A stretch of 64,000 bases of DNA from Natribaculum luteum (lineage in GTDB: Archaea; Halobacteriota; Halobacteria; Halobacteriales; Natrialbaceae), in the NCBI RefSeq assembly GCF_023008545.1, contig NZ_CP095398.1, positions 248,001 to 312,000 of the forward strand, read 5' to 3'. The notes under the pieces were generated by a model that saw only the letters and a program-made list of their open reading frames with translations, was not told where the DNA came from and searched no databases. This document shows positions 1-64,000 of the stretch, piece after piece; position 1 is the first letter of the stretch, and every line of letters starts with the position of its first letter. The position numbers and the translations under genes were made by a program.

Positions 1-368
1 AACTCGTATCCTGTATCGATAACAGAAACGACACGGCCGTTTTCCTCAACGAGAAACTCTGTATCCAGTTCTATTTGTTGGGCGACCTCGAATATATTGC
101 GCCTGATCTCTCGTATGAACGGAATATTCCTTCGGGCAGACATTCCATATTTGAGTTGCTTCATTCCAAGAGTGTACTTGCCGTCTTTCTTGACGAGGAA
201 ACCCTCATGTTCGAGTGTGGTCAGATGATTGTGAGCCGTACTGTGTCCGATATCGAGTTCGGAGGCGATGTCGGTCAGTCTCGCATTTCCGTGTTTTTCG
301 ACGTACTCGAGAATCCGCAGGGAACGTATCGTCGATTGGACCAACCGTCCGGAACTCGTGTTTTCCAT
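1..368 (-). CDS. IclR-family transcriptional regulator, truncated by the window edge
   Basis: Reading leftwards from the ATG at 368, an open frame runs off the window start after about 122 residues. The N-terminus is a winged helix-turn-helix typical of IclR regulators: a segment RLVQSTIRSLRILEYV, then ARLTDIASELDIGHSTAHNH as the recognition region, then the start of the ligand-binding domain. It closely resembles the complete regulator at 38558-39346, so the two are paralogues. A TATA-like CTTTATG lies about 28 bases before this ATG, fitting a leaderless start; an in-frame ATG at 389 is possible but less likely. It is divergent from the flavoprotein gene at 637 and probably controls it or the island. 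The effector is unknown. Confidence 0.85.
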   Translation of the reverse strand, partial: MENTSSGRLVQSTIRSLRILEYVEKHGNARLTDIASELDIGHSTAHNHLTTLEHEGFLVKKDGKYTLGMKQLKYGMSARRNIPFIREIRRNIFEVAQQIELDTEFLVEENGRVVSVIDTGYE

Positions 369-400
369 TACCAGATATGTGCCAACCATCGCATAAAGAT

Positions 401-413
401 GTCTCGGTGAGAC
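401..413. promoter_or_regulatory. Inverted repeat GTCTC-GGT-GAGAC, possible operator
   Basis: A perfect 5-bp inverted repeat with a 3-bp spacer sits directly upstream of the TATA-like element of the IclR gene, in the divergent gap to the flavoprotein gene. Position suggests an autoregulatory operator. It is short and could be chance. Confidence 0.3.
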
Positions 414-531
414 AGGGGCAGTATCGTGATCTGTCGTGAAGCCGAGTTGGATCCGCCGACTGGAGCCACGAGCAGTTCTCGATCACAGTCAGTGGGATTT
501 GGCGAGCCCCCAGCGTCTCTCGCGGCACAAG

Positions 532-551
532 GTTAATAAGTAATCATAAAC
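532..551 (+). promoter_or_regulatory. AT-rich promoter element before the flavoprotein gene
   Basis: An AT-rich stretch (TTAATAAGTAATCATAAA) stands out in the GC-rich divergent gap and would place transcription start near 575, giving a leader of about 60 bases before the ATG at 637. Confidence 0.35.
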
Positions 552-636
552 ATTACAGTTTCAGGCGCCTTCGTCGGATGGCCGTCCAGTGGGACGAACA
601 GTCCGACATGTGCGCACACAAACGCGAAAACTCGCT

Positions 637-2586
637 ATGGCACACGACACACTTTTCGAGCCGACACAAGTGGGACCAATCCGGCTGCCGAACCGTATCA
701 TGAGTTCGGGACATCAGACGACGCTCGTACACGACCACTTGCCGACTGAGGAGTTCAACGCGTATCACCTCGAACGTGCTCGCGGTGGGGTCGGACTCGT
801 CGTTCTCGAGGCTCACGCCGTCCACGAAAGTGGATTGCTGACCGACCACACTATCGACGCGTCCAACGATGCGATCGTCGATCTGTACGAGCCGTTCGCA
901 GAAGCGATGCACGACGCGGACACCCGCGTTGTGGCACAACTCTTCCACGGCGGCCGAGAGCGCTACGCTGGGGAGTACGCTCCGCCTGCACTATCGTCGT
1001 CTGCCGAACCGACGGATCGGCTCCACGTCGTGCCACGGCCGATGGAGAGCGAGGAAGTGTACGAAATGATAGACTCGTTTGCCGACGCTGCGGCGCGGAT
1101 AGAGCGCGCAGGTCTCGACGGTGTCGAAGTCGTCGGGTCACACACGTATCTGCCGGCGCAGTTCTGGAGCCCGAACGTCAACGACCGAAACGACGAGTTC
1201 GGTGGCAGTCTCGCGAACCGCTGTCGATTCACGACGGAAGTTATCAATCGCATCCGCGACCGGACGGGCGACGATTTCGGCGTCGGTCTCCGATTCAGTG
1301 CCGAGGAACGATCCGAACAGGGGCTCTCGTTCGAAGAAACACTCCCCATCGTCAAGCAGATTGACGACGAGACATCTCTCGATTACTGGAGTATCGTCGT
1401 CGGTAGTTCCAGTACGCAAGAGGGTTGCAGTTACATCGTCCCTCCGGCCACCGAATCAGAAACGGTGACCCGGTCACCCGCCGCAGTCATCGACGAGATG
1501 GTCGACGGACAGGTCATCGTCACGTCACGTATCAACACTCCCGAGAAGGCGACACGGATGCTTGAAGAGACCGGAGCCGACGTCGTCGGGATGACACGGG
1601 CCCTCATCGCCGATCCGTCTCTCCCACGGAAGACGAAGTCTGGCGAATGGGACGACGTTACACCTTGCGTAGCCTGCAATCAGGGCTGCATCGGCCGGTA
1701 TCAGGAGGGATTGCCAATCCGCTGCACAATAAACCCCGTCACCGGCCGCGAGACCGAGTACAGCGACCCAGACCTCGCGGACACGCCGAAGTCAGTCCTC
1801 GTGGTCGGTGGTGGGCCTGCAGGCCTCGTCGCGGCGACGACGGCGGGCAAACGCGGACACGACGTGACGCTTCTCGAAGCCACCGATGAACTCGGCGGGC
1901 AGGTGACAGCCTACGCCGACCTGGAGCACCGAGGGCGGTACGAAGACTGGCTGGATACGCTCGTCTCGCGCCTGAGCGAGTACGACGTGACCGTTGAGTG
2001 TGAAACCCATTTCACTCCCAACGACGTCACCGTGTACGATCCCGACGAACTCATCCTTGCGACAGGGGCGAAAGGACGTACACCAGACGTGAAGATTGCC
2101 GACGGGGCGTCGACGTACACCGACGTGGAGATACTCGAGAAAGACGACCCGTTCAGCGAGTTCGTTCTCATCTCTGACTGGGAGGGCAACGAGGCGGCCC
2201 TCGACGTGGCAAAGCAAGCGGTCGCAACCGGTTCCGACGTCGAAATCGTCACGTCGGCGTATACGGCGGGTGAGTCCGTTCAACAGTACATTCAGAACAC
2301 ACTGCTGGGCGACCTCTACGCCGAAGACGTGACGCTGACACCGCACCATCGCGTCGACGCCGTCGAGGCCGAAGCCGTCGTTCTCCAGAACGTTTTCAAC
2401 GACGAACAGGAACGGCGAACGGGCGTCGACACGGTGGTCTTCGCACACGCCGGCGAGGCTGACTACGAACAGTACCGCGCCCTCGCGACACGCGACGTGC
2501 CGGTACATCGCGTCGGTGACTGCTGGGCCCCTCGTTCGCTGGACGAGGCAGTCTGGGAGGCCTTCGAGACGGCCACGGAACTCTGA
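637..2586 (+). CDS. Old Yellow Enzyme-family Fe-S flavoprotein oxidoreductase
   Basis: This 649-residue protein has the three-part layout of the 2,4-dienoyl-CoA reductase / trimethylamine dehydrogenase family. Residues 1 to about 340 form an FMN TIM barrel beginning LFEPTQVGPIRLPNRI. A 4Fe-4S motif near residue 344 (CVACNQGC, 11 residues, then C) has FadH-type spacing C-x2-C-x3-C-x11-C. A C-terminal dinucleotide domain starts near residue 387 with VVGGGPAGL. I chose the ATG at 637 because family homology starts there. In this neighbourhood a role in demethylating or deaminating an N-methylated amine, as known for trimethylamine and methylproline demethylases, is more likely than fatty-acid reduction, but that is inference. 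RidA follows 36 bases downstream. Confidence 0.85.
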   Translation: MAHDTLFEPTQVGPIRLPNRIMSSGHQTTLVHDHLPTEEFNAYHLERARGGVGLVVLEAHAVHESGLLTDHTIDASNDAIVDLYEPFAEAMHDADTRVVAQLFHGGRERYAGEYAPPALSSSAEPTDRLHVVPRPMESEEVYEMIDSFADAAARIERAGLDGVEVVGSHTYLPAQFWSPNVNDRNDEFGGSLANRCRFTTEVINRIRDRTGDDFGVGLRFSAEERSEQGLSFEETLPIVKQIDDETSLDYWSIVVGSSSTQEGCSYIVPPATESETVTRSPAAVIDEMVDGQVIVTSRINTPEKATRMLEETGADVVGMTRALIADPSLPRKTKSGEWDDVTPCVACNQGCIGRYQEGLPIRCTINPVTGRETEYSDPDLADTPKSVLVVGGGPAGLVAATTAGKRGHDVTLLEATDELGGQVTAYADLEHRGRYEDWLDTLVSRLSEYDVTVECETHFTPNDVTVYDPDELILATGAKGRTPDVKIADGASTYTDVEILEKDDPFSEFVLISDWEGNEAALDVAKQAVATGSDVEIVTSAYTAGESVQQYIQNTLLGDLYAEDVTLTPHHRVDAVEAEAVVLQNVFNDEQERRTGVDTVVFAHAGEADYEQYRALATRDVPVHRVGDCWAPRSLDEAVWEAFETATEL

Positions 2587-2622
2587 GCATCGACTACAGA
2601 TACCACCAAGAGAGACCCCAAC

Positions 2623-3024
2623 ATGACGTTCGAGACACACCACACCGGGACGAACTGGGAAGGAGACGCTGCGTTTTCACAGGTTGCCACGGTCCCCGCC
2701 GATCACTCGTTCGTGGTTACGGCTGGACAAGTCGCCTACGACGACGACGGCAACGTCGTCGGCATCGGGGACATCGAAAAACAGACGCGAAAGGCGTTCG
2801 AGAATCTCGACCGGACGCTCAAGTCAGCAGATGCATCGATGGACGACGTACTCAAACTTCGCTACTCGATTACCGAACTTGAGTACTACGAAACGGTCAA
2901 AGACGTCCGCGACGAGTACCTCTCGGAACCGTATCCGACCGGAATGCTCGCGGTCGTCAACGGGCTCGCCACACCCAGACTGCTGATCGAGATCGAGGCA
3001 CTCGCGGCGATTTCCGACAAGTGA
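2623..3024 (+). CDS. ridA: RidA/YjgF-family enamine/imine deaminase
   Basis: The protein is 133 residues, the usual RidA length, and has the single YjgF fold. It starts with a Gly-Asp-Ala-Ala-Phe-Ser-Gln segment, has a SADASMDDVLKLRYSIT-type centre and ends LLIEIEALAA. RidA proteins hydrolyse reactive 2-aminoacrylate and other imines released by PLP and flavin amine oxidising enzymes. It lies 36 bases after the OYE-type flavoprotein gene on the same strand, so the two are probably co-transcribed and RidA likely clears imines from that reaction or from the oxidases nearby. A broken relative is at about 5250-5520. Confidence 0.85.
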   Translation: MTFETHHTGTNWEGDAAFSQVATVPADHSFVVTAGQVAYDDDGNVVGIGDIEKQTRKAFENLDRTLKSADASMDDVLKLRYSITELEYYETVKDVRDEYLSEPYPTGMLAVVNGLATPRLLIEIEALAAISDK

Positions 3025-3249
3025 ACTACTAGCATGGTCGACTGAAGCAAAATCGGCCTATGTTTTGAGACCTCTTTGAACCCTCGATAGCGCCGTTAGA
3101 GATTCGATCAGATTACGAAATTGAACTTGACATTTCGAATAGGTATATTTCGAGATGGGCTGCGAAGAGAGCGAGAGAGAACCAAACTGCCGGTAGTGAT
3201 ACTGTATACTAGAATGTGAATATAGCGTTAGCCACGGCTTATGAGTCCA

Positions 3250-4134
3250 CTACGCCAACGTTATGAGCGTCGCCCCACACACAACCAGAGACACACCGGT
3301 GGCGATTCCGAGAGTCACTCGTTCGATGTCGGTGAGAACGACAGCGCTGACAACGGTAGCGACGACGGGAGATAGACCAGAGAGGGCAGAGACTATCGCA
3401 ACTGATCCGCGGGCGAACGCCTCAAACAGAAAGAAGAGCGCAAATGCCGAGAGCAGACCACTCCAGATGAACGGCCGTAGTGCATCTACCGGCGGAACGA
3501 GTTGTCTGTCGCGAGCCACCGCGGCGTAGACGAGGAGAGCGGCGAGAGTAGCGATCGCGTTCACGGTGATCGCCTCTAGCGTCGTCACACTCGTACGCGT
3601 CAGTCCGTACCGTCGCACCACGTTCGAGACGGCGTAGGCCGCTGCAGCCGAAAGCGGGAAGACGAGCTCGGCGATGTCCCATCCAGCTTTATCTCCGCCC
3701 TTCGACGTGGCGACAACTGTGAGGCCGACGACGATGACGACGATCCCAAACGTAGTCTGGAGCGACATTGCTTCTCCGAGGAAGAGTAGCGCGATGACTG
3801 TGGCAAAGAGCGGATGAGTGTTGAACCCGGCACTGTTGATACTTGCCCCGACTCGGTCGACGCCAGTAAAAGACGCCATCCACGCTACCGCACCGGCCGC
3901 CCCCGACGAAGTAAACACGAGCACTGCAATCGGCGAGAGCGACAGGAGGTCAGTGACATCACCGAGAACAGCAAGGCTAGCAAAATAGCAGATCGTTCCG
4001 ACGGCGACGACAACGAGAGATCCCTGGAGTGACGTCCCACCACGAACGATACCAGACTTCGTCAGCACGGGGCTAGCTCCCCAAAAAAGCGCTGCGAGGA
4101 GTGCGAACAGATACACGTCTGGAATAAGACCCAT
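3250..4134 (-). CDS. EamA/DMT-family membrane transporter
   Basis: This 294-residue, very hydrophobic protein has about ten predicted membrane segments arranged as two EamA repeats, the typical layout of drug/metabolite transporters (10 helices, about 300 residues). The N-terminus LFALLAALFWGASPVLTKSG is the classic first helix. Members export or import amino acids, amines and other small metabolites; the substrate cannot be read from the sequence. It is monocistronic and convergent with the RidA gene, with about 225 bases between them. A role in exporting an amine-pathway intermediate is possible from context only. Confidence 0.85.
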   Translation of the reverse strand: MGLIPDVYLFALLAALFWGASPVLTKSGIVRGGTSLQGSLVVVAVGTICYFASLAVLGDVTDLLSLSPIAVLVFTSSGAAGAVAWMASFTGVDRVGASINSAGFNTHPLFATVIALLFLGEAMSLQTTFGIVVIVVGLTVVATSKGGDKAGWDIAELVFPLSAAAAYAVSNVVRRYGLTRTSVTTLEAITVNAIATLAALLVYAAVARDRQLVPPVDALRPFIWSGLLSAFALFFLFEAFARGSVAIVSALSGLSPVVATVVSAVVLTDIERVTLGIATGVSLVVCGATLITLA

Positions 4135-4383
4135 GACTAATTACTGTCCCAGTCACTTGTAAATCACGGGGTCGAAGAGAAGTCTGCTCACAGTCTCGAG
4201 GGGAGTGCAGTACAGGCGTCGTGGTGGTTTGGGCCCGACAGAGGGCGTCTCGGTCGAGTCTTTCGAATTTGCACCTCGACTTGGCGAAGACTGACGCTCA
4301 CGGGGACCGGGACGGCTCGAATCGCACACGGCCGCACAAGCAGCTAAAAGAACTCATCCCCATTACAGTCTCACATAACACGG

Positions 4384-4720
4384 TGGGGTACGATATCGTA
4401 ATTACAGGTGCAGTCGTCGCTGGGTGCATCAGTGCCTATCAACTAGCGTCGGACCACGACGTGCCCGTCATTGCAAATGGGCAGGTAGCAGGAGAAATCA
4501 CGGCCGTTCGTCGGAACTCATCACCATCACCACCGACGTGCTCGTGCCTCGGTCGGAGATACTCGACGTTCCAGAGATGGCGTCTCACGTCGACGGAACC
4601 AGATAGTTCGAGTTCTTCGAGCGCCCGGGCGGCGAACCTGTTCCGACCGACCAGGTTGATAGCGCCCGTGACTACGTGGCCGACCCTCAGGAGGACGGCC
4701 TCGCAGTGACCCTTCAACAA
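4384..4720 (+). pseudogene. Relic of a DAO-family FAD oxidoreductase N-terminus
   Basis: Two reading frames together recover about 110 residues matching the start of the intact oxidase at 21512-22699. One frame gives YDIVITGAVVAGCISAYQLA (Rossmann motif, damaged at a glycine), then after a shift the next frame gives SSELITITTDVLVPRSEIL, then a third segment gives SARDYVADPQEDGLAVT. The reading frame is broken at least twice and the rest of the gene is gone. It is a decayed partial copy, probably from duplication of the 21.5 kb gene or a sister. Confidence 0.8.
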
Positions 4721-4761
4721 AACAATTAACAATTCACGGATAATGATCTATCTTGAGGTTC

Positions 4762-5184
4762 ATGACCGACACGACAACGAGATCGGACGGTGCAGAACTG
4801 GCGCAGCGACTAATCGAGGAGGTCTGGAGCAAGGGCCAACTCGAGGTGATCGACGAGATCGTCTCCGAGGACTACGTCGACTACTTCGCGGGCGAGCCCA
4901 ACGTCCGCGGCCGTGAGGGGCTCAAGGAGTATGTCACGGAGACCCGGGAGAGCTTCCCCGACTTCGGGAAGGACATCGAGGGACTCGTCGTGAACGGCGA
5001 CTCGGTCGCCCTCCGGTTCACTGCGACGGGAACCCACGAAGGCGAGTACGGGGGTATCGAGCCGACGGGCAAGGAAATCTCGTTCGCTGGCTCCATCTTC
5101 TTCCACATCGACGACGGCGAGATCACGGCGACCTACGAGAGCGCCGACATGTTGGGACTCATGGAACAGTTGGACGCCGTTTAG
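4762..5184 (+). CDS. SnoaL-like (NTF2-fold) ester cyclase family protein
   Basis: This 140-residue protein has the NTF2-like layout of the SnoaL/ester cyclase family: an N-terminal helix with LIEEVWSKGQLEVIDEIV, then EDYVDY, then FPDFGKDIEGLVVNGDSVAL, then GTHEGEYGGIEPTGKEI. Family members are small intracellular isomerases or hydrolases acting on hydrophobic or polyketide-like substrates, and many have no known role. I chose the ATG at 4762; the upstream TTG adds three residues without support. It stands alone between a DAO relic and a convergent RidA relic. A decayed member of the same family is at about 39530-39720. Confidence 0.8.
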   Translation: MTDTTTRSDGAELAQRLIEEVWSKGQLEVIDEIVSEDYVDYFAGEPNVRGREGLKEYVTETRESFPDFGKDIEGLVVNGDSVALRFTATGTHEGEYGGIEPTGKEISFAGSIFFHIDDGEITATYESADMLGLMEQLDAV

Positions 5185-5189
5185 TCATT

Positions 5190-5520
5190 CCACAGGTAAC
5201 TCGCCGTTTTTTCGCCGTTGTCATCTACCGCTATTACCATCGCATGGCCATTGCACTTCTCGGACGCCGGGCTGTCCCTGGCAGTTCGGACCGATTCGCC
5301 CTCGATGACTGCATCAAATTCGATATCGACGAGTATCTTCCTCTTCAACTAGCGGTACCTCGATGACCGTGCTTGCAGGTTGGTGCGCGCCGAGATACTC
5401 GGTGAGGGCAGGCACGACCTCGTCCTCCGTTTCGAGCGCTACTGTAATCCACGATCGAAGGATCGCAAGGTAACGTTCGGTCAGTACCATTGCGGGTATG
5501 TTGGCTTTTCCAACCTGCCG
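5190..5520 (-). pseudogene. Relic of a RidA/YjgF-family gene
   Basis: On the minus strand, just downstream of the oxidase at 5531-6718, one frame reads VALETEDEVVPALTEYLGAH and QPASTVIEVPLVEEED, resembling the second half of RidA proteins. A one-base frameshift near 5327 then leads into LVDIEFDAVIEGE, the expected C-terminal strand. Upstream of this the match to RidA is poor, so the N-terminal half is degraded. The order MmsA - oxidase - RidA suggests the original operon carried its own imine deaminase. The assignment rests on pattern matching by eye. Confidence 0.55.
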
Positions 5521-5530
5521 ACGCGTTTCC

Positions 5531-6718
5531 TCAACTCTGTGGACCGACCAACTCCGGTGATTCGGCGATGTACGACGAACCGAAGTCGGTGGACCGATCC
5601 TCGAACCGGTCGAGCGAGAACTCGTCCACGGAGAACGGGCCATCCTCGTCGGTGACGACCATCCGAATCGCCGTGCCGATCACGGGGGCTGCCATGATTC
5701 CGAATCCGTGTGTCCCGGTGGCGACGGCGAGCCCCTCGGGCGCTTCAGCAGGGGCATCGATGATCGGATACCGGTCAGGGGTGGCAGAATCGCCAAATCG
5801 GCAGGTGTCACCGGCGACGAATTGCGCCTCACCGAGGTTGGTGATCAGCTCGGGAATTGTTCCCGCGATGAGACGCTGGAACCCTTCTGTCGTCGTCGAC
5901 CGAGGCGTTCCTGGCGGTTTCACGAAGTACGTTCCACCTCCGATGTGCAGTTCCCCGTTTGGCTCCGCACGGAAGTAGAGGTGCGAGTGTTCGTCCCATG
6001 CCATCGGGAACTCCTCTGTGAGGGTGCGTTCGTGGTCGAGGTTGTACGTCTGGTACCGGTACGGTCGAGTCGGGATGCTGACGTGTTCGGAAACAAACTG
6101 TCTGGTCCGCCAGCCGGCGGCCACGACCACCTGTTCAGCCCGGATTCGCTCGTCTGCTTCGGTGTCGACCCCGACGATGCTGCCGTCTTCAACAGCGAGA
6201 TCGTCAACCTCGACGCCAGTCAGGAACGTCGCCCCGTCACGCTCAGCGTCCTCTTTCACCGTCGTCACAAACGTGTACGGATCGAGCCAGCCGGCGTCCT
6301 CGTAGACGATGCCACCTGCGTGGCCGTCGAGTTCGAACGTATCGGGGAAGCGGTTCTCCAGTTCATCCGGGGTGTGAAACGCCGCGTCGAACCCGTTTTC
6401 ACGGAGCGTCGCAGCGTGGTCACGCAGTGACGCGACGTCGTGTTCATCCGACCGGAGCTCCACGTACGATCGCTCGTGGAACGAGAAGTGACCGGTTCCG
6501 TCGTATTCGCGGAAGAACTCGATAGCGTGTGCTGCGGCGGCCGGGGTATCGGAGTACTCTTCTACGACCGTGACGAGCCCAGACGCCTTGCCCGTGGCGC
6601 CTCCACCGATCTGGTCCCGTTCGACGACGAGGACATCGTGGTCCGGTGCCAGCTCTCGAGCGGCCATACAGCCGACGATTCCTCCACCGACGATAATAAC
6701 ATCGTACTTCTGGCTCAT
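5531..6718 (-). CDS. DAO-family FAD-dependent amine/amino-acid oxidoreductase (copy 1)
   Basis: This 395-residue protein has the D-amino acid oxidase / sarcosine oxidase fold. The FAD-binding Rossmann motif VIIVGGGIVGCMAARELA is at residues 7-24. A conserved segment ATGKASGLVT follows, and a C-terminal GTHGFGIMAAPVIG motif completes the FAD site. Enzymes of this family oxidise N-methyl or secondary amines and amino acids such as sarcosine, dimethylglycine and gamma-glutamyl-amines. It is the second gene after MmsA (136-base gap, same strand), which suggests the aldehyde or oxo-acid it generates is passed to MmsA. Three intact paralogues lie at 18102, 21512 and 22787. Confidence 0.85.
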   Translation of the reverse strand: MSQKYDVIIVGGGIVGCMAARELAPDHDVLVVERDQIGGGATGKASGLVTVVEEYSDTPAAAAHAIEFFREYDGTGHFSFHERSYVELRSDEHDVASLRDHAATLRENGFDAAFHTPDELENRFPDTFELDGHAGGIVYEDAGWLDPYTFVTTVKEDAERDGATFLTGVEVDDLAVEDGSIVGVDTEADERIRAEQVVVAAGWRTRQFVSEHVSIPTRPYRYQTYNLDHERTLTEEFPMAWDEHSHLYFRAEPNGELHIGGGTYFVKPPGTPRSTTTEGFQRLIAGTIPELITNLGEAQFVAGDTCRFGDSATPDRYPIIDAPAEAPEGLAVATGTHGFGIMAAPVIGTAIRMVVTDEDGPFSVDEFSLDRFEDRSTDFGSSYIAESPELVGPQS

Positions 6719-6854
6719 TGCTACTGGGTATCATATGGACAGCAGTCGTCTAATTACTTTCGCTTTGCCGGGCGCCAGTACGAGTTGCCGTGTCACTCCC
6801 CACTTTGACAGTACGGACTCACAAACCGAAGTGAAGTAGTGCCTGACGGTGGAG

Positions 6855-8330
6855 TCAGTTGTCCGGCCAGCGCTCGATGTAGACGGTCTCGTCGGTGTAG
6901 AACCGAACCACGTCCTCTGCTTGGGCGTGGAGGTCTCCGAAGAAGGAGTCCTTCTGTCCACCGAAGTGGAAGAACGCCATCGGTGCGGCGGTACCGGCAT
7001 TGACCGCGAGGTTCCCGGCTTCGGCGTCGTGCCGGAATTTCTTCGCCTCGCTCCCCTTGCCCGTGAAGAGGCTCGCAGCGTTGCCGAACTGGCTCTGGTT
7101 CATGATTTCGATGGCTTCGTCGATACCGGCGGCGGGCATTAGGCCGAGTACTGGTCCGAAGATTTCCTCTCGGCTGATGACCATATCGGTGGTCACGTCT
7201 CGGAAGATGCAGGGGCCAAGGAAGTTACCGTTCTCGTAGCCGTCGATCGTCACATCACGCCCGTCGTAGACGAGTTCCGCGCCTTCACTGATGCCGGTTT
7301 CGACGTAGTTGCGGACGCGCTGTTCGTGTTCAGGGGAGATCAGCGGACCGATCGTCGTGTCGTCGTTGAGGCCGTAGCCGACCACCTGTCGGTCGGCTTC
7401 GGCGACCACGAGATCGACGAAGTCTTCGTAGACGGATTCCTCCACGACCACGACGTCGTTGGCGAGACACCGCTCACCCGAACAGGCAAGTGCGGACGAG
7501 ACGGCTTTCTCGGCAGCGAACTCGAGGTTCGCCGACTCAGTCACGATGACGTGATTCTTCGCGCCACCCTGGGCTTGCACGCGCTTTCCGTTGGCGGCGG
7601 CCTTTTCGTAGATGGTCTCCGCGACCGGGGTACTCCCGACGAAGGAAACGCCCTCGATACCGTCGTGTTCGAGGATGGTGTCGACCGTATCAACACCACC
7701 ATTGACAAGCTGGACGACGCCGTCGGGGAGAGACGTTTCGTCTAGAAGTTCGAACAGTTTCCGTGCGGTCAGTGGGGCCTGTTCGCTCGGTTTCAGGATG
7801 AAGCTGTTTCCAGTCGCGACCGCGTAAGGGAGAAACCACAGCGGGATCATTCCCGGAAAATTAAACGGCGTAACTGCCGCGAACACGCCGAGCGGCTGGC
7901 GGACTGCGGTCTCGTCGATCTTCGGGGCGGCGTTCTCAACGTGCCCAGCCTGCATCAGGGTTGGCATCCCACAGGCCACCTCCACGTTCTCGATCCCGCG
8001 ACGGAGTTCTCCCTTGGCCTCGCCGATGGTCTTGCCATGCTCTTGGACCAGAAGCTCGGCGAGTTCGTCCTGGTGCTCCTCGAGGAGCTGTTTGAATTCG
8101 AACAGCGGCTGGATTCGCTCTTCGATAGGCGTCCGCCGCCACGTTTTGAATGCGTCTTGTCCAGCCGTCACCGCGTCGTCGACGTCGCTCTCGGAGCTGA
8201 ATCCGACCCTCGCGATTGACTCGTTCGTCGCTGGATTGTCGACTCGCTGACCGTCCTCACTGGCGGTGGCCCACGTCCCGTCGACGTAGTTCTGGACTTC
8301 ACCGTGTTGTAACTTCGTTGTTTCAGCCAT
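6855..8330 (-). CDS. mmsA: CoA-acylating (methyl)malonate-semialdehyde dehydrogenase (copy 1)
   Basis: This 491-residue protein has the length and order of MmsA: an N-terminal QNYVDGTWATA segment, PFNFPGMIPLWFLPYAVATG for NAD binding, FVGSTPVAETIYEKAA, and the catalytic cysteine in GERCLANDVVV. The C-terminus PMAFFHFGGQKDSFFGD is characteristic. MmsA oxidises malonate or methylmalonate semialdehyde with NAD and CoA, giving acetyl-CoA or propionyl-CoA and CO2. Malonate semialdehyde is the expected product of beta-alanine transamination, so MmsA would be the exit from diaminopropane/spermidine or beta-alanine breakdown. It leads an operon with the oxidase at 5531. A paralogue is at 31482-32963. 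Confidence 0.9.
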   Translation of the reverse strand: MAETTKLQHGEVQNYVDGTWATASEDGQRVDNPATNESIARVGFSSESDVDDAVTAGQDAFKTWRRTPIEERIQPLFEFKQLLEEHQDELAELLVQEHGKTIGEAKGELRRGIENVEVACGMPTLMQAGHVENAAPKIDETAVRQPLGVFAAVTPFNFPGMIPLWFLPYAVATGNSFILKPSEQAPLTARKLFELLDETSLPDGVVQLVNGGVDTVDTILEHDGIEGVSFVGSTPVAETIYEKAAANGKRVQAQGGAKNHVIVTESANLEFAAEKAVSSALACSGERCLANDVVVVEESVYEDFVDLVVAEADRQVVGYGLNDDTTIGPLISPEHEQRVRNYVETGISEGAELVYDGRDVTIDGYENGNFLGPCIFRDVTTDMVISREEIFGPVLGLMPAAGIDEAIEIMNQSQFGNAASLFTGKGSEAKKFRHDAEAGNLAVNAGTAAPMAFFHFGGQKDSFFGDLHAQAEDVVRFYTDETVYIERWPDN

Positions 8331-8524
8331 GGCGTACGTGTTAACTGGGTCGAACAGATAAAAACATTCTGCTTCACAGACCGCTAGTGGTGGCTTGGTT
8401 TCGGCGTTCGATCACGGCTCAGTGGCGATCTCTTCGGCACTTTCAGGGCTCTCGCCGGTGTTCGCGACGGGAGTCGAGGCTATCGTTCTCACCGACGTGA
8501 AGCGAATGATGCGGGGAACCGTCA

Positions 8525-8816
8525 TTAGCATCTCTCTGGTGTGAGCGCGTATTTCGCCATCTTCGGTAGCGAGGCAAACGAGGTCGCCATCCAGCTCGCT
8601 CGGGAGTACAAGGACGCCTCCAAGGTACTCACCCGGTGGCGGTCATATCATGGCGGGACGTACGGGGCAGCGAGTCTCACTGGAGAGTTGGAGACGCGCG
8701 CGAACGTAGAACGAACGGTACGCCGCGACATCGGGAACTGCTCGATTCCTCCCGCCGGTGCCCGAGTGTTTCGACGCAGACGGTCGCGCCATCCGGCGGA
8801 CGAAGCCTAGCTGTGA
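8525..8816 (+). pseudogene. Relic of a class III aminotransferase (internal fragment)
   Basis: One frame reads SAYFAIFGSEANEVAIQLAR, then SYHGGTYGAASLTGELE, the substrate/PLP region of class III aminotransferases. After about 8715 a different frame reads YAATSGTARFLPPVPECF and then DADGRAIRRTKP, continuing the same family, so there is a frameshift. The N-terminal third and everything after the middle are missing. It lies just before the promoter of the ligase gene at 8862. Confidence 0.75.
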
Positions 8817-8830
8817 ATTCTTCTGGGTAA

Positions 8831-8840
8831 AGTATAAGTG
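8831..8840 (+). promoter_or_regulatory. TATA-like box for the ligase gene at 8862
   Basis: AGTATAAGTG is centred about 27 bases before the ATG with no Shine-Dalgarno sequence, the expected layout for a leaderless haloarchaeal mRNA. Confidence 0.5.
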
Positions 8841-8861
8841 GTAAATTAGTCCATCATATGT

Positions 8862-10166
8862 ATGGAACGCGATAGCTCGGGCACGGAAATGGAGCGACAG
8901 ATCGACGAATTGGGTATCGACCACGTGTTCGTCGAATTTCCGGACATAAACGGAATCTCCCGGTCGAAGCAGCTTTCCGCCGAGAAGTTTCTTTCGACGT
9001 GGGAGACCGGTCCAACGATGAACCTCGCCGTACTGGTCCAGACGCCCCGGAACGAAGTTCCAGAGGGGTCTGGACTGGCCGAGGAGATTGGCTTCGCGGA
9101 CGGCCGACTCCGACCCCTTCCGGAGACGTTCCGACCTCTTCCGTGGCGTAAGAACGCTGCACGGGTCCTCTGTGATCTTGAGTATCGCGGGGAGCCCGTC
9201 GCGGCTGCGCCACGACAGGTCCTGAATCGATTGCTCGACGAACATGGGCTCGGGATCGATCTGTTCGTCGGCAGCGAACTGGAGTTCTATCTGCTGGAAG
9301 CGACGGATGGAGGGTACGCTCCGGTGACCGACGACAAACACGAGTGTGTCTCGTGGGCGACAGAGGAAGTCGGACCGTTCTACGAGGCGCTCTCGAAGCT
9401 GGGAGAGCAGTACGGCGTGCCACTAGAGTCACTTCAGCACGAACACGGTCCGGGACAACTGGAGGTTCTGTTCGACTACGGAGACCCGCTCTCACAGGCA
9501 GACAGGACGTTCGATTTCAAGCGTCTCGTCAAGCAGACGGCTCGTCTTTCCGACCGATACGCGACGTTCATGGCCAAACCGTTCGCGGACGAGTCGGGAA
9601 GCGGATACCACCTCCACGTGAGCGGGTTCGAGGGCGAAGAGAACGCGTTCGCCGACGGCGACACGCTCTCGGACATGGGACAGTACTTCGTCGGCGGCTT
9701 GATGGAACACGCACCGGCACTCGCTGCTATTGGGACGCCGACGCTCAACGGATTCAAGCGCTACGTCCCTGACGGGTTCGTCCCTTGTACGGCGTCGTGG
9801 GGGTACGACAACCGGCAGACTGCAGTCCGTATTCCCTCTGGAATCGTCCGCGTCGAGAGCCGTATCGGTAGCGCCGACGCCAATCCGTATCTCGTGATTG
9901 CAGCCACTCTCGCAGCCGGCATCGACGGCGTTAGAAACGAACTCGAGCCAGGCGACCCTGTCGAGGGGAATCCTGCTGGACAACGGACGCCGCTCCCGCG
10001 ATCACCATCTCAGGCGCTCGCAGCACTCGAAGCCGACACCGCACTCCGAGAGCTTCTCGGTGAGGACGTGATTCAAGCGTATCTCGCGTCGAAGCGACAG
10101 GAGTTGCAGTCGTTCTGGTCGACTGTCACGCAATGGGAACGCGATCAGTACGTCGAGACGCTCTAG
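8862..10166 (+). CDS. Glutamine synthetase-like gamma-glutamyl(poly)amine ligase (copy 1)
   Basis: This 434-residue protein has the glutamine synthetase catalytic fold with its metal and ATP motifs: GSELEFYLLE, QHEHGPGQLEVLFDYG, GSGYHLHVSGF, NRQTAVRIPSG and ESRIGSADANPYLVIA. The N-terminus IDHVFVEFPDINGISRSKQL matches the PuuA/GlnT-like branch that uses amines rather than ammonia. True GlnA of haloarchaea is normally encoded elsewhere and is more conserved. The predicted reaction is ATP-dependent gamma-glutamylation of putrescine, spermidine, ethanolamine or a similar amine. It is convergent with an aminotransferase (24-base gap), an arrangement repeated at 28.3-31.3 kb. The substrate is inferred, not shown. 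Confidence 0.85.
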   Translation: MERDSSGTEMERQIDELGIDHVFVEFPDINGISRSKQLSAEKFLSTWETGPTMNLAVLVQTPRNEVPEGSGLAEEIGFADGRLRPLPETFRPLPWRKNAARVLCDLEYRGEPVAAAPRQVLNRLLDEHGLGIDLFVGSELEFYLLEATDGGYAPVTDDKHECVSWATEEVGPFYEALSKLGEQYGVPLESLQHEHGPGQLEVLFDYGDPLSQADRTFDFKRLVKQTARLSDRYATFMAKPFADESGSGYHLHVSGFEGEENAFADGDTLSDMGQYFVGGLMEHAPALAAIGTPTLNGFKRYVPDGFVPCTASWGYDNRQTAVRIPSGIVRVESRIGSADANPYLVIAATLAAGIDGVRNELEPGDPVEGNPAGQRTPLPRSPSQALAALEADTALRELLGEDVIQAYLASKRQELQSFWSTVTQWERDQYVETL

Positions 10167-10190
10167 TACCGTTGCGGGACGGTCGTTCCG

Positions 10191-11540
10191 TCAGGACTGT
10201 TGCTCCTCGGCCAGCTTCGGTGCAACGTTCTTGAACGCCTCGATTGTCTCGTCGATGTGCTCCTCGGTGTGCTGGACGCTGATCGTCCACTGCTGGTCAG
10301 CGCTGTGTGGATGGGGCATGACTCCCTGGTTGAGCATGGAGAACCAAAAGTTCTCGTGAAGGCCGTAATCGATGTTGTCGATCCAGTCACGGTAGTTCTC
10401 GATCCGCTTGTCGGTAAAGAGGATGCTTCCCTGAGAGTTGACGTGTTCTACGTGACCCACGATGCCTTCGTCCTCCATGACGTCTTCGTACCCTCGAACC
10501 ATCCGTTCACCAAGCGCATCAACGTGTTCGTAGGCATCTTCGGTGAGGACATCCTTCAACTGTGTGACGAGCGCCTGCAGGACGAGGGGATTGCCGTTGT
10601 ACGTTCCGTAGTGGGCGGCACCGTCGTCGATCCGCTCCATGACTTCCTCTTTACCACCGATCGCACCGACAGGGAAGTTCCCACCAATGGATTTTGCCAT
10701 CGCAACTAGGTCCGGTTCGACGTCGTAGTACTCGGCTGCTCCCCCGGGGGCGACCTTCACCCCTGTTTTCACCTCGTCGAAGATATAGGTGATACCGTAC
10801 TCGTCACAGAGCTCGCGTAACCCCTGCAGGAAGTCCCCGTGCGGCTGGGTCATAGCGACGTTCATCACGATCGGTTCGACGATGAGCGCCCCGATCTCGT
10901 TGATGTTGTCGTGCATGATCTGTTCGACCGCATCCAGATCGTTCCATGGGGCGATCTCGACCGTCTCCGCTACCTTCTCCGGGACGCCTTCGCTCTCGAC
11001 GACACGGGCGGGGCGCTTGGGGTGCCCGCTGAGCCGGCCGGGCGCAGACTTGCTCATGAGCACGTAATCGTGACACCCGTGGTACGACCCCTCTATCTTG
11101 AGGAGCTTGTCCTTGCCCGAGTACGCCCGGGCAATGCGGATGGCGTGCATCGTGCTCTCGGTCCCAGAGTTGGTGAAACGGACCTTGTCCACCAAATCCC
11201 AGCGTTTCTTCAGCTCCGTCGCCGCCTCAGTGAGCAGCTTGTGTGGATGAGTGAAGAGAGTCCCACGCTGGAGCTGCTCGGTCACTGCCTCCGTCACAGC
11301 GGGGTGAGCGTGCCCACTCATCCCAGCGCCGTTGTTCATATCAAAATCCATATACGAATTCCCGTCCACGTCGTGGAGATACACTCCCTGAGCTTTGTCG
11401 ATAAACAACGGATGGGGGTCCCACGCCCGATACGAGCTCGCAACGCCCACCGGGACGTGGTCGCCAGCCTCGCGGTACAGTTTCCTACTCGTCGGAGTCC
11501 GTTCGCGATACTCTGCTTCAACCGATTCCCACAATTGCAT
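10191..11540 (-). CDS. Class III PLP-dependent aminotransferase, glutamate-semialdehyde-mutase-like
   Basis: This 449-residue protein has fold-type I motifs: FTNSGTESTMHAIRIAR, GSYHGCHDYVL, IFDEVKTGVKVAPGG with the PLP-contacting Asp, and the Schiff-base lysine in AMAKSIGGNFPVGA. Its closest look-alikes are glutamate-1-semialdehyde 2,1-aminomutase relatives, but the setting points to an amine or omega-amino-acid transaminase, for example acting on beta-alanine. I chose the ATG at 11540 because a TATA-like CTATATTAAC lies about 30 bases upstream; the GTG at 11549 adds three residues. It is convergent with the ligase at 8862 and divergent from the amidohydrolase at 11711. Confidence 0.85.
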   Translation of the reverse strand: MQLWESVEAEYRERTPTSRKLYREAGDHVPVGVASSYRAWDPHPLFIDKAQGVYLHDVDGNSYMDFDMNNGAGMSGHAHPAVTEAVTEQLQRGTLFTHPHKLLTEAATELKKRWDLVDKVRFTNSGTESTMHAIRIARAYSGKDKLLKIEGSYHGCHDYVLMSKSAPGRLSGHPKRPARVVESEGVPEKVAETVEIAPWNDLDAVEQIMHDNINEIGALIVEPIVMNVAMTQPHGDFLQGLRELCDEYGITYIFDEVKTGVKVAPGGAAEYYDVEPDLVAMAKSIGGNFPVGAIGGKEEVMERIDDGAAHYGTYNGNPLVLQALVTQLKDVLTEDAYEHVDALGERMVRGYEDVMEDEGIVGHVEHVNSQGSILFTDKRIENYRDWIDNIDYGLHENFWFSMLNQGVMPHPHSADQQWTISVQHTEEHIDETIEAFKNVAPKLAEEQQS

Positions 11541-11662
11541 TGCAACCACCGGTTAGAGGTACTTGTTAATATAGCTCATGGTTGTACCATAGGTTCTCCG
11601 TCTGTTCTGTACCGGGCGTTCCGTCCTCGGACCGGTCGCTGGACTCGATCGGTGTGCAGAAT

Positions 11663-11671
11663 AGTTTATAC
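11663..11671 (+). promoter_or_regulatory. TATA-like box for the amidohydrolase gene at 11711
   Basis: AGTTTATAC lies 40-48 bases before the chosen ATG and would give a leader of about 20 bases. This supports 11711 over an upstream in-frame start at 11582. Confidence 0.4.
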
Positions 11672-11710
11672 GACTCTCTCACAAACAACCACTGGGTTCA
11701 GAATCCGACT

Positions 11711-12838
11711 ATGAGTGAAACCAACGAGCTCACCGTCTTCTGGGACGACCGATGTCTTGACCACGAACCCCCCGCGGGGGAGTTCGAAGCGGAGTGGACC
11801 GGCCGCCTCGCCGTTAAGGAACCACACCCCGACCGCTCGGAACGCATTCAAAACATCCGTCACATAATCGAGCAGACAATCACCGATCAGGTCACGTGGG
11901 CCGAGGTATCGCCGGCGACCCGTATACAGCTCGAGCGCGTCCACGATCCGGCGTATATCGACGAGTTCAAAGCGTTCTGCGAGACTGGTGGTGGACGTCT
12001 GACGGTCGAGACGGGAGCCAACGAGGCGAGCTACCCTGCCGCCGAACATGCCGCTGGAGCGGCGGTTCAGGCGGCCAAACACGCACTCGAGCACGGCCTG
12101 CAGAACATCCCGTACGCTCTCGTCAGACCGAGCGGACACCACGCCCAGCCCGCACAGGCCGACGGCTTCTGTTTCTTCAATAATGTGGCCGTCGCTGCCG
12201 AACACGTACTCGAGACGACAGAGACAGAGCGCGTGGTGATTTTCGACTGGGACGTCCACCACGGAAACGGGACACAGGAGTGTTTCTACGAACGCGACGA
12301 CGTACTCGTTATCGGCATCCACAACGACCACTGGTCGTGGGATCCGGAAGCGCATCCGCAGACGGGTGACGTCGACGAGCACGGTCGTGGCGCTGGCGAG
12401 GGATACAACCTGAACGTCCCGCTCCCACCCGGGACCGGCGACGAGGGCTACGAGTACGCCATCGATCGAATCGTCGAGCCGGTCGTTACCGACTTCGATC
12501 CGGACCTCATCATCGCCAGTGCGGGCCAAGATGGTGGCACTGTCGATCCGCTGGGTCGAAACGTACTCACCAAGGATGGGTTCGAGATGCTGGGCCGGCG
12601 GGTCCGCGAACTCGCCGCGGCTACTGCTGGTGGTAGGCTGGCGCTGATCCAGGAGGGGGGCTACCAGATCAGTCATCTCGCGTACGCCACGCTAGGCGTC
12701 CTCGAGGGCGTGCTGGAATGCGAGACGGGAATCGAGGACCCGATGGCGTGGATGGACGAGGATTTCGACTCCGCCCGACGAGCCGTCGACGACGTTGCCG
12801 ACTACTACGCCACGTACTGGCCTCTGACGCAACGGTAG
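11711..12838 (+). CDS. Histone deacetylase-fold amidohydrolase, probable acetylpolyamine deacetylase
   Basis: This 375-residue zinc enzyme has the arginase/HDAC fold. The tandem histidines are in RPSGHHAQPAQADGFCFFNN, and the metal site shows as FDWDVHHGNGTQ and SAGQDGG. Family members remove acetyl groups from lysines or small amines; bacterial acetylpolyamine amidohydrolases are close relatives. Set among a Pot-type transporter, a gamma-glutamyl ligase and amine oxidases, deacetylation of acetylated polyamines or a related amide is the likeliest role. The usual phenylalanine of SAGFDAH is replaced by Gln-Asp-Gly-Gly, as in class II-like members. Upstream in-frame sequence to 11582 lacks family similarity. 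Confidence 0.85.
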   Translation: MSETNELTVFWDDRCLDHEPPAGEFEAEWTGRLAVKEPHPDRSERIQNIRHIIEQTITDQVTWAEVSPATRIQLERVHDPAYIDEFKAFCETGGGRLTVETGANEASYPAAEHAAGAAVQAAKHALEHGLQNIPYALVRPSGHHAQPAQADGFCFFNNVAVAAEHVLETTETERVVIFDWDVHHGNGTQECFYERDDVLVIGIHNDHWSWDPEAHPQTGDVDEHGRGAGEGYNLNVPLPPGTGDEGYEYAIDRIVEPVVTDFDPDLIIASAGQDGGTVDPLGRNVLTKDGFEMLGRRVRELAAATAGGRLALIQEGGYQISHLAYATLGVLEGVLECETGIEDPMAWMDEDFDSARRAVDDVADYYATYWPLTQR

Positions 12839-13311
12839 CGACAGGAAGAGAGACAACAGCGACCAGCAGGCAACGACGGCTCGCCTCCGTGGCTCCCCGT
12901 TTCGTGGTTTCGTCGTGGGCCGTGTGATCTCGCTACATTATTCATATCACTGAAGAAAATAGCTGTAGGTGACCGATGGAGTCCATCTCGCATCAAGTGT
13001 TCCGACGCAAGCTTCGGAAACTCAGCTACGAACCCGTCATGGTCTTCGTGGCCGACCTCTGGCGTGCCGGGGATGGGAGACGCAGATCGACTGCCGGGTG
13101 ATCACTGTGACACGGTCAGCCGAATCGAGGTCGCAGATGCGTCGTGAGCGACTCGCCGTCAAGGACAGAAGCATCTGGTTCCGAATCTAGCCGGAACGGG
13201 CCGACGCCGTCATCACGCGAAGGGACGGAACACGTATCACAGGTGCCGAGGAGGCAGATGTCGACACGCTCGACACCGCGACTCGCCATGAAAGGTATCC
13301 ACCTACCCGAC

Positions 13312-13633
13312 GAGGCTGTCAAATACCAGATCGAAGCGCTCGGAACCGCGGATGGAGTCCAGGCTGTCTGGGAATTCGAAAGTCACGAGTTCCGCCGCCA
13401 TGCGGGGACGTACAACGGGTTCAAACGAGCTATCCGTTCGAGAACCTGCTCGGCCCACAGCACACCGAGTACGGCCCGGCGTCAGATTCGGGTCGGGGGT
13501 GAGACAGAGTGTGACGGCAACTGGTGCAGACGGTGAACAGTCGAGTTACGTGTTCACGCTGGTGAGTAAGTGTGAAGACGGCAACCGCTGCTGGCGGACG
13601 AATGGACTCGCCGACCAGAATGCGAGACGGTAA
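13312..13633 (+). pseudogene. Relic of a DUF4864/NTF2-like small protein
   Basis: In one frame KYQIEALGTADGVQAVWEFE is followed by SHEFRRHAGTYNGFKRAIRS, like the start of DUF4864-type proteins. After a frameshift near 13440-13500 a second frame gives VTATGADGEQSSYVFTLVSK and then GNRCWRTNGL, like their C-terminal beta-strands. The two halves fit one decayed gene. The rest of the gap from 12839 to 13311 shows nothing I can support. Confidence 0.45.
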
Positions 13634-13663
13634 CGCACGTGCCCTCTGGAGAGTTACCGACTA

Positions 13664-14482
13664 TCAGTTTCGGAAGTAGAGACTGACAGCGATAACTAGC
13701 ATGCTAATGACGAGTGCGACGGTGCTGATCGCGTTGATGACCGGTGACTGCGAGCGTTGGATGGTCGAAAAGATGTACACGGGAAGCGTGTTCTCCACGC
13801 CACTGGTGAAGAACGCGATCAGGAAATCGTCGAACGAGAGAGTGAACGCGAACAGTGCGCCGCTGATGATCCCGGGCGCCAGGAGCGGTAGGGTGACTCT
13901 CCGATAGGTCGTCCATTTACTTGCGCCCAAGTCACGTGCAGCCTCCTCCAGCGTCGGGTCGAATCCCGCGAGCCGAGAACTCACAGTCACCAGCACGAAT
14001 GGGACCACGAACACCAGTTGGCCGATGATAACGGTCCTGAGCGAGCGGGAAATCTCGAGGTAATTGAACATCATCAAAAGGGCGACGCCGAGGATAAGCC
14101 CCGGAATGGTCATCGGGGCGATGACGAGCATCCGATACGTCTGCTTCAGCCGGAAGTTGTGTCGCACGAGCGCAATGGCCCCGAGCGTTCCGAGTACCGT
14201 CCCGAAGAACGTCACGAACAGGGCGACCCACAGACTGTTGATCGTCGCGTTGATCGCTGACGGTGTCTCAAGCAGCGTCTGGTACCACTCAAGGGTAAAC
14301 CCGTCCCATGGGAACCCCGAGAAAGACCCCTTCTCGAACGAGAAGAGCACGATAACGATAATCGGCGTATAGAGAAACAGAATGACGAGGACAGCCCAGA
14401 CTCGCATCCAGTGTCTCTCAACTAGTCGGACCGCTTTCGAGAACCTGTTCTCCTTCGTCGACGGTGGGTTATCAGTACTCAT
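13664..14482 (-). CDS. potC: PotC-type ABC transporter permease (locus A)
   Basis: This 272-residue permease has about six membrane helices and the binding-protein-dependent transport motif EEAARDLGASKWTTYRRVTLP (at about two thirds of the length, 21-residue loop that contacts the ATPase). The N-terminus WAVLVILFLYTPIIVIVLFS and the following Phe-Ser-Gly-Phe-Pro segment are typical of PotC. It starts one base after the stop of the PotB gene, so the two are translationally coupled. With PotB it forms the membrane channel of an importer for polyamines or similar cations. The C-terminus is slightly short, ending SLYFRN. Confidence 0.88.
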   Translation of the reverse strand: MSTDNPPSTKENRFSKAVRLVERHWMRVWAVLVILFLYTPIIVIVLFSFEKGSFSGFPWDGFTLEWYQTLLETPSAINATINSLWVALFVTFFGTVLGTLGAIALVRHNFRLKQTYRMLVIAPMTIPGLILGVALLMMFNYLEISRSLRTVIIGQLVFVVPFVLVTVSSRLAGFDPTLEEAARDLGASKWTTYRRVTLPLLAPGIISGALFAFTLSFDDFLIAFFTSGVENTLPVYIFSTIQRSQSPVINAISTVALVISMLVIAVSLYFRN

Positions 14483-14483
14483 A

Positions 14484-15386
14484 TCAGAACAGCTCCTCCA
14501 GGTCGGCGTGGCGCAGTAGCAGTCCGAGAGTGAGCACCACGATAAACATCAGGATGCTCCCCAGTGCGGCGCCGGCGGGCCAGTCTGCACCGAATCCGAA
14601 CTCGTACTGGATGCGCGTTCCCACGAACGGGATGCCGCCGCCGAGCAGCGACGGGACGACGAACGCCCCCATGCTAAAGATGAATACAAAGATTGTCCCA
14701 GCAAGTAATCCAGGAACAGACAGTGGCAAGATGACGCGAGTGAACACCGCTATTCGGGAGGCACCCAGGTCACGGGCGGCCTCAAGGAGTACGTCGTCGA
14801 TGTTCTCAAGAGACGAGTACAGTGGCAGTATCATGAAGGGAAGCCAGAGGTAGACCAGTCCCAACCAGATGGCGAACCGCGAATTAAGGATCCAGGACAG
14901 CGGTTCGTTGATGATGCCGATACGCATGAGAATCGTATTGAAAACGCCATCCTTCGAGAGGATGATTCGCCAGCCGAAGATGCGAACGACGTAGTTAGTC
15001 CAGAAGGGGACAATGACGATTGCGGCGAGTTGATTCTTGTACTGACCACCGTACTTTGCCATGAAGTAGGCGATGGGGAACGCGATAATTCCCGTCGAGA
15101 TCGTCGACAGGGTTGCAATTATCGTAGTCGTCTTGAATGCACTTATGTTCTGGTGCTTGGTGATCCCGTCGATGAAGTTGGAGAGACCGTAATCATGGAT
15201 GAGGTTGTAGTTCTCCATCGCCATCGTTGAGATCATGAACATAATAAACAGTGGACCGAGGAAGAAAATCCCTTCGAGCAGTAACACCGGTCCGGCGGTA
15301 GCTATCAGCGTGATGTACTCGTTGTCGGTAAACTCGTCGAAACTGTTAGAAAGAGAGTCCGAAGTCTGTTTGACGCTACCTGCCAT
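14484..15386 (-). CDS. potB: PotB-type ABC transporter permease (locus A)
   Basis: This 300-residue permease has six predicted helices and the EAA loop LLEAARDLGASRIAVFTRVI. The segment FWTNYVVRIFGWRIIL is typical of PotB/PotH. I prefer the ATG at 15386 over 15401 because a GGAGG-like sequence sits about 7-12 bases before it. It is followed one base later by potC and preceded, after about 190 bases, by the gene for the binding protein. It is expected to pair with potC and the divergently encoded ATPase at 16889. The substrate is inferred from family only. Confidence 0.88.
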   Translation of the reverse strand: MAGSVKQTSDSLSNSFDEFTDNEYITLIATAGPVLLLEGIFFLGPLFIMFMISTMAMENYNLIHDYGLSNFIDGITKHQNISAFKTTTIIATLSTISTGIIAFPIAYFMAKYGGQYKNQLAAIVIVPFWTNYVVRIFGWRIILSKDGVFNTILMRIGIINEPLSWILNSRFAIWLGLVYLWLPFMILPLYSSLENIDDVLLEAARDLGASRIAVFTRVILPLSVPGLLAGTIFVFIFSMGAFVVPSLLGGGIPFVGTRIQYEFGFGADWPAGAALGSILMFIVVLTLGLLLRHADLEELF

Positions 15387-15579
15387 CGTGATCTCCTCCA
15401 TCCCGCTGAATTGGTATTCGGGATTGCGGCCAGTGCTGTAGTGTCATACCATGGCGTGGAACAGGATAGTAAATAAACGTTATGGGTTTTCGGGGGAGCA
15501 ACCGAGACGCAGGGACCCGAGAGCCCACGCTGTGACGGTGGACAGTATCGTCCCGATATCGAGAAGGTGGGTTTCTGAC

Positions 15580-16752
15580 TCAGATGCCCGAGCTTGCCTT
15601 CGCGGATGACCAGATATCCAGCCACTTGTCCTGCTGAGGGGAAATCTTGTACTGGACGAGGTTCTGGAGGAGCGTATCCGTCGCCTCGAACCCTTTGTCT
15701 TCGTACATCATGATCTTCTTCTGTTCTTCCTCGCTGAACTGGTCGAACGCTTCGGTGTTCACCGGTGCTCCCTTGGAACTCGCGTCTTCCCAACAGATAG
15801 AGTATTGACCTTCAGGAGTCATACAGGCGTTGATGTACTCGTTCGCGAGGTCGCGGCTCAGATTGGGGTTATTGACGAGACAGAGTCCCTCGGTCCAATA
15901 CCAGCCACCGACATCGGGTGGATACATGATCTTCATCCAGTCGTTCCCTTCCGCTCTGATCTGGCTGAGGCCGAAGTTCCCGGTTCCGAACACGAGATTA
16001 GCATTCCCCTGGAGCATATCCTGCCGAAACGCTGCCGCTCCACCATGGATCGCCACCGCGTTGTTGAACATCTGCACCAACGTTTCCTCGAGCGTTTCGA
16101 GTTGGGAGTCCGAGAGTTCGATATCCATCGGGTTATTGTCCCCGATATCGAAGATTTGCATGATCACCAGTGGAATGACCCACGTCGGCCAGTCCGCTAG
16201 CGTCACCTCTCCCTCGAACGTCCCGTCCCAGACGGCTTCGTACCCTTTCTCCTCCAGTACACTGACGTCGACTTCGTTGTCGTTGTAGCCGAGCCCGCCC
16301 CAGCCCCACCGAGGCGGAACCGCATACATGTTGTCCTCGTGAGTGAAGGTGGGGTACGGCCATTTAAACTGGTCAATCCAGTTGTTGGTGCTCGGATAAT
16401 CGTCCTTCTCGACCGGTATGATCGTGTCGGCCCTGGCATTACGCAACGCCCACGTGTTATCGAGAAGTAGGATGTCGAACTGCTGGGTACCGCCACCCTG
16501 GAGCGTGTTGAACCCGTCGACGTCACTCGAGATCAGTTTTAGGTTGACCGTGGCCCCGGTCTGTTCCTCAATTCTCTTGGCAATCCCTTCATAACCGGCC
16601 CACGAGAGGACGTTGAGTGTCTCGCCTGCGAAGTCACCGCCACCTCCGCCACTGGTATCTCCGCCAACACAGCCAGCAAGTGCCGCCGCCCCAGCAACTG
16701 TAGCACCTTCCAGTACCTGTCTCCGGTTCAATATCATGTCTTGGTTTCTCAT
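15580..16752 (-). CDS. potD: PotD-type solute-binding lipoprotein (locus A)
   Basis: This 390-residue extracellular binding protein starts with a Tat-type signal (NRRQVLEGATVAGAAALAGC) whose lipobox cysteine anchors it to the membrane outside. A Gly-rich linker follows, then the bilobal fold with LNVLSWAGYEGIAKRIEEQT, as in spermidine/putrescine-binding PotD and related proteins. It is the first gene of the potDBC unit on this strand, and the ATPase is divergent at 16889. I chose the ATG at 16752; earlier ATGs add residues before the twin-arginine motif with no clear value. A second binding protein at 34370 is only distantly similar, so the two transporters may differ in substrate. Confidence 0.88.
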   Translation of the reverse strand: MRNQDMILNRRQVLEGATVAGAAALAGCVGGDTSGGGGGDFAGETLNVLSWAGYEGIAKRIEEQTGATVNLKLISSDVDGFNTLQGGGTQQFDILLLDNTWALRNARADTIIPVEKDDYPSTNNWIDQFKWPYPTFTHEDNMYAVPPRWGWGGLGYNDNEVDVSVLEEKGYEAVWDGTFEGEVTLADWPTWVIPLVIMQIFDIGDNNPMDIELSDSQLETLEETLVQMFNNAVAIHGGAAAFRQDMLQGNANLVFGTGNFGLSQIRAEGNDWMKIMYPPDVGGWYWTEGLCLVNNPNLSRDLANEYINACMTPEGQYSICWEDASSKGAPVNTEAFDQFSEEEQKKIMMYEDKGFEATDTLLQNLVQYKISPQQDKWLDIWSSAKASSGI

Positions 16753-16877
16753 GGCACATAAACACGATTTAGTCACCCGTATTTAGACTTTTTCTAGTAT
16801 TTTCGATAATATCGTGCCCAGATCTCTGAGACAGTCAGTTCGGGCAGACCACCAATATTATTATCTGTTTGCAATAG

Positions 16878-16883
16878 AAGGAG
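16878..16883 (+). promoter_or_regulatory. Shine-Dalgarno sequence for potA
   Basis: AAGGAG lies 5 bases before the ATG at 16889, a clear ribosome site in a window where many genes lack one. It fixes the start and rules out the upstream in-frame codons from 16814. Confidence 0.6.
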
Positions 16884-16888
16884 TAACC

Positions 16889-17980
16889 ATGGAGGGAAAA
16901 GGCAGCGTTCGTCTCGAAGGCCTTCGGAAGGAGTTCGGTGACGTCGTCGCCGTCGACGGAATCGATCTCGAGATCAACGCCGGAGAGTTCTTCACGCTAC
17001 TCGGCCCATCAGGCTGTGGGAAGACGACCACACTTCGGTGTATCGCGGGACTGGAGACTCCCACGGCAGGACGCATCTCGATCAGCGGCGACGACGTAAC
17101 TCACCTGCGGGCGAACAACCGAAACACGAGTATCGTCTTTCAGGAATGGGCGCTGTTCCCACATATGTCGGTGGGTGAGAACATCTCGTTCGGCCTCGAG
17201 ATGAACGATGTCACTAAATCCGAGCGAGAAGAACGAGTGAAGGACGCCCTCGAACTGGTCGAACTATCTGGCTACCAGGACCGCAAGGTTTCGGCGCTCT
17301 CAGGCGGGCAAAAACAGCGGATCGCCATGGCCCGGTCACTTGTCATCGAGCCAGATGTGTTGCTCCTGGACGAACCTCTGGCGAGCCTCGATAGAAGCCT
17401 CAGTGAGCGTCTCCAGGTGGAATTAAAGAACATTCAGGACGATCTCGGAGTTACCTTCATTTACGTGACCCACGACCAGGAGGAAGCGCTCACCATGAGC
17501 GACCGGATCGCCGTGATGAACGACGGGAAGGTCGAACAGGTCGGTCCGGTGACGGAGCTGTACGAACACCCAAAGAGTACGTTCGTCGCCGAATTCCTCG
17601 GCGAGACCAACCTGTTCGAAGGGACGGCCCACCGGGAGAACGGTCACATCAAGCTGGATTGCGACGAGATCAACGTCGAACTCAATACCGGTGCCGTGGA
17701 CAGTGACAGGCTTGCGGACAACGCATCCTGCGCGTTTACGGTTCGCCCGGAAAGTATGATAATTCCAGAGGAGGGAGAAGAAGAGTGCGACAACATGTGG
17801 ACGGGGACAGTCCAGGACGCGATATACAAAGGGTCAACAACCCTGTACGAGATCGATGTTGGCGACCGAATTCTGAAAGTCCAACAGCAGCGATCGAACA
17901 GCGTGCGGATGTATAGTGAGGGTGACCAACTGAGTGTTGGCTTTAATTCGAACGACGGTGAAGTCATCAGAGAACCATGA
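16889..17980 (+). CDS. potA: PotA-type ABC transporter ATPase (locus A)
   Basis: This 363-residue ATPase has Walker A GPSGCGKTTTLR, the signature LSGGQKQRIAMARSL, Walker B VLLLDEPLASLD and the switch histidine in YVTHDQEEALT. A C-terminal TOBE-like domain (from about residue 250) is typical of PotA/UgpC-type subunits. It is divergent from potDBC across about 135 bases, so a shared regulatory region is likely. It energises import by the permeases at 13664 and 14484. The next gene, an FAD oxidase, begins about 120 bases downstream on the same strand, which suggests that uptake and oxidation are co-expressed. Confidence 0.9.
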   Translation: MEGKGSVRLEGLRKEFGDVVAVDGIDLEINAGEFFTLLGPSGCGKTTTLRCIAGLETPTAGRISISGDDVTHLRANNRNTSIVFQEWALFPHMSVGENISFGLEMNDVTKSEREERVKDALELVELSGYQDRKVSALSGGQKQRIAMARSLVIEPDVLLLDEPLASLDRSLSERLQVELKNIQDDLGVTFIYVTHDQEEALTMSDRIAVMNDGKVEQVGPVTELYEHPKSTFVAEFLGETNLFEGTAHRENGHIKLDCDEINVELNTGAVDSDRLADNASCAFTVRPESMIIPEEGEEECDNMWTGTVQDAIYKGSTTLYEIDVGDRILKVQQQRSNSVRMYSEGDQLSVGFNSNDGEVIREP

Positions 17981-18101
17981 GACCACCATTGCACGTCCAT
18001 TACTGGAAGCAACGCGATCGATGGTTGCGCTGGTCAAAGAAGAAACCCCTGTCAGGCGAGGAACGAGGCAAAGACAAGAGGGACACGTCAGCGTGACTCT
18101 G

Positions 18102-19280
18102 ATGGATTCGACCAACGCATACGACGTCATCGTCGTCGGTGGTGGTGTCATTGGCTGTGCAGTAGCACGGGAACTCGCTCCCGATCACGACGTGCTGGTG
18201 CTCGAAGCGGGATCTGCAGGCGGAGAGGCGAGCCCGAAAGCCTCCGGGCTGATGGCTATCGTCGCCGACCTCCCCGAGTATCCAGCTGCTGCACGCCATG
18301 CCCTAGAATTCTTCAAGTCGTACGACGGCACGGGACAGTTCGAATTCACGTCACGGTCAGCGATACATTTGGTCACCGCCGAGGAGGAGAGCTGGGGCCG
18401 AGAACACGCCGCTACGAAAGCCGCCCAGGGGTTCGACGTGACGTATCTGACGGCCGCGGAAATCGAGAACCGCTATCCAGGTGCACTCGTGCTCGACCAG
18501 TTCGTCGGCGGCGTGGAGTTCTCTCAGTCGGGCTGGCTCGACCCCTACACGTACACGATGACGCTGAAATCAGAAGCAGAGGACGAAGGTGTCCGATACG
18601 AGACCGGCACTGAAGTGACGGATATCGTGATCGAGGACGGCTCGGTAACCGGTGTGCGTGTGGAGGGAGCGACGATAGCGGCCGACCATGTCGTCTGTGC
18701 GACCGGCTGGCGGACCAGAGAACTTCTCTCGGAGTTCGTCGAGGTGCCCGTCCGCCCCTTCCGCTGGCAGACAGTCAATCTGGAGGTCGGTCGCGAATTC
18801 GGTGAGGAGTTCCCGATATGCTGGGATCGGCAGTCCCGGATGTACTGGCGCCCGGAACACAACGGAGATCTCCACGTTGGAGGCGGAACCTACTTCGTCG
18901 AGGACTCTGGCGACGTCCGCTCGACTATTACCGAAAGCTTTCGCAACGCGGTTGCCACGACCATCGGCGAGCGCGTCCAGAATATCGAGGACGCCCGATT
19001 CAAGAGCGAGGACTGTTGCCCGACGGGTGACGCAGCGACACCCGACGATCACCCTATCATTGACGCACCCGACGGCGCACCCGACGGTCTGGTCGTCGCG
19101 ATCACCGGCCCCGTTGGCGGTATCATGTGTTCGCCGTTCGTATCTACCGCTGTCCGGTCGATCGTGACGGAAGAAACGGCACCGTTCCCAGTTGAGCCGT
19201 TCAGTCTCGATAGATTCGAGGACCTATCGGCCGAGTTCGAGTGCGACTACGTGACTGGCTTGCAGGCGCCCCAGCGCTAA
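18102..19280 (+). CDS. DAO-family FAD-dependent amine/amino-acid oxidoreductase (copy 2)
   Basis: This 392-residue flavoprotein has the FAD motif VIVVGGGVIGCAVARELAPD near residue 9, an EASPKASGLMAIVAD loop, a YWRPEHNGDLHVGGGTYF substrate-domain segment and a C-terminal FAD-site motif. The ATG at 18102 gives the normal N-terminus; the longer in-frame region from 17934 overlaps potA and has no family similarity. It sits directly downstream of potA and is the likely first oxidative step on the imported compound. It resembles copies 1, 3 and 4 along its whole length but is clearly diverged, so the set may act on different amines or successive intermediates. Confidence 0.85.
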   Translation: MDSTNAYDVIVVGGGVIGCAVARELAPDHDVLVLEAGSAGGEASPKASGLMAIVADLPEYPAAARHALEFFKSYDGTGQFEFTSRSAIHLVTAEEESWGREHAATKAAQGFDVTYLTAAEIENRYPGALVLDQFVGGVEFSQSGWLDPYTYTMTLKSEAEDEGVRYETGTEVTDIVIEDGSVTGVRVEGATIAADHVVCATGWRTRELLSEFVEVPVRPFRWQTVNLEVGREFGEEFPICWDRQSRMYWRPEHNGDLHVGGGTYFVEDSGDVRSTITESFRNAVATTIGERVQNIEDARFKSEDCCPTGDAATPDDHPIIDAPDGAPDGLVVAITGPVGGIMCSPFVSTAVRSIVTEETAPFPVEPFSLDRFEDLSAEFECDYVTGLQAPQR

Positions 19281-19955
19281 TCGGACAGTGCGTTTCCTCT
19301 TGCAGAGTGAGGCTTTTCGATAGCACGATCAGCTCCAGTACAACGGGTCGACGATTCCGCATTCTTGTGACCGATGTGGCTAGCGATAGAGGTTGGGCCG
19401 CCGAAGCCATACGAATACGTTGGCAATATGAGCTCGGTACATACGAATCGGTGGATGATCCAACTACAAACTACGTTGATGTTCATTGAAGTTTTTCACA
19501 TCTGGTGAAACAGAGTTATCACTGATCTACCACCGCAATCCGCCCCGAAGTGAGGTATGACAACAATTAACTCTGGACAAACATAACAGAAGTACCGTTG
19601 TTATACATAACGATACTACGTCCACTGAGCCGGAGTATTTCACGATAGCAGAAACCATCCAAGGTCGAATCACTATCTGGCACTAATGGCCACGGTATAT
19701 GATGGCAAACAGTAAATGAGAGATAGCGGACAATGGTTGAACGGAGCAACATATCGCGCCTAATTTTAGCATAGGTGAAAATATTTGTGAACGAAATCGT
19801 AAAGCGCGCTCCAAGATCAGCGGTGATGTCGTCTTTGGAGCCTGCACGGCGATGCATACGCCACCAAATGACAATCGAATGGTGGCTCGTTTCGGACGCA
19901 CGACCGAGTAGCGGGGACCACCATCAACCGTGGCTTTTGAGGATTCGCTCTTCTA
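19281..19955. other. Non-coding, AT-richer gap with no recognised feature
   Basis: About 675 bases between the oxidase and the IS1595-type element are richer in A and T than their neighbours and hold only short open frames without recognisable similarity. The composition fits imported or decayed DNA next to the insertion sequence. Confidence 0.4.
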
Positions 19956-20884
19956 GGGCACATTGTTGATTCACAGCGTTGCTCGGATAGCGTGTTTGAG
20001 CGCTGCTTTCCCCGGCTTCCGGAACAGTTCTCTGCCTAGCTGAAACGCCCGAACGTAGGGAGTGAGCTTGTCTTTCGAGACGCCTCGATGGGGCGAGAGC
20101 CAGGGTCGCAGGAGCGACCCGTGGCTCTCGCAGGTGTTGACGTGGACCTCGTCGTCGGCGTATTCACCGTCGCTGTGGACGACGTATTCTCGGGTGATTT
20201 CATCGTCTTCGTCAAGTGGGTCGTAGGCCCGAAATCCGTCAGTGTAGACGGTCAACGACTCCTCCTCGCGGTCGGCGAGGAGGAGTCGGACGATCGGTTC
20301 GTCGGCGGATTTCGCGGGCACGACGTAGCGGTCACCGGTGTCACGATCCACGAGAATGAACACCGGTGGCTTGTCGCTCTGGTACGATCCGCGTCCACGC
20401 GCGGAGAGGCCACGTGACCGCGACTCCCGTTCGCGGTCGCGAGCCTTCTTGCCGGCGGTCACGTACACTTCGTCGATCTCGACGGGGCCGACGAGGTCGA
20501 GGTGAGGCGCGTCGAGCGCTGTGACGAAGCGCTCGACGTGCCGGTGGATCGTTTCGTACGTGACGTCGATCTCGGTCTGCAGTTGTCGAATACTGGTGTT
20601 GAACCGGAGAAACGCGTAGATCGAAAACAACCACTTGCGGAGCGCGATCTTCGAGTAGGCAAAAATCGTGCCGGTCTTGTCGTTGAACGTGCGGTCGCAA
20701 TCCTTACAGAGATACCGTTGAAAGTGCCCGTAGCTGCCGTTCTTGACCGCCCGGTCAGAACGGCAGCGGGGGCATTCAACGCCGTCACGCCAGCGAACCT
20801 GCTGCAACAGGTCCGCTGCGAGCGATTCCGAGACAAACACATCCAGCGGAATCATTCGTGATGGGCACCGCTGGCGCGGTGCCC
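19956..20884. mobile_element. IS1595-type insertion sequence (approximate limits)
   Basis: The transposase gene at 19971-20855 is bounded on the left by GGGCACATTG at 19956 and on the right by a perfect 9-bp hairpin GGGCACCGC/GCGGTGCCC at 20863-20884. The outermost GGGCAC is inverted at both ends, but similarity beyond it is weak, so limits are approximate. CTCTTCTA before the left end and CTCTTCGA at 20890 after the right end differ at one base and could be a decayed 8-bp target duplication, although the right copy is 5 bases away from the hairpin. Confidence 0.5.
19971..20855 (-). CDS. IS1595-family (ISXO2-like) transposase
   Basis: The protein has 294 residues. An N-terminal zinc ribbon has paired cysteines in CPRCRSDRAVKNGSYGHFQR and CKDC. 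It is followed by a helix-turn-helix-like region (residues about 70-110) and the ISXO2-like catalytic domain starting EIDEVYVTAGKKARDRERES. A second acidic residue is in VYTDGFRAYDPL, and VHVNTCESHGSLLRPWL is the usual end of the catalytic core. The frame is intact, so the copy may be active. It interrupts the series of oxidase genes between copies 2 and 3. Confidence 0.88.
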   Translation of the reverse strand: MIPLDVFVSESLAADLLQQVRWRDGVECPRCRSDRAVKNGSYGHFQRYLCKDCDRTFNDKTGTIFAYSKIALRKWLFSIYAFLRFNTSIRQLQTEIDVTYETIHRHVERFVTALDAPHLDLVGPVEIDEVYVTAGKKARDRERESRSRGLSARGRGSYQSDKPPVFILVDRDTGDRYVVPAKSADEPIVRLLLADREEESLTVYTDGFRAYDPLDEDDEITREYVVHSDGEYADDEVHVNTCESHGSLLRPWLSPHRGVSKDKLTPYVRAFQLGRELFRKPGKAALKHAIRATL

Positions 20885-20949
20885 TTGCCCTCTTCGACTT
20901 CTGAGCGACAGCTACAGAAGATCAACAATCTCCGCTAGAAGAGCGTGAG

Positions 20950-21180
20950 GATTTAAAGCAGGATACCGGCTTGGGAGACTGCGAGATGCAGGACGACGAA
21001 GGTACCAGTCGCCACTGGCGCCTTCTGATAGCTGCCTACAGTCTCGTTCGTCTTGATCTTGAAAGAAACAGCCCATAATCTCCTCTCGTGGGTTCGAGAC
21101 AACGGTGATCGCGGCGTCAATGACCTCATGGACGAGATCGACGACCGCTTCGTTCACTCAACAGCCGAGGCTAACGTGCA
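20950..21180 (+). pseudogene. Relic of the C-terminal end of an IS4-superfamily transposase
   Basis: The nucleotides GGCTTGGGAGACTGCGAG and, a little downstream, CCAGTCGCCACTGGCGCC match the decayed transposase at 43610-43670. Further on, one frame gives AHNLLSWVRDNGDRGVNDLM, matching VQNLLSWALSSPSRSIDDLM in that element. The N-terminal two thirds are absent and frames are broken. It shows that this IS type inserted twice in the island. From 21181 to about 21480 I see nothing. Confidence 0.6.
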
Positions 21181-21511
21181 AAGCCGAGTACAGATACTCA
21201 CAGTCGGGAGTTCGACGAAAGTGGGTGTATCAGACGACGACCTCGCCACCGAGGTGTATCGCCAGAACGACAACAGTCGTCACCACCTGTGAGGGCAGTA
21301 CCATCGGCGTGAAGTGTGGGGTTGCCAGCGAATTCTGAGCAGTGAACCGAATCGGCGAGAGCAGAGCTGCAGCAGATTATGCCTCGGTCACCTAGACGGT
21401 AGAAACCCGATCAGCTGTTGAGACGAATTGGTCACCCATGCGAGCCGCTCGTATTCTTCCATTTCCGAGACTGTCGTAAGAGTTTACTCACAGCGGTGCT
21501 TCGGTCGCACC

Positions 21512-22699
21512 ATGACGACGGGAGACTACGATGTTGTCATTGTTGGTGCAGGTGTCGCAGGGTGTATCAGTGCATATGAACTCGCACCGGATCACGACGT
21601 GCTCGTGATTGACAAAGGGCAGGTAGCGGGCGAAACCACAGGTCGCTCTTCGGGACTTATCACAGTCACCACTGACGTTCTCGTGCCACGAGCGGAGATG
21701 CTTGACGTTCCGGCAATGGCATCACACGTGAACAGTTACGTCCGCGACCTCGACGGCACTGGTGAGTTCGAGTTCGTCGAGCGTCCGGGGATCGAACTCG
21801 TCCCACCCGACCAGAAAGACAGCGCTCGTGACTACGTCGCCGACCTTCAGGAAGACGGCCTCGCAGTGACTTACCTGGAGCCGGACGAGCTCGAAGCCCA
21901 CTACCCCGATACCTTCACAATGGACTCGTTCGCCGGCGCCGTCCTTTACGAGGACGTGGGGTGGGTCGATCCCTACACCTACACAACCACTCTCCAGCAG
22001 GAGGCCGAATCTCAGGGGGCGGAGTTCCGGACAGGCGTTGAGGTCGAGGACGTGACCTTCGATAACGGCGCCGTGACGGGCGTCGAGACGCAGACGGGCC
22101 ACATAGAGGCGGATTACGTCGTCTGTGCGGCAGGGTGGCGAACTCGAGAGATGCTCTCTGACGTGATCGAAATTCCCGTCCGACCATTCCGCATTCAGAT
22201 CGTCACGCTCGATCCCGGCCAAGAACTGGGTGACGAGTATCCGATGGCGTGGGACGCACGCACCGACCTCTACTGGCGGCCCGACGCTGCAGGACACATC
22301 CACGTCGGCGGTGGCGAGTACACGCTCGACGAGCCACAGTCGGCCAGCGATGATGTCGACGAGTGGTACGTCGACCTCGTGGCCGAGACACTCCCTACCT
22401 GCCTGACGGACTTCGAGAAGGCGGGAATTGCCGACAGTTGGGCGTGTATCGACGGCGCAACGCCAGACGCGGTCGGAATCGTTGACGCGCCCACCGATGC
22501 GCCAGACGGACTCGTAATCGCCACCGGCTTCCACGGCCTGGGAATGATGTTATCGCCGATTACCGGGACAGCCGTGCGCTCGCTGATTACCGGTGAGGAC
22601 ACGCCATTCTCGCTCGACGGGATCGCCCTGGACAGATTCGACTCTCGGGGTGTCGACTTCGAGTTCCAGCCGATCGGTGGCGGTGCGATGCGAGAATAG
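21512..22699 (+). CDS. DAO-family FAD-dependent amine/amino-acid oxidoreductase (copy 3)
   Basis: This 395-residue flavoprotein has VVIVGAGVAGCISAYELAPD near residue 7, then GETTGRSSGLITVTTDVLV, and ends with the FAD-site segment ATGFHGLGMMLSPITG. I chose the ATG at 21512 because the Rossmann strand starts just after it. It is divergently diverged from copies 1, 2 and 4, and is the closest intact relative of the relic at 4384-4720. It is monocistronic between the IS remnants and the convergent copy 4. The substrate is unknown; N-methylated or gamma-glutamylated amines are plausible from family and context. Confidence 0.85.
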   Translation: MTTGDYDVVIVGAGVAGCISAYELAPDHDVLVIDKGQVAGETTGRSSGLITVTTDVLVPRAEMLDVPAMASHVNSYVRDLDGTGEFEFVERPGIELVPPDQKDSARDYVADLQEDGLAVTYLEPDELEAHYPDTFTMDSFAGAVLYEDVGWVDPYTYTTTLQQEAESQGAEFRTGVEVEDVTFDNGAVTGVETQTGHIEADYVVCAAGWRTREMLSDVIEIPVRPFRIQIVTLDPGQELGDEYPMAWDARTDLYWRPDAAGHIHVGGGEYTLDEPQSASDDVDEWYVDLVAETLPTCLTDFEKAGIADSWACIDGATPDAVGIVDAPTDAPDGLVIATGFHGLGMMLSPITGTAVRSLITGEDTPFSLDGIALDRFDSRGVDFEFQPIGGGAMRE

Positions 22700-22786
22700 C
22701 ATCGACCGAGAGAAAAAGCAGGTGAGATAGACGACGTTCGTTCGTAGCCGCGATCTGGATCCTGAATGATCTCCGGTGTGGACGTC

Positions 22787-24001
22787 TCAGTCAGCCTCGT
22801 TCCGTGATTTACGGGCCTCGATTCGCGCTTCGGTTATCTCCGTCTCTGCCATGTGGCGCACGAACGGGAAATCCGCACTTCGCGTATCGAAACGATCCAG
22901 ACAGAACGGATCGAGCGAAAAGGTGAGTTCTTCACCGGTCACGAGCGACCGAACCGCTTCGGCGATGGCGGGCGACGACATGATGCCGCCGATGTGGAGA
23001 CCGGTCGCCACGACGAGATTCTCGGGGCCTTCGCTGGGTGCATCTATGATGGGATACGTGTCCGGTGTCGAGGCGTCGCCGGTCAGGCAGGTGTCGCCAC
23101 AGACGAACATTGCCTTTTTGAGGTGGCGGAGCCGATCGGGCATCTCCGTCGCCAACTGGAGCTTGAAATCTTCTGGAACTGTCGTACGCCGCGATCCCGG
23201 ATTCGTCACAGCGGCTTCGCCACCACCAATGTGTATCGAGCCGTTGTGTTCCGGTCGCCAGTATCGATTCACCGTCGGATCCCAGCCCATTGGGTACCAG
23301 TCAGGGATGTCCCGTCCCGGATCGAGTGTCGCCGCCTGCCAGCGGAACGGCCTGACCGGGAGTTCCAGGTGGGGGAGGCACAACTCACGCGTTCGCCACC
23401 CCGCGGCGGCGACGACAGTGTCAGCGTGCACAGTCCCGTCTGTCGATTCGACGCCGACCACCGCACCATCATCGACGAGGAGATCTGTGACCCGTACACC
23501 GGTCCGCACGTCTGCTCCCCGGTCGGCTGCCCCGTCCGCGAGCGTCACCGTGTAGGTGTAGGGGTCGAGCCACCCGGTGTCGTGGTAGATGAGTGCGCCC
23601 TCGTAGGCGTCGAGGTCAAAGACGTCGGGATAGCGGTCTTCGAGCGTCGGCACATCGGCAAACTCCACGCTGAAGTCGGACGCCCGCATCCGTTCTGCCT
23701 CATCACGTGCCCAGTCGCCGCTTCCCTCGGCAACGAGGCCCACGCTCTCGCGTTCGGTGAAGGTGAACGAACCGGTGCCGTCGAATTTGGGGAAGAAGTC
23801 CGCGGCCGTGCGTGCGAACTTGGGATGTGCCCGAAAGGACGCACCGTTGGTCACCAACCCAGACGCCTTTCCGGACGCGTCTCCAGCTATCTGATCGCTC
23901 TCGAGGAGCAGGACGTCGTGGTCGGGTGCGAGCCATCGCGCGGCGGCACAGCCGACGACTCCGCCACCGACCACGACTACGTCTCGCCGTTCAGCAGACA
24001 T
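22787..24001 (-). CDS. DAO-family FAD-dependent amine/amino-acid oxidoreductase (copy 4)
   Basis: This 404-residue flavoprotein begins MSAERRDVVVVGGGVVGCAA with the FAD motif, followed by GDASGKASGLVTNG, a YWRPEHNGSIHIGGGEAAVT segment shared with copy 2, and ATGLHIGGIMSSPAI near the C-terminus. It is convergent with copy 3 (88-base gap). Length and motif order match sarcosine/glycine oxidase relatives. Four diverged full-length copies within 18.5 kb suggest specialisation for different amine substrates rather than dosage. Upstream of it lies a ligase relic. Confidence 0.85.
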   Translation of the reverse strand: MSAERRDVVVVGGGVVGCAAARWLAPDHDVLLLESDQIAGDASGKASGLVTNGASFRAHPKFARTAADFFPKFDGTGSFTFTERESVGLVAEGSGDWARDEAERMRASDFSVEFADVPTLEDRYPDVFDLDAYEGALIYHDTGWLDPYTYTVTLADGAADRGADVRTGVRVTDLLVDDGAVVGVESTDGTVHADTVVAAAGWRTRELCLPHLELPVRPFRWQAATLDPGRDIPDWYPMGWDPTVNRYWRPEHNGSIHIGGGEAAVTNPGSRRTTVPEDFKLQLATEMPDRLRHLKKAMFVCGDTCLTGDASTPDTYPIIDAPSEGPENLVVATGLHIGGIMSSPAIAEAVRSLVTGEELTFSLDPFCLDRFDTRSADFPFVRHMAETEITEARIEARKSRNEAD

Positions 24002-24049
24002 ACGCCGATTTACCGTGGCCCGGTACTTGGGTATGTCGTTTGTTCACTC

Positions 24050-24300
24050 GGCTTCGCTGTCAGAGACTCCCAAAGATCGTCGTTCCCAGTCAGCGAAAGG
24101 GTCGTCGAACTTCCCGGCTCGTGGCGCTTGACCGAGGTGTACGCACGCATAATCTCCTCGCCCGGTGCCTCCGTCAGGACGTCGTCGTTCTATCCTTCAC
24201 CGTACTCATGCATCAGCACCTGCATGTAGCTGTCCATCGCATCGCTCAACGACCGGGGACAATCAGAGATGGCGTCGGCCGCTTCTGTGACCCTGTTAGA
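24050..24300 (-). pseudogene. Relic of the C-terminus of a glutamine synthetase-like ligase
   Basis: On the minus strand one frame reads DDVLTEAPGEEIMRAYTSVK then RHE, matching GEEFVHAFTTVKRHE of the ligase at 28270. One base out of frame it continues KFDDPFADWERR, matching the family end SDWEQRYLEVL. A segment CPRSLSDAMDS just upstream resembles the preceding helix but is separated by an in-frame stop and extra bases. Only the last 50-60 residues survive. The remaining gap to 24762 shows no recognisable gene. Confidence 0.65.
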
Positions 24301-24762
24301 ACTGAACCGGGAGGTAGTTGTCCGCCACGTGAGTGTTCCTAGTGGAGCAGGTCGGCTGCTGCAGGTACCGAGCCACACACGATCGGTGGAGTCAATCGAG
24401 TGATGTATTACTGGCACGGGGCCACCCCATGAAGTCAAGGCTACTGATAGATAGGAGTAGACTTTCCGGAACAACTATGAATTCAAAAAGTCTCTCCGGG
24501 TCGACGGAGAGGGTTCGATCACGGATGGAACCCACTTCTGGGAGAGTCACGACGCCAGGAAAACACACAGGAGTTCGACGACGGTGAGAAAGTCGCCGCT
24601 GTTCTCGTTTCTTGCGAAAGTGGTGACTGTCCGTTCAGCCGGCGAGAATCACAGACACATCGACAATTTGGCTCAACGGATACCCTGAAGCAGATTCGGA
24701 CTGACCAATGAGAAGGTGGAATTGCTTCATCTACGGCGGGTTCAGTGGTCTACCCGGATATA

Positions 24763-27099
24763 CTAGCTGCTTTCGTCGTTTTGCTCGGAGAAGACGTCGT
24801 CGAGCGCTTCAAGGAGACGGTCCGCGTGATTCCGCTCGAACACCAGCGGTGGACGGATCTTCAGCACATTGCCGGCTTCACTGACAGAACCGATGAGAAC
24901 CTGACGCTGGCGGAGCTCGTTTACTACTGCCGTCGTCTCACTTGGTGCCGGCACCCAAGTTTCCTGATTTCGAACAAGTTCGACGCCGATCATGAGTCCT
25001 TGCTGGCGAATTTCGCCGATGAGGTCGTATTCAGCAGACAGTTCTTTCAGGCCATCGTTCAGGTACTCGCCGACGTCAACGACGTGAGCCAACAGATCCT
25101 GATCCTTGATTTCATCCAGGACCGCCAACGCGGCCGCGCAGGACACCGGATTTCCGCCGAACGTGCTGAAGAATCCCGTCTGATCGTAGAGAGTCGACGC
25201 AATGTCCGAACGCGTCACTACGGCCGCGACAGGATGCCCGTTGCCCATCGGCTTGCCCATCGTGACAATGTCCGGGACGACGTTCGTTGCCTGGAAACCC
25301 CAGAGGTTCGAACCTGTCCTCCCGTGTCCAGCCTGCACTTCGTCGGCGATGACGAGCCCGCCCGCGTCGTGGATGCGGTCGGTCATCGCTTTCAGTCCTT
25401 CCGCGTCCGGCGGGAAGATACCGTCGCTGGTGAACAGCGAGTCAAACACGAACGCAGCAGGGGCAACCCCTCGCTTCCTGAGACGTTCGAGCCCCTCTGT
25501 CATCGCCTCGCTTGCGTCGAGGATTGAGCCTCTCTGGCGTGTGGATGCGTCGGCCGGTGGTGGGACAGTCTCTACATGGTCCGGATGAGAGCCGTCTGGC
25601 CAAATATCCGGCGAGAGCGCCATTGTGGCATCGGTGATCCCGTGATAGGCATAGTTGGAGACGATCGCCCCATTGCCTCCGGTGGCAGCAGTCGCTAGAC
25701 GCCAGGCGAGATCGTTGGCCTCGCTCCCGGAGTTGACAAACATGACCCTGTCCAGTTCGTCAGGCATCGTCGCCAGAATTCGTTCGGCCAGCATAACGGG
25801 TGCTTCGTGCAGGTAGCGAGTATTGGTGGCGAGTTTACGTACTTGTCCCCCGGTGGCGGCGGCGACCCCGGGATGTGCGTGGCCCACCACCTGCACGTTG
25901 TTGTACGCGTCGAGGTAGCGCCGGCCGGATGAATCGAACAACCACGCCCCTTCCCCGCGGACGAAGTGGGTGGGGTCGCGGTACGATAGCGGCGACGATC
26001 CGAGAACTCGGCGCCGACGGGATACCAGTTCGGACGTGTCCATCCGGGAGTACGGGACGTTACTGGCGAGTGCGGCTGTTCGCAGGCGTCGACTGGCGAC
26101 GTCGATACCCATCTCGTCCAACGACCGCAGCAGCTTCCACCCATCGTCGACGCCGTCGACTGTGTGGTCAGTCTTCTCCGGATGTTCGTCGACCCGCCAC
26201 GCGACGATGACGCCCCAAGTGACGAGTCGCGCCGCGACGAGATCCGCGAGCAGGCGAGTCTCCTCATCTTCGAGCGGGGTGACGCTGACGTAACCCCTGA
26301 TAACCGCCTGAGCGGCATCGATTGGATCTTCGCGGCGGTACATCACGCTTGCGAGTGCGATAACGAGATCATTCACAAGCGCCGTGTGGGTGAGATCGCC
26401 GAAATCCACGATGCCGCTTACCCGGGTGCTGTCGTCCAGCAGCACGTTATCGAGCGTGAGGTCATTGTGGATTACCTGCGCGCGGAGCGTATCGAACACT
26501 GGTTCGACGCGATCATCGAACCGGTCGAGAACGCGCTCGGCGAGGGCACGGCGTTGGTCATCAGCAACGCTGTCGAGGAACGAGCGTAACTCGGACGCGT
26601 GCCCGAGGTCCCAGAGGATGTCATACTCCGCGTCGGGATGGAAGAACCCGCGGAGGGCCTTTCCGAGTCTCGCCACTATCGCCCCGTACTCGTACAGGGA
26701 GTCGTAGTCGAGATCTTCGCCCGATGCAGTTTGTCCCGGGACGTGCGTAAACATCCTGACGAAGTGAGTTTCACCGTCCTCCACAGACGTCCAGGGTGAT
26801 CCGTCGACCGTCGGAACGATCCGCATCACCGGTAGGTCGGGATCAGTCCGACACACGTGCTGCAGGGCCTTGGTCTGTAGGTCGAGCGCTGTTGAGTCGT
26901 CTGCCGGACTGGAGATTTTCAGTACGTACGCCTCTCCATCGTCGGTATCGACCCGGAAGTTCTGATCCCGCTCGCCGCCGAGTTCCGTCACCGTTCCACG
27001 TTTCCCGAAACTTCGTTCGGCAATCCTCGCAGCCTTCGATTCATCGAACGTCGGGGGCTGGGCAACGAGCGGCTCCGCTCCCAATGGTACGTCGGTCAT
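24763..27099 (-). CDS. APH-type kinase fused to class III aminotransferase
   Basis: This 778-residue protein joins two enzymes. Residues about 15-340 form an aminoglycoside phosphotransferase-like kinase with the catalytic loop HNDLTLDN (211-218) and the metal motif VDFGD (231-235). Residues about 365-778 form a class III aminotransferase with FVNSGSEANDLAWRLA, IADEVQAGHGRTG and the PLP lysine K616 in TMGKPMGNGHP. Similar fusions in bacteria, and the human ETNPPL/PHYKPL phospho-lyases, suggest phosphorylation of an amino alcohol followed by PLP-dependent elimination of phosphate. Ethanolamine-like or hydroxylated amines are therefore candidate substrates. Bacterial versions often have an extra M23 peptidase-like domain, absent here. 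It is monocistronic with a TATA-like AATATTTAAG near 27160. Confidence 0.87.
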   Translation of the reverse strand: MTDVPLGAEPLVAQPPTFDESKAARIAERSFGKRGTVTELGGERDQNFRVDTDDGEAYVLKISSPADDSTALDLQTKALQHVCRTDPDLPVMRIVPTVDGSPWTSVEDGETHFVRMFTHVPGQTASGEDLDYDSLYEYGAIVARLGKALRGFFHPDAEYDILWDLGHASELRSFLDSVADDQRRALAERVLDRFDDRVEPVFDTLRAQVIHNDLTLDNVLLDDSTRVSGIVDFGDLTHTALVNDLVIALASVMYRREDPIDAAQAVIRGYVSVTPLEDEETRLLADLVAARLVTWGVIVAWRVDEHPEKTDHTVDGVDDGWKLLRSLDEMGIDVASRRLRTAALASNVPYSRMDTSELVSRRRRVLGSSPLSYRDPTHFVRGEGAWLFDSSGRRYLDAYNNVQVVGHAHPGVAAATGGQVRKLATNTRYLHEAPVMLAERILATMPDELDRVMFVNSGSEANDLAWRLATAATGGNGAIVSNYAYHGITDATMALSPDIWPDGSHPDHVETVPPPADASTRQRGSILDASEAMTEGLERLRKRGVAPAAFVFDSLFTSDGIFPPDAEGLKAMTDRIHDAGGLVIADEVQAGHGRTGSNLWGFQATNVVPDIVTMGKPMGNGHPVAAVVTRSDIASTLYDQTGFFSTFGGNPVSCAAALAVLDEIKDQDLLAHVVDVGEYLNDGLKELSAEYDLIGEIRQQGLMIGVELVRNQETWVPAPSETTAVVNELRQRQVLIGSVSEAGNVLKIRPPLVFERNHADRLLEALDDVFSEQNDESS

Positions 27100-27472
27100 C
27101 GTTCGCTCCCCTGCTGACCAAGATATGACAACATGTAGCTGTGAACTGGTCCGCCAGTCCTTAAATATTTCTTCAACGTCATGGAATGATGACTCGAAGT
27201 TCGAAAGTATACAGGGGACAGACCCTCGTTGATTGACTATTCTGGAGAGTCAGAACAGGCCCTGCGATTTGTTAGGTGCGTATGCGGGCCCTTGCGGGCT
27301 AAACCCGTGAATTGCTGATCGCCGGCTTCTCAGTGCAAGGGCAACACCGAGTGTGAAACCGATCCAACCGTCCTCTCGCGTTCAGAAGGACATCTCACAA
27401 CAGAACATTGACCACACGGGTAGTTCAGCCGAGGATCACCTCGTAGGTGTTCTTCATGTGGGTCCCGGAGAT
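27100..27472. other. Gap with no recognised gene
   Basis: About 370 bases upstream of the kinase-aminotransferase gene hold its promoter (TATA-like element near 27160) and otherwise only short frames with no similarity I recognise. Confidence 0.4.
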
Positions 27473-28110
27473 TTATGTTGTCTGAATTATAATTCGACGC
27501 TGACGCATCCACACTTGCGGAGCGTAGAAGGGGTAACGCTGGCCGGATATATACTCGGGGTAGATCATTCCGCCCTCGAAGGGGGCACACAGCATGGCGG
27601 ACACGCCAAGGGTGCCCTGTCCAGCCCGTTCGAAAATAACTTCGGGGTTGTTCGGAGTCTTCAGCAGGCTTCCAACCGCCTTCCCCAGCGGCTTGAGCGT
27701 CTTGTTGGAGTACGCACCGACGGTGAGGAGGTCGGGCGACTCCGGTGGCGGAAGTGGATCGACGAGTTCGAAGTCGTCGTCTTCCGCAGCCAGAGTCTCA
27801 ATACTCACTGTCCCTCCGACGTCGTACTCGGAGTCGACGTACTCGGCCTGTGCGTCCGTCTCTGTGACGACTGCAACCCGGGCGAGCTTGTCGAGGGCGT
27901 TCTCGATGGCGGCTTCGCCGACGGCGTCTTCGAGTCCGGTGACCTGTTCGGGCGTCCCGTACCACACGAGGACACCCTGTCCGGGCCAGCGGTTCGTCCA
28001 TCCTTACATCTCGTCCGGCGTGGCTTATCCTCCCTTACCGAGGACCGCCATCTCGTACCCGATGGAGGCGCCGAAGAACGTGAGACGCCCGCCGTCGTGG
28101 ATCAGTTAAT
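27473..28110 (-). pseudogene. Relic of a crotonyl-CoA reductase-like MDR dehydrogenase
   Basis: The minus strand has a 164-codon open frame with the medium-chain dehydrogenase core. LGKAVGSLLKTPNNPEVIFE and then RAGQGTLGVSAMLC parallel the GKAI...DIVFEHPGEATFPVS region of crotonyl-CoA carboxylase/reductase, and YAPQVWMRQRR parallels its YLWMRQKR. The C-terminal end is lost just after this motif. Upstream the same frame continues for about 45 codons but is cut by three stops. It is the most unusual relic here because no intact copy lies in the window. Confidence 0.55.
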
Positions 28111-28235
28111 ACGAACGGGAAAATACCGCTTGACTGGCGTGTGAGACGACGTAATCGGCGAGATTGCCATCGTTTTCTCCCGAAACGCTTCCAGAAGGAA
28201 TAGTAGCGGAAGTAGCTCAGCTAAACATAGACCGA

Positions 28236-28245
28236 ACGTTTAAGA
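28236..28245 (+). promoter_or_regulatory. TATA-like box for the ligase at 28270
   Basis: CGTTTAAGAA lies about 28 bases before the ATG with no Shine-Dalgarno sequence, suggesting a leaderless mRNA. Confidence 0.4.
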
Positions 28246-28269
28246 ACTGTGCGACCGCATCGCATAGCA

Positions 28270-29571
28270 ATGACATCGGGAGACAAAATGGAGACTGTAC
28301 TCGAGGATTCGGACATCGAACATTTGCTCGTCCAGTTCCCGGATATCGACGGGGTCTCGCGCTCGAAGCAGATCGACGCCGATTATGCACGCGACAAGTG
28401 GAAGGACGGGTTCTCAATGAACATGCTTCTCCTCGCGGTATCGTCGATGACCGACGTCCCCGAAGGAACGGGTTACGGGGAGGAACTTAACTTCGCAGAC
28501 GGCGTCGTTATTCCTGACCCGGAGACGTTCGAGCCCGTTCCGTGGTGCGAGAACACAGCACGGGTAATCTGTGACTTCGAGTTCCGAGGAGAACCAGCGG
28601 GAGCGTACACCCGGGGCGTGCTACAGCGGGTACTCGCCAAAGCTCGTGACGAACTCGGCGCGTCTTTCGGCGTCGGTAACGAACTCGAGTTTCACCTGCT
28701 CGAGGAAATCGACGGTGGCTACGAACCAGTCACCGATCACCCACACGAATGTGTGACACACCATACCGAGCGAGTTCGGACGTTCTACGATAAAGTAAAG
28801 AACTGGAGCGAGGCGCTAGGTATCCCAGTCCAGAGCATCGAACACGAGTACGGTGCCGGCCAGTTCGAGGTACTGTTCGACCATGCTCCACCACTCGAAG
28901 CAGCCGACCGCGCGTTTACGTTTCGTGAAGTGGTGAAAGAAGCCGCCGCTGCGGAGGGATGGAAAGCAACCTTCATGGCCAAACCGATGACCGATTCTTC
29001 AGCAAGCGGATACCATCTCCACCTGAGTGCGTTCGACGGGTCGGAGAATCTGTTTGCCGACGATAACCGGCTCTCCCAGACGGGCGAGGCATTCGTTGGC
29101 GGGCTCCTCGAACACTCGGATGCGCTCACTGCCCTCGGCTGTCCGACCCTCAACGGGTACAAGCGCTTCACTCCTGGGAGCTTCTCTCCGTTCACCCAAT
29201 CGTGGGGGTACAACAACCGCACAGCTGCAGTTCGAGTTCCTGAATCCTCGCCGACCCGAGTCGAGAACCGTATCTCCGGAGCTGCTGCCAACCCGTATCT
29301 CGTTCTGGCGGGAACGCTCGCTGCCGGCTTGCACGGTGTCCGTGCGGGACTCGATCCGGGTGAACCGGTCAGTGGCGATGCGCAGGGCCAGCGCCCAGCA
29401 TTGGCGCGTTCCCCCGAGGTCGCGCTTCGATCGCTCGAAGCGGACGACGAGTTGGTCGCAGCGCTGGGCGAAGAGTTTGTCCACGCGTTCACGACGGTGA
29501 AACGGCACGAACTCAACCTGTTCAACGACCACGTCTCGGATTGGGAGCAACGCTACCTCGAGGTGCTGTAA
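28270..29571 (+). CDS. Glutamine synthetase-like gamma-glutamyl(poly)amine ligase (copy 2)
   Basis: This 433-residue protein has the same motif order as the ligase at 8862: NELEFHLLEE (residues about 137-146) for metal, EHEYGAGQFEVLFDH, SSASGYHLHLSAFDG for ATP and substrate, NRTAAVRVPES and ENRISGAAANPYLVLAGTLA. The start HLLVQFPDIDGVSRSKQI marks the amine-ligase branch rather than ammonia-using GlnA. The ATG at 28270 is supported by the promoter spacing. It is convergent with the aminotransferase relic and frameshifted aminotransferase, mirroring locus A. The two ligases are clearly paralogous but diverged, so they may prefer different amines. Confidence 0.85.
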   Translation: MTSGDKMETVLEDSDIEHLLVQFPDIDGVSRSKQIDADYARDKWKDGFSMNMLLLAVSSMTDVPEGTGYGEELNFADGVVIPDPETFEPVPWCENTARVICDFEFRGEPAGAYTRGVLQRVLAKARDELGASFGVGNELEFHLLEEIDGGYEPVTDHPHECVTHHTERVRTFYDKVKNWSEALGIPVQSIEHEYGAGQFEVLFDHAPPLEAADRAFTFREVVKEAAAAEGWKATFMAKPMTDSSASGYHLHLSAFDGSENLFADDNRLSQTGEAFVGGLLEHSDALTALGCPTLNGYKRFTPGSFSPFTQSWGYNNRTAAVRVPESSPTRVENRISGAAANPYLVLAGTLAAGLHGVRAGLDPGEPVSGDAQGQRPALARSPEVALRSLEADDELVAALGEEFVHAFTTVKRHELNLFNDHVSDWEQRYLEVL

Positions 29572-29599
29572 CACGGGAACATCGCGTACCGTACCCGAA

Positions 29600-29885
29600 T
29601 TAGCTCACGATCCTCGCTCAGTCTAGCCCGCGCCGGCGTTCGCTTCGCGGAGGAGACGTACTGAATCCGCTCGAGCTGTTCTTTCATCGCGTCCACGATC
29701 GCCTCGTTCCCGTGGCTGGCGTTGACGCAGTAGTGCTGCGAGACGAAGTCGAGATACTCCGTCCCGTCGTCGGCGACGACGCGCGTGCCATCGCCGTCGG
29801 GGATCGTCATGCTGGTCTTCGACGGGGCGTACCAGTGAGGGATGTTCGCGGACGGCTCGTTCTGTCCGATAGATTCGTCGGGCAT
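29600..29885 (-). pseudogene. Relic of a class III aminotransferase N-terminus
   Basis: From the ATG at 29885 the frame reads IPHWYAPSKTSMTIPDGDGT, then TEYLDFVSQHYCVNASHGNE, the N-terminal domain of class III aminotransferases, and a helix AIVDAMKEQLERIQYVSSAK. Similarity stops after about 92 residues and the frame then runs into unrelated sequence overlapping the end of the ligase gene. It lies 3' of the longer aminotransferase and is a separate, truncated copy. Confidence 0.7.
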
Positions 29886-29968
29886 AGTTCGTGTGCAATA
29901 GTACCGAGATACGTGATTTCGGGTCGGTTTCGCGCCTGTCGAACGTCGCGAGCGACGACGCTCGCTCG

Positions 29969-31305
29969 TCAGCGATTCATCGCCGTGTCGGAGACGTCGA
30001 GCGCCGTGTCCAGGGCCGCGACGGCCTCGTCGATATCGGACTCGGTGATCGGCAGCGGCGGCGCGATGATGAGCGTGTTGATCATGTTGGCGACGTAGAC
30101 GCCCTCGTCGGCGGCGGCCGCCGCGACCTCGTCGACGACTGTCGACCCCGTCGAGATCTTGTCCTCACGCTCGCCGAACGGAACGCGCTCGTCTGGGTCC
30201 TTCGTCAGCTCGATGCTCCGGAAGAGGCCGATGCCCCGTGTATCGCCGACGCTCGGATGGGCCTCGGCAAGTTCCTCGAGGCGGTCACCGAGGTAGTCGC
30301 CGACCTCGCTGGCGTGTTCGATGAGGTCCTCCTCCTGATAGGTCTCGACGGCGGCGAGACCGGCCGCGCAGGCGACAGGGTGGCCGGCGTAGGTGTGGCC
30401 GTGACAGAACATCTCGTCCTCGAAGTGATTGGCGATCTCGGGAGTAACGATCGTCGCCCCGAGCGGCGCGTAGGCCCCCGAGAGTCCCTTCGTCATTGTC
30501 ATGATGTCGGGGTGACGTCGAAGACGTCGCAACCGAACCACTCGCCGGTGCGACCGAAGCCAGCCATCACCTCGTCACAGATCAGCAAGGCGCCGTGGTC
30601 GTGAGCGATCTCCTTCAGTCGCGGCAGGTACTCGTCCGGCGGAACCAGAATGCCGTTAGAGCCGACGATTGGCTCGACGAGGACCGCTGCAACCGTATCT
30701 CCTTCGAGCATCAGCATCTCGTCGATGTACTTCAGACTCTCCATCGGGGTGAGCGTCGAGCCGTACGCGTACGGATCGGGTGCCTTAATCGCGCCCGGAA
30801 TGCCGGGTTCGGCCTTCAGTCGACTGGGATCGCCGGTGACGCTAATCGAGCCGGCCGTCGCGCCGTGGTAGGACCGATATCGGGAGAAGATCTTCTGCTT
30901 GCCCGTGTACATGCGTGCGATCTTGATCGCGGCCTCGACGGCCTCGGTGCCGCTGGTAGAAAAGAACGTCTTCGAGAGGTTCCCCGGTGTCACTTCGGCG
31001 AGCTTCTCGCCGAGACGAGCACGCGCTTCTGTCGCGAAGCCGGGTGCGAAGTACGCTCCCTCGCGGGCCTGCTCGGCGATCGCGTCGACGACGCCATTGG
31101 CCGAGTGGCCGAGGTTCGAGCACATGAGCTGCCCGGAGAGGTCGATGTACTCGTTCCCGTTCGCGTCGGTGAACCGGATGCCCTCTTCGCCCACGACTTC
31201 AGTGGGATCGACCTCTTTCTGGAACGACCACGTCCCGAAGACGTACTCCTTGTCGAGTCGCTCTACCTCGGTCCGCTCGTCGGACAATGGTGTTTCGTCT
31301 GCCAT
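29969..31305 (-). pseudogene. Class III aminotransferase broken by a single-base deletion
   Basis: Two overlapping frames add up to one 445-residue enzyme. The 5' part (31305 to about 30506) contains FFSTSGTEAVEAAIKIARMY, YRSYHGATAGSISVTGDP and LLICDEVMAGFGRTGEWF. The 3' part continues in the next frame with DIMTMTKGLSGAYAPLGATI, which carries the PLP lysine, and ends ALDTALDVSDTAMNR. At about 30506-30515 the coding strand reads CACCCCGACATC; one extra G would restore VTPDIMTMTKG. Everything else looks intact, so this is either a very recent pseudogene or a base missed in sequencing. If functional it would transaminate an amine or omega-amino acid next to MmsA. Confidence 0.85.
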
Positions 31306-31447
31306 CCTTTTGCAGGCCTATGGGACACCGAGTAATTAATTTCTCCACCCAGATATAATTTATTATAAGAATACTGAATAGAACATGGATATTAGGAGTG
31401 GATTGAAATAGGTCGACTATTGATCGAACAATTTCCTGATGCATCAA

Positions 31448-31458
31448 AGATTTTATTT
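31448..31458 (+). promoter_or_regulatory. TATA-like box for mmsA copy 2
   Basis: AGATTTTATTT is centred about 29 bases before the ATG at 31482, consistent with a leaderless transcript. Confidence 0.45.
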
Positions 31459-31481
31459 CCCCGCTCGCAGTAGCCGACCCC

Positions 31482-32963
31482 ATGGCCGAACTAGAAGCGA
31501 TCGGTCAGAACAGAACAGTTCGAAACTACGTCGACGGTGAGTGGCGAGACGCCTCGGGCGACGAGGAATTGACGAGCGTGAACCCGGCGACGGGCGAGGA
31601 ACTGGCGACCGTTCCGTTCAGTTCTATCGACGACATCGACGAGATCGTGCGACGCGGCAACGAGGCGTTCGAGGAGTGGTCCGCTCGCCCAGTCGAAGAG
31701 CGGATCCAGCCCATGTTCCACCTGAAGACGCTCCTTGAGGACCACCAGGACGAACTCGCCGAACTGCTCGTCAAGGACCACGGGAAGACTCGCGCGGAGG
31801 CCCGCGGCGAACTCCGCCGCGGAATCGAGAACGTGGAGGTCGCCTGCGGCATCCCCTCGATGATGCAGAGCGGCTCCCTGCTGAACGCCGCGCCGGAGAT
31901 CGACGAGAGCGCGGTTCGAAAGCCGCTCGGCGTGTTCGCCGCTATCACGCCGTTCAATTTCCCCGGGATGATCCCGCTGTGGTTCCTGCCCTACGCCGTC
32001 GCGACCGGTAACAGCTTCATCCTCAAGCCCAGCGAGCAGAACCCGCTCGTCGCTCAGCGGCTGTTCGAACTGATCGACGAAGCGGGCTTCCCAGACGGCG
32101 TCGTCCAACTCGTCAACGGCGGTCCCAACACCGTCAACGCGCTGCTCGATCACGAGGGCATCGAGGGCGCATCCTTTGTCGGCAGCACCCCCATCGCGAA
32201 GCTCGTCTACGAGCGCGCAGCGAAGAACGGCAAGCGCGTTCAGGCTCAGGGTGGCGCGAAGAACCACATCATCGTTACTGAGACTGCCGATCTTAAGTTC
32301 GCCGCCGAGAAGACCGTCTCGTCGGCCACGGCCTGCGGCGGGGAACGGTGTCTCGCCAACGACATCGCCCTGGTCGAGGAGTCGGTCTACGCCGAGTTCG
32401 CCGAACTGGTCGTCGAGGAGGCCGAATCGCAGGTCGTCGGCTACGGCCTCGACGAGGAGACCGATATTGGGGCACTCATCAGCGAGGACCACGAGCAGAC
32501 CGTTCGCAACTACATCCAGACAGGCATCGAGGAGGGCGCGGAACTCCTACTCGACGGTCGCGACGTCGTGATCGAAGGATATGAGGATGGCAACTTCCTG
32601 GGACCGACGGTCTTCGGCGACGTCACGTCGGACATGGTTATCTCCCAGGAGGAGATCTTCGGACCGGTGCTCGGTCTGTCGCCTGTCGAGGACGTCGACG
32701 CGGCGATCGAGCGGATGAATGAAAGTCGGTTCGGGAACGCCGCAAGCCTCTTTACCAGCAGCGGCGCGGATGCGCGGAAGTTCCGTCATGAGGCCGACAT
32801 CGGCAACCTCGGAGTCAACGTCGGCACCTCCGCGCCGATGGCATTCTTCCACTTCGGCGGCAGGAAGGACTCGTTCTTCGGCGACCTTCACGCCCAGGGC
32901 GAAGACATGATTCAGTTCTACACCGACAAGGCCATCTACATTGAGCGGTGGCCGGACGCCTGA
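31482..32963 (+). CDS. mmsA: CoA-acylating (methyl)malonate-semialdehyde dehydrogenase (copy 2)
   Basis: This 493-residue enzyme has the full MmsA layout: RNYVDGEWRDASG, PFNFPGMIPLWFLPYAVATG, FVGSTPIAKLVYERAAKNGK and the catalytic cysteine in CGGERCLANDIALV. It is strongly similar to copy 1 at 6855 over the whole length. It probably converts malonate semialdehyde, made by the neighbouring aminotransferases, to acetyl-CoA with NAD and CoA. The next gene, an aminotransferase, starts four bases after its stop, so the two are one transcriptional unit. It is divergent from the frameshifted aminotransferase. Confidence 0.9.
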   Translation: MAELEAIGQNRTVRNYVDGEWRDASGDEELTSVNPATGEELATVPFSSIDDIDEIVRRGNEAFEEWSARPVEERIQPMFHLKTLLEDHQDELAELLVKDHGKTRAEARGELRRGIENVEVACGIPSMMQSGSLLNAAPEIDESAVRKPLGVFAAITPFNFPGMIPLWFLPYAVATGNSFILKPSEQNPLVAQRLFELIDEAGFPDGVVQLVNGGPNTVNALLDHEGIEGASFVGSTPIAKLVYERAAKNGKRVQAQGGAKNHIIVTETADLKFAAEKTVSSATACGGERCLANDIALVEESVYAEFAELVVEEAESQVVGYGLDEETDIGALISEDHEQTVRNYIQTGIEEGAELLLDGRDVVIEGYEDGNFLGPTVFGDVTSDMVISQEEIFGPVLGLSPVEDVDAAIERMNESRFGNAASLFTSSGADARKFRHEADIGNLGVNVGTSAPMAFFHFGGRKDSFFGDLHAQGEDMIQFYTDKAIYIERWPDA

Positions 32964-32967
32964 GTCG

Positions 32968-34275
32968 ATGACGAACCAGACTGACGACACAGCGATTCCG
33001 GACGATCTCCGGGAGGCGTACGAACGGAGGACGCCGCGGTCTCGAGCCCTGGCCGACCGGGCTCGAGCGGTGATGCCGGGCGGTGACACCCGATCCGTTA
33101 CCTACCACCGGCCGTACCCCTCCTACGTCGATTCCGCGAGCGGCGCGCAACTGACGACTGTCGACGGGGAGACGCTGCTCGACGCCCTCAACAACTACAC
33201 GCAGAGCGTCCTCGGGCACGCGCCCGAGCCGGTCGTCGAGGCGGTATGCGACCAATTTCGCGCGGGGAACGGAATCGCCGCGCCGACCGAACCAGTAGTC
33301 GGACTGGCCGAGCGGCTCGTCGACCGCCTGCCGTCGGCCGATCGGGTCCGCTTCTGTAACTCGGGGACCGAAGCGACGATGAACGCAATCCGCTTGGCGA
33401 TGGCCCGGACGGGCAACGAGCGGATCTGCAAGATTCGCGGCGGCTATCACGGCACCCACGACATCGTCGAAGTCGGCGTTTCCGGCGACGGTCGAGAGCA
33501 CGAGGGCATTCCCCGCTCTGTCGAACGTCGGGTCCAGACGGTGACCTATAACGACGTCGAGCAGCTCAAGGCGACGTTCGAGGTCCTCGGAGACGACCTC
33601 GCCTGTCTGATCCTCGAACCGATTCTAGGCGTCAGTGGCATGATTCCCGCGAGCGACGAGTTCTTGGAAACCGCACGGGACGTCACCTATGACGCCGATG
33701 TCCCGCTAATCTTCGACGAAGTGATGTCGTTTCGGCTCGCCCCCGGCGGCGCGCAGGAGCGTCGCGGCGTCGAACCGGATCTGACGGCGCTCGGCAAGCT
33801 CGTCGGCGGCGGTCTTCCGGTCGGCGCGGTCGCCGGTCGCGAGGAACTCATGGAGCAGTTCCATCCCGAAACCGGCTCGGTCGACCACTCGGGGACGTTC
33901 AACGCCAACCCCGCGACGATGATCGGTGGCGCGGCAACTCTTGAGGCGTTCGACGGCGACGCCATCGAGGCGCTGAACCGCCACGGCGACCGGTTGCGTA
34001 CGCGGTTGCAACGAATCGGCGACGACTCGGCGCACGCGATTACGATCACCGGCGAGGGATCGCTGTTCCAGATCCACTTCACGGAGGGTCCGGTTCGGAA
34101 CCACCACACGTCCGCGGCCGGCGGTCCTCGATCCGAACAGCTCTTCCACGCGATGCGCCGAGAGGGTGTCTTCGTCGCCCCGCGCGGAATGGGGAACCTC
34201 TCGACGGCGATGGACGACGACGACCTCGAAGCGATCGCGACCACGTTCGATCGAGCGCTCGCATTGTTAGAGTGA
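32968..34275 (+). CDS. Class III PLP-dependent aminotransferase, glutamate-semialdehyde-mutase-like (locus B)
   Basis: This 435-residue enzyme shows the family motifs RFCNSGTEATMNAIRLAMAR, GGYHGTHDIVEVG, IFDEVMSFRLAPGGAQ and the PLP lysine in LGKLVGGGLPVGAV. Like the protein at 10191 it belongs to the GSA-mutase-like branch. Starting four bases after mmsA, it is likely translated with it and probably supplies the semialdehyde MmsA consumes, for example from beta-alanine or 3-aminoisobutyrate. That coupling is the strongest pathway clue in the window. The ATG at 32968 is the first in-frame start after the mmsA stop. Confidence 0.87.
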   Translation: MTNQTDDTAIPDDLREAYERRTPRSRALADRARAVMPGGDTRSVTYHRPYPSYVDSASGAQLTTVDGETLLDALNNYTQSVLGHAPEPVVEAVCDQFRAGNGIAAPTEPVVGLAERLVDRLPSADRVRFCNSGTEATMNAIRLAMARTGNERICKIRGGYHGTHDIVEVGVSGDGREHEGIPRSVERRVQTVTYNDVEQLKATFEVLGDDLACLILEPILGVSGMIPASDEFLETARDVTYDADVPLIFDEVMSFRLAPGGAQERRGVEPDLTALGKLVGGGLPVGAVAGREELMEQFHPETGSVDHSGTFNANPATMIGGAATLEAFDGDAIEALNRHGDRLRTRLQRIGDDSAHAITITGEGSLFQIHFTEGPVRNHHTSAAGGPRSEQLFHAMRREGVFVAPRGMGNLSTAMDDDDLEAIATTFDRALALLE

Positions 34276-34369
34276 TTGATACTGACATCCGTGATAAAGA
34301 TCACCATATTCTTGTATGAATACTGTAATAAGTTATAATATTCGAACCCTATCACATACATAGGAAACC

Positions 34370-35440
34370 ATGCGAAAAAGATCAGGTAATACCGAACAAG
34401 GATTTAATCGGAGAGAGTACCTCGCTGCGTCCGTGACGACGACGATCGGACTAGCCGGGTGTATGGGAGGTAGCGGTGACGATTACATACGGTATCTCGG
34501 ATGGGGCGGCAATACGCAGGATTCGGCTGCTGAAATCTTCGAGCGCTGGAGCGAAGAATCGGACGTTGAAGTTCGACATGAGTCCGCGGGTGGAGACGCC
34601 GAGATGATTTCATATTTCCAACAAAACCGCGGTGATGTCGACCTATGCCTACTGTCCTCATACGGCGTTCATTTGGCACGGCAAGAAGATCTCCTATCGG
34701 AGGTTGATTACAGCGAGGTCCCAAACTACGGAGAGAACATGAAGGAAGAATGGCAAGACATGCCGTATATCGAGAATGATGCTTTCTTCCGTGACGCTCT
34801 AACCCAAGGTTACTCGATAAACACTAATGAAGTAGATCAAGAGATGGCCTCTTGGCAGGATATCAAAGCCGACGAATTTGATGGTGAGCTTGCTCTACGA
34901 GACGCCGCCGCGAGCCGCTTCACGAACGCAGCGCTAGCGATTGGAGAGGACGTGAACGCAATCCCCGACGATGACGAGCTCTTTGACGACGTCGTCGCCG
35001 AACTTGAGGCTCAACATGCAAATGCCTTCGGTCTCTGGGGGGCCGGTGCGGAAGCGATGCAGTACCTCCGAGAAGAGAATGCAATGGTTGCCGAAGCATG
35101 GGGTGGCCGAACTCGGGCACTTCAGCAAGACGGCTATGAGCACATTGAGTATATCATTCCCGAGGAAGGTGCTGCAACGATCACGGAAGACTTCGTGATC
35201 CCTGCGGACAGTGAAAAGAAAGAGACTGTCTACGATTTACTGGACTTCGTCTACCAGCGGGAGAATCTCGTCGATCTCTCCGATATGCTTGGTTATCCAA
35301 TTCCGGTTGTCGACACCCCTGACGTTATCACAAACCTCCCAGACTACGTCGACGATCCCGATGATCTGGCATGGGTTGATTGGTCGGTTGTCGACCCAGT
35401 GCTTGATGACTGGCAAGAGACGTTCGACCAAGTCAAATAA
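34370..35440 (+). CDS. potD: PotD-type solute-binding lipoprotein (locus B)
   Basis: This 356-residue binding protein has a Tat-type signal with twin arginines in FNRREYLAASVTTTIGLAGC and a lipobox cysteine at its end. The mature part begins YIRYLGWGGNTQDSAAEIFE and has the bilobal layout of family 1/PotD-like proteins. It opens a four-gene operon (binding protein, ATPase, two permeases). Codon use in this gene is noticeably more AT-rich than in the following three genes, which hints at a different history for the binding protein. The ligand is unknown. Confidence 0.85.
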   Translation: MRKRSGNTEQGFNRREYLAASVTTTIGLAGCMGGSGDDYIRYLGWGGNTQDSAAEIFERWSEESDVEVRHESAGGDAEMISYFQQNRGDVDLCLLSSYGVHLARQEDLLSEVDYSEVPNYGENMKEEWQDMPYIENDAFFRDALTQGYSINTNEVDQEMASWQDIKADEFDGELALRDAAASRFTNAALAIGEDVNAIPDDDELFDDVVAELEAQHANAFGLWGAGAEAMQYLREENAMVAEAWGGRTRALQQDGYEHIEYIIPEEGAATITEDFVIPADSEKKETVYDLLDFVYQRENLVDLSDMLGYPIPVVDTPDVITNLPDYVDDPDDLAWVDWSVVDPVLDDWQETFDQVK

Positions 35441-35467
35441 GACAAATACCGATACCGTCATAGATCT

Positions 35468-36502
35468 ATGTTAGAAATCGACGGACTCACCAAGTACTAC
35501 GACGATCTCCTCGCAGTCGACGACCTCTCGTTTTCGGTCGACGAGGGCGATTTCGCGACGCTCCTCGGTCCAAGCGGATGTGGTAAGAGCACGACGCTCC
35601 ACACGATCGCCGGACTGATCGAACCGACCGACGGGACTATCCGCCTCCGCGGCGAGGACGTGACCGACCGCCAGCCCGACGAGCGCAACATCGGTATGGT
35701 GTTTCAGAGCAGCGCGCTTTTTCCCCACATGACGGTGAAGGAGAACATCGCCTACGGGCTGAAGATGCACGGAATGGACGACGAGATCGACGAGCGCGTC
35801 AGCGAGTACCTCGGGCTGGTCGAGATGGCAGGGTACGAGGACCACCTGACGACCGAGCTAAGCGGCGGTCAACAGCGCCGTGTGTCGATCGCTCGCGCTC
35901 TCGCGTACGAACCGGATATCCTCCTGCTCGACGAGCCGTTGACGGGTCTCGATCGGGTCCTTCGCGAACAGATCCGGGACGAGATCAAGCAGATTCAGCG
36001 CGAAATCAATGTCACAACGCTGTTCGTGACCCATGATCAGGAGGAGGCGCTGTCGCTGTCGGATCAGGTGATCGTCCTCAACGACGGGCGGAAGGAGCAG
36101 GAGGGCGATCCGGAGTCGCTGTATGCACGTCCCGCGAATTCGTTCGTGGCGGAGTTCATCGGGAAGTCGTCTCGGTTCACCGGCAGTACCGACGAGCGCG
36201 ATCCCTCCGTCATCCGGAACGGGACCGCGACGTTCGTCGTCGATCCGGACCGCTCGATCGAACCCGGCGAGGTGACTCTCTACGTCCGACCGGAAGACAT
36301 CGTTCTGGAACCGGCGGGCCGATACGAGAACGAGTTCGAAGCGACGGTTTCGCACGTCGCGAACGTCGGGAGCCACAGCGAACTCGAACTCGAACTCGAG
36401 GACGGGACGCCGGTAGTGGTCGAATCGGATCGGTTCCCTGACCTCTCGGTCGGCGACGACGTGACCATCGGCTTCCACCCACAGGACGTGATCGTCCTAT
36501 GA
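35468..36502 (+). CDS. potA: PotA-type ABC transporter ATPase (locus B)
   Basis: This 344-residue ATPase has Walker A GPSGCGKSTTLHTIAGL, signature LSGGQQRRVSIARAL, Walker B ILLLDEPLTGLD and switch VTHDQEEALSLSD. The C-terminal TOBE-like domain ends GDDVTIGFHPQDVIVL. It follows the binding-protein gene by 27 bases and overlaps the next permease gene by four bases (ATGA), so translation is coupled. It energises the second Pot-type importer of the island. The aligned regions differ enough from the locus A ATPase to rule out a recent duplication. Confidence 0.9.
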   Translation: MLEIDGLTKYYDDLLAVDDLSFSVDEGDFATLLGPSGCGKSTTLHTIAGLIEPTDGTIRLRGEDVTDRQPDERNIGMVFQSSALFPHMTVKENIAYGLKMHGMDDEIDERVSEYLGLVEMAGYEDHLTTELSGGQQRRVSIARALAYEPDILLLDEPLTGLDRVLREQIRDEIKQIQREINVTTLFVTHDQEEALSLSDQVIVLNDGRKEQEGDPESLYARPANSFVAEFIGKSSRFTGSTDERDPSVIRNGTATFVVDPDRSIEPGEVTLYVRPEDIVLEPAGRYENEFEATVSHVANVGSHSELELELEDGTPVVVESDRFPDLSVGDDVTIGFHPQDVIVL

Positions 36503-37341
36503 TCGTGAGAGGCCTCACCGTTCCCGACTGGCTCCGCGAGCGGACGACGCCGGTCCACCTCCTCGCGTTCGGGTTGGGGTGGCTGGTGCTGTTCTTCGTC
36601 GTCCCGCTGCTGGTGTTGCTCTGGCAGAGCCTCGGTCTTGGAACGAGCAACCCGCTGGCCGCGTACGAGCGGGCGTTTTCCGAACTCTATCTTCGAGCGA
36701 TCCTCAGATCGTTCCTCTACGGAATCGTCACGACGGCGATCACGCTCGCGCTGGCGTATTCGTTCTCGTACTTCGTGGTCTTCTGGACGTCCATGGAGCG
36801 GCTCTTCCTCGTCCTCGTCGTGCTCCCGCTCTGGATCGCGTATATCATTCGCTACCTCGGAATCCAACTGTTCCTCTCGCCGACCGGCCCGTTCGTCGAA
36901 CTGTTCGGGTCCGATTTCGGCCTACTGTTCTCGACGCGCGGCGTGATTCTCGGGCTGGTCGTCGCGTTCCTTCCGTTCGCGATCCTACCGATCTACAACT
37001 CGATGAGCGCGGTTGACCAGTCCTACGTGCAGGCCTCTCGGATACTCGGGGCCGGACAGTTGCGAACGATCTATTCGGTGATCCTTCCGTTGAGCGTTTC
37101 CGGGATCGTCGCCGGCGGGCTCATCGTCTTCATTCTGGCGTCCGGGTCATTCCTCGCACCGGCCGTGCTCGGTAACCCCGACACCTTCATGATCGCGAAC
37201 ATGATCGAACGATCGTACACCGAACTGTACAACATCGAACTGGCCGCAGCGCTGTCGGTCATCTACACGGGTGCGTTGCTCGCACTGATCGCGGCGTTCA
37301 ACTCCTACGTCAATCTCGGCGAGGTGTTCGAAAAACTATGA
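36499..37341 (+). CDS. potB: PotB-type ABC transporter permease (locus B)
   Basis: This 280-residue permease has six membrane helices and the EAA-type loop YVQASRILGAGQLRTIYSVI. The N-terminal helix LAFGLGWLVLFFVVPLLVLL and the segment WIAYIIRYLGIQLFLS match PotB. Both ends overlap neighbours by four bases, a hallmark of tight coupling in a fixed-stoichiometry complex. It forms a heterodimeric channel with the product of the next gene. Confidence 0.88.
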   Translation: MIVRGLTVPDWLRERTTPVHLLAFGLGWLVLFFVVPLLVLLWQSLGLGTSNPLAAYERAFSELYLRAILRSFLYGIVTTAITLALAYSFSYFVVFWTSMERLFLVLVVLPLWIAYIIRYLGIQLFLSPTGPFVELFGSDFGLLFSTRGVILGLVVAFLPFAILPIYNSMSAVDQSYVQASRILGAGQLRTIYSVILPLSVSGIVAGGLIVFILASGSFLAPAVLGNPDTFMIANMIERSYTELYNIELAAALSVIYTGALLALIAAFNSYVNLGEVFEKL

Positions 37342-38117
37342 AGCTCTACGACACGGCCGAGCGGTTCGCGGCGTGGCTTCTCGCGACAGTCGTGCTTGGA
37401 CTGCTGCTGATCCCGATCGCCGTGATCGTGCTCACGTCACTGACCCCGTCCAGTTTCCCGACAATTCCGAGCGACGGCATCAGCTTCCAGTGGTACGCCG
37501 AAATGCTGTCGAACGACGAACTGATGCGGACGCTCACGACGAGTTTCATCGTGGCGACCGTCGCCGCAATTCTTGCCGGCATCATCGGGACCACGACGGC
37601 GTTCGGCTTCGTCCGTAGCGACATTCCCTACCAGGAAGAACTCGCGACGTTCATGCTGCTCCCGTTGATGATCTCGCCAGTCATTACGGGGCTCGCGCTG
37701 ATTCAGTTCGCCACACGATTCGAACTCTCGAACGGGTATCTGACGCTCATACTCGGACACACCATCCTGACGCTCCCGTACGTCTTCCTGATCGTCCGTT
37801 CCCGGCTAGTCACCTTCGACGAGGATCTGGAGGCCGCCTCGCGCGTTCTCGGTGCGAACGGTCTCGAGACGGTGTTCAACATAACTCTACCGATTATTTC
37901 GCCGACCGTTGTTTCTGCGATGGTGATTGCTTTCGTTGTATCGTTCGGAGAATTCACAGCAACGCAGTTTCTAATCTCCCCTGACACGACCACGGTCCCC
38001 GTTATTATCTATACGATGCTCCGAGCAGGCTTGAGTCCTGAAATCAGCGCTCTCTCGACAGTTCTTATCACAATTATGGTGATTGGTGCTGTCGTTAGTG
38101 GTGCGTTCTCTCGGTAA
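37338..38117 (+). CDS. potC: PotC-type ABC transporter permease (locus B)
   Basis: This 259-residue permease has six membrane helices, the EAA-type loop LEAASRVLGANGLETVFNIT and the N-terminal segment AVIVLTSLTPSSFPTIPSDG typical of PotC-like permeases. The ATG overlaps the stop of the previous gene by four bases. It is the last gene of the operon. The gap of about 440 bases after it contains the promoter of the IclR gene. Confidence 0.88.
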   Translation: MKLYDTAERFAAWLLATVVLGLLLIPIAVIVLTSLTPSSFPTIPSDGISFQWYAEMLSNDELMRTLTTSFIVATVAAILAGIIGTTTAFGFVRSDIPYQEELATFMLLPLMISPVITGLALIQFATRFELSNGYLTLILGHTILTLPYVFLIVRSRLVTFDEDLEAASRVLGANGLETVFNITLPIISPTVVSAMVIAFVVSFGEFTATQFLISPDTTTVPVIIYTMLRAGLSPEISALSTVLITIMVIGAVVSGAFSR

Positions 38118-38289
38118 TCAGTTCATCTTCAACTCGAAGAATCGTTTCCATTCCTAAACGGATATACTGTACTGATATTCTACCCTTCGGTTCTTTCGTC
38201 GAATGAGATATATTTGTAAATAGAATCGATCATTCCATGATCGGATACCAACGATACTGCGTAAACGACAGCAGTCTAAATGACCTATT

Positions 38290-38445
38290 GATACTTTAGT
38301 TGCTTCAAATGTTCCATGCAGTTCAAAATTCTCTGGAATGGTGCCAAACCGGTCATAAGCAAACGATTTAACGTAGGCATCAAAGGCGGTGGTTCCCCGT
38401 TTCGCCTGGGAGAAGTACAGCGCCTCCGTCTCGTCCGCTCTCTAA
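38290..38445 (-). other. Unassigned coding-like fragment
   Basis: The minus strand holds about 48 stop-free codons including ADETEALYFSQAKRGTTAFD, then AYVKSFAYDRFGTIPENFEL. It looks protein-like but I cannot assign a family, and there is no start or plausible stop. It is probably another gene relic in the gap between the second transporter and the IclR gene. Confidence 0.3.
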
Positions 38446-38522
38446 ATCGATGTGATCGACTGGGTCTGGTTCACTCACACCGATGAATTCCCTCTGTTCG
38501 GCAGAATCGTTTCACATATGGC

Positions 38523-38535
38523 GAAAATTTAATGA
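38523..38535 (+). promoter_or_regulatory. TATA-like box for the IclR gene at 38558
   Basis: GAAAATTTAATGA lies about 28 bases before the chosen ATG, supporting 38558 as the start rather than 38483. Confidence 0.4.
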
Positions 38536-38557
38536 CAAACCATGGAGACTCATTGAT

Positions 38558-39346
38558 ATGACCGAAGACAACGCGTCGCGGTTGGTTCAGTCCACGATGA
38601 CGTCGTTACAGATACTCGAATTCATCCGAGAGGAACGGGGGGCGAGATTGACGGACATCGCGAAAGAATTCGATATCGGATACAGCACGGCACACAATCA
38701 TCTGGCGACCCTCTACGAACAGGAGTGGCTCGTCAAGGAGAACGACGTATACAAGATACCATTTCGATTTCTCCATTACGGCCGGTCGGCCCGTCGTAAC
38801 ACACCCTTCTTTCAGATCGTACGGCGCCATGCGAACGAACTTTCGAAGCAGACGAACATGGAAGTAGAGTTCCTCGTCGAGGAGCACGGGCGCATTATCT
38901 CTCTCATCGATATCACCGAAAACGCCCCGGGATACAGTAACATCGACGACGACTGGGAAGGAGTCGGGATATTCTATTATATGAACAACACTGCCTCGGG
39001 AAAGGCGATGCTCGCGGAGATGTCCGACGAACGGGTCGAAGAGATTCTCGATAAGTGGGGGCTCCCCAAACAGACACCATACTCGGTAACGGACCGTGAT
39101 ACCCTGTATCAGCAGCTGGAAGCGGCTCGAAAAAAGGGATACGCAATGGCCCACCAAGAAGTCCATGAGGGGTTCGAGAACGCCGCCACCGTGGTGAAGT
39201 ACCCTGATGATACGATATTTGGGGCGATCAGTATCGGATGGCCTTCTTATCTCTTCGATGAGGGGCTTGATCAGAGCCTCATCGACCAGTTGGAAGAGAC
39301 GAAACGAGATATCGAATCCGAAATCGCCGATGAGGTCGAAGAGTGA
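38558..39346 (+). CDS. IclR-family transcriptional regulator
   Basis: This 262-residue regulator has an N-terminal winged helix-turn-helix (residues about 8-75; ARLTDIAKEFDIGYSTAHNH) and a C-terminal IclR effector domain with VEFLVEEHGRIISLIDITEN, then NNTASGKAMLAEMSDERVEE. The C-terminal part GAISIGWPSYLF closes the ligand pocket. It closely resembles the truncated regulator at the left edge, so one regulator sits at each side of the catabolic genes. It likely responds to an amine-pathway metabolite and controls the preceding transporter operon; that is inference. The ATG at 38558 is supported by promoter spacing. Confidence 0.88.
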   Translation: MTEDNASRLVQSTMTSLQILEFIREERGARLTDIAKEFDIGYSTAHNHLATLYEQEWLVKENDVYKIPFRFLHYGRSARRNTPFFQIVRRHANELSKQTNMEVEFLVEEHGRIISLIDITENAPGYSNIDDDWEGVGIFYYMNNTASGKAMLAEMSDERVEEILDKWGLPKQTPYSVTDRDTLYQQLEAARKKGYAMAHQEVHEGFENAATVVKYPDDTIFGAISIGWPSYLFDEGLDQSLIDQLEETKRDIESEIADEVEE

Positions 39347-39529
39347 TCGCAGGACAGATACCATCGGCAAACGCTGCAACGACTCCTTGAAGTAATCTCG
39401 CGAACCTGCCGGCTGACGTGGGGCTCCTCGGCTCTGGACGGGGTGTACATTATCTGCTCGGTTCCGGCGGCGTCGACCGTCCCCCGGTACCACTCCTAAA
39501 CGGCTGTCCAGGGGACCTGGGTTGAGAAA

Positions 39530-39720
39530 TCGGAGTCCCTGGACTGTCCGTCAGAGGAATACTGGTAATCTGGAAACGCTTTCCCGAACCTGGAGACGAC
39601 TCCCTTGTACTCCTCTTGACCCACTATATCGCAGTAGTGATTGACGTATTTCGGTGCAATGATCTCCTCAGCTACGGCAAGATTATCCCTGTTTTAGATC
39701 TCTTCGATTTGCTGCTCGTA
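39530..39720 (-). pseudogene. Relic of a SnoaL-like ester cyclase
   Basis: The minus strand reads NLAVAEEIIAPKYVNHYCDI, then VGQEEYKGVVSRFGKAFPDY, the central part of SnoaL-like proteins. A stop lies upstream (near 39708) and the frame breaks soon after the FPDY motif. It belongs to the same family as the intact gene at 4762 but is not a close copy. Confidence 0.6.
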
Positions 39721-39778
39721 GACATCTATTTTACCCCTTACGCACCGTCGTGGTATGGCAGAACCAATAAGCTATTTA

Positions 39779-39845
39779 GCTAATCACAGGCGGTAAGCTC
39801 CCTTCCCCAAAGAGCCGCCGAAGGCGGCGAGTAGGCAGGGGTAGT
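39779..39845. repeat. Hairpin-bearing repeat, possible IS200/IS605-type end or MITE
   Basis: A stem GCCGCC-GAAG-GGCGGC-like hairpin (around 39812-39825) is followed by GAGTAGGCAGGGGTAGTTCA. The layout of a subterminal hairpin close to a TTCA-like end resembles right ends of haloarchaeal IS200/IS605 elements. No transposase gene is present. I identified it by pattern memory, so confidence is low. Confidence 0.3.
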
Positions 39846-39935
39846 TCACTAGCAGAATAAATTGTCGTTACGCTCAGTTTGACAATCGGCACGGTGAGTG
39901 TATGGATTTATTTCCCCCTCACGCTATGTTTTTGT

Positions 39936-40580
39936 ATGATACTTGTACTCGATAACGAGATCAAGCCCGATTATCGCATCCTCGGACCAGAGATTGCTCG
40001 ACATCTCCCGGACGCAGAGTACTACGTTATCGTCGACGACCCTGACCACCCGCCCGTCGATCAGTTCGACGGGGTCGTGCTCAGCGGGAGCACCGACAGT
40101 GTCTACGACGATCACGACGAGTGGTTCGATGTCGAACTCGAGCTAATCGACCAGTGTCTCGACGAGGAGATCCCGCTACTGGGAGTCTGCTATGGTCACC
40201 AGATCGTAAACTATGCACTCGGAGGACGGATCGAAGAGGATCGCCGACGGGCGACCTTCGTGGAGATGATCGAATACGACCAGTCGGACGAGGGCGTTCT
40301 CGATGGTGTCGATCCAGTCGTTCCGGTGCTGCACGGTGATCTCGTGACCGAACTCGGAGAGGGGATGCGATCGGTTGCACGCACCAGATACGACGACAAC
40401 TTCTGCAGTCGCCACCGTGACGCGCCAGTCTGGACCGTCCAGTTTCACCCCGAGTTCACCGAGGGGATCAGTGACGGTGTGAGCGACTGGAACCCCGGTG
40501 ACCACTCGTTCGACGAAGTGAATACGCCTCGTGTATTTGATAACTTCGCACGACACTGCGACATCGTCGAAAACGAATAG
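39936..40580 (+). CDS. Class I glutamine amidotransferase-like hydrolase
   Basis: This 214-residue protein has a complete class I amidotransferase triad: the nucleophile cysteine in PLLGVCYGHQIVNYALGG, and the histidine and glutamate in WTVQFHPEF. It resembles the GMP synthase glutaminase subunit, but there is no synthetase partner here. Next to two gamma-glutamyl-amine ligases a hydrolase of gamma-glutamyl intermediates is attractive, as PuuD does in Escherichia coli, although this protein is in a different branch. I chose the ATG at 39936 (MILVLDNEI), where homology starts. It is monocistronic, followed by a ligase relic on the other strand. Confidence 0.85.
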   Translation: MILVLDNEIKPDYRILGPEIARHLPDAEYYVIVDDPDHPPVDQFDGVVLSGSTDSVYDDHDEWFDVELELIDQCLDEEIPLLGVCYGHQIVNYALGGRIEEDRRRATFVEMIEYDQSDEGVLDGVDPVVPVLHGDLVTELGEGMRSVARTRYDDNFCSRHRDAPVWTVQFHPEFTEGISDGVSDWNPGDHSFDEVNTPRVFDNFARHCDIVENE

Positions 40581-40686
40581 CCACCGGCCGCGACCTGGTT
40601 TCCGATTGCCATTTCGCATGCTGTTGTGGCTGCACCACGACCGAGCGCGGCGGAACGAAATATCCGATATCGTTCCGTACCCGCGA

Positions 40687-40860
40687 TTACAGCACCTCGA
40701 AGTAGCGATGTTTCCACTCCGTGGTCTCAGCGTTGAACAGGTCGAGTTCGTGGTGCTTCACTATCGTGAACGCGTGGACGAACTCATCGCCCAACACCTC
40801 GACGAGGACATCAAGTTTCCCACAGACGCTGTGGACTCGGCCACGAACATCTCGTGAGAA
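40687..40860 (-). pseudogene. Second relic of a glutamine synthetase-like ligase C-terminus
   Basis: The minus strand reads LDVLVEVLGDEFVHAFTIVK, then HHELDLFNAETTEWKHRYFE and VL before the stop, matching the last 45 residues of the ligase at 28270 almost position by position. Upstream the similarity stops abruptly near 40850, so the rest of the gene is deleted. From 40861 to 41241 I see no recognisable gene. Confidence 0.75.
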
Positions 40861-41241
40861 CGAGGAAGGGATTAGCGCCGAATCTCGTGACACGTTCTCG
40901 ATGTATGTCGGCGGCGTCTCCGAAGTTCTGATTGCCATCCTTAAGGAACGAGACGAGTACCTCGACTACTCACCGCCGCCGCTGTTGGAACGGTTGATCG
41001 AAGACACTCAGAAGAGTGACCAGAACGACCGATCCCCAATAGACGCTCACGACTGCGACAGACCGGGGGCTGAGACGAAGCCAATGGAGTCCGCCTCATA
41101 CGAAACGGCAGTTTTGTGCCGAATTTCACTATCAGTTGTACCTCTTAATTATTTATAATAATATATTAATCTTGTTATGTAAATGGAAACGTGGCTTGAA
41201 GAAACGACCGGTGGCCACGTCCCGTTGATCCTGATCCACTG

Positions 41242-42492
41242 TCAATTCTCGCCCACAGTCTCGACGCCGGTAAGGTCAAGCGCAGCGTTCGCCAACGTGT
41301 TAGCAGCCTTGTAACAGTCATCCCAGCTTGTGTATTCCTCGGGCGTGTGGCTCTTCCCGTCTTCGCTTACGGCGAACACCATTGCTGCATCGCAAACTAC
41401 GGCTGCATACGTGGCGTCGTGGCCGGCCCCGCTGACGAGTTCCCTACCGTCGTATCCTAAGTCGGAGACCACAGCCCGGACGGCTTCGATACAGCGGTCG
41501 GCAAACGAAACGCTCTCCGTTTCCATCCGCTTTTCGTACTCCCACTCTACCCCTTCTCTCGCGGCGGCCGCCACTATCTCCTCCTTCACACATTCGACGG
41601 CTTCATCGGCGACGGCATCGTCCGGATCGCGAACGTCGAAGGTGAAGCGTACCTCTTCTGGAACGATATTGATTGATCCAGGTTCGACCTCGAGGACACC
41701 GACGGTCCCGACAGTTCGCTCGCCAAGCGTACCCGGGAGACGACGGACCTGTGTGACCACGTCACTTGTAGCGACTAACGCGTCACTCCGGTAGTGCATC
41801 GGCGTTGTTCCCGAGTGGTTGGCCTGGCCGAAGAAGGTGACCTCGCCCCACCGGAGCGCCGCAATACCCGTCACGATCCCGACGTCGTAGTCACCCTCGT
41901 CGAGATACGGACCTTGCTCGATGTGTAATTCCAGGTATGAATCGTAGTCGTACTGGGGTTCGGCGGGGACGTCCCCGCAGTAGCCGATTCGTTCCAGTTC
42001 GTCGATAAATCGGTGACCGTCAACGTCCATCGTCTCATAGGCATCTTCGAGAGAGATTTCGCCCGCCCAGACGCCGCTCGACATCATCGCGGGCTGGAAT
42101 CGGGATCCTTCCTCGTTTGTCCAGTTCACGACCTCGACAGACCGTTCTGTCTCGATACCCTCGTCCTCAAGCGTTCGCACGAACTCCAGGGCTGCAACGA
42201 TCCCAAGCGGACCGTCGTAGATCCCTCCCTGCGGTTGTGAGTCGAGGTGGGATCCTAGCAAGACCGTTCCTGCGTCGGGGTCGATTCCCGGACGTCGACC
42301 GAACATGTTGCCCATTTCGTCGACGCGGATGTCAAGCCCAACTGCCTCCATTTGGTCGCGGAACCAGTCCCTGGCTTCGCGGTCGGCGTCGGTCAGCGTC
42401 AATCGATTGAGCCCGCGACCGTCGATGGCTCCGATCTCCGCCTGTTTTTTCATCGTTTCCACGAACCGATCTCTGTCGATTGTGATTCGCAC
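41242..42492 (-). CDS. M20-type N-carbamoyl-amino-acid / beta-ureidopropionate hydrolase
   Basis: This 416-residue metalloenzyme belongs to the hydantoinase/carbamoylase branch of peptidase family M20. Metal and substrate motifs are GSHLDSQPQGGIYDGPLG, then NEEGSRFQPAMMSSGVWAG, LHIEQGPYLDEGDY and GAGHDATYAA. Such enzymes cleave N-carbamoyl amino acids, N-carbamoyl-beta-alanine or allantoate, releasing ammonia and CO2. In this island N-carbamoyl-beta-alanine would give beta-alanine, which then feeds the aminotransferases and MmsA; allantoate amidohydrolase remains possible. It is monocistronic, with its promoter side facing the IS cluster. Confidence 0.87.
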   Translation of the reverse strand: MRITIDRDRFVETMKKQAEIGAIDGRGLNRLTLTDADREARDWFRDQMEAVGLDIRVDEMGNMFGRRPGIDPDAGTVLLGSHLDSQPQGGIYDGPLGIVAALEFVRTLEDEGIETERSVEVVNWTNEEGSRFQPAMMSSGVWAGEISLEDAYETMDVDGHRFIDELERIGYCGDVPAEPQYDYDSYLELHIEQGPYLDEGDYDVGIVTGIAALRWGEVTFFGQANHSGTTPMHYRSDALVATSDVVTQVRRLPGTLGERTVGTVGVLEVEPGSINIVPEEVRFTFDVRDPDDAVADEAVECVKEEIVAAAAREGVEWEYEKRMETESVSFADRCIEAVRAVVSDLGYDGRELVSGAGHDATYAAVVCDAAMVFAVSEDGKSHTPEEYTSWDDCYKAANTLANAALDLTGVETVGEN

Positions 42493-42559
42493 ATTCGTGA
42501 GTCGGTCGTTCGTTTGAAAACTATTTGCCTGTATATTCGAGTGGTGGTGAGTTAGAATT

Positions 42560-42881
42560 TAAACAGTGCTCGAGAGATTTCGACGAAAGAGACAACTATC
42601 AGTCCTCGCAATTCTCGGACCCACCGGGATGCCGAGGAATGGAGGGATGTCGTTGCAGCGGCGTACAGCCGGAACTGCTGGGTGTTGATTCGGATCACCG
42701 TCTCGTCGAGCGCGACGTGACCGGATTCGTATCGCTGGCGAGCTGTAGATCGGCCTTCTGCACCCAGTTGTGAACGGTTTTCCGCGACCGTTTGACATCG
42801 AACTCCTGAATCTCAGATACTATATTTTAAATTGATAATATCGCCAGATGAAGGCGAATACCGAGTTGTCACTGTCTAGTT
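42560..42881 (-). pseudogene. Relic of an IS6-type transposase, cut by another IS
   Basis: The minus strand gives GIRLHLAILSI then EFDVKRSRKTVHNWVQKADL and QLASDTNPVT, matching the N-terminal half of the transposase at 43901. The frame is broken by a stop and by a shift soon after. Its 5' side ends at the inverted repeat of the adjacent decayed element, so that element probably inserted into this one. Confidence 0.7.
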
Positions 42882-43883
42882 TCTTGACTTCGCACGTTTA
42901 TTTTCGCTCGACGCCTATCTCCTGTAGATGGCAAGATGCTCCCGATCACGTCGTTTCTCTCCTGCACAGATCCAATCGATGAGTTATTTTCGTATCATCA
43001 GAAACACCACGCAAAGACGTACGTCACCGGTCTTGTTGCTGGCCGTAACAAGACCGTAAATGGCATCGCTACACACGTCTTACCGGCGAAAAGTGAACGG
43101 GCGCTCAACAAGCTCCTCACTGAATACGACTGGGATGAGTGCCGCCTCAACAGGGAACGGCTGGGTTTCAGACTCTACGAGAAACACAGCAAAACTCGCG
43201 TCCAGCTAGCGAAAGAACTCGTCGATGAGTGCATCGAGATAGGTGCCCCGGCGGATACCTGTCTCTTCGATATCCCGTTCCCGTACTGGTCGAGCGAATT
43301 CATTGAGCATCTCGAAGGATACAACAAAGAGTGAGTGTCTGCGATCAAAAGCGACCGAAACGTCGTTTATGCAGGTGACCGGATGCGTGTCGATGGCGAG
43401 ACCTACCACATCTGGACGAAGAAGCTGCAGGTACCGAAACTTGGGAAGGTGAAAGTACTGATTACGGAGAAAGAATCGAGCAACGAAGACGGTGAGAAGA
43501 GTATCAAGTATCTTGTGAGTAACAAGCTCGACGCGCCAGCGAGCCATCTCATCGCGCTGTACGCGATGCGATGGCGGATCGAGACGTTCTTCAGAGACAC
43601 GAAGCAGGACCTCGGTTTGGGAGACTGCGAGCTGCGAAGCCTCGCAGGGCCAGTCGCCACTGGCACCTGCTGATGCTCGCCTACAGTTTGCTGAAGTTCG
43701 GTGTTGCACAAAGCGCTCTAGGAACGGTGATCTCACGAGCCACGTCACTTCGAGCTGATCTCAAGCTCTTGTTCCGTGAAGCCGTTCAAAACCTCCTTTC
43801 ATGGGCTCTTTCCAGCCCAAGCCGAAGCATCGACGATCTCATGCACGAAGTCGAAGGCCTCTTAATATTGGTGCGAAGTCAAG
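42882..43883. mobile_element. Decayed insertion sequence with 13-bp inverted repeats
   Basis: CTTGACTTCGCAC at 42883-42895 is repeated perfectly and inverted at 43871-43883, enclosing a decayed transposase gene. TAGTT occurs on both outer sides (42877-42881 and 43884-43888) and may be the target-site duplication. At about 1.0 kb the element is shorter than an intact copy of its type, because the transposase has lost its N-terminus and middle. Confidence 0.7.
42936..43870 (+). pseudogene. IS4-superfamily (IS701-like) DDE transposase, decayed
   Basis: The frame from 42936 reads MLPITSFLSCTDPIDELFSY, then HHAKTYVTGLVAGRNKTVNG. It is stopped by a TGA at 43332 that looks like a mutated Trp codon, since the frame continues directly with VSAIKSDRNVVYAGDRMRVD, through ALYAMRWRIETFFRDTKQDL (a YREK-like C-terminal motif). 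Near 43650 a frameshift leads to HWHLLMLAYSLLKFGVAQSA and VQNLLSWALSSPSRSIDDLM in another frame. The region between the N-terminal and central parts is shorter than expected, so part of the catalytic domain is missing. A relic of the same type is at 20950. Confidence 0.75.
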
Positions 43884-43900
43884 TAGTTAGTCGCATTATG

Positions 43901-44518
43901 CTAGACGGCGAAGGCCTGGAGCCACGATTCAGCCGTTCCTGGATCGGCGTGACTGAAACAGTTTGGGAACGAAGAAGTACGTCGTTTTACCTCTCGAAAG
44001 ACACGTTCGACCACGTTCCGATTTCCGTGTTTCTCGTATCGAAATCGGAGCCCGCGTCGGCGGAGTGCTGTCTGGAGATGAGTTGCGCCATCGACGAGAA
44101 ACACAGCGTCCTTGACGTCATGTTTCTCGCTCAGTTCACGTAAGAAAATCTCTGTAAGGACGGTCGTCGTTGTCGAAAACAGCCGTATATGCAGCAGTTC
44201 GTTCGATTTAGGATCGACGGCGGCGTACAGCCAGTGCTGTTGGTAGTCGATCCGAATCACCATCTCGTCGAACGCAACGTGATTCGGCGACGCACTGTCG
44301 GCGAGCTGTAGATTGCACTTGCGAACCCAATTGTGAACAGCTTTCCGCGACCGATTAACACCAAACCTCTTCAATTCTCGAACTGTATTCGAAAGCGATA
44401 GTTCGGACAGATGCAGCCGAATACCTAATTCCATCAGCTGACGCGGTGTCCGCTCGCGCTCCACAAAATCCAAATCAATCCAGTCGCTACTACCATTGAG
44501 GCATGCGATTTCTGCCAT
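43901..44518 (-). CDS. IS6-family transposase (ISH14/ISH15-like)
   Basis: The protein has about 205 residues from the ATG at 44518 (MAEIACLNGSSDWIDLDFVE). It carries an N-terminal helix-turn-helix region (ELSLSNTVRELKRFGVNRSR) and a DDE core: D in HVAFDEMVIRIDYQQHWLYA, D in FLVDGATHLQTAL and E in VVERVFREVKRRTSSF. The length is near the IS6 norm. The last residues are AFAV followed by TAG where relatives usually continue with Trp-Trp, so the very end may be lost. It lies next to the 13-bp-repeat element, whose other flank holds a relic of the same family. I could not define its own terminal repeats. Confidence 0.8.
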   Translation of the reverse strand: MAEIACLNGSSDWIDLDFVERERTPRQLMELGIRLHLSELSLSNTVRELKRFGVNRSRKAVHNWVRKCNLQLADSASPNHVAFDEMVIRIDYQQHWLYAAVDPKSNELLHIRLFSTTTTVLTEIFLRELSEKHDVKDAVFLVDGATHLQTALRRRGLRFRYEKHGNRNVVERVFREVKRRTSSFPNCFSHADPGTAESWLQAFAV

Positions 44519-44651
44519 GAACCAGCTGAAAATCAGCACGCCTCACTTTTCACGCGTAACTAAACACCGCCATTCTTGAACAGGGGCCATTTAAGAATCA
44601 CAGATAATAAAGGGAGAGGTGTTTTTCAGTGGCGATGTAGATCGTACACTG

Positions 44652-45077
44652 ATGGGTTTCCCCGAGATAGATTCGGCTGTTTTCTTTGGTTCGATTACAA
44701 TGGTAACGTGGGGAATCTGGGTAGTCTTGGGCAACGCTGCGTCGGAGTCCATCGACCCGAGGACGGCCGCCGCGATCTCCTATCTTGTTGCGGGACCTCT
44801 TGCACTCGGATTCATCCTCGTTTCAGACGCCTCGCTCGCCATTACTGCGAGGGGAGGACTGCTCGCTGGCACGGCCGGATTGTTCACCGGAATCGGCCTT
44901 ATTTCGATGTACGTCGGCCTCTCCGGAGGGTCAACAACAATCGTCTCTACTCTCGGTGCGATGTACTTCGTCGTTGCGGCCATCATCGGTATGGTCGTCC
45001 TCGGAGACGAAGTTACGATAACGAGACTTGCCGGGATAGCGTTCGCAGTTATTGGGGTCGTCTTGGTTACCCGATAG
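44652..45077 (+). CDS. Single-repeat EamA-like membrane protein
   Basis: This 141-residue hydrophobic protein has about five membrane helices and matches one EamA repeat rather than the usual two (SITMVTWGIWVVLGNAAS at the start; VVLGDEVTITRLAGIAFAVI at the end). Half-size EamA proteins are known and work as dimers. The end of the repeat is intact, so it is not obviously a broken two-repeat gene. I took the ATG at 44652; a GTG at 44619 would add 11 residues. The substrate is unknown. Confidence 0.75.
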   Translation: MGFPEIDSAVFFGSITMVTWGIWVVLGNAASESIDPRTAAAISYLVAGPLALGFILVSDASLAITARGGLLAGTAGLFTGIGLISMYVGLSGGSTTIVSTLGAMYFVVAAIIGMVVLGDEVTITRLAGIAFAVIGVVLVTR

Positions 45078-45600
45078 ACCAGTCCTACACAATTGTTGGA
45101 CATGAGATAGTACTCCCGAAAAAAAAACGAGTCGAGGCGCACCTTCCACTCGGATGAATAAACGAGTGGCCCCTCAAAACGTTGTTCTTGGTAGTTGTCA
45201 GATGGATTCGTACGCCGTTCTTGATAGATGTTGAGTAGATCCCACGCAGCGTTCCATCGTTTGCCTGTACTGATCGATCATTACTCTTCGCAGATCGGAT
45301 CTCAGCCAATGCCTCATTCGCGCGCTGTATCCATCACCGCATATCTGTCAGTCTCTGAAGAACACTGAAGCAAAACTATGGATTGTTTTGCTACTCCCTA
45401 TCAGATCGTACCGGCCGTCGTGCTCGATCGAGTTTGGTGCCTCGATCATCTGGCCGACATCCCCGGGCTAGTTGCTACCGGGCAGTTATTTGATCTGCTC
45501 TCATCCGTGTTTGCGCTCGTGGCTGTCGTGGATCTTGTGTTCGACCGCGGTCCCACTGGAGAGTGTGATTTCGAGTTCGCCGCTGTCCCACTTTCTGACA
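45078..45600. other. Gap without a recognised gene
   Basis: About 520 bases between the single-repeat and double-repeat EamA genes contain only weak open frames, including one at 45378-45689 that overlaps the end of the next gene on the other strand. I could not assign any of them. Confidence 0.35.
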
Positions 45601-46575
45601 TCAATTACTACGGTTTCGATGTGTGGAATTCGTGGTTGAATCTGCCGTTCGGAGTCTGGCAATCGCTCGGCGCATCGTGTTTCGACTAACGAGTGTGAAT
45701 CCTGCAGCAACGGCAAGAAATCCGACAATTGTTGTCATATAAATTGCCTTGTTTAGAAATAAAACCGACACGAGTGTCGCGGCAACCGGTTCTAAATACG
45801 CTACGAGTGTTGTTTCTGTCGCTCCAACCTGCTGTACCAGCCGGAAGTACAAGAGGTAACCACCAGCGCCAGCGACGAGGGTAATATATAGCAACGAGGC
45901 GAGTGCCACCGGAGTGAGAGACTGGACGGTCGGAAGCGATTCACCGCGAAGAATTCCTCCGCAGAACAATAGTGCCGCCCCGAGAAGCATCGCCCATCCT
46001 TGGAGCGTTTCCGCCGGTAGTTCGTCATCGAACAACTGGAGCGTGACTGAGCCAACTGCAAATAGTGTTGTTCCCAAGAAGACCAATCCAACGCCGAGTG
46101 CCGTCGACGACAGAGACATGGTACCAGTCGATGGTTGTGCGAGAACCAGGACACCACTCAGACCGAGACAGAACCCGATAACGTCGAGCAAGCCTCGAGA
46201 TTCACCGAGAATGGGGACAGCGACGAGGGCTGCTACGACTGGCGACATTGTGGTGACGACAGACGCAACCGCACCCGAGACGTGCTGTGTACCTAGGTAT
46301 AAGCCTGCCTGATAACCACCAAACATGAATCCGCCCACGATACCGATACTCATGAGTTCACGGTTTGTCTGCGGCAGCAGTCGGTTAGTCGCTATGTGTG
46401 CATATCCGAGGACGATACAGCCGGAGACAGCGTAGCGGATACCCGCCGCACCAAGTGGGGGGAGCTGTGCTACTACAATATCGATGGCGGGGAAGCCTGC
46501 ACCCCAGAGAAAACCCAATCCGATGAGGGCAAGCCCCGCCGGGATATGAAACCGGTTCTGGATTGTCGTTCCCAT
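45601..46575 (-). CDS. EamA/DMT-family membrane transporter
   Basis: This 324-residue protein has about ten membrane helices in two EamA repeats (LALIGLGFLWGAGFPAIDIV at the N-terminus, LYITLVAGAGGYLLYFRLVQ in the second repeat) and a positively charged C-terminal tail. DMT proteins move amino acids and other small metabolites. It is divergent from an Lrp/AsnC regulator across about 150 bases, a common arrangement for a regulator and the transporter it controls. It is not a close copy of the DMT protein at 3250. Confidence 0.85.
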   Translation of the reverse strand: MGTTIQNRFHIPAGLALIGLGFLWGAGFPAIDIVVAQLPPLGAAGIRYAVSGCIVLGYAHIATNRLLPQTNRELMSIGIVGGFMFGGYQAGLYLGTQHVSGAVASVVTTMSPVVAALVAVPILGESRGLLDVIGFCLGLSGVLVLAQPSTGTMSLSSTALGVGLVFLGTTLFAVGSVTLQLFDDELPAETLQGWAMLLGAALLFCGGILRGESLPTVQSLTPVALASLLYITLVAGAGGYLLYFRLVQQVGATETTLVAYLEPVAATLVSVLFLNKAIYMTTIVGFLAVAAGFTLVSRNTMRRAIARLRTADSTTNSTHRNRSN

Positions 46576-46729
46576 GTTGTGTTAGCTAGTAGATTCAGAA
46601 TTGGCAATAATGAGACGAATACGGCAGTCCTCCGCTCGAGTTTCGGTCTATCTGGAGGAACTTCGATATTGAGCCGGCGAGCTCAGTAAAAGTTGAAGTC
46701 ACTACGAATTCTGTGGGTATGCATACGCT

Positions 46730-47212
46730 ATGGATGAGAAGGACATTCAGATCCTGAAGTCACTTGAAGACCTAGAGACGACGAGTACCGAAGCGGTGAG
46801 TGAAGCGACAGGAATCCCGCTATCGACGATTCACTACCGCCTCAACAATCTCCGAGACGCTGGCATCATTACGAATGATCGATTGGATCTCGACCTCGAC
46901 GAATTTGGCTTAGGAGTGACAGTTCTTGTCCAGATATTCACAAAAAATGATCAATCCCATGCTGAGAGTGGCCGGGTGATCGCCGATATTGAAGGAGTTA
47001 CAAAGGTCTTCTTCACAATGGGAAGCACGGACTTCATTGCATTAGCTCGGCTACCGGGTAGTGATAGCGTTGAACGACTCATTTCTGAGTTCGAAGACCT
47101 CGACCAAGTCGATCGAACGAACTCTACGTTCGTGATCGAGCGAGAACTCGACAGTCATTACCCTCTCCAGCAGTACAGCGAAGAAACCCTTATGAATGAC
47201 TTAATTGAGTGA
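46730..47212 (+). CDS. Lrp/AsnC-family transcriptional regulator
   Basis: This 160-residue protein has an N-terminal winged helix-turn-helix (DEKDIQILKSLEDLETTSTE, then GIPLSTIHYRLNNLRDAGII) and a C-terminal RAM-like ligand domain (IADIEGVTKVFFTMGSTDFI). It probably senses an amino acid and regulates the divergent EamA transporter. Its last 12 bases overlap the end of the convergent HEAT-repeat gene, so the two stops interlock. Confidence 0.87.
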   Translation: MDEKDIQILKSLEDLETTSTEAVSEATGIPLSTIHYRLNNLRDAGIITNDRLDLDLDEFGLGVTVLVQIFTKNDQSHAESGRVIADIEGVTKVFFTMGSTDFIALARLPGSDSVERLISEFEDLDQVDRTNSTFVIERELDSHYPLQQYSEETLMNDLIE

Positions 47213-50200
47213 TCGGTCCCGTCCGTCGGTTCCCGCAGTCGCCAGACACTCTTCGGCGTAAGCCCGAACGTTGGGATCGACGTCGTCCAACCGGTCTTCG
47301 ACGGCGTCGACGACCGTCTCGATCGCGGCCGGATCGACTGTTGCGATCGCTGTCAGCCCCTGGAGTGCTCGCTTGCGGACTGCGACGGCCTCGTGACCGA
47401 CGAGGTCGGCCAGTACCCCGACCGCGGCCGGACGTGCACGGAGGTGGCGCCGACCGAGGTCCGCGACGATCGGCTCGATTCCATACCCGTCGGCGGCGCG
47501 ATCACACCACGAGCGAAGCAGTCGCACGAGCGAGGGCGGCGTCAGTTTTGCCCGGCTACAGGCCGCTACGAGGATATTGCGGACAGCGGTCCAGACCTGC
47601 TCGTGGTCGGCAGTGACCGCCGGCAGGAGATGGGTTATCACCTCGTCGGGCGGGATGAGCTCGCTGTCGGCAAGCGAACCGAGGGTCTCGACCGCTCGAG
47701 ACCGGGTCGTCCAGTTAGGTGCCTCGATCGAGTCGAGTACCGTGTCAACAGCTCGACGTCGGACCGGTGGTTCGTCTACAACCGGTAGGAGCGCCACGAA
47801 CGCGTCGAGTCGGGCCTGCCGACGCCAGCGCTCGGCGAGCTCGAGCCTCGCCAGTTCACGTACCGTGGCCGCAACGAACTCCCGGGGATAGTGGTCGCGG
47901 AGTCGATCCCGGACCGCCGTGACGGCGTCGTCGGAGCCGGTCACGAGGAATCGTGCGGTCACCGTCGGATCGAGTGCAGGCGCGTCGGTCGTCGACGGGA
48001 ACGAGTCGACCGCCGTCGCGTAACAGTCCAGCCCCGCGAGGCCGGCGACCCTCGCGGCAGAGCCGCGGAGTGCTCTGTGCGACAGGTTCACCGTCCCCGA
48101 CTCCTGGGTGCTGGACTCGGTGCCGTAGCTACTGCCGTCGACGTCGAGTATGGACGCGATCGGCTCCGCGAACGGACCGGCAACGTTTGATCCGCTCTCC
48201 GCCACCAGCACGGCGAGCGTCCGATAGACGGCGTCTTCGGCGTGGATGACGGCGACCCTCTCGGACTCGAGAGCGGCGGCGGTGGATTCGAGGGCCTGCC
48301 AGACAGCCTCCGGCCTGACCCGGGCGGACCGCACCAGGAGGTGACCGATCGCGTGCGCCTCGTCGACGTTGCTAGTCGCTTCCAGTCTGTCGACGAGCCA
48401 GTTCAGGATCGAGGGCTGAGTCGCCACCCGGTCGATCGGTGCGTACCCGAGCAACTCGAAGACGGCCTGCCCGCTTGTCCCGACGAGTTCGTCTGCCGGG
48501 AGCAGGTCCAGTGCGAGCTCCGCGTACGCCGGGTCGGCACTCGCGAGGTTCCGCAGGATAGAGAGCAGCCCGTCCTGGAGCGAGGGTCGCATCGCCGAGA
48601 CGGTGGTCCCGTCTAGCTCCGCCGCGACCCGGTCAGGAGCAGTCCGCGCAAGCAGCGAAAGTGCGTACGTCGCGGTTTGAGCGACCGGAAACCGGTCGGT
48701 AAGCAGGTCGATCAGCCGGGGAACCACCCGATCGGACGTGGCCAGCGATCTCGAGTATCGCCTGGTCGCGAATGCGGCCCACTCTCTGACGATAGCGTCG
48801 TCGTCTCGAAGTCGGTCGACGATCGCTACCTCGAGGTCACCGGAGAGCCCGTCCGCCGCGAGGGTCGGTGCCAGAGCGGTCGCGACCGTGATCGCCTGGC
48901 GGCGAAGCCGCGGTGATTTGGAGTCGAGATACGCCACCAGTACGTCCGCCAGCGACGCCGACGGAGATACCGGCTGGTCGGCGAGGCTCGCTAGCGCGTC
49001 GACGGTCTCGTCGTGCCGCGTGCCTGGATCGAGTGCCGTCACCCGGAGCAGGAGGTGGAGGACGACGCGCTCGCGGTGTTCGGGATTCGACGTGGCGACG
49101 GCGACGAGTCGGCGTCGCGCCGCCCGCTCGCGATCGACTGTCGTCGACGCGAGGTCGGCCGCCAGGTCGTCGATCGCTTCTGGATCGGTCACCGCTTCCG
49201 GATCGGGGAGGGGTGACGGATCGGACAGACCGCCGGCGGCAGCGGCGTCTCTAACCGTCGGATCCGGGTGTGATGCGACGACGCCCTCCTGATCGTCGAA
49301 CCCGAAGCTGCTCGATCGCGCCAGCGAGATCCACTTTACGACGGCGTTCGACTCGCTGTACATCATAATCTCGTCGGGAGATCCGATGGTCGACGACAGC
49401 GCGTGTGGGTGCTGATCGCCGAATTCGGCGAGCAGGTCGATGGCCGACCGGTCGACCGCGTGGCCGCCGATCTTCGTGACGATCCGATCCAGGGCCACGA
49501 CCGACTTCGCCGCGCAATCGAGGTGTGTCGCTGCCGGCACGTAGTAGGGCTTCCCGCTAGTCGGATGGTTGTGGGGAAGGATTCCCGCCATCGCGAGGGC
49601 CAGTTCTCGATCCTCGGCGAGCAGCGGTTCGTCCGCTGTGCCCGACCACGACCCAGACCGGAACGCCTGGATCGTCCGTCGGCGGGCCAGCGTAGCCGTC
49701 TCCTGGTCGGTATCGGCCCGCAGGAGACACGTCGCGACAGCCCCCTGGAACTGCCACGATCCCTCCGCCGATTCGAGTGCCGTCCGGAGCCGACCACATT
49801 CCGACGGCGTCAGCGCCAGTTCGTCCGCCGCGATCGCCGCCGAGAGGATGGCCGCAGCCGCCCGTCCGCCCTCGCCACCTTTCGCAACGAGGTCGAACAG
49901 CTCCGTCCGGAGCTCGGCGGCTGCGTGCGGGCGGCGCGTCCCGATCGATTCGAGGGTTTCGGCCGGACCGACGGTCGAACCGTCGTCCTCGGCCGTCACC
50001 TGCCGGCAGCACAGTCGGAGCACCGATACCGCCTCCAGGGGTGCCTGCTCCGTCGCCGCGACCACGGCGTCGGCCGCAACGTCCCGGGCAGTCTCGTGCT
50101 CACTCTCGAGGTAGTCCTCGACGACCGGCGGGACTCGACGATCGAACGCCTCGTTCGTTCCGGCGATGAACCGCAGACCCAGTAGTCCGACCTTCCGTTC

Positions 50201-51598
50201 GTTCGAGGAGGAACTCGTCGCCGCCATCTCGAGTCGCGAGCAGACGCGATCGGCGTCGGCTGCCGTCTCCGCACTGATCCGGGCGATCAACAGCGCTATC
50301 GTCCGGTTCGTGCTGGACCGCAGGTCTCCTTCGATTTCCAGCAGCCACGAGAGGTAGTCGCGTTCGAGGCCGACCTCGTCGACGGCCTCGGCCAGCCGCG
50401 CGATCGCCGGATCGTCGATCCTCGACGGCTGCACTCGCCGGTTGAGGAGGGCCCAGCAGGCGAGCGCGAGGGCGTGGCGTGCGGCCGCTCGAGACCCGAA
50501 CCCGTCGCGAATTGCGACCCAGCAGAGCGCTCGAGCGGCCACGACACGGCATCTAGTGTCCGCTGCGAGCGCCCGACGGAGTGGATCGATCGCCCACGGA
50601 CACGGCTCTCCTGCTTCGATCGCTGCTCTCACCGCGTGGATAGCCTCCGTCGAGACCGAATTCGCGTCGTCGATCGCGTCCCGTAGCTCCGTTTGGAACC
50701 GGCCGACGAGCGACGGATCGGCGGCACAGAGCCGGCGGATCGCACTGACAGCCGCGACCCGGACGTCGTCGTCGGGATCGGCTGCGAGCGCGGCGAGGTC
50801 GTCGTAGTGGTCGGCGACCGCCTCCAGTGCCGCGACGCCGTACCACCCGTCGTCGTTCCGTTCGAGTCCACCGATCCGGCCGATCGCTTCCGCGAACGCC
50901 GTGCGGACGTCCGGGTCGTGGTGATCACTGAGCGTGGCGAATTCCGCCGTAACGGGGACGAGGTCCGGGAGTGCGATTCCGACGTAACCCAGTTCGATGC
51001 AGGCAGTCGCGATCGGCTGCGGGGAGTCGGCATCGAGCGTCCAGATCCGTCCGGCGACGACCGACCGAACGACCGCCGGTTCGGTCCGGCCGATGCGGGC
51101 GAGCGAACAGGTCGCGTGCCACCGGACGCTGCTGTCGTCGGCTCCGATCGCACCGACGAGCGTGGGGAGCAGCCCCTTCACGACGCCGGGAGCGATCGAT
51201 CCGACGTCGCCGACGACTCCACAGGTGAAGTAGACGTTCGTTTCGGCGGGGACGTCGCCACCGCCAAGAACTTGCCGGAAGTGTTCCAGCAGCGGCGTGA
51301 TCGCCGTTGGATCGTCGCGATAGAGCGACCGCAGGTCGTCGCCCTGCGATACGAGCACGCGCTTCCCTGCCGCGGCTGCCGTCGCGATCCGGTCTACGAT
51401 CTCGACCGCCTCGAGGTCGGTCTCCTCGTAGAATTCGGTGAGTCCGTGGAGTGCGTTCGTCCGTACGACCGCGTCCCTCGCCTCGAGCGCGTCCAGGAGT
51501 TTCGCCGTTGCCTCGTCGTCGTCGATGCGGCCTGCCGCCCATCGACTGGTGACGGCGCGGACGTCCGCGGCCGACAACCGGTCGTCGGCCCCGTTCAT
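47201..51598 (-). CDS. Very large HEAT-repeat protein
   Basis: This 1465-residue protein has no recognisable catalytic domain and consists almost entirely of HEAT/armadillo-like helical repeats. Examples are DPDVRTAFAEAIGRIGG, DDDVRVAAVSAIRRL and, near the end, DDVDPNVRAYAEECLATAG. Such solenoids act as scaffolds for protein complexes. I chose the ATG at 51598 because it overlaps the stop of the VWA gene (ATGA) and the upstream 227 in-frame codons are a shadow of that gene. It is the last gene of the MoxR-VWA-HEAT unit, so it may be a scaffold, substrate or effector of the MoxR/VWA pair. No signal peptide or membrane helix is visible. Confidence 0.85.
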   Translation of the reverse strand: MNGADDRLSAADVRAVTSRWAAGRIDDDEATAKLLDALEARDAVVRTNALHGLTEFYEETDLEAVEIVDRIATAAAAGKRVLVSQGDDLRSLYRDDPTAITPLLEHFRQVLGGGDVPAETNVYFTCGVVGDVGSIAPGVVKGLLPTLVGAIGADDSSVRWHATCSLARIGRTEPAVVRSVVAGRIWTLDADSPQPIATACIELGYVGIALPDLVPVTAEFATLSDHHDPDVRTAFAEAIGRIGGLERNDDGWYGVAALEAVADHYDDLAALAADPDDDVRVAAVSAIRRLCAADPSLVGRFQTELRDAIDDANSVSTEAIHAVRAAIEAGEPCPWAIDPLRRALAADTRCRVVAARALCWVAIRDGFGSRAAARHALALACWALLNRRVQPSRIDDPAIARLAEAVDEVGLERDYLSWLLEIEGDLRSSTNRTIALLIARISAETAADADRVCSRLEMAATSSSSNERKVGLLGLRFIAGTNEAFDRRVPPVVEDYLESEHETARDVAADAVVAATEQAPLEAVSVLRLCCRQVTAEDDGSTVGPAETLESIGTRRPHAAAELRTELFDLVAKGGEGGRAAAAILSAAIAADELALTPSECGRLRTALESAEGSWQFQGAVATCLLRADTDQETATLARRRTIQAFRSGSWSGTADEPLLAEDRELALAMAGILPHNHPTSGKPYYVPAATHLDCAAKSVVALDRIVTKIGGHAVDRSAIDLLAEFGDQHPHALSSTIGSPDEIMMYSESNAVVKWISLARSSSFGFDDQEGVVASHPDPTVRDAAAAGGLSDPSPLPDPEAVTDPEAIDDLAADLASTTVDRERAARRRLVAVATSNPEHRERVVLHLLLRVTALDPGTRHDETVDALASLADQPVSPSASLADVLVAYLDSKSPRLRRQAITVATALAPTLAADGLSGDLEVAIVDRLRDDDAIVREWAAFATRRYSRSLATSDRVVPRLIDLLTDRFPVAQTATYALSLLARTAPDRVAAELDGTTVSAMRPSLQDGLLSILRNLASADPAYAELALDLLPADELVGTSGQAVFELLGYAPIDRVATQPSILNWLVDRLEATSNVDEAHAIGHLLVRSARVRPEAVWQALESTAAALESERVAVIHAEDAVYRTLAVLVAESGSNVAGPFAEPIASILDVDGSSYGTESSTQESGTVNLSHRALRGSAARVAGLAGLDCYATAVDSFPSTTDAPALDPTVTARFLVTGSDDAVTAVRDRLRDHYPREFVAATVRELARLELAERWRRQARLDAFVALLPVVDEPPVRRRAVDTVLDSIEAPNWTTRSRAVETLGSLADSELIPPDEVITHLLPAVTADHEQVWTAVRNILVAACSRAKLTPPSLVRLLRSWCDRAADGYGIEPIVADLGRRHLRARPAAVGVLADLVGHEAVAVRKRALQGLTAIATVDPAAIETVVDAVEDRLDDVDPNVRAYAEECLATAGTDGRDRSLN

Positions 51599-53442
51599 GC
51601 TCCCCTCCGGAACAGGCGGCGTGCGAGATGCCCGAGCACAACGTCCAGTTCCGCCGGCGCGGCGTAGACGACCCGATCGAAGTACTGCTCGTGATCGTCG
51701 GGTCCATCGCCCACGTAGACGCCGAAGACCGGGCAGCCACAGCGATCCAGCTGCGCCTTGTACTGTTCGACGTCGTTGGCTTCGCCGTCGGTCACGACGA
51801 TGACGAACGACACCGCCCCGTCTCCCCGACCGACGCGGCGCCGTGCGACGGCCAGTGCGTCCGAGAGCGGCGTCGAGCCACTGGACCGTCCCGTAACGAG
51901 CCGGTCGATCTGCGTCTCCGGATCGACGTCGAACGGCAACTCGAGGCCGACGCGGTGCTCGTACAGCGAGAGGACCGACACGTCGACGCCGAGTGCGTAC
52001 AGGGCGTACGCGAGTTGCGCCGTGGCACCCTCGGCAGCCGTGATCCGATCCGACATCGAGGTCGATCGATCGAGGATCACCTGACACGAGTAGTCCTTCT
52101 CTCGGCCGGGTCGAGTGCGCGTGAACACGCGCTCGGAGCCCCGAACGGCAGCGACGAGGTTCCGCGAGTCGACCGTCCCACGTCGAGCGCCCGAGTACTG
52201 TCTGGGTCGTCGCTCCTGCCGGAGCTGAGCGTCCAGGTCCGTCAGGAGCCGCCTCGCCGACTGTTTGACGGTCGTCCATCGGTCGGTGTCCCCACCTTCC
52301 TCCGCCGGCGGGACGACCAGCACCTCGTCGACCGCGGTCTCCTCATCGCTGACGATCCCGACGAGGCGCTCGACGGTTCGGCGAAACGCGGACGTCGCCT
52401 CGCCGCCGGCGTCTCCCCACCGACGAGCGGCTCGCCGCAACGCGTTTGCACTCGGTTCGTCCTTCCACGACTCCGCGTCGGATTCGTCGGTTCCGGTGCC
52501 TCCGGCGGGGGATCGCCCGCCGTGGCCACCTCTCCTGGCGTCGCTGCTCAATGCATCCGCGCTGTCCGGCGACCACCCGGACACCGCGCGGACATCAGCG
52601 GGCCGGACGTCCGGTGTCTGGAGCCGCTGGCGCTGCAACGGGGGCAGCACTTCGAGTTCCGAGCGGACGAGTTCGAAGAACTCGAACGCACGATCGACTC
52701 GCGCTTTTGGATCGGGTTCCGAGAGCATGTCCTCGACGTACGCCCGCAGATGTGGTTCGATGGATTCGACGATGTCGTGGCGTCCTCCCTTGACGACTCG
52801 TCCCGGTTCCGAGGGATCGATGATCTCGTCGAACCGATTCGCTGCACCGAACTCGTAGTCGAGAATCCCGAACTGAATCGCCTCGAATACGGTGTACGTA
52901 CGGACTGGCGTCTCTCCATCGATGAGACCGAACAACTCGACGTAACGTGCGTGTTTCCGATCGATGGTTGCACCCAGTGTCGCGTTCTTGAGAGCGAAGT
53001 CGTCCCGCAGACGGAGCTCTGCCGCCATCTGGGACTCGATCGCCACGTCTTCGCCTGCATTGTACACGTGCTTGAACAGGTGGATCCACCGCGGATCGAT
53101 CGAGTCGAGGTAGTCGTGGAAGGTGTCGAACCCGGAGTAGCGGACGTGTCCCAGTTCGTGAAAGAGGAAGGCGATCTGCATCGCCCTGTCCCAGATCGCA
53201 GGCTCGAGGTCGGTGTGGACCTGTTCGTACTTTCGGGTCGGAACCAGTACGACGTAGCCGTCGCCATCGTCGTTCAGCCGACATGCGGCTCCCGACGGCT
53301 GGAGACGAACGTCGACGGTCGTCGATCGATCCACACAGAAGTTGACGAGCCGCTGGAGCTCCTCGCGCCGAACCTCGGAGTCACGCTGTCGGCTCCACGA
53401 CTCGTCGATCAGGTCCGGGTCGGTGTCGGGTCCAACGCGCAT
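51595..53442 (-). CDS. VWA-domain protein with an HExxH motif
   Basis: The 615-residue protein has two parts. The N-terminal half (about 1-290) contains FLFHELGHVRYSGFDTFHDY with HELGH at residues 95-99, as in zinc metallopeptidases. After a low-complexity linker (Gly-, Ser- and Asp-rich, about 345-385), the C-terminal part is a von Willebrand A domain with an intact MIDAS: DRSTSMSD at 458-465, Thr near 524 in GSTPLSDAL, and VTDGE near 551-554. VWA proteins next to MoxR ATPases act as adaptors or chaperone cofactors. Whether the HELGH site is active is untested. It starts one base after the MoxR gene ends and its stop overlaps the HEAT gene start. The ATG at 53442 is preferred; the upstream frame is a MoxR shadow. 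Confidence 0.85.
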   Translation of the reverse strand: MRVGPDTDPDLIDESWSRQRDSEVRREELQRLVNFCVDRSTTVDVRLQPSGAACRLNDDGDGYVVLVPTRKYEQVHTDLEPAIWDRAMQIAFLFHELGHVRYSGFDTFHDYLDSIDPRWIHLFKHVYNAGEDVAIESQMAAELRLRDDFALKNATLGATIDRKHARYVELFGLIDGETPVRTYTVFEAIQFGILDYEFGAANRFDEIIDPSEPGRVVKGGRHDIVESIEPHLRAYVEDMLSEPDPKARVDRAFEFFELVRSELEVLPPLQRQRLQTPDVRPADVRAVSGWSPDSADALSSDARRGGHGGRSPAGGTGTDESDAESWKDEPSANALRRAARRWGDAGGEATSAFRRTVERLVGIVSDEETAVDEVLVVPPAEEGGDTDRWTTVKQSARRLLTDLDAQLRQERRPRQYSGARRGTVDSRNLVAAVRGSERVFTRTRPGREKDYSCQVILDRSTSMSDRITAAEGATAQLAYALYALGVDVSVLSLYEHRVGLELPFDVDPETQIDRLVTGRSSGSTPLSDALAVARRRVGRGDGAVSFVIVVTDGEANDVEQYKAQLDRCGCPVFGVYVGDGPDDHEQYFDRVVYAAPAELDVVLGHLARRLFRRGA

Positions 53443-53443
53443 T

Positions 53444-54382
53444 TCAGAGTTGCTTGTCGATGAGCGTTCGAACGAACGACTCGTCGTACTCGTCGACCCG
53501 GGCAACGAGTTCGCTCCGCGTCGCCTCCCGGACAGACATGAACTCACCTTCCATGAACCGGGCGATGCGGACGATCTCGCGGGTCGTGATCGGCGTCGAC
53601 AGTTCGCCGTCCTCGTAGGCCCCCCGGAGCCGATTGGCAAAGGCGACCAACCGCTCGATCTCCGGCCGCTTGCCCTCGTCGAGAGCCGTTCGTTCGAAGA
53701 CGAGGTCGACCTCGACGGACTCCGGCAGGTACTCCAGTTTTACGTGCCGAAAGCGGTCCTCGAAGGCGTCGTTCAGTTCGTAGGTGCCCTGGTAGCCGGG
53801 ATTTGCCGTCGCGACGACCCTGAACTCCGGGTGCGGGTCGATCTGTTCGCCGGTCTGGGGGATGGTGAGCGTCCGGGTTTGCCGTTGTTCCATCACGGCG
53901 TTGAGTGCAGCCACGGTATTGGCGGCCGCGGCGTTGATCTCGTCGAGCAACAGGACCCCGCCTGCGCGGGCGGCACGAGTCAACGGCCCATCGATCCACG
54001 CCGTCTCGGTTTCGCCGCCGTCGGTACTCACCAGGTGCAGCGTCCCCAGCAGGTCCTCGCGGTAGGTCGTCTCCGAGAGGGTGATCCGGTACAGGGGACG
54101 GTTGGTCTGTGCACAGACGTACTTGACCAGGAAGCTCTTGCCAACACCCGGCTGTCCCTTCAGGACGACGTTCATGCCGAGTTCGAGCGCGTGCGTGACC
54201 ACCTCGAGGTCCGTGCGGCCGCCCGCACCCGTCCGCTCGTGATAGGTGTCCTGTGCGAGCGACGGCACGCGCCTGTGGCCGACGTCCTCGAGGATCCCGA
54301 GGTTGCGAAATCGGTCTCCGGTCCGCTCTCCAGCTGACTGAACCGTCTCGGCGCGGGCGACGTTCCCTTCGAGCCCGCTCAT
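53444..54382 (-). CDS. MoxR-family AAA+ ATPase
   Basis: This 312-residue ATPase has Walker A GQPGVGKS (76-83), Walker B VLLLDEIN (143-150), sensor 1 VVATANPGYQGTYELNDAF (from 190) and the arginine-finger region EDRFRHVKLEYLP. The closest relatives by motif are the CbbQ/NirQ/MoxR type, which remodel or activate partner proteins together with VWA proteins. It leads the operon MoxR - VWA - HEAT with a 1-base gap to the VWA gene. I chose the ATG at 54382 (MSGLEGN). It probably forms a hexameric ring in the cytoplasm; substrates are unknown. Confidence 0.88.
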   Translation of the reverse strand: MSGLEGNVARAETVQSAGERTGDRFRNLGILEDVGHRRVPSLAQDTYHERTGAGGRTDLEVVTHALELGMNVVLKGQPGVGKSFLVKYVCAQTNRPLYRITLSETTYREDLLGTLHLVSTDGGETETAWIDGPLTRAARAGGVLLLDEINAAAANTVAALNAVMEQRQTRTLTIPQTGEQIDPHPEFRVVATANPGYQGTYELNDAFEDRFRHVKLEYLPESVEVDLVFERTALDEGKRPEIERLVAFANRLRGAYEDGELSTPITTREIVRIARFMEGEFMSVREATRSELVARVDEYDESFVRTLIDKQL

Positions 54383-54650
54383 GCGTCCCCCCACTCCTTG
54401 CCGATCAGACTGTCACACTTCAGTTCGTCGCAGGTCACAGTCACATTTGATAACAGGTGGATAAAAAACGTAGGCCGGACGCCGTCGCGTGCCGTCTGGA
54501 TCATCGTCGGTCGACTCGTCGGATGCATAGTCTGGCGTCCGATTCGCGGGACGGTGTCCCCGACGTCGCCGGTTTCCCGGACGCGGGCTTTTTACGAGGC
54601 GTTCGAACGACCCCATCGAGCCTGACGTTCACCTCCACCCGCACGTCCGC

Positions 54651-54660
54651 TTTTATATTC
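54651..54660 (+). promoter_or_regulatory. TATA-like box for the zinc-ribbon gene at 54681
   Basis: TTTTATATTC lies 22-31 bases before the ATG, the expected spacing for a leaderless transcript. Confidence 0.5.
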
Positions 54661-54680
54661 ACTGGCGCAACGGTGCAGAC

Positions 54681-54935
54681 ATGGGAATCTTGATCACAGA
54701 GTCCCGGTACAAGTGCCCAGACTGCGGCAAACGACACTCCGGCCACAAGGCCGACAAGCGAGTTCGAGTCCGCGGAACGAGTCGGAAGAAACTGAAGTGC
54801 CGCGACTGCCGGTCGTCTTCGTCGTCCTCGTCCGGCGTCGGCGGGCTCGGTGTGTTCGGGGGTCGCTCCTCGTCCTCCTCGTCTTCCGCCGACTCTGGAC
54901 GACCGACCGTCAACGCCGGTGACGTCGGCGAGTAA
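54681..54935 (+). CDS. Small zinc-ribbon protein with a Ser/Gly-rich tail
   Basis: This 84-residue protein has a zinc ribbon with cysteine pairs at C12/C15 (YKCPDCGKRHSGHK) and C40/C43 (LKCRDCRSS). A basic patch KADKRVRVRGTSRKKLK lies between them. The second half is a low-complexity Ser/Gly tail (runs of serine from about 45), probably disordered. It may bind nucleic acid or act as an assembly tag. It is divergent from the MoxR operon by about 300 bases. A different zinc-ribbon protein is at 63388. The function is unknown. Confidence 0.7.
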   Translation: MGILITESRYKCPDCGKRHSGHKADKRVRVRGTSRKKLKCRDCRSSSSSSSGVGGLGVFGGRSSSSSSSADSGRPTVNAGDVGE

Positions 54936-55051
54936 CCGGCTCACACTGCAGGCCTGTTTTTTTGCGCGCTGTATCCAGATAGTGACGATAGTGGCTGGTG
55001 CTCTCCCGGTCGCACTGCCAGGGGCAACGCCGTCAGTGGCGGAGCCGTCGA

Positions 55052-55930
55052 TCAGCCGAAGTGGGGTCGAATCCCGTCGACGACCGCCTGTGCGGCCTGT
55101 TCTGCATACCGGTCACACGTCCCTGGCGTACACTCGAGGTGGAGTCCCCGCTCGCCGTCTTTCGACAGGTAATTCGTCGAGATTCGCGGGTGCGTCCCGG
55201 GGAGTCGGAGCCGGTCCAGATCGGTCCAGACGTTCCGCCCTGTCCGCTCGCGCAACCGCTCGGCGACCCGTTCTCTCGTCGCATCGCCGATCCGGCCGCC
55301 CACCTCGATCTGATCGTACCCGGAGCGGTGGAAGCCGACGACGAGGTCGAACTCCCGGTCGGCGATCCGTCGCAGTCCGGGATAGCCGTCGATCCCGTCG
55401 GCGAGCTTCCCGACGTGCCACCGTCTGTGGGCCGTCACGTCGCTGTCGCCCGGCGGATTGTGCCCGTGAAGCATCCACAGCGATGCCGACACGCCGGCGC
55501 GCTCGAGCAGTTCGTAGGTGCGTTCGGCCATCTCGTCAGTCCCTCGTTCGACTGCGCCGCCGTGGGGTGCAGTCAACAGGATTCGGTCCTGGGATCCGTC
55601 GTCGAGCAGCGTCTCTGCCAGTCCGCCGCCTTTCCTGGCTTCGGTCCGGGACTCCTGTGGGATCGTCGTCGAGAGTTCGACCGTGGTCTCGCCGTCGATC
55701 CCGAATCGGTCGAGGTGGTCCTCGTGAACGACGATCGGCGCGGCTGGAGCGTCGTCGATCTCCTGGACTCGATAGTACGTCGAATACGGCCCTTCGTCGA
55801 CTCTGACATGGCTTCCCGCCGAAAGATCGAGCTCGTCGGCCAGGTGTCGCGAGAGTCGACAGCGGTCTTTGTACTTGCTGCGCGGGTCGAGCGATTGGTC
55901 TCGAGTCGTTCTGAGCGGTACCTCAGGCAT
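55052..55930 (-). CDS. Poly-gamma-glutamate hydrolase-like (DUF867-type) metalloenzyme
   Basis: This 292-residue protein has the metal-site motifs of the poly-gamma-glutamate hydrolase family: LLTAPHGGAVERGTDEMAE with H123 and E128, VGFHRSGYDQIEVGG with H201, and GLHLECTPG with E266. An N-terminal extension of about 90 residues (KDRCRLSRHLADELDLSAGS) looks like a separate small barrel domain, as in other haloarchaeal and phage members. Known relatives cleave gamma-glutamyl linkages in bacterial capsules. Here it lies beside the MoxR and tubulin-like genes as a monocistronic gene, so its partner is unclear. No signal peptide is visible, which suggests a cytoplasmic role. Confidence 0.75.
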   Translation of the reverse strand: MPEVPLRTTRDQSLDPRSKYKDRCRLSRHLADELDLSAGSHVRVDEGPYSTYYRVQEIDDAPAAPIVVHEDHLDRFGIDGETTVELSTTIPQESRTEARKGGGLAETLLDDGSQDRILLTAPHGGAVERGTDEMAERTYELLERAGVSASLWMLHGHNPPGDSDVTAHRRWHVGKLADGIDGYPGLRRIADREFDLVVGFHRSGYDQIEVGGRIGDATRERVAERLRERTGRNVWTDLDRLRLPGTHPRISTNYLSKDGERGLHLECTPGTCDRYAEQAAQAVVDGIRPHFG

Positions 55931-56257
55931 AGACTGTCGATCGGTTATCTGTTGTTGGACATCGATGAAAGACGTTCGTCCGAGCGATCCCCGACGGTCA
56001 CTATTGGGTCGACTGCGGACAGAGTCAGAGAGTGAAATCGACCGACGTCGCCCTCGAGACTAAGCACTTCGACGCCCAAACAATCGTCCTGGGGGAAGGG
56101 GGGGATTGGGGACACGATCGGTATCCACCGGGCACGGTCTCGCGATCGATGCTGCGTGGGGTGTTGGACGTCAGTCCATCCACAAAAGCATCACGTCGTG
56201 CGGTGGACTGCCGTCACTACTCCGGCTTCCCCGGAGAACCCTCTCACCGACAACGTC

Positions 56258-56815
56258 ATGATCTACATCGTCTCCGACCTGCATCTCGGTCACGACAACA
56301 TCATCGAGTACTGCGATCGACCCTTCGAGTCGACCAGCGAGATGAACCAGACACTCGTCGAGAACTGGAACGACGTCGTCGAGCCGGACGACAAAGTGCT
56401 CTTCCTGGGCGATCTCGTACCGTTCGAGGATCGTCCGCACGTGGTTCAGGGCTGGCTCGATAAGCTCGACGGGTCGATCACGTTTGTGGTCGGCAACCAC
56501 GACGAAACAGTCCCGATCGAGACCCACGAGTACCTGGAGTACGAAGTCAACGATTACAGCCTGTACCTCACGCACTATCCGAGTGACATCCCCGACGACT
56601 GGGGCGGCTGGGGGATCTACGGCCATCACCACAACAACCACGAAGATGAGTTTCCGTTCTTCGATCCCGATGCCAGGCGGATCAACGTCTCGGTCGAACT
56701 CCTGGGGTTCGAGCCGATTCCTGTCACCGAACTCTTCCGGTACATAAAGCGCGGTGAACACCTCCTGGTTCGACCGGGTGCCGACCCGGACCGAGCCCTC
56801 CAGTCCGAGCGTTGA
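56258..56815 (+). CDS. Small calcineurin-type metallophosphoesterase
   Basis: This 185-residue phosphoesterase contains all core motifs: D7 and H9 in SDLHLGH, GD at 51-52, GNHD at 79-82, H106 in LTHYP and GHHHN at 122-126. The compact length and the motif LGDLVPF match YfcE-like or phage-type phosphoesterases that act on nucleotides, cyclic nucleotides or phosphodiesters. The ATG at 56258 is where homology begins; the in-frame sequence upstream lacks it. It is monocistronic and divergent from the poly-gamma-glutamate-hydrolase-like gene. The substrate is not determinable. Confidence 0.85.
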   Translation: MIYIVSDLHLGHDNIIEYCDRPFESTSEMNQTLVENWNDVVEPDDKVLFLGDLVPFEDRPHVVQGWLDKLDGSITFVVGNHDETVPIETHEYLEYEVNDYSLYLTHYPSDIPDDWGGWGIYGHHHNNHEDEFPFFDPDARRINVSVELLGFEPIPVTELFRYIKRGEHLLVRPGADPDRALQSER

Positions 56816-57106
56816 CGAGGCTATTCGCCGTCTCGCGCCGACTGGTGCCTGCCGGCAGTAGGCGACCGGGTGACATCGTTTCTCTGGAGAATCCGCTTCT
56901 CTAGTCGAGTTTTCCCCGGAAAGATCGCGTCCAATTTCAGTATGCTGGTGGTTCACACGCGTGTGGCCACCGGGTCCTGCGGACGATCACCGATGAGCAG
57001 TTCGTCGTCCCCGCCAACGAGGAGTCCGGCCTGGAGTTCGGCCGATACCGGGGCATCCACCCTGTAGTCGGTGATCGCGTGGTTCGTCGTGCTGTTCTGC
57101 GATCCG

Positions 57107-57832
57107 TCACTCCACCATCTTGATCGCCCTGATGAGCTCCTCAACTCTGATTCCCCGTGCGACGAGGCGCTCGAAGTCGTCGACGAGGCCACTCACCGGC
57201 GGTTCGACGTCGTCCTTGCCGAATGCTCCGGTCAGTATCGAAACCGCGACGACCAGGTCAGCCCTGGTCACGGGCCTCGAGTCGACAGTCTGGTGAAGGT
57301 CCCAGCGGACCGCGTCGACGACCTCCGTCCGGAGGTGGTCCCTGCTGACTCGCCGGTCGCTCGGAAGGGGCTCCGTCTGCACCCGCGAACCGGCCGACCG
57401 GCTCCGGGTCGATCGAGGGTCTCCCAGTTCGGTTCCGGTGCCGTCGAGAGTGATCGTCCGCCGACCCGTTGTGCCCGTCGCTGACTCGTCGCTCCCCGAC
57501 ACACCGTACTGTCGCGCCGTCGACGGTGACAGTAGCGCAACGGGACCCTCGAGTCGACCATTTAGCCCTGCAGCCAGCGCTCGTCGAAGGTCTTGCCGGA
57601 CAGCACCCGGATCGTCGACGCCGTGGGATGCGAGAGACGTCCGGTCGATCGTTTGCTCGACGACGTCCCGGACAGTCGCTGGGGAAGCGTTCCCCGTAGT
57701 GAGCGCCGGGTCCGACTGGTACCACGCCGCCAGCTTGCGGGCGGTCGACTCGTCGATTCCGGCCCGTCTCAATCGCTCTTTCCATGCCGATTCTACCCAT
57801 TCGTGGTCGTGAAGTTCCTGGTTGTTCGTCAT
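57107..57832 (-). CDS. Conserved-looking protein of unknown function
   Basis: I do not recognise this 241-residue protein. It is mostly helical and charged: HEWVESAWKERLRRAGIDES at the N-terminus, a flexible Ser/Thr/Gly-rich middle (about 120-165) and a helical C-terminus (VSGLVDDFERLVARGIRVEE). No signal peptide, membrane helix or catalytic motif is visible. It lies about 270 bases downstream of the tubulin-like/membrane-protein pair on the same strand and could be part of that unit. The ATG at 57832 is preferred because the upstream frame has no coding character. Confidence 0.6.
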   Translation of the reverse strand: MTNNQELHDHEWVESAWKERLRRAGIDESTARKLAAWYQSDPALTTGNASPATVRDVVEQTIDRTSLASHGVDDPGAVRQDLRRALAAGLNGRLEGPVALLSPSTARQYGVSGSDESATGTTGRRTITLDGTGTELGDPRSTRSRSAGSRVQTEPLPSDRRVSRDHLRTEVVDAVRWDLHQTVDSRPVTRADLVVAVSILTGAFGKDDVEPPVSGLVDDFERLVARGIRVEELIRAIKMVE

Positions 57833-58103
57833 TGTCGGATGATGATTCTGGTCGATCGCCGTGTTGCCGACGGACGCTACCGCGCATGCGGTCCCAACCG
57901 CCGGCTGCAGGTGGTCAATCATGTGATTTCTCTGAGAGAGTCGCTTTGCTGGATAATGCTTTTCCCATCGACAGTGCAGTGGTCGACCGACGACGTACTA
58001 TTCTCGCGTCAGACCACCGGTCGAGAGGGACACAAACTGGCTTCGGGCCACCGTCGCTTTGCCGACAGTGCCCAGTGGATGAGGGCGAATTGCTGCGGGT
58101 CGC

Positions 58104-59006
58104 TCACAGCTCGAGATCGAACTCGTCGTCTTCCGCTTCGCTGGACGACTCGTCTCGGCTGAACAGCGACGAGACCCGTCCCAGGACCGACTGTCTCGAG
58201 TCGTCCTCGTCCGCCTGATCCTGGTACCCGCTGACGCTGTGTGAGGTGGCGTCCGACTCTTCGACCGCCATCTGCTGTTTGAGGTTCTGGAGTCGTGACG
58301 ACGCGATAGGGTTCTCGACGAGTTGCTCTACGTTTTCGAGCGTCTCAACCCACTCTTCGCGGCGGTCCGAACTCCCGCCGCCTCCCCTGCCGATCGTGAC
58401 GCCGCCGACCAGCCCGACCACGAGTGCGATCGCGCCAGTGCCGGCGAGCCACGACAGGGACACGTCGTCTCTGGCGTTTTGCTTCGGAACGGTCGTGTCG
58501 CCGGTCGCCACGAATTCGGTCGAGAGACGCTGTCCATTGCGCGTGTACCCGACGTCGATATCGGCCACGTCCACGGATTCCGTTTCCGAGACGGTCGTGA
58601 CCGTTTGGAATTCAATGACGACTCGTTCGCCGGGCTGGAGTTCGTCGACGGTGAACTCGTTGCCGCCGGCGTGATCGACCTCGACGGCGTTGTTGCTCGG
58701 AGAGATAGTCGTCGTGTAGCTGTTGGGAACCAGTAACGATTCGGGTTGGCGTTCCATCGCGATCCGCAGGTCGACCAGCGACGCGTCATCGGGCTCGATC
58801 GTCACCCTGACCGTGACCAGGTTCGAGGCCGGGTCCGGGTCGCGCTCGGTCTCGACCTCGAACGGCGCGCCGGGGTCTTCGGCAGTTACCGTGGTGGCGG
58901 CGTCGCCATTCTCCGCTCCCGCCGCCGCGACCGCACCGGCGCCTCCGCCGACCAGCCCGACGACCAACACGACGACCAGTACCAGGTTCGCGTATCGCCC
59001 TCGCAT
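58104..59006 (-). CDS. Single-pass membrane protein with extracellular domain and acidic tail
   Basis: This 300-residue protein has an N-terminal signal peptide (LVLVVVLVVGLVGGGAGAVA, about 8-27), an extracellular beta-rich domain (about 45-180) resembling archaeal secreted COG1361/CARDB-like repeats, one membrane helix at 184-206 (LSWLAGTGAIALVVGLVGGV) and a cytoplasmic tail of about 94 residues. The tail contains a helix (EEWVETLENVEQLVENPIAS) and a very acidic end. It begins two bases after the stop of the tubulin-like gene, so the two are translationally coupled. It is a good candidate for the membrane anchor of the GTPase. No enzyme motif is visible. Confidence 0.8.
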   Translation of the reverse strand: MRGRYANLVLVVVLVVGLVGGGAGAVAAAGAENGDAATTVTAEDPGAPFEVETERDPDPASNLVTVRVTIEPDDASLVDLRIAMERQPESLLVPNSYTTTISPSNNAVEVDHAGGNEFTVDELQPGERVVIEFQTVTTVSETESVDVADIDVGYTRNGQRLSTEFVATGDTTVPKQNARDDVSLSWLAGTGAIALVVGLVGGVTIGRGGGGSSDRREEWVETLENVEQLVENPIASSRLQNLKQQMAVEESDATSHSVSGYQDQADEDDSRQSVLGRVSSLFSRDESSSEAEDDEFDLEL

Positions 59007-59008
59007 CG

Positions 59009-61525
59009 TCAGTCACCCCTCGTCTCGGTGATGGTACCCTGGTCCGGATCCGGGGCGCCGGTCGCTCCGGAGACGAACAGCTGCGGGTACGCGATGTTCT
59101 GCTCGAATGGAACCTCATCCTCGAACAGCTCGTCGAGCGTCCCACACTCCCACCGCTCGTGGATGCGCCGGAGTTCGGACGTGTTCGTCAGGTAGACGTT
59201 CTCGTACAGCGCCACCAGCGTCAGCTCGAACGGAGCGTCGATCCCCTTGACGTCGAGCCGTCGATCGATGTCCTGAGCCGCCATCACCGCTTCGGCGTCC
59301 TGGCCAGACGAGTTCGTCAAGTCCAGGGCGTTCCGGTTGTCGCTATCGGTCAACAGCGCTAGCGTACCCTGTGACATGTTGTTCAGCGAGTTGTGCATGT
59401 AATCCTCGAGAGGCTCGTCGAGGTGACTCGCGAGCGCCTGTCGCAGCGCCTCGACCAGGTCGTCCTGATCGACGACGCCGGCGTCAATGAGGTCGTGGAC
59501 GTTCCCGGCATTTTCCAGGGTGCGCTCGCTGATTTCGTCCATGGAGTCGGTGTTCAGCGGCAGCATCCGGATGGAGTTCTTTCGGTCACCCGTCAGGCGA
59601 TTCTTCGCCGAGGCCAGTTCCGACTCCACGTCCGACTTGTTGTTCCGGAACTCCTGGAGCTCCTCCTCGCGGAGCGTCTCGAGTTCCGCGAGGAGGGCGT
59701 CCCGATGGTTGCGAAGCGTGACCCGGACGTCCGGCAGGAGCTGTTCGTCGAGCGTCTCTCGGAGGTCCACCAGCGACGTGTACTCGTCGTGGAGGTGGTC
59801 GAACACGCCGAGTCGCTGCTCGACGGCGTCGAGTCGATCCTTGAGCGTTCTGCGCACGCCGATGCGGATCGAGCGGGTGTTCTCGCGTTTGGCTTTGATC
59901 GTCGACCGCTTCTCTCGGAGCGCCGGTCGGATCGCCTGCTCGTACTTCTCGACGGCACCGGCGTCGTCGAGACTCGGTGCCCGATCTGTCATCGTCTCGT
60001 TGTTGTCGATCCAGAAGTCCTCCACCTCCGTCACGAACTCGTGGACGTCGAGTTCGTCGTCGATCCGATCGGCGACGAGCTGGTAGAACAGCAGTCTGGC
60101 GATCGTCCCGTGAGGGATCGCATCGTCGTCCCCCTCGATACGGGTGGCGAGTCGATCCGCGTAGGTCCGGAGGTCCTCGGTATCGGCGTCTGCGAGGGCG
60201 AGGTCGTCGATCGTCTGACGGACCCGCTCGAGACGGACCGCGGTCGGCGTGTCGCTCTCGACGATCCCGTCGGCGTGGGTTTCGAGATTCTCGACGGCGA
60301 CGCTGGCGAGCGATAGACTGGTAACCGTCTGTCGGATCCGGCTGAGATCACTCGCGACCGGAGTGCTGAGCTCCTCGATCTCGTTGGACGCTATCCAGTC
60401 TTCGTCTGTCGAGTCCTCGTCCGTCGTCTCCTCTACGTGCGCGAGCAGCCGATCGACCCGATCGACCGAGTCCTCCAGCTCGTCCTCCCACTCCTCGAGT
60501 ACGTCGATCACCTGGTTCAACGCCTCCTGCTCGTCGAACTTCTCGAAGTACGTCGACACCTCGTCGAGAGGAACGCGAACACTGGCTGCCGAGACCGTCA
60601 TGAGTCGGTTGTCGAAGGTCCGCGTGGTGATGTTCTCGAATCCGTCGTCGGTCTGCGTGATCGACAGCACCGCGCTTGCGATCGTCCAGTTGACCCGTTC
60701 GCGGAAGTTCTCGACCTCGTTGTCGCCCCTCCGCGAGGCGTTGTACATCCGTTCCTCGTCGACCGGCAGCAAGAGCAGCGCGTCGAGCGGCGGCTCCGTG
60801 ATCTCGAATTCGTCGTCGAGGACGTTGCTGTCGGGCGCCGCGTCCATCGGCAGCGTAACCGGGTACGGATCCGGGCACTGCCCGGTCTCGTCGGGGATGT
60901 TCAGCAGCGTCGTGAACTGCTGGAGCGAGATGTTGGTATTGACGTACGTCGAGGGGATCGGACCGAGAGTCGTCTGCTGGTGGCGGTGCTCGAACTTCGA
61001 GACCGTCCCCGCGGCCAGTAGCCGGGGCTCGATGTCGTACTGGTCGGCGTAGCTGCCGACGATCCGCTCTACCATGCTACTCAGCAACGGGAACATTCCC
61101 GCGGCAGTGCCCCCGGAGAGTGCACCGATCAGCCACGTCGACAGTTCGTCGGTCTCGTAGGGATCGACGAACTCGCCGAGGATCTGGTCGACGCTGTTGT
61201 AGACGGTCGAGTGGTAGTACTCCAGCAGGAAACGTCCGATCGGGGGCTTGCTGGTAGCACCTTGATTGGCGAGCTCGAGTCTCTCGTCGAGCCAGGGAAC
61301 GTCCGCCTTCAGCTGCTCGAACCGCTGGGCTGCGGCGTCGTCTCGGCGCAGCTCCACCGCCTCCAGGGACTCGGGGACGTCCTCGTCGTCTAGCGCCGCA
61401 GTCTCGATGGAGACGAATTTGAACTGATCGCCGAGCCCGTGCTCGTTGACCAGCCTGTAGAGCGTCCGCGCGGTCCGGAAGCCGCTCGTACCGACCGAAA
61501 TGATGAGGTGCTTTCGTTCACTCAT
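59009..61525 (-). CDS. Tubulin/FtsZ-superfamily GTPase-like protein with long helical C-terminus
   Basis: This 838-residue protein begins HLIISVGTSGFRTARTLYRL, the nucleotide-binding strand and loop of tubulin-like proteins. Residues 134-144 (GALSGGTAAGM) match the tubulin signature GGGTG(S/T)G, and TYVNTNISLQQFTTLLNIPD lies where the switch/T-loop helix occurs. This fits the divergent tubulin-like (Pfam Tubulin_2 / FtsZ-like) families rather than CetZ or canonical FtsZ. From about residue 330 to 780 it is mainly helical with likely coiled coils (LETLREEELQEFRNNKSDVE). I chose the ATG at 61525 because family similarity starts there and the 119 upstream codons look non-coding. It is followed two bases later by a membrane protein gene, suggesting a membrane-associated filament or scaffold. 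Confidence 0.75.
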   Translation of the reverse strand: MSERKHLIISVGTSGFRTARTLYRLVNEHGLGDQFKFVSIETAALDDEDVPESLEAVELRRDDAAAQRFEQLKADVPWLDERLELANQGATSKPPIGRFLLEYYHSTVYNSVDQILGEFVDPYETDELSTWLIGALSGGTAAGMFPLLSSMVERIVGSYADQYDIEPRLLAAGTVSKFEHRHQQTTLGPIPSTYVNTNISLQQFTTLLNIPDETGQCPDPYPVTLPMDAAPDSNVLDDEFEITEPPLDALLLLPVDEERMYNASRRGDNEVENFRERVNWTIASAVLSITQTDDGFENITTRTFDNRLMTVSAASVRVPLDEVSTYFEKFDEQEALNQVIDVLEEWEDELEDSVDRVDRLLAHVEETTDEDSTDEDWIASNEIEELSTPVASDLSRIRQTVTSLSLASVAVENLETHADGIVESDTPTAVRLERVRQTIDDLALADADTEDLRTYADRLATRIEGDDDAIPHGTIARLLFYQLVADRIDDELDVHEFVTEVEDFWIDNNETMTDRAPSLDDAGAVEKYEQAIRPALREKRSTIKAKRENTRSIRIGVRRTLKDRLDAVEQRLGVFDHLHDEYTSLVDLRETLDEQLLPDVRVTLRNHRDALLAELETLREEELQEFRNNKSDVESELASAKNRLTGDRKNSIRMLPLNTDSMDEISERTLENAGNVHDLIDAGVVDQDDLVEALRQALASHLDEPLEDYMHNSLNNMSQGTLALLTDSDNRNALDLTNSSGQDAEAVMAAQDIDRRLDVKGIDAPFELTLVALYENVYLTNTSELRRIHERWECGTLDELFEDEVPFEQNIAYPQLFVSGATGAPDPDQGTITETRGD

Positions 61526-62269
61526 GGTATCGTGGATGCGATGCGCGTCTATCCGTCGCCACACTCGAAGTCGGAGTGCGATCACCGGCACGGATGTCGG
61601 GCCGTCGTCGCCGAGCGCGCATCTGATCGAGCAGACGGACTCGGAACGGGTGGCTGTTGATCTTGCCCCCCGTTCAACGTCGGGTTTATGTGTTCGTACG
61701 TCGACGAACGTCCGCACGCCAGTCGTCCAGTGTCGAGGGCGGCTCGCTTCGGGTCCTCGTCGGGACCCGCAGAAAACTACACCAGTGGTCGAACTGTTGA
61801 TCGATCCGACGGCCGAGCCACGACGATGGGAGTAGTGACACCTATCCGATGACTTGGCAGACGAGAGAAGCAGTGTTGACATCCACTCATGACTGACGTC
61901 CTGTCTCTTCCCCAGACGTCGGAGTCTCGCGAAGTCGGCGTTTCAGAGACTCTCGAGACCGGCGAGCACGAGCTGAGACCCACCGGAAGAGAGACGAGAT
62001 CGACGCCTGGTCACGGAGAGTGGTACTCGAGTCGACTGCCTGTGGATCCAAAATCACGGGTTTTCGCCGGGTGAAGTCGCTGAATACTGGTGTCTCGATA
62101 GTCACTCTCCGGTGAATCGCTCACAGATTGGTGGCGCAACGTGTGGGTAAGAGACAGGACTTCAGTCGTGGGTGTTCTCCTCAAACCGCTGTTATGCGTG
62201 CTTTCGGCCAGTCTATCCAAATATTCGCGTTTCCTGTGAGGGCTAACCGACCCTCAGACGACTCGACGG
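61526..62269. other. Long intergenic region upstream of the tubulin-like operon
   Basis: About 740 bases contain no supported gene. Within it, 61878-61904 carries a 27-bp block repeated, with five mismatches, at 62658-62684. The region is the likely promoter and control area of the tubulin-like/membrane-protein pair. Confidence 0.45.
61878..61904. repeat. 27-bp dispersed motif, copy 1
   Basis: The block GACATCCAC....GACTGACGTC..TGT occurs here and, with few changes, at 62658-62684. A related GACTGACGTCC lies inverted near 56167. The position upstream of operons suggests a regulatory site. Confidence 0.45.
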
Positions 62270-62527
62270 CTACTGCGCGAACTGGAGGAGGAAGAACCAG
62301 GCAGCGGCGGCCTGCTCGTCGTGTGGGACGTCCTGGCCGTCGAGGAGATCGTTCATCTCCGCGACGTGTTCTCCGATCGTCTGCATTGCGGTCATCTTGT
62401 CTTCGTGTTTCTCCACGGACTGCTTGATCGCGCCACCTGCAACGGTTCCGATCCGTTCGAGATCCGCTTCGAAGTCATTTTGTGCGGACTGGTTGTCGGT
62501 CTCGCTCGCGTAGTGGTTTGCGGACAT
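62270..62527 (-). CDS. Small acidic helical protein of unknown function
   Basis: I do not recognise this 85-residue protein. It is rich in Asp, Glu and Ala with helical segments (DFEADLERIGTVAGGAIKQS, and HEDKMTAMQTIGEHVAEMND) and ends with a hydrophobic AAAAWFFLLQFAQ. There is no cysteine, signal or membrane helix. The ATG at 62527 follows AACTGCG; a nearly identical AACCGCG precedes the start of the acidic protein at 63196, so these two genes share a leader. It may be an accessory partner of the tubulin-like pair. Confidence 0.55.
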   Translation of the reverse strand: MSANHYASETDNQSAQNDFEADLERIGTVAGGAIKQSVEKHEDKMTAMQTIGEHVAEMNDLLDGQDVPHDEQAAAAWFFLLQFAQ

Positions 62528-62657
62528 CGCAGTTGACCCAAGAGACGGACGCATGGGAGGAGTGACGTGAGGCCCTGCACAACCCGTGGTTTTTGTATTG
62601 ATCTCGAGGTCACTTCGTTAGCGAATCCGTTCGGAATGAACACAAGGAACAGAGATA

Positions 62658-62684
62658 GACATCCACCCGCGACTGATGTCGTGT
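62658..62684. repeat. 27-bp dispersed motif, copy 2
   Basis: This is the second copy of the block at 61878-61904 in the same orientation. It lies upstream of the 85-residue protein gene. Confidence 0.45.
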
Positions 62685-62725
62685 GATCTCCCTCGTCTTT
62701 CTGTCAGGAAATGCCGGCGACGTCG

Positions 62726-63196
62726 TCAATGGAACGCCGGATCCGTTGGCGGCTCCTCGACCTTCTCATCGTCCGAGAAGAGCGCGCTCGAGGACCGCTC
62801 TGCGCTCTCGGCCCCATCACCGTCTTCGTCTGCGGTACCAGTCTCCCCTTCGTCGGTATCCTGGTTCGCCTCCTCCATCACTTCCACTATATATTCCAGT
62901 TCGCTCCACAGCGCAACCGCAACCTCGGCAACGGTCACCTCCTCGTGCTCGTGCGTCAATTTGCGAAGCTGTGAGCCAAGGTCGTCGTGGAGTTGCTGGG
63001 CGACCTCGCTGTCCACCCGTCGCTGGGCGATTATCTCCGTGACGGTCTCGGTGATCCGTTCACCCTGCTCGTCGATACGGACAGCAACGTCGGTTCCTTC
63101 GTCGCTCGGCGTGTTCGGAGACGGGCTGTTCCCCTCGTCGGTATCGTTCTGCCAGTTCTCGTCGCCCTTGGTCGGAGTCTCGGAGTCGGTCGACAT
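62726..63196 (-). CDS. Acidic protein of unknown function with a central helical region
   Basis: I do not recognise this 156-residue protein. Both ends are low-complexity and acidic (about 1-35 and 115-156, presumably disordered), and the centre is helical: RIDEQGERITETVTEIIAQR, then QLHDDLGSQLRKLTHEHEEV. The charge bias is stronger than expected for a normal haloarchaeal cytoplasmic protein. The start shares its AACCGCG-ATG leader with the 85-residue gene. It is divergent from a zinc-ribbon gene at 63388. No function is assigned. Confidence 0.55.
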   Translation of the reverse strand: MSTDSETPTKGDENWQNDTDEGNSPSPNTPSDEGTDVAVRIDEQGERITETVTEIIAQRRVDSEVAQQLHDDLGSQLRKLTHEHEEVTVAEVAVALWSELEYIVEVMEEANQDTDEGETGTADEDGDGAESAERSSSALFSDDEKVEEPPTDPAFH

Positions 63197-63387
63197 CGCG
63201 GTTCAAACTGTGTACTCAGTTCGGTCGGGTGTGACGGCCATCGTAATCGACACGTAAGCTTCAAGTTCCAGGAGTATCGTCAGCCTCAACTCGGATCGGC
63301 TGCCCGGAGATCGAGCAGATAATAAAAGGCACGTTGCCGATCCCCCGCCACGTAAGAGTAGACGGGGACACTCCCGTCGATCGAAAT

Positions 63388-63624
63388 ATGCCCGCGGAAC
63401 TCCGCGTGAAGAAGGACCGCTATCCCGACTGCGGGACCGGCAAGTGCCCCACACACCACCGCGGCGGGTGTTCGGGCGTTATCGCCTCCGACTCCGAGGA
63501 CCGCTGGGAGTGCACCAAGTGTGGTGACGGCATCAGTAGGGACACGAAATACACGAACTGCAGACGGCGATTGACCGGCTCCATATCGGTCGTCCACAAC
63601 CCTGTCGGGTGGTTTCGCTCGTGA
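63388..63624 (+). CDS. Small zinc-ribbon-like protein
   Basis: This 78-residue protein carries several cysteine/histidine pairs: YPDCGTGKCPTHHRGGC near the start, then WECTKCG and a later single Cys (YTNCRR). This looks like one or two zinc-binding knuckles. The ATG at 63388 is the natural start; a longer frame begins at 63334. Its stop TGA overlaps the GTG start of the next gene (GTGA), so the two are coupled. It resembles the Ser-tailed zinc ribbon at 54681 in size but not in spacing of cysteines. Confidence 0.65.
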   Translation: MPAELRVKKDRYPDCGTGKCPTHHRGGCSGVIASDSEDRWECTKCGDGISRDTKYTNCRRRLTGSISVVHNPVGWFRS

Positions 63625-64000
63625 TCGACGACGACCCGACGACGGACCACCAGCCATCGATCGATCTTCGGACACTCGAACAGCTGCGTCTCGATCTCCA
63701 GGCTGGCCGGCGTGACCCCGAAGACGTCCTCGATCGGCTCTCGTCTCACGTTGGTTCGGGAGAACGGTACGTCGGACCACGAGCGGTCAGCGTCCTCCTC
63801 GAAGCGGCGCACCGGCGGCCGGCCCTGGCCGACGATGTCGTCGACGCGATCGACGGGTTCCCGTTTAGCATGGTCCACTCTCTGTACGCACATTCGGCGT
63901 TCCAGATCGCGCGGCTGCCCGTGGGGACGACGCTCCAGTTTGTCGACCAGCTCCCACCGCATCTTAAACTGACGGACAGTGGGACGTGGGCGACGATGGC
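63621..64000 (+). CDS. Unknown protein, 3' end beyond the window
   Basis: A stop-free frame begins with GTG at 63621, overlapping the previous stop by four bases, and runs past the end of the window (126 codons visible). The visible part is helical with RAVSVLLEAAHRRPALADDV and DVLDRLSSHVGSGERYVGPR, and could be the start of another HEAT-like solenoid, though similarity to the large HEAT protein is only general. I cannot assign a function. Confidence 0.6.
   Translation, partial: MIDDDPTTDHQPSIDLRTLEQLRLDLQAGRRDPEDVLDRLSSHVGSGERYVGPRAVSVLLEAAHRRPALADDVVDAIDGFPFSMVHSLYAHSAFQIARLPVGTTLQFVDQLPPHLKLTDSGTWATM

Follow-up and report, generated by a model that had tools for sequence, protein, structure and literature searches.

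The 838-residue protein encoded next to a membrane protein gene in the salt-loving archaeon Natribaculum luteum is a very divergent tubulin relative of the Tubulin_2/FtsZl1 family with a predicted tubulin/CetZ-like N-terminal fold, and its pairing with that single-pass membrane partner (the anchor) is nearly obligate in haloarchaea. In one FtsZl1 clade, to which N. luteum belongs, the pair lies near a gene cassette for ubiquitin-like (Ubl) tagging, which is linked to the pair by location only. We give about even odds (0.5) to the reading that the locus encodes a membrane-tethered, GTP-dependent polymer that would be regulated by Ubl tagging and would serve a response to stress or conflict, not the housekeeping of cell shape. 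The FtsZl1 family itself was already known; the new element is the Ubl-coupled variant, of which the literature searched gave no description. FtsZl1 occurs widely among bacteria and in some archaea, and its function and mode of action are predictions in the literature found. The anchor pairing and the tagging kit provide a handle on a tubulin family known since 2010.

An FtsZl1-family protein with a tubulin-like core

The window analyzed is a 64,000-nucleotide stretch of N. luteum DNA, and the FtsZl1 gene within it sits on a secondary replicon of 862 kb. The pair is laid out as follows:

59009..61525, minus strand, FtsZl1/Tubulin_2 protein, 838 aa (Pfam PF13809, AF2 model and Foldseek; same ATG start in homologues)
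60536..61525, minus strand, tubulin-like core, residues about 1-330 (Foldseek, about 330 aligned columns against CetZ2/FtsZ)
61097..61117, minus strand, T4 phosphate-binding loop SGGTAAG, residues 137-143 (GGTxxG invariant in the alignment)
60428..60568, minus strand, long helix, residues 320-366, coiled-coil candidate (AF2 secondary structure)
59591..59863, minus strand, 91-residue helix, residues 555-645, central coiled-coil candidate (AF2 secondary structure)
58104..59006, minus strand, single-pass membrane partner (anchor), 300 aa (two-base gap to FtsZl1; family kept beside FtsZl1)
58497..58889, minus strand, anchor ectodomain, predicted Ig-like beta-sandwich, residues 40-170 (AF2, Foldseek)
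58392..58451, minus strand, anchor TM helix, residues 186-205 (hydropathy and AF2 helix)
58107..58244, minus strand, anchor acidic cytoplasmic tail, residues 255-300, ending EDDEFDLEL (sequence)

The initial annotation had reported a tubulin-type signature, SGGTAAG, in this protein and had pointed to the FtsZ-like families of Makarova and Koonin. The signature is present at residues 137-143, and both the superfamily identity and the link to that family are supported by a match to the Pfam profile PF13809 (Tubulin_2) of 29.8 bits (E 4.7e-7, residues 30-161), above the profile cut-off of 27 bits. The further suggestion that the protein may be a haloarchaeal variant named the right family but undersold the connection, as the founding member of FtsZl1, a family defined by Makarova and Koonin in 2010, is the haloarchaeal protein Huta_2051 (PMC2875224). 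Structure prediction, which had been proposed as a check, agrees: the AlphaFold model (pLDDT 73.6) contains a tubulin-like core, and all 50 matches listed by Foldseek against the PDB belong to the FtsZ/CetZ/tubulin superfamily, the best of those listed being CetZ2 of Haloferax volcanii (E 1.3e-6, about 330 aligned columns). A sequence search of solved structures with P0001 and a phage search each gave no match, and NCBIfam returned nothing meaningful.

CetZ1 and CetZ2 of Haloferax volcanii are likewise haloarchaeal members of the tubulin superfamily, and CetZ2 is the closest solved fold among the listed matches. The N. luteum protein differs from CetZ in length (838 versus about 350-450 residues, the roughly 500 extra residues being mostly helices), in having no PF00091 (Tubulin) match at E<=1, and in being coupled to an anchor, whereas separate PF00091 proteins of CetZ/FtsZ type are encoded in the same genome. 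With the FtsZl1 family it shares its architecture: an FtsZ-like domain at the N-terminus, long helices in the centre and a helical domain at the C-terminus (PMC2875224; PF13809). Past helix 555-645, the AF2 model is mostly helical to about residue 801. A coiled-coil C-terminus foreign to FtsZ and CetZ had been described for the protein; such a region is indeed absent from FtsZ and CetZ, but the candidate segments are central (320-366 and 555-645) and general to FtsZl1, of which central long helices followed by a helical C-terminus are the standard layout. For Makarova and Koonin, the T6-H7 elements that FtsZ filaments use were unalignable in FtsZl1 (PMC2875224).

Residues G12, G15, G138, G139, T140, G143 and N279 are invariant in an alignment of six close FtsZl1 homologues. 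Compared with GGGTG(S/T)G, the T4 loop of the N. luteum protein lacks the first G of the canonical motif as well as the S/T, and because of this GTP hydrolysis by FtsZl1 may be weak or absent. The loop reads [SA]GGT[AG][AP]G throughout the Ubl-linked clade, in place of the GGGTGSG seen in nearly all other FtsZl1 proteins.

The membrane partner and its distribution

The neighbouring gene had been annotated as encoding a signal-peptide, single-TM protein with an acidic tail, starting two bases after the FtsZl1 stop. The spacing (TGA-CG-ATG), lengths and coordinates proved exact, and the N-terminal hydrophobic helix or signal peptide, the TM helix at 186-205 and the acidic tail were all recovered. 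AF2 adds helices at 212-255, past the TM helix, and the tail beyond them is disordered and acidic, its end in genome G045 being EDDEFDIEL. Means over blocks of the ectodomain model lie mostly between 65 and 92, and Foldseek matched the ectodomain to adhesin and adaptin-ear beta-sandwiches with low TM-scores. By prediction the anchor combines an Ig-like domain outside the cytoplasm with a single TM helix and an acidic tail in the cytoplasm. In the FtsZl1 family, genes for vWA and membrane proteins often adjoin (PMC2875224); a dedicated single-pass Ig-like anchor is where the N. luteum locus differs. Against the 99% identical Natribaculum longum copy, dN/dS values are 0.0037/0.029 for FtsZl1 and 0.0045/0.018 for the anchor, and both genes look to be under purifying selection, more weakly evidenced for the anchor given its few substitutions.

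Scanning genome contigs with a single-sequence query found nothing, whereas an alignment query did find homologues. FtsZl1 is present in 22 of 391 haloarchaeal genomes and the TM partner in 18, every one of them among the 22 (Fisher p 1.5e-27, a value that ignores kinship of the genomes); no TM partner without FtsZl1 was found in the 391. A survey of neighbours in other haloarchaea, as had been proposed, thus finds the membrane partner kept in 18 of 22 FtsZl1 genomes. The two genes lie within about 620 bp of each other in 16 of the 18 genomes and 1.8 kb apart in the other two, and in N. luteum, G045, G055 and G010 the stop codon almost abuts the start codon or overlaps it. Ordinary PF00091 genes of FtsZ/CetZ type are also present in all 23 FtsZl1 genomes searched, and therefore FtsZl1 is no replacement for FtsZ or CetZ. 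The FtsZl1 gene is plasmid-borne in Natribaculum longum and Halobellus limi, and on the Halobellus limi plasmid the pair stands alone, without other companions. Homologues are also located on contigs of 3-4 Mb (G102, G142, G283), and Haloferax marisrubri and Haloferax marinum are carriers.

A Ubl conjugation cassette in one FtsZl1 clade

Near the N. luteum pair lies a wider locus that the initial annotation had missed: genes for two Ubl proteins, a JAMM-E1 fusion, an E2 and an E2-like protein that lacks the Cys (UEV-like). This cassette occurs in the clusters of N. luteum, G045, G205 and G407, representing four genera, and the Ubl-linked FtsZl1 proteins form one clade in the tree (support 100/100). 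Its parts are all identified: a ThiF E1, an E2 with Cys, a beta-grasp Ubl and a JAMM peptidase. The G045 E1 matches ThiF in Pfam (E 3e-44) and the N. luteum E1 is 67% identical to it; the JAMM motif HSHPx7SxxD and the E1 glycine loop are both intact in the fusion. Pfam matches of the E2 and Ubl are weak and below cut-off; in alignment the E2 has a catalytic-type Cys in YC-x-H...WxP. The Ubl C-termini are VFG plus 0-2 extra residues (VFGxx), with no conserved diglycine end. A long E1 with a hydrophobic C-terminal tail was found in 4/4 FtsZl1 loci, versus 0/6 among short E1s elsewhere, and judged from this sequence feature the tagging cassette looks membrane-anchored via the E1 tail. Two further loci (G055 and G010) hold only a Ubl and an E2-like gene, with no E1 found nearby, and their Ubl proteins end in VFR, which suggests decay or another use. 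Most FtsZl1-anchor pairs examined have no Ubl cassette nearby, and Ubl coupling is therefore a trait of one clade.

The cassette shares with the SAMP/UbaA/HvJAMM1 system of Haloferax the combination of haloarchaeal Ubl modification and a JAMM peptidase, but differs in containing an E2 and a UEV-like protein and in a Ubl without a conserved diglycine end. To our knowledge, the SAMP system has no known E2; the cassette brings both an E2 and a UEV-like protein into the haloarchaeal repertoire. Prokaryotic FtsH-ternary, CBASS type II and Bil-type systems also encode Ubl, E2, E1 and JAB peptidase together; here, in contrast, JAB and E1 are parts of a single fusion protein that has a hydrophobic tail, the E2 is paired with a Cys-less E2-like protein, the Ubl ends in FG and the partner is tubulin-like, with no FtsH, cGAS or RING noticed. 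The cassette is absent from the description of FtsZl1 by Makarova and Koonin (PMC2875224).

Kaur et al. 2020 reported GTPase-centric conflict systems with tubulin, VWA and HSP70/GrpE, and FtsH-ternary systems that contain Ubl cassettes (PMC7159879). Five related FtsZl1 loci (G007, G055, G010, G202, G142) resemble the GTPase-centric systems in combining a tubulin that has a helical/coiled-coil extension with VWA, HSP70 and GrpE parts; VWA is close to FtsZl1 in these five and in G068. DO-GTPase and GAP1, the core of those systems, had no Pfam match among the neighbouring proteins scanned. The N. luteum locus differs in being archaeal and in having the Ubl cassette instead: of the VWA, HSP70 and GrpE companions it retains just a VWA gene, about 5 kb from FtsZl1 and not directly adjacent.

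Proposed mechanism and alternatives

A membrane-associated polymer is the likely physical basis of the system. FtsZl1 would bind GTP and form polymers along the cytoplasmic side of the membrane, where the helices and tail of the anchor would recruit it much as ZipA or SepF tethers FtsZ, and the ectodomain would bind or sense something at the envelope. JAMM would trim the Ubl to ...FG, the tail-anchored E1 would activate it, and the E2/UEV pair would attach it, at the membrane, to FtsZl1, to the anchor or to a target that has been captured; the polymer could then be assembled, taken apart or serve as a scaffold in a response to stress or conflict. More tentative is the specific claim that Ubl tagging governs the building, breaking or aiming of a tubulin-superfamily polymer located at the archaeal membrane, the tail-anchored JAMM-E1, E2/UEV-like pair and two FG-ending Ubls acting on the tethered FtsZl1 scaffold. 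If true, a single prokaryotic machine for stress or immunity would join a tubulin-like to a ubiquitin-like system.

The initial annotation had favoured a membrane-remodelling or cell-shape device. A membrane-associated polymer is likely, but the wider locus, the occurrence in just 22 of the 391 genomes and the placement on a secondary replicon speak more for a stress or conflict module. A cytoskeleton in which FtsZl1 pulls or bends the membrane via the anchor, with the Ubl genes as regulators or bystanders, would suit the near-obligate TM partner, the tubulin-like fold, the lone Halobellus limi pair and the published proposal of vesicle or membrane remodelling (PMC2875224); it is rather unlikely given the patchy distribution and replicon, CetZ/FtsZ-type proteins already in the genomes, and neighbours that are a Ubl cassette or, elsewhere, Hsp70/GrpE/VWA, with no recognised envelope or shape genes. 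It is similarly doubtful that the pair functions as a unit by itself, with an unrelated cassette beside it: the cassette is missing at most FtsZl1 loci examined, yet cassette and pair occur together in four genera and one FtsZl1 clade, and the E1 tail is specific to FtsZl1 loci.

A relative of the conflict systems of Kaur et al., with FtsZl1 as a multimerising antiviral effector or scaffold, the anchor as sensor and Hsp70-GrpE-VWA or Ubl conjugation setting the threshold, is possible at somewhat better odds. The listed parts (tubulin, VWA, HSP70/GrpE, Ubl cassettes) recur in haloarchaeal loci, an adaptor-like helical domain is repeated in several cluster proteins, and the distribution is patchy and often plasmid-borne. 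Against it, no DO-GTPase/GAP1 was seen among the genes scanned, no toxic effector was recognised, no defence-island neighbours were noticed and PADLOC gave no meaningful defence match. This reading overlaps the one that we prefer and differs by committing to immunity. A TubZ-like plasmid-partition tubulin for the 862-kb replicon might be expected from the replicon itself and from the plasmids of N. longum and Halobellus limi; we rejected it as highly improbable, because no tubC-like iteron array was found and homologues occur on the 3-4 Mb contigs, and the gene is coupled to a membrane anchor with no TubR-like gene noticed in the ORF and Pfam lists. The dedicated anchor and a genetically approachable group (Haloferax) make polymerisation, localisation and anchor dependence of FtsZl1 directly testable.

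Other genes of the locus

Further genes surround the pair:

47201..54394, minus strand, MoxR AAA+, VWA (HELGH zincin-type motif, DxSxS) and HEAT-repeat genes (Pfam, motifs)
57107..57832, minus strand, protein with helical repeat domain, directly downstream of the anchor
62270..62527, minus strand, conserved 85-aa companion
62726..63196, minus strand, conserved 156-aa companion, family end DPAF[HQ]

The MoxR-VWA-HEAT genes are a possible companion module of FtsZl1, though the link is weak. A place for them in the core is weakened by two observations: of 10 genomes that encode close full-length relatives of the VWA protein, only 3 have FtsZl1 (p 0.014), and in N. longum most of one of the two modules is deleted. 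A tRNA-??? call at 61725-61819 is likely an ARAGORN artefact and was set aside. The helical domain, adaptor-like in character, is repeated in several proteins of the N. luteum cluster, with homologous copies, some of them tandem, in that cluster and in G045. Homologues of the 85-aa companion occur in the G045, G205 and G407 clusters, and a homologue of the 156-aa companion lies directly upstream of FtsZl1 in G045.

A tubulin-like protein encoded beside a membrane partner

The 838-aa protein belongs to FtsZl1, the Tubulin_2 (PF13809) family. Its first description, in 2010, was based on Halorhabdus utahensis, reported vWA, kinase, GTPase and membrane-protein genes nearby and proposed a role in membrane remodelling (Makarova and Koonin, PMC2875224). 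A 2023 superfamily survey put Tubulin_2 proteins aside as divergent. By ORF reading, FtsZl1 and its 300-aa single-pass partner, here called the anchor, lie at:

59009-61525, minus strand: FtsZl1, 838 aa
58104-59006, minus strand: anchor, 300 aa

Both reading frames and the 2-base gap of the initial annotation are exact, the junction reading TGA-CG-ATG. FtsZl1 can also be read as a longer frame of 957 aa, but homologues share the start at ATG 61525. Upstream of FtsZl1, the intergenic gap holds a 36-nt inverted repeat (61884-61919 and 62139-62174, 86% complementary, 219 nt apart) that might be a small mobile-element remnant, and ARAGORN calls a tRNA-??? (anticodon cgtc) at 61725-61819 that is probably an artefact.

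In Pfam, the protein matches PF13809 (29.8 bits, E 4.7e-7, cut-off 27) and not PF00091. An AlphaFold2 model built from a 14-sequence alignment (pLDDT 73.6, pTM 0.62) was compared with the PDB by Foldseek; all 50 matches listed are FtsZ, CetZ or tubulin, the best among them being CetZ2 of Haloferax volcanii (E 1.3e-6). The tubulin-like assignment made from sequence is thus upheld by both family and fold. Target-normalised TM-scores are ~0.3-0.5, so the core can be recognised as tubulin-like, though the resemblance is loose. Across six close homologues, G12 and G15 (T1), G138-G139-T140 and G143 (T4) are invariant. Also invariant is N279, in a predicted helix after LLLLPVDEER; we infer that these correspond to S6-T6-H7, for which Makarova and Koonin could obtain no alignment (PMC2875224). 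All but a few of the FtsZl1 proteins checked have GGGTGSG as their T4 loop. The window protein's clade has [SA]GGT[AG][AP]G, so the SGGTAAG first noticed is a clade trait. Of the long coiled-coil C-terminus originally predicted, the long helices exist in the model (320-366 and 555-645), but they are central and precede a mostly helical C-terminal part, the architecture standard in the FtsZl1 family. At three loci (L062, L063 and L064, from genomes G307, G234 and G327), two or three FtsZl1 paralogues of 765-783 and 947-957 aa are clustered and enclose a weak anchor homologue; these are possibly hetero-polymer pairs.

The anchor is predicted by AlphaFold2 to comprise an N-terminal hydrophobic helix, a beta-sandwich (40-170, block means mostly 65-92), a transmembrane segment (186-205), helices (212-255) and a disordered acidic tail. 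Foldseek relates the ectodomain, at low TM-scores, to Ig-like adhesin and adaptin-ear beta-sandwiches, and we read the model as Ig-like, nothing more specific. Searched with a profile of nine members, 391 haloarchaeal genomes yielded the family in 18, every one of them among the 22 carrying FtsZl1 (Fisher p 1.5e-27, relatedness ignored). Paired genes occur in several families of the order, and the proposed coupling to a membrane protein is supported. The two genes lie within ~620 bp in 16 genomes and 1.8 kb apart in two. Elsewhere, a signal-beta-TM protein missed by the profile adjoins FtsZl1 (G330), a weak candidate lies beside it (G283), FtsZl1 runs off the contig end (G407), or no anchor was shown (G423). 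In the window's clade the anchor lies downstream of FtsZl1 and nearly touches or overlaps it; in Halorubellus and Halobellus it lies upstream. The Halobellus limi pair has metabolic genes around it and none of the other companions.

A ubiquitin-like cassette in one FtsZl1 clade

In the haloarchaeal genome G045, one strand encodes, in order, a helical-repeat protein, a 620-aa protein, a ~250-300-aa protein, a ubiquitin-like protein (Ubl), an E2-like protein, a second Ubl, an E2, a ThiF E1, a 250-aa protein, FtsZl1 and the anchor. The window's replicon (C2) also has this set, some of it outside the window, as do Haloferax marisrubri and G407; Haloarchaeobius (G010) and G055 have a Ubl and an E2-like protein.

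C2:322137-323626 (stretch L023:137-1626): two Ubls and two E2-like proteins, one E2 with Cys, one UEV-like
C2:320339 to ~322147 (stretch L019:14339-16000): JAMM-E1 fusion with hydrophobic tail

In the E1, a JAMM motif (HSHPx7SxxD) lies N-terminally and the nucleotide loop reads GLGGLG. The Cys of one E2 stands in YC-x-H....WxP, the context seen in true E2s; the second E2-like protein has no such Cys and in this resembles UEV proteins. The Ubls end in VFG plus 0-2 residues. Pfam matches to E2 and Ubl are weak and fall short of the cut-off, so we base these assignments on motif, synteny and alignments. A hydrophobic C-terminal tail marks all four E1-JAMM proteins beside FtsZl1 (15-residue mean hydropathy 1.8-2.5, our own being the shortest and weakest) and none of six without FtsZl1 (at most 0.5). 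The Ubl-linked FtsZl1s form one clade (support 100/100; partial G407 excluded). Six more haloarchaeal Ubl-(E2)-JAMM-E1 cassettes (stretches L099-L104) have neither FtsZl1 nor the tail, and some of their Ubls end exactly at FG.

SAMP conjugation is not known to require an E2. Archaeal E2 enzymes were described in 2010 as undetected, and one methanogen was noted to encode a Jab-E1 fusion; an E1/E2/E3 cascade of an uncultured archaeon was reconstituted later (PMC5654768). We found no report in open-licence papers of a tubulin combined with Ubl or JAB/ThiF, and an earlier description may exist elsewhere.

Proposed working

From the sequence, predicted fold, synteny and co-occurrence observed, the most economical model is that FtsZl1 would form a GTP-dependent polymer that its own anchor would tether to the membrane, the anchor's ectodomain reporting on the envelope. 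ZipA and SepF offer a comparison for such an anchor. In the window's clade, a putative membrane-bound Ubl machine may tag the polymer, the anchor or captured targets. None of the 23 FtsZl1 genomes searched lacks ordinary PF00091 proteins, which makes FtsZl1 an additional system.

Other companions and distribution

Neighbours in five genomes (G007, G055, G010, G202, G142) include GrpE, a VWA protein, a conserved protein of the 399-aa type and Hsp70, the last of which is not in the part of G142 that was read. In our genome, two MoxR-VWA-HEAT sets flank the cluster, each with an invariant HELGH zincin-type motif and DxSxS in the VWA protein:

47201-54394, minus strand: set 1
C2:311540-319687, plus strand: set 2

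We treat these as optional companions; VWA relatives occur more widely than FtsZl1 does (37 genomes, full-length in 10, three of these with FtsZl1). The replicon is secondary (861,699 bp of a 4.6-Mb genome), and most of the cluster is 97-99% identical on a 760-kb plasmid of Natribaculum longum (CP095395.1), where most of the second set has been deleted. Several cluster proteins share a helical domain (VEEVWQRRLREAGLDETTAK...), in tandem in some:

57107-57832, directly downstream of the anchor gene
L023:12893-13999
L014:2-757 and 12918-13979

It may be an adaptor domain, with a logic that seems similar to the effector-associated domains of NTP-dependent conflict systems (Kaur et al. 2020, PMC7159879). 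No defence-library match gave direct support for immunity. FtsZl1 is present in 6% of genomes, its location is plasmid-like and it has companions in common with the conflict systems; together these points favour a purpose in stress or conflict over housekeeping shape. Very large proteins (~2000-2335 aa) with weak HEAT-like matches also lie beside Ubl/FtsZl1 clusters (L023:2180-9187, L020:8957-15040, L075:4182-10469).
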